Shown one piece after another: positions 1 to 31,561 of a DNA stretch of 31,561 bases. Origin of the DNA: a virus; the IMG/VR virus record IMGVR_UViG_3300009503_000598, positions 1-31,561 of that record; one strand, written 5' to 3'. The notes beneath the pieces were generated by a model. It had not been told where the DNA came from and did not search any database. It was given only the letters and a program-made list of their open reading frames with translations. Every line of letters starts with the position of its first letter. Positions within the stretch are counted from its first letter, which is position 1. Position numbers and translations under genes: made by a program.

Positions 1-123
1 AAAACAAAAACAATGGGAACAACAACCCTCGCACGGCAGTTCCTTAGCTCTCTAAAAGAGCTGGAGGCCGCAAACAAGGACTGGTATTATGACCAATCAG
101 ATATTAAAAAAATGAAAAAATTC
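1..123. repeat. Terminal direct repeat, copy 1 (circular assembly overlap)
   Basis: These 123 bases are identical to 31439-31561 (offset 31,438). The repeat runs through the overlap between the end of the ATPase gene and the start of the 82-residue ORF at 13. An exact repeat at both contig ends usually means that a circular or circularly permuted genome was assembled, with the overlap set by the assembler. A true short physical terminal repeat is possible but cannot be told apart here. Confidence 0.95.
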
Positions 124-261
124 AACTTAATGGAGAAAAAATGCCTACGCCTCTATCGTGAGGTGGTAGGGTACTATCATCTGAAATATCCGGATTTTTA
201 TAGACCGGACATGGATAATGCTGGGATACGCTACCAACAGGCTATCTGGAGTGTATTTTAA
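13..261 (+). CDS. Small hypothetical protein at the genome junction (82 aa)
   Basis: I do not recognise a family. The 82-residue protein is charged, with a lysine-rich middle and an aromatic C-terminal part rich in Tyr and Phe; it has no signal peptide, membrane segment or cysteine pair. On the circle its ATG (equivalent to 31451) lies inside the last 43 bases of the ATPase gene, in the -1 frame relative to it. Upstream is an A-rich stretch without a Shine-Dalgarno sequence, as for most genes here. It could be an independent early gene, or the frameshifted remnant of the missing C-terminal part of the ATPase; I see no Walker B or ABC signature in it, which favours an independent gene. Confidence 0.55.
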   Translation: MGTTTLARQFLSSLKELEAANKDWYYDQSDIKKMKKFNLMEKKCLRLYREVVGYYHLKYPDFYRPDMDNAGIRYQQAIWSVF

Positions 262-282
262 AATGCAAAAAATAGTAAGATT

Positions 283-534
283 ATGTATTATGGTAATAAA
301 ACACAAAAAGCAATAACGGACTTTAAAAATCAAATTGATTATTTAGAGTCTACTGATGAATTTCTTGTTGCACGAGAGAAAATATATGAAATTCTGGAGC
401 AAGAAATTAAAGAAAATAAGAACTTTTCAGGAATTGAAAAGCACGAATTTCAATTTCAGAGGGCACTGGTTGATATGGCAATATTTTTGAGGCTTGCAAA
501 TGAAATAATATTTTTAAAAAAACAAATTAAATAA
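283..534 (+). CDS. Hypothetical early protein, helical (83 aa)
   Basis: This is an unrecognised, mostly alpha-helical protein, rich in Glu, Lys and Ile, with heptad-like spacing that suggests a short coiled coil. It has no membrane segment or cysteine motif. The ATG at 283 follows the previous stop by 21 bases, and the gene ends 7 bases before the HTH gene, so it sits tightly in the early operon. Its base composition is strongly AT-rich. Confidence 0.6.
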   Translation: MYYGNKTQKAITDFKNQIDYLESTDEFLVAREKIYEILEQEIKENKNFSGIEKHEFQFQRALVDMAIFLRLANEIIFLKKQIK

Positions 535-541
535 TTAAAAA

Positions 542-772
542 ATGAAACTAAATATTAAGTATATATTATATGAACATTACTTAAGAACTGGCGAATACAT
601 CACCCAGGCTCAAATAGCTCGGGAGATAGTGAAATTAGGGCTGTATGCTTCCGAGCATTCGGCCCAAAATATGCTGCAACGGTGGATCACCGGAAAGGCT
701 GACCCGCCGATAGAAGTTCTGAAATATTTGGCGGGGAAATTCAACAAAACCATAAATCAATTATTGGTATGA
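542..772 (+). CDS. Small helix-turn-helix DNA-binding protein (76 aa)
   Basis: This is probably a DNA-binding regulator of the Cro/CI (XRE) type. The sequence includes TQAQIAREIVKLG, where a first helix leads into a recognition helix, followed by MLQRWITGKADPP and a helix ending near FNKTINQLLV. That matches the fold in which the last helices pack around the HTH, and the whole protein is about one HTH domain long. It is the only obvious repressor-like gene in the genome, but with no integrase or divergent promoter a lysogeny role cannot be claimed. Its TGA overlaps the ATG of the next gene (ATGA at 769-772). Confidence 0.65.
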   Translation: MKLNIKYILYEHYLRTGEYITQAQIAREIVKLGLYASEHSAQNMLQRWITGKADPPIEVLKYLAGKFNKTINQLLV

Positions 773-951
773 ATAGTGTAATACATACGCCGGATAGGTT
801 AGAATTGACAGAAGACAGCACCTATGAATGTCCCAAGTATCATGCCTCGGAAGAGAACTTTATTAAGACAGGCAAGGATATATGGGTTTGCCGTTGTTGC
901 TGGTACAAACAACATAAGGATTATTTTATAACTAAAACTTTAAAGCCATGA
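769..951 (+). CDS. Small cysteine-containing protein (60 aa)
   Basis: The 60-residue protein carries a degenerate zinc-ribbon pattern: one Cys in YECPKY and a C-x-C-C cluster in WVCRCCWY about 20 residues later. A canonical ribbon would have two CxxC knuckles, so zinc binding is uncertain. It is coupled through ATGA overlaps to the HTH gene upstream and to the gene at 948. The function is unknown; small ribbon proteins are common accessory genes in phage early operons. Confidence 0.55.
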   Translation: MNSVIHTPDRLELTEDSTYECPKYHASEENFIKTGKDIWVCRCCWYKQHKDYFITKTLKP

Positions 952-1520
952 TAAAATATAAATTAACTAATGGATTCCAAGAAATTGGCAGGACAATTCT
1001 TGCATTGGGAAATTCCGACAGATTAACGCATAATCATTGGATACATTATTATCATCATCCCTTGCTTGCTGTTATTTTTAATTCTTTAGTTGATAAATTA
1101 CCATTTCCGATACTTTATGAAATAAAAGCCTTAGGCAGGCACTTAGATGAAGATGGTATCATTGGGGGATGTACAAGAATGACTTTTATAAGAGAATTAC
1201 CTTTGCCTGAAATGACCATTAACCAAAAAATAGCATTTGGTATCCTTTGTGCTTTGGAAGTAACTAAAGATAAAGACTTTGTCAAATGGGGAAATAATTG
1301 GTTGAATGGTGATAGGTCATATAAAAAGGCCAGAAAAATGTTTAAGAAAACTTTTGGCAAAGAGCATTATGAATCTGCGGCTGCTATTACATTCGCTATA
1401 CTTTTTCTGTCCCATGATTATTGTGAATCAACCATAAGTGCCGCTGATGCTGCAGCCAAGGCAGCCAAAATGAAGAAATTAGACTTAATTGACTTAGCCA
1501 TAAAATCATTAAAATATTAG
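948..1520 (+). CDS. Hypothetical protein (190 aa)
   Basis: I do not recognise a family. It looks globular and mostly helical, with His-rich segments near the N-terminus (HNHWIHYYHHP), a central RELPLPEMTINQK stretch and an alanine-rich C-terminal helix (SAADAAAKAAKM). No signal peptide or clear catalytic motif is visible. It overlaps the previous gene by ATGA and is followed after 2 bases by a short coiled-coil gene, inside the recombination operon. The HNH-like histidines near residues 28-37 are not in an HNH nuclease context because no paired cysteines are present. Confidence 0.65.
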   Translation: MIKYKLTNGFQEIGRTILALGNSDRLTHNHWIHYYHHPLLAVIFNSLVDKLPFPILYEIKALGRHLDEDGIIGGCTRMTFIRELPLPEMTINQKIAFGILCALEVTKDKDFVKWGNNWLNGDRSYKKARKMFKKTFGKEHYESAAAITFAILFLSHDYCESTISAADAAAKAAKMKKLDLIDLAIKSLKY

Positions 1521-1522
1521 CT

Positions 1523-1747
1523 ATGAATCTTATTAATGAAGTCACCCCCGATCCTGTTAACCAGGAGAAGGAACTCCAAAGTTACGGGGTATATTTTGAC
1601 CCCGAAGGAAAGACCCTTGCCCAAAGAGTGGCAGAACTGGAGAAGGAGGTTAAAAATCTCCGAGAATCTATGGAATTATTCCAAAGATATATGGAAGTTA
1701 ATAATCAGATAATTGAAAACATTACTAAATTAACAAACATCTTATGA
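1523..1747 (+). CDS. Short coiled-coil protein (74 aa)
   Basis: The C-terminal two thirds (about residues 27-74) form a strong coiled coil with regular heptads (LAQRVAELEKEVKNLRESM), while the first 25 residues are polar and Pro-containing. Such small coiled-coil proteins often precede recombination genes in phages, but no function can be assigned. The stop overlaps the ATG of the ERF gene (ATGA at 1744-1747), suggesting coupled translation. Confidence 0.6.
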   Translation: MNLINEVTPDPVNQEKELQSYGVYFDPEGKTLAQRVAELEKEVKNLRESMELFQRYMEVNNQIIENITKLTNIL

Positions 1748-2265
1748 AAGAGCTAATTATCATTCAGCAAAGTTTAAGAGCTCCAAAAGCTCACAGAAAT
1801 GAGTTCGGCGGATTTAATTACCGTTCTGCCGAGGATATTTTAGAGGCCGTTAAACCTTTATTATTTGAACAAGCTTGCATTTTAACTCTTACTGATGAGA
1901 TAATTCTTATCGGTGAACGTTACTATGTAAAAGCAAATGCTACATTAATAAATTCAGAAGGCAAGTCTATAACCGTCTCAGCCTATGCCCGGGAAGAAGC
2001 GCAGAAGAAAGGTATGGATGCTGCACAGATAACAGGGGCTGCTTCTTCTTATGCAAGAAAGTATGCTCTTAACGGGCTATTCTGTATTGATGATACGCGC
2101 GATCCTGACGCCCAAGTCATTGAAAAGCAAAAAGAGGACATTCAGAAACAGATAGAAGGCTGCAAGACAGTGGCCGATCTTCATGAACTTTGGAATGAAT
2201 GGGACGACAAAACAAGACAAGAATATAAAGAAATTGTAAAACAACGTAAAAATCAATTATCATGA
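1744..2265 (+). CDS. erf: ERF-family single-strand annealing protein (173 aa)
   Basis: ERF proteins anneal complementary single strands in phage recombination and genome circularisation. The family signatures are clear: the N-terminal FGGFNYRSAEDILEAVKPLL (about residues 21-40) and ITGAASSYARKYALNGLF (about 95-113), which matches the conserved ERF segment 'saxsYarrYaLxxlf'. The length suits the core domain plus a helical tail. It is followed, with an ATGA overlap, by a PD-(D/E)XK nuclease and then SSB: a complete exonuclease/annealase/SSB module. Confidence 0.88.
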   Translation: MKELIIIQQSLRAPKAHRNEFGGFNYRSAEDILEAVKPLLFEQACILTLTDEIILIGERYYVKANATLINSEGKSITVSAYAREEAQKKGMDAAQITGAASSYARKYALNGLFCIDDTRDPDAQVIEKQKEDIQKQIEGCKTVADLHELWNEWDDKTRQEYKEIVKQRKNQLS

Positions 2266-3149
2266 AATTAAAATATAGCACATTGATATTTAATATCGAG
2301 AAGCATCGTTATATCACGCGCGAAGGAAGAGAGTTGCTTGGAATTACCGGGCTACTTTCACGACAATTATTTGCCGGAAAATATGATGGCATTCCTAGGG
2401 AGATACTAAACAGGGCAGCCGAGCACGGAAGCTTCGTGCATCGGGAAATTAATGACTTCATCACTTTAGGATTTACACCAAAAACACCGGAAGCTCAAGA
2501 AGCAATAAAAGAATTTAATCCTGACACTTGCGCTGCATCAGAATATCTTGTCAGTGATGGAGAGAACTATGCCACAATGATAGATTTTATGGATAAAGAA
2601 TTTAACCTCTATGATTTTAAAACAACGGCAGTACTTGACAAGGAATATGTCAGCTGGCAACTATCTATTTCGGCATATCTTTTCAAATGCCAGAATGGAT
2701 TTGAACCGAAAAACTTTTATGCGGTACATTTGCGTGGAGATAAAATGGACGTTAAGCCGGTTGAAAAAAAGTCAGAGGAAGAAGTCCTTGAGCTTTTAGC
2801 CTGCGATCTTGCGGGAGAGAATTATCTTGAAAAAAAATCCGCTCCGGTAAAGGCAGACCTCCCTCTTGTTCAGGTGAAGCAACTTGAAAGCACTATCCTT
2901 GAGATAGAATCAGAATTAAAGTATTTTACAGACTTGCGGGAAGAACTTTTTCGGCAAATATATGACAAGATGGAAGAAAAGAATTTAAAAAAAATTGAGA
3001 CCGACGAACTCATTATAACCCGGGTGCTACCTTCAGAAAGTGTCTCTATTGACACTAAAAAACTCAAAGAAGAACTACCGGAAATAGCAAAGAAATACGA
3101 AAAAATAAGTCAAAGAAAAGGATATGTTAAATTAACAATTAAAAAGTGA
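2262..3149 (+). CDS. PD-(D/E)XK (RecB/YqaJ-like) exonuclease (295 aa)
   Basis: This is probably the nuclease partner of the ERF protein, resecting double-strand ends to expose single strands. The visible nuclease core is ATMIDFM (an Asp near residue 108), then YDFKTTA (Asp and Lys near 118-120), then a helix with a conserved Gln in SWQLSISAYLF (about 130-140). This fits the D-(D/E)xK-Q pattern of the RecB-type fold. The C-terminal third (about residues 205-260) is a coiled coil. ATGA overlap with erf and a 4-base gap to SSB support one functional unit. Confidence 0.8.
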   Translation: MKLKYSTLIFNIEKHRYITREGRELLGITGLLSRQLFAGKYDGIPREILNRAAEHGSFVHREINDFITLGFTPKTPEAQEAIKEFNPDTCAASEYLVSDGENYATMIDFMDKEFNLYDFKTTAVLDKEYVSWQLSISAYLFKCQNGFEPKNFYAVHLRGDKMDVKPVEKKSEEEVLELLACDLAGENYLEKKSAPVKADLPLVQVKQLESTILEIESELKYFTDLREELFRQIYDKMEEKNLKKIETDELIITRVLPSESVSIDTKKLKEELPEIAKKYEKISQRKGYVKLTIKK

Positions 3150-3153
3150 AATT

Positions 3154-3498
3154 ATGAATTACGTTATCTTAGTTGGCAGGGTGGGCGATCAGCCTAAAAT
3201 TATAAAAACAAATAAACCGGTAGCAAAATTTTCATTTGCTACAAATGAGTATTACAAAAACAAAGACGGGGAAAATATCATCGAAACAGAATGGCATAGT
3301 ATAGTATTCTTCCAATCAGTGGATTATATTGAAAAAAATATCAAAAAAGGAGACCTTATATTTGTTCAAGGAAAAATTGTTACAAGAACATGGACAAATA
3401 AAGAAGGAGAACAACACTGGGCAACGGAGATAATTGGGAAGCAGATAGAACTTCTTAAATCAAATACTAAAAAAGAAGAAAACGAAACAGTATTTTAA
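3154..3498 (+). CDS. ssb: Single-stranded DNA-binding protein (114 aa)
   Basis: This is an SSB with an OB fold, starting MNYVILVGRVGDQPKI and followed by KFSFATNEYY, ETEWHSIVFF and LIFVQGKIVTRTW, all standard SSB segments. At 114 residues it is at the short end of the family, with almost no linker. The acidic tail ends EENETVF, a loose version of the acidic tip finishing in Phe that recruits partner proteins. It should coat single strands made by the neighbouring nuclease and during replication. Confidence 0.93.
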   Translation: MNYVILVGRVGDQPKIIKTNKPVAKFSFATNEYYKNKDGENIIETEWHSIVFFQSVDYIEKNIKKGDLIFVQGKIVTRTWTNKEGEQHWATEIIGKQIELLKSNTKKEENETVF

Positions 3499-3500
3499 TT

Positions 3501-3908
3501 ATGAAACTCTATTGCATAAATACTATAACGGGGCTGATGCCACTCTATCCTGCAGATTACGAGGAAAAGAAAAAACTTAAACTCGGTGTAGAATATGAGG
3601 TTGAAGTGCGCACCCCCCGTAATATAGGATTTCATCGGAAATTCTTTGCCCTTCTTAACATTGGCTGGACAAATACAAAACTTGATATGCCATTTGAGAC
3701 TTATAGGAAATATGTTATTATTAAAGCTGGGTATTTTAAAATCTACAAAACACCGAAAGGGCTATTCTATGATGCCGAAAGCATTAGCTTTTCAAACATG
3801 AGTCAAGATCGTTTTGAAGAATTATATTCCAGGGTACTCGATAAGATAATCGAGGATATAGGTATTACAAATGAAGAAATCGAAAAACAATTAATTAATT
3901 TTATATGA
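3501..3908 (+). CDS. DUF1367-like protein (135 aa)
   Basis: The start MKLYCINTITGLMPLYPADYE and the central GFHRKFFALLNIGW are the hallmarks I associate with DUF1367, a family found in phage recombination and replication operons next to SSB and recombinases. The biochemical role is unknown to me. The gene lies 2 bases after ssb, and its TGA overlaps the next start (3905). The family name is from memory of the motif and should be tested by a profile search. Confidence 0.7.
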   Translation: MKLYCINTITGLMPLYPADYEEKKKLKLGVEYEVEVRTPRNIGFHRKFFALLNIGWTNTKLDMPFETYRKYVIIKAGYFKIYKTPKGLFYDAESISFSNMSQDRFEELYSRVLDKIIEDIGITNEEIEKQLINFI

Positions 3909-4369
3909 TAGATTTAATGCGTAATATTGAGATGATTGTCTGTGAAGACAAAAATATTTCTCCTGAAATATTGCATATTAAAACACGATATAGAAAGATT
4001 ACTGAAGTGAAACATATAATAATTTATTTATCTGATTATTTTGCTAAAAGAAGATTGTCTTATAGACAATTAGCGGAATATTTTAACTTAGACCATGCAA
4101 CAGCTATTTATGCTATAAAAAAAATTGATAATTATCAGAAAATTTACTCCACTTATGCATTATTATTAAATCAGTATAAAGAGAAAATAACAATTTTAAA
4201 TGAAAAAAATACTGAAATTGAAAAAAATATTTTAGAAATTAAAAATAAAATACAACAGTCTTTAATTAATAATACAATAATAAATTTAGATGATGTTCTA
4301 AAATACAACAATTTATTTAATTTTAAATGTTTGAAAATCGAACAAGGTTATGAAAAGAAAAAATTATGA
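3905..4369 (+). CDS. DnaA domain-IV-like DNA-binding protein with coiled-coil tail (154 aa)
   Basis: Residues about 30-80 resemble the C-terminal DNA-binding domain of DnaA. KHIIIYLSDYF is followed by LSYRQLAEYFNLDHATAIYA and then IKKI, and DHATAIYAIKKI matches the DnaA signature that contacts the DnaA box (R/DHTTVxHAxxKI). There is no AAA+ domain. The C-terminal half is a low-complexity Asn/Lys/Ile coiled coil. The gene is markedly AT-rich. A stand-alone domain of this kind could bind DnaA boxes in host or phage DNA, helping or diverting the host initiator; that is inference. Confidence 0.75.
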   Translation: MIDLMRNIEMIVCEDKNISPEILHIKTRYRKITEVKHIIIYLSDYFAKRRLSYRQLAEYFNLDHATAIYAIKKIDNYQKIYSTYALLLNQYKEKITILNEKNTEIEKNILEIKNKIQQSLINNTIINLDDVLKYNNLFNFKCLKIEQGYEKKKL

Positions 4370-4601
4370 AAATCTTAATGCACAATTAACGCTGCGGGAA
4401 CAGGTGCAGGAAATTCGGGAGCAGGCAAAAAAAATAAAATATAAATCTCCGGATATTGAAAAAATGTATGGTTTTCAGGTTGAAGGTAATCCTGCGACAT
4501 GGTATTATTTTTATAGTATCGAAAAAAGAGATAAAAAAGCTAAACAATTTAATGTAAAAAAATACTTCGGTCCATGCAAAAACATACAAAAATCTATATG
4601 A
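4350..4601 (+). CDS. Hypothetical protein (83 aa)
   Basis: This is an unrecognised basic protein. The N-terminal half is helical (LREQVQEIREQAKKIKYK) and the C-terminal half has an aromatic strand (ATWYYFYSIEKRDKK) ending in a Lys-rich segment. It overlaps the previous gene by 20 bases and the following HNH gene by an ATGA at 4598-4601. Tyr/Trp-rich strands in small basic phage proteins often indicate nucleic-acid contact, but nothing specific is visible. Confidence 0.55.
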   Translation: MKRKNYENLNAQLTLREQVQEIREQAKKIKYKSPDIEKMYGFQVEGNPATWYYFYSIEKRDKKAKQFNVKKYFGPCKNIQKSI

Positions 4602-4834
4602 ATTATTTCGACTACGGCGAGCAGGATATTATCCTTTGTGAGGCTTGCGGTAGACAGGCTGTAGATATACACCACATCAACGGCAGAGGGAAGGGGAAGG
4701 ATGTTATTGAGAACCTCATGGCTCTCTGCCGAAGATGTCATAAGATGGCTCATGAAGGAGAATTGTCAAAAGGTGAGTTACAATACATTCATAATAACGT
4801 TTTAAATGGTCGTCGGATCGCATTTTTAAAATAA
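4598..4834 (+). CDS. HNH-endonuclease-like protein (78 aa)
   Basis: The zinc-stabilised HNH pattern is plain: CEACG, then VDIHHINGRG, then ENLMALCRRCHKMAHEG. The two CxxC knuckles and the His-His and final His residues are those of the beta-beta-alpha metal fold. The start at 4598 is chosen because its ATG overlaps the upstream TGA in the ATGA form used all over this genome; an in-frame ATG at 4574 would add 8 residues. HNH proteins usually lie beside the terminase genes and assist packaging. Here the gene is over 4 kb away, at the end of the recombination operon, so a recombination, repair or host-nicking role is equally possible. Confidence 0.8.
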   Translation: MNYFDYGEQDIILCEACGRQAVDIHHINGRGKGKDVIENLMALCRRCHKMAHEGELSKGELQYIHNNVLNGRRIAFLK

Positions 4835-4845
4835 GTGTTAATAAC
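4834..4845. promoter_or_regulatory. Candidate operator, copy 1 (shared 12-mer)
   Basis: The 12-mer agtgttaataac occurs here and at 7648-7659, in both cases just after the stop of a block and upstream of a strong -7 element. Its core GTTA-A-TAAC is a perfect inverted repeat around a central base, as expected for a dimeric regulator site. The distances to the -7 elements differ (37 and 51 bases), so a shared regulatory role is only suggested. Confidence 0.3.
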
Positions 4846-4859
4846 TTTCAGATATCTCT

Positions 4860-4890
4860 TATGATTTATAAAAATTATTGATTATATTTG
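4860..4890 (+). promoter_or_regulatory. Bacteroidota-type promoter for the 4.9-7.6 kb block
   Basis: A perfect -7 element TATATTTG at 4883-4890 matches TAnnTTTG. The -33 position holds only TATG (4860-4863, one mismatch to TTTG) with a 19-base spacer. Transcription would start near 4897, just before the 11-bp inverted repeat that begins at 4900. It probably drives the candidate RNA/leader and the initiator operon. Confidence 0.65.
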
Positions 4891-4896
4891 CAGTAG

Positions 4897-5022
4897 TAAA
4901 CAGCGTAACTATGGATAAGAAATTAATAATATTAAAATATTGCCGGCTTCGGCAGAAAAGCCCAGGGGTTTCAAGTTACGCTGTACCTGACTGGGTTTTT
5001 TGTTTGGGGCCGGCCTTTTTAT
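4897..5022 (+). ncRNA. Candidate structured RNA or attenuator in front of the initiator gene
   Basis: The predicted transcript begins with one arm of an 11-bp perfect inverted repeat (4900-4910 with 4974-4984). The enclosed part has an AU-rich single-stranded stretch (4911-4940), a hairpin TGCCG-gctt-CGGCA (4941-4954) and a second hairpin with loop CAGG (about 4955-4972). That loop can pair with CCTG at 4986-4989 outside the stem, a possible pseudoknot. Two T-rich tracts follow (4996-5005, and 5016-5024 after GGCCGGCC), resembling termination sites. CCCAG (4961-4965) with CTGGG (4991-4995) forms an alternative terminator stem. No known RNA family is recognised. It might instead be a coding leader, as described for 4911-5027. 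Confidence 0.45.
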
Positions 5023-5027
5023 TTTAA
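4911..5027 (+). CDS. Possible 38-residue leader peptide or small protein
   Basis: An ATG 20 bases after the perfect -7 element opens a 38-codon frame that ends at TAA 5025-5027, four bases before the initiator ATG. The peptide begins MDKKLIILKYCRLRQK and ends in a hydrophobic, Trp/Phe-rich tail. The inverted-repeat arm 4900-4910 directly abuts the ATG, so pairing would mask the start. By chance a frame this long is not rare (roughly one in six), so coding status is uncertain; the RNA structure may be the selected feature. Confidence 0.3.
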   Translation: MDKKLIILKYCRLRQKSPGVSSYAVPDWVFCLGPAFLF

Positions 5028-5031
5028 AGTT

Positions 5032-5763
5032 ATGAATAAAGATACTTTCTATTTTTCGCATGATTACAATGCCAGGATGGATGAGAAAATTAAAAATCTA
5101 ATCCGAAAACATGGAATAGAAGGTTATGGTATTTTTTGGGCAATAATAGAGGATTTATACTGCAATAAAAATAAATTAAAAATAGATTACGATGGTATTG
5201 CATTCGATTTACACACGCAAAGTGATAAAATAAAAAGTATAATTCATGACTTTGATCTATTCGTTATTGAGGATGGATTTTTTGGTTCTCTAAGCGTTGA
5301 GAGAAGATTAAAAGAGAGAAACAAGAAGACGGAAAATGCCAAAAAATCGGCACTATATAGATGGAAGAAATCTGGGAAAACCAACGATGCGAACGCAATG
5401 CGAACGCAATGCGAACGCAATGCCAATGCAATGCGCCCCGAAGTCGATCGCAATGCTATAAAGGAAAGGAAAGGAAATGAAAGGAAAGAAAAGGATATAT
5501 ATAAAGAATATAAAGAAATATTTAACGAATTTCGGAAAAATTATCCTGGAACAAAAAGAGGTAATGATATAGAATTTGAAAATTTTATTAAAAAACATAA
5601 AGATTGGAAAGAAGTTTTATTGTTGCTTAAAGAAAGATTGAATTATCAGATAGAAGCAAGGCAAGTTAGAAAACAGAAAAATTTATTCGTGCCAGAATGG
5701 AAAAATTTACAAACATGGATAAATCAACGTTGCTGGGAAGAAATTATAAATATAAATTCATAA
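5032..5763 (+). CDS. DUF4373 (Lin1244/Lin1753)-type replication initiator (243 aa)
   Basis: The N-terminal domain (about residues 1-105) reads as a winged-helix DUF4373 domain: TFYFSHDYNARMDEKIKNL, then GIEGYGIFWAIIEDLYC. The C-terminal region (about 160-240) ends VPEWKNLQTWINQRCWEE, which matches the 'fxpxxxTWLNqxxWED' ending of phage O/DnaD-like replication proteins that recruit the helicase machinery. The linker between them is encoded by DNA iterons. The gene opens the block after the promoter at 4883 and is AT-rich. No helicase or loader is recognisable nearby, so it presumably uses the host helicase. Confidence 0.82.
   Translation: MNKDTFYFSHDYNARMDEKIKNLIRKHGIEGYGIFWAIIEDLYCNKNKLKIDYDGIAFDLHTQSDKIKSIIHDFDLFVIEDGFFGSLSVERRLKERNKKTENAKKSALYRWKKSGKTNDANAMRTQCERNANAMRPEVDRNAIKERKGNERKEKDIYKEYKEIFNEFRKNYPGTKRGNDIEFENFIKKHKDWKEVLLLLKERLNYQIEARQVRKQKNLFVPEWKNLQTWINQRCWEEIININS
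5389..5432 (+). repeat. 11-bp iterons inside the initiator gene
   Basis: Three perfect tandem copies of GCGAACGCAAT occupy 5389-5399, 5400-5410 and 5411-5421, followed by a degenerate copy GCCAATGCAAT at 5422-5432. Because 11 is not a multiple of 3, the protein reads the repeat in three frames, so the repetition is conserved or generated at the DNA level. They encode residues about 120-134, a linker between domains. This is the arrangement of lambda-type origins, where the initiator binds iterons inside its own gene. Confidence 0.85.
5457..5525 (+). other. C-free A/G-rich tract: candidate DNA-unwinding element
   Basis: Directly after the iterons, 69 bases contain no C on the + strand and are mostly A and G (aaggaaagga-type units), turning into ATATATATAAAGAATATAAAG from about 5496. 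A strand-asymmetric purine tract next to iterons mirrors the AT-rich unwinding region of lambdoid origins. Function is inferred from position and composition only. Confidence 0.55.
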
Positions 5764-5766
5764 GTC

Positions 5767-6336
5767 ATGGAACAAGATGAATACAAAGTAACAAGATTGA
5801 AAATAATTAAATTAGAAGAAAATCAAACTTATCAAAAGTATTGTAATTCATTAATTCAGGATATTTCTGAGGAAGAACTGGATACTTTAATAGAATTATT
5901 AATAAATAAAGCAGCGATAAATATGGGGCGCGAAAATTATGAAGCATCTGATGAAGCTAAAGCATCTATTATAGAATTTCTTTATAATGAATTTCCTTAT
6001 TTGCCTTTAAATTACATTGCATCAGGAATTCTTCGGGGTTCGTTAGGAAAATTCGGAGCTGGCAGACTGGTCCCACGAACAGTAAGATTATGGTTATCTG
6101 AAGTTGCGCAGGAATATAGGAATTTACAAAAGCATAAAGAACTTGAAGGAATAGCAATGAATAAAGATTTTATTGATCTTAAAAAATATCCTGTAGGAAA
6201 GGCAATTATAAAAAAAATCGAATGGTGGCAAGAAGAAAAAATAACATTAGAAGACTGGGATAAAATTTCTTTGAAAAAATTATCTGAAGATATAGCTGAA
6301 AGAGAAAATATTAATCTTAAAAATTATATAAAATGA
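5767..6336 (+). CDS. Hypothetical protein downstream of the initiator (189 aa)
   Basis: I do not recognise a family. It is largely helical. A notable segment is YNEFPYLPLNYIASGILRGS followed by RLVPRTVRLWLSEVAQEY (about residues 72-116). No Walker motifs are present, so it is not a DnaC-type ATPase. The slot directly after an O-like initiator often holds a helicase loader or a partner protein, so a replication accessory role is a reasonable guess. AT-rich; overlaps the next gene by ATGA. Confidence 0.65.
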   Translation: MEQDEYKVTRLKIIKLEENQTYQKYCNSLIQDISEEELDTLIELLINKAAINMGRENYEASDEAKASIIEFLYNEFPYLPLNYIASGILRGSLGKFGAGRLVPRTVRLWLSEVAQEYRNLQKHKELEGIAMNKDFIDLKKYPVGKAIIKKIEWWQEEKITLEDWDKISLKKLSEDIAERENINLKNYIK

Positions 6337-6635
6337 ACAGAAATTTTTTATGTCTTTATGACAAAGATTTTATTTGTGAAGATAGATTTGGTGATATGTC
6401 CGAATGTGAAAAATGCTTCGCAAATATAGAACCTGAATTTGCTTCATTTCAAAAATGTTGGCAGTTATGTCCTAAGTGTCGTGGACAAGGGGTAGTTCAA
6501 TATCCAGTAGGTATATCTATTAATGAGACAATTCTTACTAATAAATTGTCTTACGAATGTGATCTATGTAAGGGGAATAAAATTATTAATATTTTTACTG
6601 GAGAACCTCCTAAAAGCGTTCTTTATGAAAAATAA
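6333..6635 (+). CDS. Zinc-finger protein with DnaJ-like knuckles (100 aa)
   Basis: The protein has several cysteines: an N-terminal group (ICED, SECEKC) and, more convincingly, LCPKCRGQG and, about 30 residues later, ECDLCKGNK. The last two have the CxxCxGxG form of the DnaJ central zinc domain, which binds zinc and unfolded polypeptides. There is no J domain. It may be a small chaperone-like or RNA/DNA-binding adapter. It lies between the initiator block and a lytic enzyme and shares the AT-rich composition of its neighbours. Confidence 0.65.
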   Translation: MNRNFLCLYDKDFICEDRFGDMSECEKCFANIEPEFASFQKCWQLCPKCRGQGVVQYPVGISINETILTNKLSYECDLCKGNKIINIFTGEPPKSVLYEK

Positions 6636-6641
6636 AATGCT

Positions 6642-7082
6642 TTGAAAAAATTGCTAATAATATTGATTTTATTTCTATATTCATTTCGGCTGATTGCCCC
6701 GGAGTTTCACGCCTTACCGATATTTTCGGCAGAGAAAATTTATCGGTGGAACATGGATTATTTACTTTGGGCAGTTGCTAAAGTGGAAAGTAATTTTGAT
6801 ATTCTGGCTATTAATCCTCTTTCCGGAGCAAGAGGTCTTTTACAGATTACTCAGCCCACCATAGATGAAGCTAACAAACTATCGGATAATAGATATAGCC
6901 TTGAAGATGCTTGGTCTCCAGAGAAGAGTATTGAAATTTGGAGACTTTTGAATAAGCATCATAATCCGGAGTATGAGATTGATAAAGCTTGCCGGTTATG
7001 GTTCGGTATAGGTAAGGAAATTGGTAGCGGAAGAACTTGGGAAGATTACAAAAAGTTAATTCAAAAACATATAAAGCCATGA
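6642..7082 (+). CDS. Lytic transglycosylase-like protein with N-terminal signal anchor (146 aa)
   Basis: The start is a TTG at 6642: the nearby ATG at 6637 meets a stop after two codons. Residues 1-20 are a hydrophobic signal or anchor (KKLLIILILFLYSF). The SLT/lysozyme-like domain follows: AVAKVESNFDILAINP (about 44-59), with the likely catalytic Glu in KVES, and SGARGLLQITQPT (about 61-73), the classic transglycosylase motif. The enzyme would cleave peptidoglycan glycan strands in the periplasm. At 146 residues it is short, essentially the catalytic core. It lies 21 kb from the lysis cassette, so it may serve a different purpose. Confidence 0.75.
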   Translation: MKKLLIILILFLYSFRLIAPEFHALPIFSAEKIYRWNMDYLLWAVAKVESNFDILAINPLSGARGLLQITQPTIDEANKLSDNRYSLEDAWSPEKSIEIWRLLNKHHNPEYEIDKACRLWFGIGKEIGSGRTWEDYKKLIQKHIKP

Positions 7083-7300
7083 AAATAACTTATTTCAAAA
7101 CCAATAAAGAGTTTGAGGAAGCCTTCGAGCTTTATATTCGAGGGCATTTTCCATTTAAACGAATATGTCCATCGTGCGGGCATAGAGGAAGTAGAGCTAT
7201 TGTCTTTGAAACAATGCGGGGACTTGAGAAAATTGTTAAATGTAAAAAGTGCTATGATAAAGAAAAGAGTAATAAAAATAAAAGACATGAAAACCTATAA
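7079..7300 (+). CDS. Zinc-ribbon protein (73 aa)
   Basis: Two cysteine knuckles, ICPSCGHRG and KCKKCYDKEK, about 30 residues apart form a typical zinc ribbon. The N-terminal half is a short helical segment (FKTNKEFEEAFELYIRGHFP). I place the start at 7079, where ATG overlaps the upstream TGA; a longer frame from 7037 exists but would lie inside the transglycosylase gene. Role unknown; such ribbons bind nucleic acids or protein partners. Confidence 0.65.
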   Translation: MKITYFKTNKEFEEAFELYIRGHFPFKRICPSCGHRGSRAIVFETMRGLEKIVKCKKCYDKEKSNKNKRHENL

Positions 7301-7364
7301 AATCACTAAATTCTTTTCAATAATAGTTGAATCATGAAAAAATTAACCTTTAAATTTTAAAACT

Positions 7365-7634
7365 ATGAAAACAATCGCATTATTACTTATCGGTTATTGT
7401 TTCGGATGGTTTTCGTATTCCTTAATTCAGACTGTCCATGACCGCAAAACAGCGGCATGGGATAAGAAATATAAAGAGTTGCAGGATGAAGTAGAAAGCA
7501 GTTCTGTAACTATTGATAACTTTAACCAGCTTACTGAACATTTTTTAGAACTATGGCATATGCCAGGATTTAATAAAGAAAAATATCAAGTGCTGAAAGA
7601 TAAATTTTTAAATAAATTTTGTAATATCAAGTAA
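7365..7634 (+). CDS. Small membrane-anchored protein (89 aa)
   Basis: Residues about 3-22 are a hydrophobic segment (TIALLLIGYCFGWFSYSLI). A charged, coiled-coil-like region follows (about 28-48), then a C-terminal basic part. It is predicted to be a single-pass inner-membrane protein with its C-terminal part on either face. No family recognised. It is the last gene before the late promoter, in the same block as the anchored transglycosylase. Confidence 0.6.
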   Translation: MKTIALLLIGYCFGWFSYSLIQTVHDRKTAAWDKKYKELQDEVESSSVTIDNFNQLTEHFLELWHMPGFNKEKYQVLKDKFLNKFCNIK

Positions 7635-7647
7635 TATAAAGTTTTCT

Positions 7648-7659
7648 AGTGTTAATAAC
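7648..7659. promoter_or_regulatory. Candidate operator, copy 2 (shared 12-mer)
   Basis: This is the second copy of agtgttaataac, identical to 4834-4845, lying upstream of the late promoter. The GTTA-A-TAAC core is symmetric. Two identical copies in just the two longest promoter-bearing gaps of this part of the genome is suggestive of shared control, but the sequence is AT-rich and short. Confidence 0.3.
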
Positions 7660-7685
7660 ATATATTTTTACGGTTAATATTTTTA

Positions 7686-7718
7686 TTTGCATAATATGAT
7701 TTTTATTGTTTAATTTTG
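7686..7718 (+). promoter_or_regulatory. Strong Bacteroidota-type promoter for the late operon
   Basis: TTTG at 7686-7689 and TAATTTTG at 7711-7718 are both perfect matches to the Bacteroidota primary-sigma consensus, and the 21-base spacer is within the usual range. It is the best promoter in the window. It precedes the ParB-like gene and, through it, the terminase, head and tail genes. No terminator is evident between 7634 and this site. Confidence 0.8.
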
Positions 7719-7759
7719 TGTTGTTAATTCGGATATGTAGGTATTAATATACAGAAAAA

Positions 7760-8275
7760 TTGATTAAACTATCTGAAATACACATCAATACCTCGAATCC
7801 CCGCATCATAAAAGATGGCAGGTTTAAAAAACTTGTCAAATCTTTGAAAGAATTTCCGAAGATGATGGAACTCCGCCCGATTGTTATTGATGATTCAGGG
7901 ATGATCTTGGGCGGGAATATGCGTTATAAGGCTTTGAAAGAATTGGGATATAAAGAAGTCCCCGATAATTGGGTTAAGAAAGCCGACCAGTTAAATGATG
8001 AAGAAAAGAAGAGATTTATTATTGAGGATAATGTTCCCTTTGGTGATTGGGATTGGGATATGTTGGCTAATGAGTGGGATCAGGATTTGTTGGATGATTG
8101 GGGGTTGAAATTAAATATAAATGATAATATTGAAAAAGAAATCATTGAAATAAAACCATTTAAAATGGCACATATACTAATTAGTTATCCGCCTGAATAT
8201 CATTCAAAAGTTAATAAGGCAATTGAATCACTTATTAATGATTCTAATATTGAAATAGAAAGGAGTTCAAATTGA
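7760..8275 (+). CDS. ParB/Sulfiredoxin-like nuclease-domain protein (171 aa)
   Basis: The start is TTG at 7760; no ATG fits. The ParB-N fold is recognisable in MIKLSEIHINTSNPRI (residues 1-16), then PIVIDDSGMILGGNMRYKAL (about 41-60) with the conserved GGNMRYKA. A segment rich in Asp and Trp follows (DWDWDMLANEWDQD), then a C-terminal tail with ILISYPPEYHSKVNKA. In phages this domain sits near the small terminase or is joined to DNA methyltransferases. Here the methyltransferase-like partner is a separate, overlapping gene. The tail is AT-rich compared with the N-terminal domain. It could bind or nick DNA during packaging or modification; this is inference. Confidence 0.8.
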   Translation: MIKLSEIHINTSNPRIIKDGRFKKLVKSLKEFPKMMELRPIVIDDSGMILGGNMRYKALKELGYKEVPDNWVKKADQLNDEEKKRFIIEDNVPFGDWDWDMLANEWDQDLLDDWGLKLNINDNIEKEIIEIKPFKMAHILISYPPEYHSKVNKAIESLINDSNIEIERSSN

Positions 8276-8808
8276 AAACAGATAATACATATTTGAAACA
8301 AAAAATACAATTAAGAATAGATTGTCTTAATGGGAAAAAAGAAGTATCTGTTTTAGATTGTTTTGCAGGTACTGGTAAATTATGGGATTATGTAAAAAAA
8401 TCTACTAATATTAATATAAATATAATTGGAATTGAGAAGGAATACAGAAAAAATAAAATGACGCTTATAGGTGATAATAGAAAATATTTAAAAACTATTG
8501 ATTTGAAAAATTTTGATATTATTGATTTGGATTCATATGGCATTCCTTTCGATCAACTTGAAATATTATTTGAACGTAATTATAAAGGCATTATTATAGT
8601 CACTGCAATACAATCTATATTTGGGACATTGCCAGATAAAATGCTTTATAAACTTGGATATACAGATAGAATGATAAAAAAAATACCAACATTATTTTAT
8701 AGAGATGGATTTGCAAAATTAAAAAACTATTTGTATATTAATGGCATAAAGAAAATAGAAGGATATTTTATTGGAAGAAAAAATTATTTTTATTTTAATT
8801 TAAATTAG
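8272..8808 (+). CDS. Class I SAM-dependent methyltransferase-like protein (178 aa)
   Basis: SAM-binding motif I is SVLDCFAGTGKLW (about residues 26-38), followed by an acidic loop IIGIEKE (about 53-59) and a putative catalytic-region strand FDIIDLDSYGIPFDQLE (about 82-98). The DLDSYG.P stretch recalls the DLDPYGSP motif of Trm1-type tRNA guanine methyltransferases rather than the NPPY or DPPY motifs of DNA enzymes, so RNA modification is possible. The start is TTG at 8272 with a good Shine-Dalgarno sequence (AAAGGAG at 8259-8265), unusual here. The gene is very AT-rich (far more than the terminase genes) and overlaps the ParB-like gene. Substrate unknown. Confidence 0.7.
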   Translation: MKTDNTYLKQKIQLRIDCLNGKKEVSVLDCFAGTGKLWDYVKKSTNININIIGIEKEYRKNKMTLIGDNRKYLKTIDLKNFDIIDLDSYGIPFDQLEILFERNYKGIIIVTAIQSIFGTLPDKMLYKLGYTDRMIKKIPTLFYRDGFAKLKNYLYINGIKKIEGYFIGRKNYFYFNLN

Positions 8809-8813
8809 GAGCT

Positions 8814-9590
8814 ATGAAAATTTATGAACCAACAGGCCGGGCAAGAGAATATAGCCCATTAGCACTGAACTATTTTAAGGGATGTGATCATGGATGTAAA
8901 TATTGTTATGTCCCTTCAATGTTAAAAAGATTCAATTCAAACTATGATCATTCAAATGTTTTTTGTGATTTGAATTTAATGGAACTTGAAAAAAGTATTT
9001 TAAAACTTTCTAAGGAAGACCGGCAAAAACAGATATTACTGTCTTTTACTGGGGATCCATATTGTAATTTTGAGAGTGGTCAGACAAGAACAGTTTTGGA
9101 AATATTATTAAAATATCAATTACATATAGCAATTTTAACAAAAAATCCCGAAAAAGCTAAAAAAGATATTGATATATTTAAAAAATTCAAATATTTTAAA
9201 ATTGGAACAACATTAGTATTTGCTGACGAGGAGAAGAGAAAAGAATGGGAGCCAGGTGCAATTTCTTCTATTGATAGAATTGATGCTCTTAAATATTTTA
9301 AAAATAATGGATTGAAAACATTCATTAGTTTTGAACCTGTTATTTATCCTTCCGATAGTCTTATTTTAATAGAAAAAGTTATATCTTTTGTTGATCATGT
9401 TAAAATAGGCAAGTTAAATAATTATAATGGAATTGATAAATCAATAGATTGGAATAAATTTCTTTATGATGTATTATATATTTTGAGAAAATCAAATATA
9501 AAATTTTATATTAAAAAGGATTTAGCTCAATACAATAATGGATTATATTTGTCGGGTAATGAAATTAATGAAGATTATTTAAACATTTAG
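8814..9590 (+). CDS. Radical SAM protein, SplB-like (258 aa)
   Basis: The [4Fe-4S] cluster motif is GCDHGCKYCYVP with Cys24, Cys28 and Cys31, the CX3CX2C of radical SAM enzymes; the surrounding LNYFKGC...YCYVP resembles spore-photoproduct-lyase-like (SplB) 'DNA repair photolyase' proteins. Later segments fit the partial TIM barrel: LLSFTGDPY, HIAILTKNP, FKIGTTLVF and FISFEPVIYP. A Shine-Dalgarno-like AGGAG precedes the ATG. The gene shares the AT-rich composition of the preceding methyltransferase and lies directly before the small terminase. It might repair or modify DNA, or modify RNA with its neighbour; the substrate cannot be read from the sequence. Confidence 0.83.
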   Translation: MKIYEPTGRAREYSPLALNYFKGCDHGCKYCYVPSMLKRFNSNYDHSNVFCDLNLMELEKSILKLSKEDRQKQILLSFTGDPYCNFESGQTRTVLEILLKYQLHIAILTKNPEKAKKDIDIFKKFKYFKIGTTLVFADEEKRKEWEPGAISSIDRIDALKYFKNNGLKTFISFEPVIYPSDSLILIEKVISFVDHVKIGKLNNYNGIDKSIDWNKFLYDVLYILRKSNIKFYIKKDLAQYNNGLYLSGNEINEDYLNI

Positions 9591-9592
9591 AA

Positions 9593-9922
9593 TTGACGAG
9601 AACTGACAAACATAAAAAAGCAATGATTGAAGCTCTGAACAAGAATCTCGGAGTTATCACACTTGCATGCAAAGAGGTAGGCATTTGTCGGCAATCTCAT
9701 TATGACTGGTACAAGGAGGATGAGGAATACAGGAAAGCTGTGGATGATGTGGAGAACATCGCTCTGGATTTTGCAGAATCAATGTTACACCGGCAGATTA
9801 AAGAGGGAGATACCACGGCAATAATATTTTACTTGAAGACTAAGGGCAAGAGGAGGGGCTATGTTGAAAGGCAGGAGTTGGAGCATTCCGTCAAAGATAT
9901 TATTATTGAATTTAAAGAATGA
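9593..9922 (+). CDS. terS: Terminase small subunit, phBC6A51-like HTH (109 aa)
   Basis: Immediately upstream of, and ATGA-coupled to, the large terminase. It starts at TTG 9593. The N-terminal HTH reads KAMIEALNKNLGVITLACKE, then VGICRQSHYDWYKEDEEY, the pattern of the phBC6A51 small-terminase helix-turn-helix family. The C-terminal half, DTTAIIFYLKTKGKRRGYVE, is the conserved segment of the same family. It should recognise the packaging site and hand DNA to the large subunit. GC content rises sharply here compared with the preceding two genes. Confidence 0.85.
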   Translation: MTRTDKHKKAMIEALNKNLGVITLACKEVGICRQSHYDWYKEDEEYRKAVDDVENIALDFAESMLHRQIKEGDTTAIIFYLKTKGKRRGYVERQELEHSVKDIIIEFKE

Positions 9923-11145
9923 ACGGCATAGCAGAAATAGAAAGAAGGTTATTGATAAAAAAGCCGAATTTCACTGGCTACCAAAAGGCTATTCTCGAAT
10001 CTAAGAAAAGATTTACAATAACTGAAGCCTCGACGAAGAGCGGGAAAACTTTTTCTCACATCTTCTGGCTCTTTGAACTTGCTCATAGGATAAATCCGGG
10101 GCAGGAAGTATGGTGGATAGCTCCTATCTATTCGCAGGCAGAGATAGCTTTTAAGAGAATGGAGAGAGCAATAGCTCATTCGCAGCTTTATACGGTCAAC
10201 ATTTCCAAACTATCTATAACAACTCCGAAGGGAACAATAATTAGATTTAAGTCAGCCGAGCATCCGGACGGAATTTATGGAGAAAATGTTTATGGATTTG
10301 TCTTTGATGAATTTAGCCGTGCAAAGGAAGAAGCATGGCACGCATTGCGCACAACGGTGAGTTATACCCAGGCTCCGGGGAAATTCATCGGCAATGTAAC
10401 AGGGAGAAACTGGGCATGGGAGCTGGCTCGTCGGGCCGAAAAAGGACAGGAGAAAGACTTTGAATATTTCCGAGTAACTGCTAAGGATGCGGTTAATGCC
10501 GGCATACTAAAAACTGAAGAAGTTGAGCGGGCAAGACAGGAGTTACCGGCAAGAGTGTTTAAAATGTTATATGAGGCTCAATATGTCCAGCCGGCAGGAG
10601 CTCTCTGGGGGTGGGAGATAATAGAAAACTTCCGCAGTGTTACTCCGGACAATCTTAAGAGGATAGTTGTGGGCGTTGATCCTTCCGGTACATCTAATAA
10701 GTCCTCTGACGAGGCAGGGATAATTGTAGCAGGGCAGGATGTTAACGGGCATATATATATTCTGGCTGATGAATCAAGGATTATGTCGCCTAATGAGTGG
10801 GCGGACAAAGCGGTTAAATTATATCATCAATATAAGGCTGATAGGATAGTAGCCGAGGTTAACATTGGTTGGGATATGGTAGAAAATACTATCAGAACTA
10901 TCGATAAAACGGTACCGGTAAAAAAAGTTGTTGCCTCTCGGGGTAAGATGCTGAGGGCAGAACCGGTAGTGGCACTCTATGAACAAGGCAGGGTGCATCA
11001 CACTCAGAAGTTTAAGGAGCTTGAGGAGGAGATGACAGAATGGGATTATAAGAGCAGCGCCTATTCTCCGGACAGGATAGATGCTTTAGTGTATGCGGTG
11101 ACGGAGCTGGCAATTAAAAACAATGTTGATTTCTTTGTGGTATGA
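9919..11145 (+). CDS. terL: Terminase large subunit (408 aa)
   Basis: The packaging ATPase and nuclease. The N-terminal ATPase has a variant Walker A, EASTKSGKT (about residues 35-43), a WWIAPIYSQAE segment and the Walker B YGFVFDEFS (about 124-132). The C-terminal RNase H-like nuclease has VVGVDPSGT (about 250-258), a middle acidic strand in IVAEVNIGWD, and SPDRIDALVYAVTEL (about 383-397) with the final Asp. All key acidic residues are present. Length is normal for a compact TerL. It overlaps the portal gene by ATGA. Confidence 0.95.
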   Translation: MNGIAEIERRLLIKKPNFTGYQKAILESKKRFTITEASTKSGKTFSHIFWLFELAHRINPGQEVWWIAPIYSQAEIAFKRMERAIAHSQLYTVNISKLSITTPKGTIIRFKSAEHPDGIYGENVYGFVFDEFSRAKEEAWHALRTTVSYTQAPGKFIGNVTGRNWAWELARRAEKGQEKDFEYFRVTAKDAVNAGILKTEEVERARQELPARVFKMLYEAQYVQPAGALWGWEIIENFRSVTPDNLKRIVVGVDPSGTSNKSSDEAGIIVAGQDVNGHIYILADESRIMSPNEWADKAVKLYHQYKADRIVAEVNIGWDMVENTIRTIDKTVPVKKVVASRGKMLRAEPVVALYEQGRVHHTQKFKELEEEMTEWDYKSSAYSPDRIDALVYAVTELAIKNNVDFFVV

Positions 11146-12476
11146 AAATAAATGAGATATTAAGTAATATTTTCCGCGGGCAGAGAAAAGAACTTCCGCA
11201 GTCAGGCATTGCGGAGATGATCACCCGTGCGATAGGCTTCGGGGGTGCTGCGCTGATACCAGAGGGCACGACCAGCTATATCAACAACGGATACCTTGGC
11301 AATCCCAATGTCTATTCGATCATCTCATTTATTACGCAGAAGGCTGGGGCTATCCCCTGGAGCGTATACAGGATTAAAGATCAGAAGAAACTTGCGATAT
11401 ATAAATCTTATCCTAAGAAAGGGATTAAGGAGCAGGTACTCGAGGAAGATTTTAAACATCCACTATCGAAAATATTAACTTATCCCAATGAGCTTCAGGG
11501 ATGGAGTGAATTTTTTGAACAGGCATGCGGATTTAAACTTTTGACCGGAAATTCATTTATTCAGACTATAAAACTGGACAGTGGAAAACTTCAGGAACTC
11601 TGGGTTATTCCCTCTCAGCTTGTTGAAATAATCATTGGCAATCGCATGCAGCCAATTAAAGGTTACCGGTTAATGAATAACAGGGATGTCGTTTTCACTC
11701 CCGAGGAAATCATTCACCTGAAATACTGGACACCTGATGCACAGTCGCAGTTATATGGGCTGTCTCCTATCAGGGCAGGGCGAAGAGTTGTTACCCGAAG
11801 CAATGCTTCTTTTGACATGTCAACGAACAATCTCCAGAACAATGGAGTACTTGGCATCATATCTTCCGAAGGCGAGGCACCGCTTACTGCAGAGCAGGCA
11901 CAGAAGATTGAAGAGAAATTAAGAGCAAAAGCATCATCTAAGTCAATCAATCGTTTTATTGCAACTTCGGCCAGATTGAAATGGCAGCAGATGGGACTTT
12001 CGCCGGTTGACCTTCAACTCATCGAGAATGACAAGATGGATTTGCGCACACTCTGTAATATTTTTCATGTGCCTTCGGAGATTTTCAACGATGCTGCGAA
12101 TAAGACTTACAGTAACACTAAAGAAGCCGGCAGGGCAATATATACCAATGCTATTATTCCGCTGCTTACTTCTTTTAGGGATGAGTTTAACAGGTGGATT
12201 AGTCAGAATTATGACGAAAATATATATGTTGATTATGATCTTTCCATGATTCCTGAGTTACAGGAGGATTGGTCTTCATTAATTACATCTTTAGCTCAGG
12301 CATGGTGGCTCACTCCTAATCAGCGGCTGGAACTACTGGGCTGGAGCACTTCAGAAGACCCGCTGATGGATAAGGTATGGATACCTTCTGGGTTGGTGCC
12401 GATAGACATGGCGGAGATAAGTGACGCTACTCTTACGCAGGTTGAAGGTAAGATGAAGTTTAATGACTATGAGTGA
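11142..12476 (+). CDS. Portal protein, HK97 type (444 aa)
   Basis: The portal forms the dodecameric ring at the capsid vertex. Signatures of the HK97-like portal family are YLGNPNVYSIISFITQKAG (near residue 55), HPLSKILTYPNELQGWSEF, GNSFIQTI, ELWVIPS, the EEIIHLKYW stretch, and GLSPIRAGRRVV in the middle. The C-terminal WWLTPNQRLELLGW segment is typical too. It is placed correctly between TerL and the MuF-like protein, and overlaps the latter by 14 bases. Confidence 0.93.
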   Translation: MKINEILSNIFRGQRKELPQSGIAEMITRAIGFGGAALIPEGTTSYINNGYLGNPNVYSIISFITQKAGAIPWSVYRIKDQKKLAIYKSYPKKGIKEQVLEEDFKHPLSKILTYPNELQGWSEFFEQACGFKLLTGNSFIQTIKLDSGKLQELWVIPSQLVEIIIGNRMQPIKGYRLMNNRDVVFTPEEIIHLKYWTPDAQSQLYGLSPIRAGRRVVTRSNASFDMSTNNLQNNGVLGIISSEGEAPLTAEQAQKIEEKLRAKASSKSINRFIATSARLKWQQMGLSPVDLQLIENDKMDLRTLCNIFHVPSEIFNDAANKTYSNTKEAGRAIYTNAIIPLLTSFRDEFNRWISQNYDENIYVDYDLSMIPELQEDWSSLITSLAQAWWLTPNQRLELLGWSTSEDPLMDKVWIPSGLVPIDMAEISDATLTQVEGKMKFNDYE

Positions 12477-13284
12477 TAGAAAATACATACAGGCAGTTGA
12501 GGCGAAGCGCCGGGCAATGGAGAAGCGGTATGTTCCCCTTATCCGCCGAGCTCTTAACCGTCAGGTGCAGGAGATTATTTCGATGATAAGGCCTGATAAC
12601 ATGTATGCCGTTGACCCAATGCCCTCACGGGAAGAAATAGAGAGACTATTCGTTGATCTCTATCAGAAGGTTGGCGTTGCATTTGCAGATGATGTTTATT
12701 CTGAGATAAAAAAGGGGACGAAGGCTGATCCGACTATCCCGGGATTTCAGTCAGAGTCAGAGAAGATAAAAAATAAATGGAAGATATTTTTGAGGAATTT
12801 TGCCCGGACAGAAGCAGCCGACCGAATAACGTCTATTACAGGGGAAACAAGAAAACAGTCTCTGAGAATTATTAAATCAACTATTGACAAGGGAGTTGAA
12901 GAAGGCATCGGAGCATTAAATATTGCAAAGAATATTGAAGAACAATTAAATGCGGTGCTTATTCCTATGAATTATTGGCGAGCATTGAGAATAGCAAGGA
13001 CAGAAGTCATCGGCGCAGCTAATCTTGGCAGTATGGTCGGGGCACGCGATACAGGCGAGGAGATGGAGAAGAGGTGGATTTCAAAGATTGACAATAAGAC
13101 AAGACCAGATCATATAGAGATGAATGGGAAGAGAGTTGGTCTGCATGATAAATTTGAAGTATGGAGTAAAGATGAAGTAGTAATGATGGATTACCCGGGG
13201 GACCAGACGGCGCCTCCGGAGCAGGTAATTAATTGCCGCTGCACAGTGGCATTTAAAGTTAAAAAGATAGATTATGGAATATAA
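12463..13284 (+). CDS. MuF / SPP1 gp7-like head morphogenesis protein (273 aa)
   Basis: The C-terminal MuF-type domain is clear: RIARTEVIGAANLGSM, then RWISKIDNKTRPDHIEMNGK, and PPEQVINCRCTVAF, where the last cysteines are the usual 'NCRC' ending. The N-terminal half is basic and helical. Such proteins attach to the portal and are packaged as minor head proteins. Two ATGs (12463 and 12469) are possible starts; both overlap the portal gene. The downstream protease start lies inside its last codons. Confidence 0.85.
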   Translation: MTMSDRKYIQAVEAKRRAMEKRYVPLIRRALNRQVQEIISMIRPDNMYAVDPMPSREEIERLFVDLYQKVGVAFADDVYSEIKKGTKADPTIPGFQSESEKIKNKWKIFLRNFARTEAADRITSITGETRKQSLRIIKSTIDKGVEEGIGALNIAKNIEEQLNAVLIPMNYWRALRIARTEVIGAANLGSMVGARDTGEEMEKRWISKIDNKTRPDHIEMNGKRVGLHDKFEVWSKDEVVMMDYPGDQTAPPEQVINCRCTVAFKVKKIDYGI

Positions 13285-14248
13285 ACCATATAAACACGAG
13301 CATGCAGCAAGGGTGAGAGATCCGAAGGACTTTGTTCCGGATAGTTTCCGGCGAAAGACCATAGAGGATGGCATTGACATTATAATTGGGAAACTTAAGA
13401 CTGACCCTAAAGGAGCAATGGTAGTTCAGACATATAGATTTGATGCTGAGAAATTCACGGCAGCAGAGGCTAAGGAGTGGTTGAAGAAACATGATATAAA
13501 GTACATAAGTTTTGAGGAGGCAAAGAAGATGAATACAGAATATTACTTAACCAAAGACACTTCCGGGGGGAGTGTCAAGGATGTGGATGTTAAGCATGGG
13601 ATAGTTACCGGCTATTTTGCGATATTCGGAAACGTGGATGCTGATAATGATATAATCATGCCGGGGGCAGCAAAGAAAACTATTGAAGAGAATGGGCCTG
13701 AGAGTAAGAAGCCCAGGATCATGCATCTTCTGCAGCACGACATCTGGCGACCGCTTGCGAAACCTCATGTACTTAAAGAGGATAGCAAGGGAATATATTT
13801 TGAATCAAAAATATCTGATACAACTTATGGCAGGGATACATTAAAACTTTATGAGGATCAGGTCTTATCCGAGCATTCGATAGGATTTCAGCTTGTTAAA
13901 CATGAGATGAATGAGGCAACGGGAGTGAGAACGATCAAAGAGATTAAACTCTGGGAAGGAAGCACGGTAACATGGGGAGCTAATGCTGAGGCTCTCGTTG
14001 TAGCGGTGAAACAGGAAAATGGTAAAGACGTGGCGGAAAAGATCATTAAAAAGATTGATGCCATTAACCATGCCATGAAAGGCAATTACACAGACGAGAC
14101 ATTTCGCATGTTGGAAATAGAACTGAAGCAACTACAGCAGATAATAGTTACACTTGTCGAAAAACTTGAGCCGGTCAACACTCGGGTTGAAGATAAGCCG
14201 ATAACATCTGATGATATGCTCAAAATATTGTTAAACAAAATAAACTGA
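13274..14248 (+). CDS. Prohead protease, HK97/S78 family, with extra N- and C-terminal parts (324 aa)
   Basis: The protease core (about residues 95-240) includes GIVTGYFAIFGNVDADNDII, MHLLQHD with the likely catalytic His155, and LSEHSIGF with the likely nucleophile Ser202. That is the HK97 prohead protease arrangement. In front lies a separate domain of about 90 residues (RDPKDFVPDSFRRKTIEDG), seen in many phages before protease or XkdF-like proteins. After the core, about 70 residues form a coiled coil that could act as scaffold. It should cleave the N-terminal delta domain of the capsid protein and itself during maturation. Confidence 0.87.
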   Translation: MEYKPYKHEHAARVRDPKDFVPDSFRRKTIEDGIDIIIGKLKTDPKGAMVVQTYRFDAEKFTAAEAKEWLKKHDIKYISFEEAKKMNTEYYLTKDTSGGSVKDVDVKHGIVTGYFAIFGNVDADNDIIMPGAAKKTIEENGPESKKPRIMHLLQHDIWRPLAKPHVLKEDSKGIYFESKISDTTYGRDTLKLYEDQVLSEHSIGFQLVKHEMNEATGVRTIKEIKLWEGSTVTWGANAEALVVAVKQENGKDVAEKIIKKIDAINHAMKGNYTDETFRMLEIELKQLQQIIVTLVEKLEPVNTRVEDKPITSDDMLKILLNKIN

Positions 14249-14254
14249 AAAAAG

Positions 14255-15451
14255 ATGAATGAAGAGATAAAAAAAGCACTTGATGACTTCGGCACCGTCA
14301 TAGATGGGAAGCTGAAAGCCGTCACCGACAAGCTGGCTCTTGTGAGCAGCGATGCCGAGAAAAAGCATCTTATGGAAGCTATTAAAAAGGAACTTGAGCC
14401 TGAGATAGCTAAGTACAACAAGATGCAGGAGAACCTTGATGTCCTTGAGGCTAAACTGAAAAGGGTTGATTATGGTGGGTCAATGCCCGGTAAACCTTTC
14501 AGCGTGGAACTGAAGGAAACTCTGGAGAACATCATTAAGAAGGAAGGAGCACGCACACTTCGGGGCAGGATGTTAAATTTCGAGCAGAAAACAGTCCTTG
14601 ATATGACTGAGGGCAATGCCTTCAACTCAACCGTTGTCGTGCCTCCGGCATACCAGCCTGGGGTGGTTTATGATCCTTCCAGACCGATGCGTATCCGTGA
14701 CCTGATCTCGCAGGGCACCACAGACAGCAACCTTGTGAAATTCATCAGGGAATATTCCTATACCGATGCTGCCGCTGTCACAACCGAAGGTGCAGAGTAT
14801 AAACAAGAGGATTTCACATTAAAGGCTATTGATGCAGCTGTACAGAAGATCACTAACTATATCGTGCTCTCAGAAGAGATGCTCGAAGATGTTAATGGTC
14901 TGACAAGCTACATCATGGCAAGGCTGCCGGAGAAACTGCGCAATGCTGAAGATTCGGTTATCCTTACAGATGCTACTTATGGGATACTAACTCTGGCTAC
15001 TGCTTACAGTGATAACCTCGCTGACAGTAAGGTTCAGATGATAGACGTTCTTGTTGACGCGATCCGTCAGGTGGCAAGTTACGAGTATAGAGCAACCGGT
15101 GTCCTGCTGCATCCGGCTGATGCTACCAAGATCAAGCTGACCAAAGATAACAATGGGCAGTACATCTATCCGTGGGTGTTTATTAACGGACAGCCAACGA
15201 TTGACGGGGTGCCGATCTACACATCAACGGCAATGACTTCAGGAACATTCCTTGTTGGAGACTTCAAACGTGGCGCTCAGATATTTGACCGCAGACAGCT
15301 GGCTATCGAATTCAGCAACCAGAATGAAGACAACTTCATCAAGGGCATGGTAACAGTGCGCGGACACGAAAGAATTGCGATAGCAGTCTATCGCCCGCAC
15401 GCATTTATTTATGGATCATTTGCTGCCGCACTTGCACAGGGTAGCGCATAG
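14255..15451 (+). CDS. Major capsid protein, HK97 fold (398 aa)
   Basis: The first 75 or so residues are a charged coiled coil, the delta-domain scaffold normally removed by the prohead protease. The capsid domain follows, with MRIRDLISQGTTDSNLVKF, the E-loop-region YTDAAAVTTEGAEYKQEDF, and P-domain/A-domain segments QVASYEYRATGVLLHPADA and GDFKRGAQIFDRRQLAIEF. Length and order fit the HK97 family. Codon use is GC-richer than anywhere else in the genome, as expected for the most highly expressed gene. A terminator lies immediately downstream. Confidence 0.95.
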   Translation: MNEEIKKALDDFGTVIDGKLKAVTDKLALVSSDAEKKHLMEAIKKELEPEIAKYNKMQENLDVLEAKLKRVDYGGSMPGKPFSVELKETLENIIKKEGARTLRGRMLNFEQKTVLDMTEGNAFNSTVVVPPAYQPGVVYDPSRPMRIRDLISQGTTDSNLVKFIREYSYTDAAAVTTEGAEYKQEDFTLKAIDAAVQKITNYIVLSEEMLEDVNGLTSYIMARLPEKLRNAEDSVILTDATYGILTLATAYSDNLADSKVQMIDVLVDAIRQVASYEYRATGVLLHPADATKIKLTKDNNGQYIYPWVFINGQPTIDGVPIYTSTAMTSGTFLVGDFKRGAQIFDRRQLAIEFSNQNEDNFIKGMVTVRGHERIAIAVYRPHAFIYGSFAAALAQGSA

Positions 15452-15469
15452 CAGATTAATAAGGAGTTA

Positions 15470-15496
15470 GCCCCGGCTTCCCGGGGCCTCCTTTTA
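15470..15496 (+). terminator. Intrinsic terminator after the capsid gene
   Basis: A 7-bp GC-only stem GCCCCGG-cttc-CCGGGGC (15470-15476 with 15481-15487) is followed by CTCCTTTTAATATTT. It lies between the capsid stop and the methyltransferase start. The T tract is short, so partial read-through is likely, letting capsid mRNA exceed tail mRNA. Confidence 0.8.
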
Positions 15497-15507
15497 ATAT
15501 TTAAGAT

Positions 15508-16053
15508 ATGCCGATTGGAAGTTTTGCAATATTGCCGGATGTAGTCAGTGAGCTTGTGAGGAAGAATCCCCGCAGGGTGCTTGACGTTGGTATTGGTTTT
15601 GGCATCTATGGAGCAGCAATTAGAGAGTGGCTTGAAGGTGGATATAAAGAAAATGGAAACTGGAGGATTTATGTTGAAGGTATTGAGGCTTTTTCAAAAT
15701 ACGAGAATCCAAACTGGAAACATTATAATAAAGTAATTGTTACTGATATCTTAAATGTTCACTTTAACCAATTGTATGATGCTATATTACTTTTAGATGT
15801 CATAGAACATTTAGAGAAAAATGAAGGGGAAGAAATTCTTGCACGAATGAAATCAATACTATTTATCGGAGGTATTTTGCTTGTTGGTACTCCGGCAATA
15901 TTTTGTTCACAAGATGCAGTTTATGGAAATGAATATGAAAGACACAGGTCATTATGGACAAAAGAAGATTTTGAAGGATTTGAAATATTACGGGATGGCT
16001 CTCCTGATAAATATGGAGCACAAATGTTACTAACTAAATACACTAAGTCATGA
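15508..16053 (+). CDS. Class I SAM-dependent methyltransferase (181 aa)
   Basis: Motif I is RRVLDVGIGFGIYGAAIREW (about residues 22-41), motif IV/V territory is AILLLDVIEHLEKNEG (about 92-107), and IGGILLVGTPA follows. This is the small-molecule or sugar/lipid methyltransferase type (UbiE/MethyltransF_11-like), not a DNA enzyme. Its TGA overlaps the start of a glycosyltransferase, so the two probably act on the same glycan. It interrupts the usual capsid-to-connector gene order. Confidence 0.8.
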   Translation: MPIGSFAILPDVVSELVRKNPRRVLDVGIGFGIYGAAIREWLEGGYKENGNWRIYVEGIEAFSKYENPNWKHYNKVIVTDILNVHFNQLYDAILLLDVIEHLEKNEGEEILARMKSILFIGGILLVGTPAIFCSQDAVYGNEYERHRSLWTKEDFEGFEILRDGSPDKYGAQMLLTKYTKS

Positions 16054-17027
16054 AAATACTTGCAATGGTACACGGTTTTCCACCTCATCACAACGCAGGC
16101 GCAGAGTGGATGCTGCACGATATGTTAAAATATCTTAAAGAAAAAGGTCATCAAGCTACTGTCATGCTTCCGATAACAGATTTAAAATCTTATGAGATTT
16201 CCGGAATAAGAGTTGTTCCTGATAATGGCATGGATGAGATGCTTAAAGAATTAAACTCGCATGATATAGTAATATCGCACCTTGACCGCTATGCTAAAGC
16301 TTTAAACAGATGTGAATATTTTAGGAAATCTTATATTTTGCTTGTACATAATACTCATCGGTATGCTGGTATAGCTGAGAAGCATAAGAGGGAAATGAAT
16401 CAGAGATGGTTATATGTGATTTATAATTCAGAATATACCCGCGATGCTTTATGTTATCCCAACCCTTCAATAATTGTTCACCCACCGGTGGATAAGGAAA
16501 GGGTTTTGACAAGAAAAACAAGGGCAGAATATATCACCCTGATTAATCTTTTTGCTCCGAAAGGTGGAGATATACTGTCTCAGATTGCCAGGGCTTTGCC
16601 GGAGAAGAAATTCTTAGGTATTAAAGGTGGATATGGGCATCAGGTGATTGACGAGAATGTTCAGAACATCACTTATGTGGAGAACACGCCGGACATTAAA
16701 AAGATATACAGCAAAACAAGAATACTTATCATGCCTTCGGAATACGAGAGTTATGGCCGAACAGCTGTAGAGGCAATGATTAACGGAATACCGGTTGTGG
16801 CCAATAATACCCCGGGACTCAAAGAATCGCTATCTTATGCAGGAGTATTTATCAATGATCGTAGTGATGCTCAGGAATGGCGGGAGAAGATTCTGGAGGT
16901 TGAAGGAAATTATAAATCTTACAGTGACCGGTGTAAAGAGCGGGCTGAAGAGATACAGAAAAAGACAGAAGAAGAATTACAGATAATGGAAGAATTTATT
17001 TTAAAGGCAATCAATAAAAAATTATAG
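16050..17027 (+). CDS. Glycosyltransferase, GT4-like (325 aa)
   Basis: This is a GT-B fold enzyme with an N-terminal MKILAMVHGFPPHHNAGAEW (the 'GGaexx' acceptor-side opening of GT4) and a C-terminal donor-binding half with LINLFAPKGGD, ILIMPSEYESYGRTAVEAMI and NGIPVVANNTPGLKE. The E-x7-E-like motif is in EYESYGRTAVEA (about residues 230-241). It lacks a membrane segment. Coupled to the preceding methyltransferase, it may add a (methylated) sugar to capsid or tail proteins, or alter a host glycan. No sugar-nucleotide synthesis genes accompany it, so host donors would be used. Confidence 0.88.
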   Translation: MKILAMVHGFPPHHNAGAEWMLHDMLKYLKEKGHQATVMLPITDLKSYEISGIRVVPDNGMDEMLKELNSHDIVISHLDRYAKALNRCEYFRKSYILLVHNTHRYAGIAEKHKREMNQRWLYVIYNSEYTRDALCYPNPSIIVHPPVDKERVLTRKTRAEYITLINLFAPKGGDILSQIARALPEKKFLGIKGGYGHQVIDENVQNITYVENTPDIKKIYSKTRILIMPSEYESYGRTAVEAMINGIPVVANNTPGLKESLSYAGVFINDRSDAQEWREKILEVEGNYKSYSDRCKERAEEIQKKTEEELQIMEEFILKAINKKL

Positions 17028-17029
17028 TC

Positions 17030-17218
17030 ATGGCAACAAAAAAGAAAATCACTCCGGTAAAGGAGAAGAAAGAAATCAAAACAGCGGTGCCTATCTTTAG
17101 AGATGGCTTTGTTTATACTATAATGTTACAGGATTATGGTGACTACAGAAAAGGAGAGCAGGTGATGATAGTTGAACGTAGGTATAAGAGTTTAAAAAAA
17201 GATAATATCGTCTTATGA
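17030..17218 (+). CDS. Small protein at the head-tail junction (62 aa)
   Basis: It has a lysine-rich N-terminus (about residues 3-20) followed by a beta-rich segment, IFRDGFVYTIMLQDYGDYRK and GEQVMIVERRYKSL, that resembles a small SH3-like barrel. It lies just before the gp6-like connector and is ATGA-coupled to it. Small proteins in this slot may decorate or cap the capsid, but I cannot name a family. Confidence 0.6.
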   Translation: MATKKKITPVKEKKEIKTAVPIFRDGFVYTIMLQDYGDYRKGEQVMIVERRYKSLKKDNIVL

Positions 17219-17781
17219 AAACATGGGTAAAAACGGATGTTGTCACAGAGCCGGTGACTTCGACGGAAGCAAAGCTATTCTGTAAGATCTCGGGGACGCA
17301 GGATGATACACTGATAGCCTCGCTGATTAGATCGGCAAGGATGGCTATTGAGAATTATACCGGTCTGGCTCTTGCAGAAAAAACTCTGTATACAACTTTT
17401 GACCTGCCGGGGTTGGATAATATTCTTGACCTTCCTGTTCAGCCGGTAAAAAGTGTGGCATTAGTTAATATAGTTGATATAGAAGGCGAGGAAACAACAC
17501 TCACTCTGAACACTGATTATTATCTGATTGATTCACCTTGGACAAAGATAAAGATTGGGAATATCTGGGTTAGTGACGGTGTGCTACTAAAAGTTGAATA
17601 TACCGTTGGTTATGGTGCAACCGGTTGCCCGGCACTACCCGAAGCTCTGAAAATAGCAGTCCTGAAAGAAATTGCCACACAATACGAAAGACGGGAAGAC
17701 ATAACAGAAGTGGCAGGACAGGTTATGGATAATAATAGCAGAAAACTTGCTGACCCATTCAGAATAAAACTCTGGTTATGA
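17215..17781 (+). CDS. Head-tail connector, gp6-like (188 aa)
   Basis: The HK97 gp6 / phage head-tail connector family is recognised from VTSTEAKLFCKISGTQDDTL followed by IASLIRSARMAIENYTGLAL (about residues 15-55), then the segment VQPVKSVALVNIVDIEGE and the C-terminal PEALKIAVLKEIATQYERRE helix. It forms the adaptor ring below the portal. It is coupled by ATGA to the closure protein downstream. Confidence 0.9.
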   Translation: MKTWVKTDVVTEPVTSTEAKLFCKISGTQDDTLIASLIRSARMAIENYTGLALAEKTLYTTFDLPGLDNILDLPVQPVKSVALVNIVDIEGEETTLTLNTDYYLIDSPWTKIKIGNIWVSDGVLLKVEYTVGYGATGCPALPEALKIAVLKEIATQYERREDITEVAGQVMDNNSRKLADPFRIKLWL

Positions 17782-18083
17782 TAGGAAAGAAGAAATATTA
17801 TATACAGTTGTTAAGTCCCTCGGTCACAAGTGACAGCCAGGGTGGGGGGACACTGAGTTATATATCCCTTGCATACGTATGGGCAGAGAAAAAAGAACTG
17901 TCATTCTCCAGGGAGCTCGTCTATGCGGGAATAAAATATTTTTTAGCGGTGGAATTTACAATCAGCAATGAATCAAGTATTTCAGTAACGGCAGATTGTA
18001 AAATATCTTATAATGATGAAGATTATTATATATATTCAATAGTAAAGGATGATGATAAAATTAAAATACTTGCATACAGATGA
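17778..18083 (+). CDS. Head closure / head-tail adaptor protein (101 aa)
   Basis: The small beta-barrel adaptor of the SPP1 gp16 / HK97 type: YYIQLLSPSVTSDSQGGGTL at the start, YVWAEKKELS at about residue 35, and the final YNDEDYYIYSIVKDDDKIKI, the usual 'y.gr.Y.I..i...' strand pair. Position between the gp6-like and gp10-like genes fits. It would seal the connector after packaging. Confidence 0.8.
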   Translation: MIGKKKYYIQLLSPSVTSDSQGGGTLSYISLAYVWAEKKELSFSRELVYAGIKYFLAVEFTISNESSISVTADCKISYNDEDYYIYSIVKDDDKIKILAYR

Positions 18084-18457
18084 GCGATAGCATGAGGATA
18101 ATATTACCACAGGGCGAGATGGTGAGATTCCGCAAGTGGATAAATGAGCAGGATGAGAAAAAGAAACGAGCTTGCCAGAACATTATTGCCCGTGCTTCGG
18201 AACTTATTGTGGCAACTGTTAAAGCTTCACCGAAAATTCCTGTTAAAACCGGTAATTTGCGGGCAAGTGTCCATGCTAATTATAGCTCTGATAGGTTAAG
18301 CAGTCAGGTGGTGGTGGATGTCAATTATGCTGCTGTGCACGAATTTGGCGGCGGAAGATGGAGAAGAAAAATTAGAGCAAGGCATTATTTCTTTCCGGTG
18401 GTTGAAAGAGTGAATAAATACATGTTACAGTTATTAAATAAAATAGGATTCAAATGA
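18080..18457 (+). CDS. HK97 gp10-like tail-completion protein (125 aa)
   Basis: KASPKIPVKTGNLRASVHAN (about residues 47-66) is the core motif of the HK97 gp10 family, followed by VDVNYAAVHEFGGGRWRRK and RHYFFPVVERV, which match the conserved 'Ya.ivE.G....a.pFl.pA' pattern. It links the tail tube to the head. ATGA overlaps on both sides keep it in the connector run. Confidence 0.88.
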   Translation: MSDSMRIILPQGEMVRFRKWINEQDEKKKRACQNIIARASELIVATVKASPKIPVKTGNLRASVHANYSSDRLSSQVVVDVNYAAVHEFGGGRWRRKIRARHYFFPVVERVNKYMLQLLNKIGFK

Positions 18458-18876
18458 AAAACCCATGCAATGACATAAGATCATGGTTATACAGCGTGTT
18501 GAATGGCAAGATCACTTATAACAGCGCCGCGGTACCGGTGTATAGTATTCCGCCGACATCTGCCACTTACCCGCATATACTTCTGGGAGATATAGAGTGG
18601 GAGCCGGTAAGCAGAAATAAAGACTGCGATATATACGATGTGATGACTGAAATAATAGCGGTGACAAAATATACCGGTGTAATGGCAAGTTATGGCGCTG
18701 CGGATAGTATTACGGATGATGTTCTGGAAGAGATTTTAAGTTCTACCACAGCAATAACTAATTACGATCTTATTGTAACTCTGATTAACAGGGGGAAAAC
18801 AGCAGTTGAACAAATAGATACAGGATTTCTGGTGACACACAAGATTATATTAACCTTAAAAATAGAGGAGGAGTAA
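18454..18876 (+). CDS. DUF3168-like tail terminator (140 aa)
   Basis: A tail-terminator (gpU-like) candidate by position and by motifs: DIRSWLYSVLNGKITYNSAA, YSIPPTSATYPHILLGDIEW with the typical 'P.i..G' strand, and the segment DVMTEIIAVTKYTG, where tail terminators have 'l.I.vws...'. Its length of 140 residues is normal. It would cap the tail tube and stop its polymerisation. It ends 2 bases before the tube gene. Confidence 0.78.
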   Translation: MKNPCNDIRSWLYSVLNGKITYNSAAVPVYSIPPTSATYPHILLGDIEWEPVSRNKDCDIYDVMTEIIAVTKYTGVMASYGAADSITDDVLEEILSSTTAITNYDLIVTLINRGKTAVEQIDTGFLVTHKIILTLKIEEE

Positions 18877-18878
18877 CA

Positions 18879-19295
18879 ATGGCAAAATTAAATGGTTCAA
18901 AATTACGTGTACTCGTCAATGGGGTAGCAATAGCAGGAGCGACAAGCTTTACGTTAGATGGTGATGACAATCTTCTCTCTACTTCTGACAAGGACAGCGC
19001 AGGATGGGAAGAGAACGAATATGGCAGAAGGTCGTGGACAGTATCGGTGGATGCTCTGTACGACCCTTCCGGCGTTTATACTGCGGAAGAGATTATTGAC
19101 CTGATGATTAATAGGAATTCTATCACTTCTCTTGAAGTAGCACAGATTGATGGAGTAGGTGGTGGACATGTATGGAGTGGTATAGCAAGGCTTAAATCAT
19201 TCTCGCTTAAAGGCAATGTTGATGAGATAGCAACAATTAGCGCTATATTTAATGGTTCAGGTCCACTAACAAAAGGCACTGTCCCAGCATCCTAA
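18879..19295 (+). CDS. Major tail tube protein (138 aa)
   Basis: A short tube protein of the TP901-1 / Bacteroidota siphovirus type: MAKLNGSKLRVLVNGVAIAG, TSFTLDGDDNLLSTSDKDSA, WTVSVDALYDPSG, HVWSGIARLKSFSLKG and EIATISAIFNGSGPL. The repeated pattern of beta strands and the ending 'G.......G' fit a tube monomer. At 138 residues it is compact, lacking an extra Ig domain. An AGGAGGAG-type purine run (18866-18873) precedes the ATG at 18879, one of the few strong ribosome sites, fitting high expression. Confidence 0.88.
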   Translation: MAKLNGSKLRVLVNGVAIAGATSFTLDGDDNLLSTSDKDSAGWEENEYGRRSWTVSVDALYDPSGVYTAEEIIDLMINRNSITSLEVAQIDGVGGGHVWSGIARLKSFSLKGNVDEIATISAIFNGSGPLTKGTVPAS

Positions 19296-19300
19296 AGAGT

Positions 19301-19684
19301 ATGAATGAATTGTCAGGATATAAAGAGGTAAAGATAGGGGGCAGGATATTCCCGATGAAATTCGGGGTTAATGCTTCTGCCCTCTTTTGTCTTGCCCGGG
19401 GAGTAGATTTGCCGCAGATAGCAGATACAGGGCTATATGGGAGGTATGAAGGAGAAAAAATGATTTCTCCCCCGGATGTGTATGCTTTACTGCAACTTGC
19501 CTGGTTTGCCCACGTCACTGCCTGTAAGATAGACGGAAGAGATACAGAAGTGGCAAGCATGGAGGAATTTATCGAGCTCTGCAATGAGGAAGAGGGCACG
19601 ATGGAAGAGATCACAAGGGCGATGCTGGAAAGTAAATTTCTGGGCAGGAAGATTACCGGAGAAGCAAAAAAAAAGCCGAACTGA
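19301..19684 (+). CDS. Tail assembly chaperone, gpG-like (127 aa)
   Basis: This lies in the slot between tail tube and tape measure. The start MNELSGYKEVKIGGRIFPMK and the segment YALLQLAWFAHVTACK are typical of small tail-chaperone proteins in Bacteroidota phages. Near the stop the reading frame crosses a nine-A run containing the heptamer A AAA AAG (19669-19675), which lets a fraction of ribosomes slip back by one base and continue to 20004. Confidence 0.85.
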   Translation: MNELSGYKEVKIGGRIFPMKFGVNASALFCLARGVDLPQIADTGLYGRYEGEKMISPPDVYALLQLAWFAHVTACKIDGRDTEVASMEEFIELCNEEEGTMEEITRAMLESKFLGRKITGEAKKKPN

Positions 19685-20004
19685 CATGGAGAGAATTATT
19701 AAGATATGTGCTGGGGGAAATAGGCATCTTGCCGGATGTGTTCTGGAGCCTGTCTTGGGAGGAGTTGGATGTGATGATAGAAGGTTACGAGCGCAGAATG
19801 GCAAGGCAACTTATCTTACAGCGGGAAATCATGGCACTGCTTGTTAATGTCCACCGCAAAGATGGATCACCAACTGTAAGAGGAGAAGATATCATGCCTT
19901 TGATAACGGACAAGGTAAGGGAAAGCAGGCTGATGACACGGGAAGAATGGGATGCTATGAATGAATTAATGGATAAAGTGATATGGCAGAAGAGGGAAAA
20001 CTGA
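19301..20004 (+). CDS. Frameshifted tail assembly chaperone, gpGT-like fusion (234 aa)
   Basis: After -1 slippage at A AAA AAG, decoding resumes with the codon at 19675 and continues AELTWRELLRYVLGEIGILP with no stop up to 20004. The fusion is about 125 + 109 residues. The second part (WSLSWEELDVMIEGYERRMA) is the T-domain expected to bind the tape measure, while the shared N-terminal part binds tube protein. An independent start (GTG 19708) is possible but would lose the conserved TWRELL segment. The frame ends 22 bases inside the tape-measure gene. Confidence 0.82.
19669..19675 (+). promoter_or_regulatory. Programmed -1 frameshift site A AAA AAG
   Basis: The heptamer sits in phase with the zero frame (codons AAA at 19670 and AAG at 19673), inside a run of nine A's (19666-19674), and the zero-frame stop TGA follows at 19682. 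The -1 frame is open on both sides. This is the strongest bacterial slippery heptamer and the standard place for the tail G/GT shift. Confidence 0.85.
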
Positions 20005-21578
20005 AAGCGCAACTGGGGCTTGACACTAAAGAGTTCGACAAAGGACTTAAAGATGCTCTTGACTCTATAAAGAAATTCGCAGGCAAAATGGACAGAGTAT
20101 CTAAAGTGCTGAAAGGATTATTTTCTGCCAGTGCCGTGGCGGGGATTGCCACAACCATTAAGAAGATATTTGACACAACTCAATCATCCGGTGATAAACT
20201 TGCTTTTACTATTGAGGGTATTAAGTCAGTAGCATTTACAACGGCCCAGAGTCTTGCGACAATGGATTTCAGTGTCTCTTTAAAGGATGCTTATTTAGCA
20301 GCCAAGGAATATGCAGCAATTCTTGATGACTTACAAGATCGGCAGAGGTCAGTTAATTACTTATCGAAAGAGTATCAGTTGCAGATTTCCGAGGCACGGG
20401 GAGTTCTGAGAAGAGTAAAACTGACAACAGATGAAAGACTGGCGGCTGAAGAGAAACTCCGAAAAGCGGTAGATGGGGAACTCGCATTGCACAGGCAATT
20501 AGCCGAGGAGGGTATTGGCGCAGAATTGGGATTTTTACAGGAAAAATATAAACTCTCGCAGGATGATGCTAAACTTGTGCAGGAATATGTTTTAAACTAT
20601 GCGAAATATTCTAAAGAGCAACAGGATGCATTAAATGAAGCGTTTGAAAGTGCGGCTAAGGTAAATCGACTTTCAATGGATATTGAAATGCATACAAGAA
20701 GAGGGGAAAAAGCACAAGAAGAATATAATCAGGCAGTAGCGAATGTACCTGATGAATTAAAAAAATATATAGTTCTTTGGAGACCTATTAATGATTTAAC
20801 GGATAAAAGTCGGGATAAAATTGTTTCATATTCGCAGGCATACCTTGACGCACAGATCGCACTACAGAATCAGCTTAATCTTGCTGACCGTTACGGAGAT
20901 GCTTTGGATTTTATAGAACAAAAGACAGAAGCAGTTGCGACGGCAACAAATGAGATTCCTTCTCTACCTCTTGCAGCGCCTATGATTGCGGGGGGTAATA
21001 TGACGATGCCTGTGTCTGCTATCAGTACAGCACTTGTGCCGATGAAAGAAAATGCAAGGGTATTTGTTGATTTTTGGAGTGACGCAGCTCAGAGATTTGG
21101 CAGTATAACTATGTCAATAGCTGATAGCTTTGCAAATGTCGGTGATGTCATTAATAATGTTATGGCAGATAGTGAGGTGGATTTCTCGGAGGCAATGGGA
21201 GTAATATCTAAGACAGCCATTGCGACTATTCCAGTGCTTGAGGCTCTGGCAGCAGCTCATATATTTGCCGGAGAGGGATGGAAAGGTGTTGCCGGAGTGC
21301 TGGCAGCTATTGGGGGCATTACGATGATGCTCGGGGTGATGTCATCGCTGGGCAAGAAAAGAAAGATGGCTGAGGGTGGCATAGCTTATGGCCCGACGTC
21401 AGCGCTGATAGGAGAATATGCGGGGGCAAGGACAAATCCGGAAGTGGTGGCGCCGCTGGATAGACTGCAGAGGCTTATTGGAGGTAGGCAGACTATAGAG
21501 ATAGTCGGGAAGATAAAAGGCACAGACATCGTGTTGGCACTTGAAAGAAATCTTGGAGTAAATTACAGAGGCGTATGA
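19983..21578 (+). CDS. Tail tape measure protein (531 aa)
   Basis: The tape measure sets tail length. The N-terminal region is helical with LKAQLGLDTKEFDKGLKDAL, the common opening 'a.l.ld...f..gl..a', then long helical and coiled-coil stretches. Hydrophobic segments lie at about residues 405-465 (ATIPVLEALAAAHIFAG, LAAIGGITMMLGVM). The end FAEGG-like MAEGGIAYGPTSALIGEYAG and EVVAPLDRLQRLIGG are classic tape-measure C-terminal motifs. At about 0.15 nm per residue, 531 residues predict a tail near 80 nm, if untrimmed. Confidence 0.9.
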   Translation: MAEEGKLKAQLGLDTKEFDKGLKDALDSIKKFAGKMDRVSKVLKGLFSASAVAGIATTIKKIFDTTQSSGDKLAFTIEGIKSVAFTTAQSLATMDFSVSLKDAYLAAKEYAAILDDLQDRQRSVNYLSKEYQLQISEARGVLRRVKLTTDERLAAEEKLRKAVDGELALHRQLAEEGIGAELGFLQEKYKLSQDDAKLVQEYVLNYAKYSKEQQDALNEAFESAAKVNRLSMDIEMHTRRGEKAQEEYNQAVANVPDELKKYIVLWRPINDLTDKSRDKIVSYSQAYLDAQIALQNQLNLADRYGDALDFIEQKTEAVATATNEIPSLPLAAPMIAGGNMTMPVSAISTALVPMKENARVFVDFWSDAAQRFGSITMSIADSFANVGDVINNVMADSEVDFSEAMGVISKTAIATIPVLEALAAAHIFAGEGWKGVAGVLAAIGGITMMLGVMSSLGKKRKMAEGGIAYGPTSALIGEYAGARTNPEVVAPLDRLQRLIGGRQTIEIVGKIKGTDIVLALERNLGVNYRGV

Positions 21579-24500
21579 GTTGGGCGACAAAATATAAGGG
21601 AGAATTTAAGGACAATCAGGGAAATGACTGGGATGTTGAATTTCAGTTTGATGGTTATTCCGGCAGCACTTATGACATCAAATTAGGCGGGGAGCCTCTT
21701 ATTATTCAGAAAAATGTTAATAATGAACAGTTAAATCATATAGCCACAAAAACAGCCATAATTTCGATAGAGTGTAAACAGCATTTTAGATTTCTAGAAC
21801 TCTATTTATCGGGTAATCTCTATTGCAGAGTGTATATAACGAAAAACAGCAATCTCTATTTTCTGGGCTATGTGATAAATGATTATCAGGAACCTTATGA
21901 TGATTTTCCTTATTTCGTGCAAGTAAAAGCCACAGATGCCCTGCCTTACTTAAAAGAATTAGTCTACGATGATAACGGCACTCCATATAACGGGCATAAA
22001 AGAATAAGCAAGATTGTTCTGGACATCCTGGGGAAGATAGGCTATACCTCGTTTACAGAATTTGTCAATCTCTACGAATTTAATATGGACCAGGATACGG
22101 ATGATTCAATGTTCGACCAGACGCTGATTAACGTTGATGTGTTCGCGGGGAAAGATTGTTATTATGTACTCTCGGAAATTCTAAAGATCATCAACGCAGC
22201 TCTTGTTCAATCTTTGGGGGTGATGACATTTTACCGGCCGGCAGAACTAATTAATGAAATTGTTTATGGAAGATCATTTACCGGGGAGACAACAAAGATA
22301 AGTACATCTATAACTCCGGAAGTATTTATTGATAGGGATAATCTTGATTCTAATCTGCACTCCACGGATGGCGGGATTTTGACTTATGAACAGCCGGCAA
22401 AGAATATTAAAGTTAATTTCAATTACGGGAATAGAGAGAGCTGGATTGATAATTATGATATGCCGGCAAGCAGCTGGGATGCTGAAAGTAAGACATTGGA
22501 CTATTGGTCAAGGATAGGCACGGCAGACAATATTGTCCATATGAGTGAATTGATTTCCGAAGAGAATCAGGGAATGGCAATAAAAAGTACGGAGGATCAC
22601 GGGACAGGATTATATCAATTATTCGGCGATTATACTTCTGGTAACCCTGGAGAGTATGTTGTTTTTGAATTTGAGTATGCAATATATAATCCAACTTCTT
22701 CATTAGTTGGGAATGCTTGCGTGAGAATTGGGATAACTCTGAAAGATACTACTTTGGGGTTATTTGTCGCAGACACAGAAAATTATCTGTGGGGATATTC
22801 TGGTACTATTTATTCGGGACTTATCAACATCAATAAAGGATTTTCCGGATGGCAGAAATTTAGACGTGTAATTCCTAACATCTATGCCGAGCAGTTATAT
22901 ATTAATCTATATGGTACTTATACTTATACCGGAAGTGTATATGATGTAAATACTTCGGTTTATGCTTGTTACCGCAACTTGAAGATATATGCTACATCTT
23001 ATAAGATAGCCTACCGCAAAGGCGTGAGAAGTCTGTGGCAAAGAATAGAAGCAACCCCCGGGGATGCCGTGATTAATCTCAGACTGAAAAATAAATACTA
23101 TGACATTAAATATAAAGAAGAAGCTGAAAACATTGCTGAAAAAACTATCGAGAAAACAAACAGCATCGAGGGAAGAAAAATTGAGATAGACACTATTCTG
23201 GGAGACGTTACTGATTCAGAATTATACAATGTCATCGAACAATTTCAGGGGCAGCTTGTAAGAAATCAATTACTTGAAAATGTGGCGGAGAAATTCGTGA
23301 TTAATCATACTTCTGACTATTCGGCAGAAGATGTGATAATCACACAAGGGACTGGTACGGAAAAAGAAACAATTTATTTTACTTCTGCTATCCCGGGGCA
23401 GGATTTTTCAGGATCAACAACGATAGTTAATGTCAGCGGTAACCTTTCAGGTACTGTCTCAACTGTTCAGCCAAATGTTCCGGCTACACCTGAAAAAGCA
23501 GAATTATTGATTTTTGGTAGTAGCGGAAGTGGAGAAATCTCTTGCAACGGAGTTACTAATACGATGACATTTGATACTGACATCGCAACAACAATTAATA
23601 ATTTCATTACAGCTTATTATTGGGAATACATGAATGCCGGTGTGCAGATTACACAAGATACTTATAATTTAATATTTACAACAAATCCAGCAGCAGAATT
23701 TACAGAACAACCTTCATTTTCTAATGTCTCCGGTGATCTTGATGGTTATTATATTCATTTACAAAATTATGATCAAGGTACCGCAAGAATAGATAAGATA
23801 GTGCTCAGTGGCAGTAGCGGATCAGCTAATATTACCTGCAATACTGTAACGGAATTGGCTTATTTTTCTTATGCAGAAACTGAATCATGGAATGATCGTT
23901 ATGATCCTACAATTTATAAAGAGATAAATGAATATCTCGCTGATGAGTTAAAAACACAGTATGCTCTGTCGGCGCAGAAGATTATGAATTTGCCGATCTT
24001 AGTGAGAGAAGGGGAAGGTTATCAATATCATCACTTGAATTGCTGGCTGGATATTTTAAATGTTAATGAGCAATACACCCCGATTAAAAACATAAGTGCA
24101 TGGAGTACTTATAATTGTGATTTGTCGCTTAACGAAGAAAATAATTTACTGTATGTTCGGAAAACATCATTAGGTAGCGATCCGCAGATATATCGTGATA
24201 CATCATTCAGTGGAATGAAAAATCGATGGTTGATAATTAAATATCGGGTTAATTCTAATGTTCCTGAATCCGGAGGGGGCAGAACCATTTTTTACAAGAC
24301 CGCAGGACATGATTATCATGCGAGTTATTATAAGACATTGGATGCGTTTACTTCAGATGGGCAGTGGCATCTGTGTATTGTCGATATGTGGGATTTAACA
24401 AGCGGGGGGACAGATTGGAAAGATAACACAATCACCGGCATAAGGATTGACCTTGACCCACAGGATAATATTATTGACCTGGAGTTTATTGGATTCCCGA

Positions 24501-24580
24501 GAAAATTCGTGGCACTTCGGGAAGAATTTAATGTTCGGGAGTGTTTAGCAAATATTGATTTAATTGAAATTTTAAAATAA
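21575..24580 (+). CDS. Distal tail / tail-associated baseplate protein (1001 aa)
   Basis: Large baseplate protein immediately after the tape measure. The first 230 residues (YKGEFKDNQGNDWDVEFQFD and onwards) resemble the Dit/Tal-like first protein of Bacteroidota siphophages. The middle holds two beta-sandwich regions with a carbohydrate-binding look (ESWIDNYDMPASSWD; NVYSIYAEQL-type strands). Two related inserted modules start near residues 645 and 743 (GSSGSGEISCNG and GSSGSANITCNT). The C-terminal 180 residues resemble a jelly-roll binding module (WLIIKYRVNS, GQWHLCIVDMWDLTSG). It probably forms the tail tip and contributes to host binding. Confidence 0.8.
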   Translation: MSWATKYKGEFKDNQGNDWDVEFQFDGYSGSTYDIKLGGEPLIIQKNVNNEQLNHIATKTAIISIECKQHFRFLELYLSGNLYCRVYITKNSNLYFLGYVINDYQEPYDDFPYFVQVKATDALPYLKELVYDDNGTPYNGHKRISKIVLDILGKIGYTSFTEFVNLYEFNMDQDTDDSMFDQTLINVDVFAGKDCYYVLSEILKIINAALVQSLGVMTFYRPAELINEIVYGRSFTGETTKISTSITPEVFIDRDNLDSNLHSTDGGILTYEQPAKNIKVNFNYGNRESWIDNYDMPASSWDAESKTLDYWSRIGTADNIVHMSELISEENQGMAIKSTEDHGTGLYQLFGDYTSGNPGEYVVFEFEYAIYNPTSSLVGNACVRIGITLKDTTLGLFVADTENYLWGYSGTIYSGLININKGFSGWQKFRRVIPNIYAEQLYINLYGTYTYTGSVYDVNTSVYACYRNLKIYATSYKIAYRKGVRSLWQRIEATPGDAVINLRLKNKYYDIKYKEEAENIAEKTIEKTNSIEGRKIEIDTILGDVTDSELYNVIEQFQGQLVRNQLLENVAEKFVINHTSDYSAEDVIITQGTGTEKETIYFTSAIPGQDFSGSTTIVNVSGNLSGTVSTVQPNVPATPEKAELLIFGSSGSGEISCNGVTNTMTFDTDIATTINNFITAYYWEYMNAGVQITQDTYNLIFTTNPAAEFTEQPSFSNVSGDLDGYYIHLQNYDQGTARIDKIVLSGSSGSANITCNTVTELAYFSYAETESWNDRYDPTIYKEINEYLADELKTQYALSAQKIMNLPILVREGEGYQYHHLNCWLDILNVNEQYTPIKNISAWSTYNCDLSLNEENNLLYVRKTSLGSDPQIYRDTSFSGMKNRWLIIKYRVNSNVPESGGGRTIFYKTAGHDYHASYYKTLDAFTSDGQWHLCIVDMWDLTSGGTDWKDNTITGIRIDLDPQDNIIDLEFIGFPRKFVALREEFNVRECLANIDLIEILK

Positions 24581-24581
24581 A

Positions 24582-24929
24582 ATGGCAACATCAATTGAAA
24601 TACAGCGCAAAAATCCATTTTCGGCAACTATAACTTTTAAAGAAGATGGAGTTGCATTTAATCTTACAGGAGTAACTGTAATATTTACTGTCAAATTATT
24701 AAATGATAAAGCAGATAATGATGATGCAGCAATAATTAAAAAGACAATAACTGATCATAGCGATCCTGCGAATGGCACTACTACATTATCATTATCAGCA
24801 GATGATACAACTGTGAATTTGGGAAGATATAAAGCAGATTTCAGATTGTATCAATCGGGAGTTTTACAAAAAAATACAGAAACATTTTATATTGAATTTG
24901 TGGATATAGTAACTAAAGGCACAAGCTAA
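24582..24929 (+). CDS. BppU N-terminal-like baseplate protein (115 aa)
   Basis: The whole protein is one beta domain of the BppU_N type: RKNPFSATITFKEDGVAFNL, GVTVIFTVKLLNDKA, IIKKTITDHSDPANGTTTLS and GRYKADFRLYQSGVLQKNTE. In lactococcal phage baseplates this domain anchors receptor-binding proteins to the tail. It overlaps the next gene by one base and precedes the fibre gene, in keeping with an adaptor role. Confidence 0.82.
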   Translation: MATSIEIQRKNPFSATITFKEDGVAFNLTGVTVIFTVKLLNDKADNDDAAIIKKTITDHSDPANGTTTLSLSADDTTVNLGRYKADFRLYQSGVLQKNTETFYIEFVDIVTKGTS

Positions 24930-25204
24930 TGGCAGATAAGATAATATTTGAAACATTTAAAGTCCCGGAAGGGAAAATACTTCTGGAGGCCGCACCCGCT
25001 AATATGGAGTGGAAGCTCGTACCAAAAGAAAAGAGCGAGGTGGAGAAGTTACAGGAGCAACTTGCACAGGTGGAGGCAGAGCTTGAAGGGATGACGAAGC
25101 CGGATGATAAAGAATTAATTGAGTGGGGGAAAGCGTCTCACCCTTATTATAATTTATATTACAGAATTGAAATGTTAAGAGGACTTTTAAATGAGAGTTT
25201 ATAG
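24929..25204 (+). CDS. Small coiled-coil baseplate-region protein (91 aa)
   Basis: A beta-like N-terminus (IIFETFKVPEGKILLEAAPA) is followed by a strong coiled coil (SEVEKLQEQLAQVEAELEGM, residues about 36-55) and a C-terminal helix ending YYRIEMLRGLLNE. Small proteins of this form accompany fibre genes in Bacteroidota siphophages and may act as fibre chaperone or trimerisation partner. It overlaps the fibre gene by 14 bases. Function not proven. Confidence 0.6.
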   Translation: MADKIIFETFKVPEGKILLEAAPANMEWKLVPKEKSEVEKLQEQLAQVEAELEGMTKPDDKELIEWGKASHPYYNLYYRIEMLRGLLNESL

Positions 25205-27422
25205 GTGGAAGAAGCCGACAGTTGTTATAAGTAAAGGTAGTGATGGCTCATTATCTCCTGGCACTTATTACGTTTGGGGTTATTGGGGCTATGGAGCAAC
25301 GGGTGGAAGTGGTAGTTATTATTATTCATTTTGTACTTCTCCCCGCCCTGATGTTCAAACAGTTGTTCTATCTTCGGGAGAGACATCTATAACAGTATCA
25401 TTGTCAATAAACGGAGATATTACCTCAATTTCCGATTATGGCTCTGGGAAGGTGAAAATAACATCGGCATTACATTGTTTAACAGCAGGCAATACAATTA
25501 CTATAACCGGAACAACAAATTACAATGGAACTTATACGATAGCTGATTGGGTTGATTACAATAATTTCACTATTACTCATAGCTATAATGGCAATGAAAC
25601 CGGCACTTGGAGTTGTTCAACGAAAAATAACAGTGCTACTCATTTGATAGTTTATATTCACACAACATATCCATTCGATGCTAATGGGCAATATATAATA
25701 GCAGCGGGGCAAAATAGATTATTCTTAACAACTAATAATAGTGTGAAAATCACTTCGTATCCTTCATATACATATAATGCCTATTGTAATTATGCGGCAG
25801 ACTGTAATAAATTAACACTTGACGCTAAATATCTGATTCAATATGGTTATCCTTATATTACAGGGACAGAAACAGATATTTCAGATGCTCAGTTTAATAG
25901 TGAATTTCAGGCGGCTGGATTATCAGATATTTGTGAAATAGGGACTCTACCAACATACCCTTCTTCATCGTTTTGGTATATTGGTATAGGAATGATATTT
26001 GCAAATCTTGTAAAAACTATAACTTATGGAGTGATTAAGTTATCAGCTTGCATTAAAATCCCTAATGTAAAATTCAAAAACTGTTCGATAGAAAAAATCG
26101 GTTATACATATACAACGTATAATAACTCAATATTATTACCGTGGGCGTTTCAAATTGAAAATTGTAATATGGAATCAATGAGGAATACCGCAGGCGGATA
26201 TAATGATATTGTAAGTACGGGAAGAAATAGGTTAATGAATGCTTATTTTTATTCAAATATTGAGGCAGTGATTAATGTAGTACCTACAACTTATGGTTCA
26301 AAAGACAATATTGGAATATCGAGAACGATAGAGAATTTAAACATAGTGTCAGGGTATATAATGCTATATGGGACGGGAGATAGTGTGTCTGCATTTAAAA
26401 ATCTTACTTTTTATGACACTTCGCAATCTTATGATATTTTTATAGATAACAGTTTTGCTTCTGTTTCTGGTGCGTATGTTAATGTTAATACAAGCCGAAC
26501 AGATAACAGAGTAATATGTAGAAATCAATATAATTTCAGACCTTTATATAACTTTTATTTTTACAGACAAAAAGACATTTATGTTTATGATAAATATGGT
26601 AGTCCTGTAAATGGAGCATTAATAACAATAACACAAGGGAGTAATAATTATTCCTGTACAACTGATATAAATGGGAAGGCAACAACGCCACTCATGTTAG
26701 AGCAAAAGAATGAGGGCATTTCAGGGAGTTATGATTATAATAATACTATTTATTACGATTGGAATTTGAAAATTGAAAAGTCAGGATATGAGATATATGT
26801 AGGTAAATATAACATAGCAAAAAATATTGAGGAATTTATTGTACTTGAATATGAAGTATTAAAAATTTCTAATTTATCATTTGCTCATCCAACTCAATCA
26901 AACAATGGCACAATAACTGTTCAGGCATCAGGAGGCGTAACTCCATATCAATATAGTATAGATAATGGGCAGACATGGCAGGCATCGGGAGAGTTTACCG
27001 GATTGGCAGTTGGGGATTATATTGTGAAAGTCAAAGATAATGAAGGGACAGAGGTTGATGGAGTGACTATAACATTAATCAGAACTAATATACTTATTAT
27101 TGAATCATTATCATTTACTCATCCAACTCAGTCAAATAATAATGGTACGATAACCGTTCAGGCTTCGGGCGGAGTATCTCCATATCAGTACAGCATTGAT
27201 GATGGTGCAACATGGCGGTCTTCGGGAGAGTTTACCGGATTGGCAGTTGGGGATTATATTGTGAAAGTCAAAGATAATGAAGGGACAGAGGTTGATGGAG
27301 TGACAATAACGTTAAAGAAAACAGATTATATTGACCTTGAGAATATGGAATTTAATTTTGAGGCAGATTCATTAGGATTTGAAATTGAACAGGAACCAAG
27401 TTTAACTTTTGAACTTTATTAA
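25191..27422 (+). CDS. Tail fibre / receptor-binding adhesin with SprB repeats (743 aa)
   Basis: The N-terminal 150 residues are beta-rich and Gly/Tyr/Thr-rich. Residues about 280-450 alternate short hydrophobic and polar strands, as in a right-handed beta helix (NSILLPWAFQIENCNMES). Residues about 462-555 form a carboxypeptidase-regulatory-like Ig domain (IYVYDKYGSPVNGALITITQ). Then two SprB repeats follow, at about 558-632 and 637-711, each with HPTQSNN, GTITVQASGGVxPYQYSID and FTGLAVGDYIVKVKDNEG. The C-terminal 30 residues are acidic and aromatic. It probably binds a surface polysaccharide or protein of the host. Confidence 0.82.
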   Translation: MRVYRWKKPTVVISKGSDGSLSPGTYYVWGYWGYGATGGSGSYYYSFCTSPRPDVQTVVLSSGETSITVSLSINGDITSISDYGSGKVKITSALHCLTAGNTITITGTTNYNGTYTIADWVDYNNFTITHSYNGNETGTWSCSTKNNSATHLIVYIHTTYPFDANGQYIIAAGQNRLFLTTNNSVKITSYPSYTYNAYCNYAADCNKLTLDAKYLIQYGYPYITGTETDISDAQFNSEFQAAGLSDICEIGTLPTYPSSSFWYIGIGMIFANLVKTITYGVIKLSACIKIPNVKFKNCSIEKIGYTYTTYNNSILLPWAFQIENCNMESMRNTAGGYNDIVSTGRNRLMNAYFYSNIEAVINVVPTTYGSKDNIGISRTIENLNIVSGYIMLYGTGDSVSAFKNLTFYDTSQSYDIFIDNSFASVSGAYVNVNTSRTDNRVICRNQYNFRPLYNFYFYRQKDIYVYDKYGSPVNGALITITQGSNNYSCTTDINGKATTPLMLEQKNEGISGSYDYNNTIYYDWNLKIEKSGYEIYVGKYNIAKNIEEFIVLEYEVLKISNLSFAHPTQSNNGTITVQASGGVTPYQYSIDNGQTWQASGEFTGLAVGDYIVKVKDNEGTEVDGVTITLIRTNILIIESLSFTHPTQSNNNGTITVQASGGVSPYQYSIDDGATWRSSGEFTGLAVGDYIVKVKDNEGTEVDGVTITLKKTDYIDLENMEFNFEADSLGFEIEQEPSLTFELY
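26985..27067 (+). repeat. 83-bp perfect direct repeat in SprB region, copy 1
   Basis: These 83 bases are identical to 27222-27304 (offset 237 bp, i.e. 79 codons, in frame). They encode the second half of each SprB module. The first halves of the two modules differ at many synonymous sites, so the identity of the second halves points to recent homogenisation. Confidence 0.92.
27222..27304 (+). repeat. 83-bp perfect direct repeat in SprB region, copy 2
   Basis: Second copy of the exact 83-bp repeat described for 26985-27067. It begins at the Ser-Gly-Glu-Phe stretch and ends at GGAGTGAC, after which the two modules differ (CTATAAC versus AATAACG). Confidence 0.92.
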
Positions 27423-27436
27423 AAAATGGGGTTATA

Positions 27437-27529
27437 TTGAACATAATATTTTGGTTAATAATTGCAATTGTTGTTATTATATTAATGCTAAATGATATAA
27501 GCAATGACAGAAGAAGAAAAGATAATTGA
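27437..27529 (+). CDS. Possible 30-residue membrane peptide
   Basis: A TTG start opens a 30-codon frame encoding MNIIFWLIIAIVVIILMLND followed by a polar, basic tail with three Arg and a Lys. This is one transmembrane helix of about 17 residues plus a positively charged end, like very small holin or pinholin-type peptides. It lies between the fibre gene and the membrane protein at 27504 (26-base overlap), at the head of the lysis block. TTG starts are used elsewhere in this genome. Unproven. Confidence 0.4.
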   Translation: MNIIFWLIIAIVVIILMLNDISNDRRRKDN

Positions 27530-27953
27530 GGACTACGTTGATAAAATGATGAAGTCATTTTCAAGCGTATTATTTTCAGAGATTCAGGGCTTAAAAGATG
27601 ACATTAAAGAGATTAAAGAGAATGTCTCAAAAATAAGTGATTGTCTTGATGATGTCAATAAATGGTCTTCAGGTCATCAGTCAATGCATGATACATTAGA
27701 AAAAGAGAAAAAAATTAATCTGAATACTGCAAGTGTAATTATTTCAGTTATTATCATGTCATCAAGTATAATTTTTGGTTTTGTGGGGTTGAGTAGAAAA
27801 TATGAAAAAGTGAATGATAAGATTGAGATAATAGATAATGTTCAAAGAGCGCAAGAACGTTATTTGCAATACAAGTTTAAAGAAGACCCGATTGTGCCGA
27901 TAACACGAGGGGGAAGCATCAATTATGTGGACACATTGAATAAAAACAAGTAA
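27504..27953 (+). CDS. Membrane protein with N-terminal coiled coil (149 aa)
   Basis: Residues about 1-72 form an acidic coiled coil (FSEIQGLKDDIKEIKENVSK), followed by a single membrane segment (about 77-98, ASVIISVIIMSSSIIFGFVG) and a 50-residue polar C-terminus. The arrangement resembles the haemolysin XhlA-like or hook proteins that assist holins in other phages. It lies directly before the endolysin (1-base gap). Likely part of the lysis or tail-membrane interplay; no family is certain. Confidence 0.65.
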   Translation: MTEEEKIIEDYVDKMMKSFSSVLFSEIQGLKDDIKEIKENVSKISDCLDDVNKWSSGHQSMHDTLEKEKKINLNTASVIISVIIMSSSIIFGFVGLSRKYEKVNDKIEIIDNVQRAQERYLQYKFKEDPIVPITRGGSINYVDTLNKNK

Positions 27954-27954
27954 T

Positions 27955-28398
27955 ATGTACTGGCCACCGGAAAATTTTGAACTTGAAGAGCTTGTCTGCA
28001 AACATGTGTTTGACAAATGGGGTTATAACAGCTGGAGTTTCTTTGACGATCGAGCACTCCGGACAATAGATATTATTAGGCGAAGACTCAATAGGCACAT
28101 GATAATCAATAACTGGAAGTGGGGAGGGGAATTTACACAGCGGGGTCTGAGATGCAACCAGTGCCAGCTTATCAAGGACAAGACAGAGGCAGGAATAGTC
28201 TATTGCACCCCGCATGTTCGGGGCATAGCTTTTGATTTTGATGTTGAGGGCATGGTGGCAGAGGAGGTGAGACAGTGGCTGATTAAGAATAAAGTAATTT
28301 TACCAGTGCCAATAAGACTTGAAGCAGGAGTTAATTGGGTGCATCTGGATATAGCACCAGTGCCAACACTTGAAAAAATAACTTTATTTAATCCATAA
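27955..28398 (+). CDS. Endolysin, M15-type peptidase (147 aa)
   Basis: Zinc-dependent L,D/D,D-peptidase fold of the M15 (VanY/DUF882-like) group: the first metal site is PHVRGIAFDFD with His87 and Asp94, and the second is NWVHLDIA with His130. These are the HxxGxAxDF and W.H.D. motifs of the family. The protein has no signal peptide, so it should need the holin to reach the cell wall. It would cleave peptide cross-links of peptidoglycan. Neighbours are holin- and spanin-like genes. Confidence 0.86.
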   Translation: MYWPPENFELEELVCKHVFDKWGYNSWSFFDDRALRTIDIIRRRLNRHMIINNWKWGGEFTQRGLRCNQCQLIKDKTEAGIVYCTPHVRGIAFDFDVEGMVAEEVRQWLIKNKVILPVPIRLEAGVNWVHLDIAPVPTLEKITLFNP

Positions 28399-28402
28399 AA
28401 TT

Positions 28403-28618
28403 ATGAAACTAAGTATCGAAAATCTGAACAAGCCTTCTGACCGAAAATGGAAACGAGTGGCTGATTATCTGCTCTACACGGCACTGCCGGCAATCAACAT
28501 TTTCTTTGTCACCCTTCAGCCGGTATCCGCAGAGTTTTCTCTGTGGGGTGCTGCTATATCTTCCCTGTTAATAGCTCTGTTTAAGGGTGTAACAAAATTT
28601 ACTGCGGAGGAAACATGA
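28403..28618 (+). CDS. Holin-like protein with two membrane segments (71 aa)
   Basis: After a charged 22-residue N-terminus, hydrophobic segments run at about residues 23-41 (DYLLYTALPAINIFFVTL) and 47-62 (LWGAAISSLLIALFKG), separated by a short Pro/Ser/Glu loop, with a polar C-terminus. Size, two segments and position directly after the endolysin fit a class II holin. Its stop overlaps the next start (ATGA). Confidence 0.75.
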   Translation: MKLSIENLNKPSDRKWKRVADYLLYTALPAINIFFVTLQPVSAEFSLWGAAISSLLIALFKGVTKFTAEET

Positions 28619-29196
28619 AAAGAATATTATTTTATTTAATTTGTGCATTATTTTTAATGCTTGCCATTCTTTCATTACAATATAATATTGTGCATAAAAA
28701 ATATTTGCAAGAGAAAGCAGATAGAGAGAGACTCTTTGAAAATAATTTGCAATTATTTTCTGAAAATCGCAGGCAGACAGAATTAATCTACACAAAGGAT
28801 GAGTTTCTTAAGATATTGGGTGATTCATTGAAAAAAACACTGCGGGAGCTTAAAATTAAACCTAAGACTGTAACGCAGATAATTGAGAAGACCATCACCC
28901 AGGAAATACATGATACAGTTATTGTGCCAGTGAAGAAAATGGAAAAAGATTATTGGGAGATTAAAGATACCGGTCCTTGTTTTTTATGGCAGGGTGAGGC
29001 GAGACTGTTTGGAGATAGTCTTACTGTTAATAGAATTGATTTTATTTATCAGAATAAGACAACGGATTATTACTACCGAAAATTAAAAGGTAAATTCTTA
29101 TTCTTTAAAATTTATTCCCGTAATGAAATTGAGCATAAGACAATTAGTGATTGTGGAGATACAGTTGAGAGGGTGGTTAGGGTGGAGAGGCGTTAA
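28615..29196 (+). CDS. Spanin-like membrane protein with coiled coil (193 aa)
   Basis: A single N-terminal membrane segment (about residues 4-23, ILFYLICALFLMLAILSLQY) is followed by a long periplasmic coiled coil (about 28-75), then a beta-rich domain (FLWQGEARLFGDSLTVNRID) of about 90 residues. It resembles the inner-membrane subunit of spanins, or the DUF6549-type proteins seen after holins in Bacteroidota phages, which span the envelope in the last lysis step. No Rz1-like lipoprotein is recognised in another frame. The last gene of the late operon. Confidence 0.65.
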   Translation: MKRILFYLICALFLMLAILSLQYNIVHKKYLQEKADRERLFENNLQLFSENRRQTELIYTKDEFLKILGDSLKKTLRELKIKPKTVTQIIEKTITQEIHDTVIVPVKKMEKDYWEIKDTGPCFLWQGEARLFGDSLTVNRIDFIYQNKTTDYYYRKLKGKFLFFKIYSRNEIEHKTISDCGDTVERVVRVERR

Positions 29197-29217
29197 TGCC
29201 TGGTGTTTTCATGGCTG

Positions 29218-29245
29218 GCCCTGCCCTTTCGGGTGGGGCTTTTTT
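29218..29245 (+). terminator. Strong intrinsic terminator of the late operon
   Basis: Stem GCCCTGCCC-tttc-GGGTGGGGC (29218-29226 with 29231-29239, two G-U pairs) is followed by six T's. It closes the late transcript 22 bases after the spanin-like gene and isolates it from the early promoter downstream. Confidence 0.9.
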
Positions 29246-29428
29246 ATTTCTATAAGCTAAATAGTCCCTACGGCTTTATAGGAACATGCAGGTTTAATTT
29301 TTACAGGCAAGTAATAGTTTTACTACTGAAAGGTAAAAATGGCTAAAATCAAACAAAACGAGGCTAATTTTTAAAATCAATTTTTTTTTAAAAAACTGCA
29401 AAAAATTTTAAAAACATAACAAATATCA
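29246..29428. other. Non-coding gap between late terminator and early promoter
   Basis: No gene is supported here. It contains a hairpin with one mismatch (GTCCCTA 29264-29270 with TAGGAAC 29279-29285, loop of 8 bases), and AT-rich sequence with long A and T runs (for example nine T's near 29384). The packaging site or an upstream promoter element could lie here, but nothing in it is decisive. Confidence 0.5.
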
Positions 29429-29460
29429 TTGTTTTAATACATATATCGGTTGTATCTTTA
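29429..29460 (+). promoter_or_regulatory. Bacteroidota-type promoter of the early operon
   Basis: TTG at 29429-29431 and TATCTTTA at 29453-29460 (one mismatch to TAnnTTTG) are separated by 21 bases. The ATG of the first early gene is 25 bases after the -7 element, in an A/C-rich leader (caattaaaacatac), a usual layout in these bacteria. Confidence 0.7.
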
Positions 29461-29484
29461 CATCAACAATTAAAACATACAGCT

Positions 29485-29817
29485 ATGAAAAAGTGGCGAC
29501 CATCAAAAAAGCAGAGAAGGGAGTTCGCTGAGAGAATGGCAAATGACCCTGAATATCGTAAAGCTTATTACGAACGCCAGGAGAAAAGAGCCGAAAAAAA
29601 GCGTTCAACTTCAAAATTTGATTATATTTCAGCAGGTGGGCAGTATTTACCCACAAAGATTCAGAATGATGCAGCTCTTGAATTGCTCAATTTAAACCCC
29701 TCACCGGAGCAGGCAGAGGCGTGTAATATGGTGTTATGGGGTTATTCATGTAGTGAGAAGATTCACCACGATTATATACATCTTATCAATGAATTTATTA
29801 GGCATAAAAATTTATAA
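29485..29817 (+). CDS. Conserved basic early protein (110 aa)
   Basis: A Lys/Arg-rich N-terminus (MKKWRPSKKQRREFAERMA) leads to a coiled-coil-like segment and then DYISAGGQYLPTKIQNDAAL (about residues 46-65) and a helical C-terminus with HHDYIHLINEFIRHKN. I recall close relatives in Bacteroides phages, always small and early, but no known function. First gene after the early promoter, so probably strongly expressed on entry. Confidence 0.72.
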   Translation: MKKWRPSKKQRREFAERMANDPEYRKAYYERQEKRAEKKRSTSKFDYISAGGQYLPTKIQNDAALELLNLNPSPEQAEACNMVLWGYSCSEKIHHDYIHLINEFIRHKNL

Positions 29818-29846
29818 GAAAAACGATAGAAACAACAAATTTAAAA

Positions 29847-30086
29847 ATGGATTTTAAATATATAATTCACATAAAAGATGAATTTGGTAGTTCTATTTGC
29901 ATGGAGAAAGCAAATAATTATTTTGAATCAATTAAGATTGCTAAAGAATATTTAATAACTTTCTTTGAAAAATATGGCGTTAAATTCTCTGCGGAAATAT
30001 TAGAGTTTAAAAAAGGAATAAAATTAATTGATGTTAAATATTCGAAAGAAGATGAATTAATACCTATATTCAAAATTAAATGTTAA
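29847..30086 (+). CDS. Hypothetical protein (79 aa)
   Basis: Unrecognised small protein with alternating strands and helices (FKYIIHIKDEFGSSICMEKA; ISIAKEYLITFFEKYG-like region). One Cys, no membrane segment. Markedly AT-rich. The start at 29847 follows an A-rich leader with no Shine-Dalgarno sequence. Confidence 0.55.
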   Translation: MDFKYIIHIKDEFGSSICMEKANNYFESIKIAKEYLITFFEKYGVKFSAEILEFKKGIKLIDVKYSKEDELIPIFKIKC

Positions 30087-30126
30087 AATCATGTATTGTA
30101 GTCAGACTAATAAAAAACAAAAAACA

Positions 30127-30774
30127 ATGAAAAAATTAACAACAAAAACTATATGGATTGGAATTGTAATGGTTTTTTATTCTTGTGCAACAATAATTCC
30201 ATTACAGACTAATTTAAGCGACCAAACTATGTTATTAGCTGAAAATAGAAATATTAAAGCTAATTATTCATTAGTGTCAAATATTCCTGATGGATTTATT
30301 TCTTATGTTTATGTTCTTAAAAATGGTTCTGAGACAATGATGAATAGTTCTTACAAATATGCTTCTGAATCTGCCTTCAAAAAAATATGGAACTCGTATT
30401 TTGCAAGTAAATTTAATCCTTACTCAAATGACCAAATTGACATTATAGTTACTTTAAAAGAATTAAAGCTAAGAGAACAAGCAGCAACATCAGTTGGCTG
30501 GGCAGTTTTAATAGGAAACATAAAAGCAAATATTGATGCGATTGCAACGATTCACGTACTTGTTAATTATCATGGGAAAAAATACGAAAACCAATTTGAA
30601 ATAAATGCTTCAGATTATAATGAAACACAACAAATGAGGGCAGGTAATTATTATTATACCATAAACCAAAATAACCCAACTCAACAAAAAGCAAAACTAC
30701 TTGAGAGTTGTTTAAATAAATCAGTAATTCAATTTGAGAATTTACTTCGGTCAATTATGTTCGCTGATAAATAA
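30127..30774 (+). CDS. Phage-encoded lipoprotein (215 aa)
   Basis: The start at ATG 30127 is preferred over 30091 because it puts a lipoprotein signal at the N-terminus: positive KKLTTKTIW, hydrophobic IGIVMVF, and a lipobox ending FYS-C with Cys20. The mature part is a beta-rich domain (about 190 residues) with a Gln/Asn/Tyr-rich C-terminal section and a closing helix. The residues after Cys20 (ATIIPLQ) lack the acidic Lipoprotein export signal of surface-exposed Bacteroidota lipoproteins, so it may face the periplasm. AT-rich. Superinfection exclusion is one possibility. Confidence 0.68.
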   Translation: MKKLTTKTIWIGIVMVFYSCATIIPLQTNLSDQTMLLAENRNIKANYSLVSNIPDGFISYVYVLKNGSETMMNSSYKYASESAFKKIWNSYFASKFNPYSNDQIDIIVTLKELKLREQAATSVGWAVLIGNIKANIDAIATIHVLVNYHGKKYENQFEINASDYNETQQMRAGNYYYTINQNNPTQQKAKLLESCLNKSVIQFENLLRSIMFADK

Positions 30775-30845
30775 ATGGAAGATAAAAATAAAATAGTCAC
30801 AGGATTTCACAACTTAATAGTTCTTTAAACTTAATATGAATTGAT

Positions 30846-31493
30846 ATGAAAGAAAACTACAAATTAATTGGGCTTCAGATTGAAAATCTGAGGCTCATCA
30901 AAGCCGCCTATCTGAAATTTAAACCTTCAGGGCTTACACAGATAGTTGGCAGGAATGCAACCGGCAAAAGCACCGTAATTGATGCTATTGAAATACTCTT
31001 TGAGGGATTTAAACGCTCACCGGAGGACATTATCACTCACGGCAAAGAAAAAGCCGTGATAATCGGTGAACTTGACGACTTCATTATAAAAAGAGTCATT
31101 ACAAACAAAACAAATCGGCTCGAAGTGATAACAAAGGCCGGATTTCGTCCACAGAAACCACAGGACTTTCTGAATGCCTTGATAAACAAACTGACTTTCC
31201 GCCCACAAGTCTTCCTCGACAAGAAACCTGAAGAAAAACTCAGGTTCTTGATGGAAATTCTTAATCTTGATTTCACGGAAGAAAACCGTAAAATTGCAGA
31301 GAAGGAAAACGAACGGCTTTTTGTCGGGCGGGAACTGAAAAGTCTCGGAGAAATGGAGATGCCTGAAAAGATTGATCCAGTTGACATAAACCTTTTGCTG
31401 AAAGAAAAGCAGGAAATAACACTTTATAATGAAAAAGAAAAACAAAAACAATGGGAACAACAACCCTCGCACGGCAGTTCCTTAGCTCTCTAA
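30846..31493 (+). CDS. SbcC/RecF-like AAA ATPase, N-terminal half only (215 aa)
   Basis: The N-terminal part of an SMC/SbcC/RecF-type ATPase: LIGLQIENLRLIKAAYLKF leads to the Walker A motif IVGRNATGKSTVIDAIEILF (about residues 33-52), followed by a beta section and a Q-loop-type region (FRPQVFLDKKPEEKLRFLME). From about residue 160 it is helical and coiled-coil-like (ENRKIAEKENERLF). Full proteins continue with a coiled coil, an ABC signature and a Walker B; none is present before the stop at 31493. The 3' end overlaps the 82-residue ORF on the circle. It probably cooperates with the ERF/nuclease/SSB module, if functional. Confidence 0.72.
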   Translation: MKENYKLIGLQIENLRLIKAAYLKFKPSGLTQIVGRNATGKSTVIDAIEILFEGFKRSPEDIITHGKEKAVIIGELDDFIIKRVITNKTNRLEVITKAGFRPQKPQDFLNALINKLTFRPQVFLDKKPEEKLRFLMEILNLDFTEENRKIAEKENERLFVGRELKSLGEMEMPEKIDPVDINLLLKEKQEITLYNEKEKQKQWEQQPSHGSSLAL

Positions 31494-31561
31494 AAGAGCT
31501 GGAGGCCGCAAACAAGGACTGGTATTATGACCAATCAGATATTAAAAAAATGAAAAAATTC
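31439..31561. repeat. Terminal direct repeat, copy 2
   Basis: Identical to bases 1-123. It contains the last 55 bases of the ATPase gene and a second copy of the first 37 codons of the ORF at 13, cut by the window end. It should be counted once when the genome is closed. Confidence 0.95.

Follow-up and report, generated by a model that had tools for sequence, protein, structure and literature searches.

A putative terminator-type RNA leader with loop-to-5'-end complementarity ahead of replication genes in phages of Bacteroidota

The replication initiator gene of a viral record of 31,561 bases (the whole stretch analysed, hereafter the window) is preceded by what we read, with a probability of about 0.6, as a cis-acting, terminator-type control leader. 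In the window it carries a leader ORF that would be coupled to the gene, and its control would depend on pairing between two complementary segments, A and B. The element occurs in many copies, with unrelated-looking sequences, across phages of Bacteroidota. Bacteroidota are dominant gut bacteria and, to our knowledge, replication control in their phages has been little explored. The leader reading rests on the architecture of the element, its recurrence, the covariation of A with B, the openness of the leader ORF and its overlap with the gene start.

The leader occupies the slot between the end of an HNH gene (4834) and the start of the initiator (5032), and all its features lie on the plus strand:

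4883-4890, plus strand: -7 promoter element TATATTTG, a perfect fit to the Bacteroidota consensus TAnnTTTG
4900-4910, plus strand: segment A, ACAGCGTAACT, the first arm, exact complement of 4974-4984 and adjoining the leader ORF AUG
4911-5027, plus strand: leader ORF of 38 codons, its ATG adjoining A and its stop 4 nt before the initiator ATG
4942-5014, plus strand: long terminator-type hairpin in the minimum free energy (MFE) fold of 4897-5031 (strands 4942-4952/5004-5014, 4955-4965/4991-5001 and 4966-4969/4985-4988)
4942-4947 with 5009-5014, plus strand: GCCGGC with GCCGGC, part of the long hairpin
4961-4965 with 4991-4995, plus strand: CCCAG with CTGGG, read directly
4963-4966 with 4986-4989, plus strand: CAGG with CCTG, read directly
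4974-4984, plus strand: segment B, AGTTACGCTGT, the second arm, complementary to A and making up 11 nt of the 15-nt apical loop 4970-4984
4996-5001, plus strand: T6 tract after the inner CCCAG/CTGGG stem, a possible first termination point
5016-5025, plus strand: TTTTTATTTT tract after the long hairpin, intrinsic-terminator-like; most relatives have a T-rich tract after the stem
5032-5763, plus strand: replication initiator gene (Lin1244_N, Pfam PF14297, E 3.3e-11; phage replication initiation protein family, phrog_2562, E 5.2e-17)

The original prediction had placed the -7 box, the 11-bp repeat, the two short complementarities, the T tracts and the 38-codon ORF here, and direct reading of the sequence finds every coordinate correct, including the ATG that abuts the first arm. 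A and B are the sole two such sites in the window, even with one mismatch permitted. For a perfect inverted repeat of 11 bp whose arms lie this near and contain 5 or more G/C, the expectation over the whole window is 0.16, and any perfect 11-bp inverted repeat arises in 0.9% of shuffles of 4841-5031. Lower-scoring descriptor matches elsewhere in the window lie mostly inside genes and were set aside as chance. About 0.7 kb upstream of the initiator, an ORF with a DnaA C-terminal DNA-binding domain (3905-4369; PF08299, E 2.5e-11) adjoins a NinB/Orf-like gene (3501-3908) and possibly belongs to the replication module.

The leader is more stable than shuffled sequence. Folded from 4897 to 5004 it reaches -28.4 kcal/mol (z = -2.24, equalled by 3/200 shuffles), and over the full leader, 4897-5031, the MFE is -41 kcal/mol (z = -2.80, equalled by 2/200), both energies coming from models that leave A-B loop pairing out. 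The shorter fold gives the 11-bp stem around small hairpins, as had been proposed; the full leader departs from that picture, since CAGG/CCTG, CCCAG/CTGGG and GCCGGC/GCCGGC nest into one long terminator-type hairpin and the 11-bp repeat becomes a pairing between the loop of this hairpin and the leader 5' end. With A upstream and B in the apical loop, A-B pairing is possible in principle while the hairpin stands, as a loop-to-5'-end pseudoknot. Alternatively, the 11-bp stem could form in place of the long hairpin. A stable hairpin and a U tract thus lie between promoter and gene, as in an intrinsic-terminator attenuator, with two weak points in the window: the run of T in T5AT4 is broken by an A, and T6 is itself paired in the lowest-energy fold.

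Covariance models of Rfam release 15 gave no match at or above the gathering cut-off for the window element, in agreement with the original prediction, which recognised no known RNA family. The same release gave no leader match in 16 member loci. Its sole match there was a permuted tmRNA (RF04321, 49.8 bits) at 3398-3631 of L086, a 52-kb viral contig that also has a leader element elsewhere.

Does this architecture recur? Nucleotide searches with the window leader in 50,697 phage records and with the exact two-arm pattern in IMG/VR gave no match. A terminase query found no near relatives, the L042 element was not found in phages, and a prophage-based search of 393 genomes from a single host order yielded only 3 protein matches. 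The regions upstream of initiator homologues show a window-like layout in different sequences. We described this layout by a promoter box, an A-B helix, a loop-to-tail helix and a T run. At a score of at least 40, the first loci gave 8 real matches against 0.25 in shuffles, which carry no coding constraints; both the descriptor and the subfamilies used below were picked after the first examples had been inspected. Two later sets were scanned with the first-stem threshold relaxed from 18 to 14 and a cut-off of 36, and identical settings were applied to their shuffles. Upstream of initiators that we take to be DUF6291-like, 24/66 regions matched (0.4 expected from shuffles), and upstream of window-type initiators 15/59 did (0.6 expected). 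About 60-75% of the scanned initiator upstream regions fall below threshold, and some of these, the group of L298, L310, L312, L318 and L324, are missed by the descriptor while being clearly of the same design. Weak matches in crAss001, in tRNA genes or coding sequence, were rejected as chance.

The element is not initiator-specific: some members stand ahead of HNH, pRha antirepressor or unknown genes. One 78-kb contig has several candidates. In relatives the -7 box stands 97-157 nt ahead of the gene, and TTG/TTTG is clustered 22-26 nt before the box, where a -33 element would be expected; a clear TTTG is absent at that distance in the window promoter. A hairpin encloses B in 27/27 folded members, with 10-40 enclosing pairs, and ends 0-23 nt before the gene. 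The members take two forms. In form I (the window, L042, L205, L210, L011, L342, L292 and others), segment A adjoins, or nearly adjoins, the leader ORF AUG. In form II (the L211, L298 and L332 groups and others), each segment sits in a hairpin loop, A in that of a 5' hairpin and B in that of the terminator hairpin; as modelled, form II is a pair of kissing loops, usually without an ORF.

One member belongs to an isolated phage, Bacteroides fragilis phage B40-8 (L174), at 28381-28491 ahead of a pRha gene, and is therefore open to bench testing. The first ~75 nt of its leader are identical in BF766P1 and BF702P1, with differing flanks. Differences within the 17-bp hairpin of these two phages all keep pairing, and one A-B pair is lost in BF766P1. 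Among 11 regions from B. fragilis phages related to B40-8, the leader is kept only in these two; the others differ upstream.

Two further features of initiator loci were seen. Just upstream of the initiator in L293, L295, L296, L300, L301, L307, L311 and L314 is another conserved leader (GGTTGCTCAGGCATGGGCGTAAAAGG...CACGTT). Its CACGTT is matched by two copies of the complementary AACGTG, one of which lies at the gene start codon. The initiators of L011, L022, L023, L028 and L016 have dissimilar N-terminal parts and one common C-terminal domain ending in WKNLQTWINQRCWE (or close to it), which, from sequence comparison, suggests domain swapping.

The A-B helix is conserved as pairing. In three alignments of close relatives it is paired in every sequence (100% of cells) and broken in none. 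Compensatory changes, which the original prediction would lead one to look for, are present: 3, 2 and 4 A-B pairs changed on both sides in the three subfamilies (9 in total), the independent changes being fewer than the cells counted since relatives share ancestry. The whole-structure covariation score was matched by 0/500 shuffles in three subfamilies, with slid controls near zero. Within the window's own subfamily (window, L042, L210 and L205) the signal is weaker (8/500 shuffles): both sides have changed in two A-B pairs, one of which shows three pair types. Covariation was counted only within close subfamilies because a MAFFT alignment of all kissing-loop members is unreliable.

Could the repeats act as DNA instead, as a replication origin or as inverted repeats bound by a protein? 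Its place beside a replication initiator would fit, as would the inverted repeats, which origins often contain. However, G-U pairs are retained in the helices, which favours RNA function over DNA, members also precede non-replication genes, the orientation is fixed downstream of the promoter, and complementarity between a loop and a 5' end has no clear DNA role. We regard a DNA-level element as very unlikely.

A more serious alternative is that the leader works mainly in trans, as an immunity or copy-control RNA. A terminated small RNA of ~110-130 nt would present loop B to segment A of other genomes' transcripts and turn the initiator off, A and B serving as a compatibility code in the manner of the CI RNA of phage P4, which offers a precedent (PMC4825925). 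B is exposed in a hairpin loop, and A and B stay complementary while diverging fast: between L211 and L214, 8/16 A-B positions differ, all compensated, against 3/88 elsewhere. Such clear hypervariability is seen in only one close pair, however; in the others the rate of change in A and B is similar to that in unpaired bases. This reading also draws on a third segment, namely A repeats like the seqC of P4 at the gene start. B is complementary to the gene-start region over 7-11 bp in 6/35 members (L011, L042, L188, L192, L194 and L212, of which L192 and L194 are close relatives), and L292 has a similar repeat by eye. At a looser score of at least 14, the segment is found 7 times, against 0.93 in permutations. 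The window has no such segment C. A mainly trans-acting RNA is a tentative possibility. An antisense RNA reading was dropped, minus-strand TAnnTTTG boxes, the one box type counted, showing no clear enrichment (5 against 2.3 expected in 43 leaders).

The leader ORF is kept open as far as the gene in about half of the members tested. The frame of the first ATG after the promoter is open to at most 12 nt from the gene in 14/30 non-redundant members (5.5 in shuffles, P=0.0002), and the other two frames are open in 2 and 4 of the 30. In long-ORF members the stops fall mostly from -12 to +32 nt of the gene ATG, usually overlapping or abutting the start codon, with an exact ATGA overlap of ORF stop and gene start in L002, L041, L176, L342 and L023. 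Leader peptides are poorly conserved: the four nearest are 3-36% identical to that of the window. An open ORF that overlaps the gene start and encodes so variable a peptide fits a translated, coupled leader better than a functional protein. Thus, where a small RNA, a translation-sensitive attenuator and a tiny protein had originally been offered as options, the RNA and the ORF both appear real, given recurrence, covariation and the open frame, while a standalone tiny protein was rejected, the peptides being too dissimilar and many members having no ORF.

These ORF data also bear on a purely cis translational switch, in which A-B pairing and the hairpin would govern ribosome entry at the leader ORF, and at the initiator by coupling, without any termination. 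ORF conservation, the ATGA overlaps and the complementarity of B to the gene start in some members are consistent with it, and there are precedents in the RepY-RepZ pseudoknot of ColIb-P9 and the leader peptide of R1, as represented among the works cited in PMC10724649. Against it, nearly all members have a hairpin with a U tract behind it, those without an ORF included, and we consider a switch of this kind doubtful. It is hardly credible that the element is an ordinary intrinsic terminator accompanied by chance repeats and a chance ORF. A hairpin with a T tract is commonplace in itself, and the window ORF alone is open in 10% of shuffles, but the recurrence and covariation counts disfavour this explanation.

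For the terminator-type leader, the following course of transcription, termination and translation, with any effect in trans, is inferred. RNA would start from the promoter at 4883 and soon meet the terminator-type hairpin, which ends just before the initiator start codon, while B, in the hairpin loop, could pair with A near the RNA 5' end. If the leader ORF is translated, the ribosome would open the hairpin, transcription would pass and the ribosome would re-start on the initiator. If A and B are paired, leader translation would be blocked, the hairpin would stand and little initiator would be made. Leader translation would be the releasing event in form I; as many members lack a leader ORF, translation coupling cannot be a universal step. 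As B would be part of the terminated RNA, this RNA could in addition target newly made transcripts in trans, so that expression would be subject to negative feedback or to immunity governed by a sequence-specific code. The idea has appeal in that the A and B sequences make up a private code.

More broadly, these leaders may, as a tentative suggestion, represent an undescribed, widespread class of RNA devices in Bacteroidota phages: self-complementary terminator leaders with a phage-private code of loop and 5' end, limiting replication-gene expression in trans as well as in cis. Mutual exclusion would then be expected between related phages that share a code, and a changed code would confer compatibility. 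The recurring architecture ahead of initiator genes, with its compensated changes, would offer a direct and testable way to predict interference between phages. Searches in the style of Rfam miss such RNAs because only complementarity and layout are kept, not sequence. An earlier description of the leader was not found in the open-access literature searched, which does not prove novelty; one microbiome RNA survey describes a palindromic motif associated with Bacteroidetes phages, HMP2_4078 (PMC8040213).

Several known systems resemble the leader in part. With no Rfam match, no clear antisense promoter enrichment and no seqC in the window, membership in the P4 CI, R1/ColIb or Rfam families is not claimed. 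At the IsrK locus of the Gifsy-1 prophage a single promoter yields a short RNA as well as a read-through mRNA containing small ORFs; the same is predicted for the leader, though fold, host and targets differ. As in pT181, a terminator-type hairpin lies just upstream of the rep gene; attenuation there is driven by countertranscripts, whereas none is seen here. In satellite phage P4, CI RNA pairs with seqA upstream and seqC downstream, causing premature transcription termination of the replication genes (PMC4825925). The present leader shares with this immunity system its position ahead of replication genes and a central segment complementary to an upstream, seqA-like one. The downstream complementary segment is restricted to the 6/35 members, termination is known in P4 and proposed here, and CI is a processed RNA, to which no Rfam similarity is found. 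The R1 (IncFII) copA/copT-tap-repA and ColIb-P9/IncB RepY-RepZ systems, whose leader-peptide and pseudoknot control are treated in works cited in PMC10724649, also combine an initiator leader, a short ORF positioned for coupling, hairpins and long-range loop pairing, with specificity set by loop sequence. Theirs, however, is an antisense RNA from the opposite strand, whereas here clear antisense promoter enrichment was not found, and both segments lie on one strand, one of them in a terminator-type hairpin. By analogy, the leader suggests an RNA device that limits phage replication, akin to plasmid copy-number control, and a recurring RNA architecture with compensated change would bring tailed phages into the range of plasmid-style RNA control.
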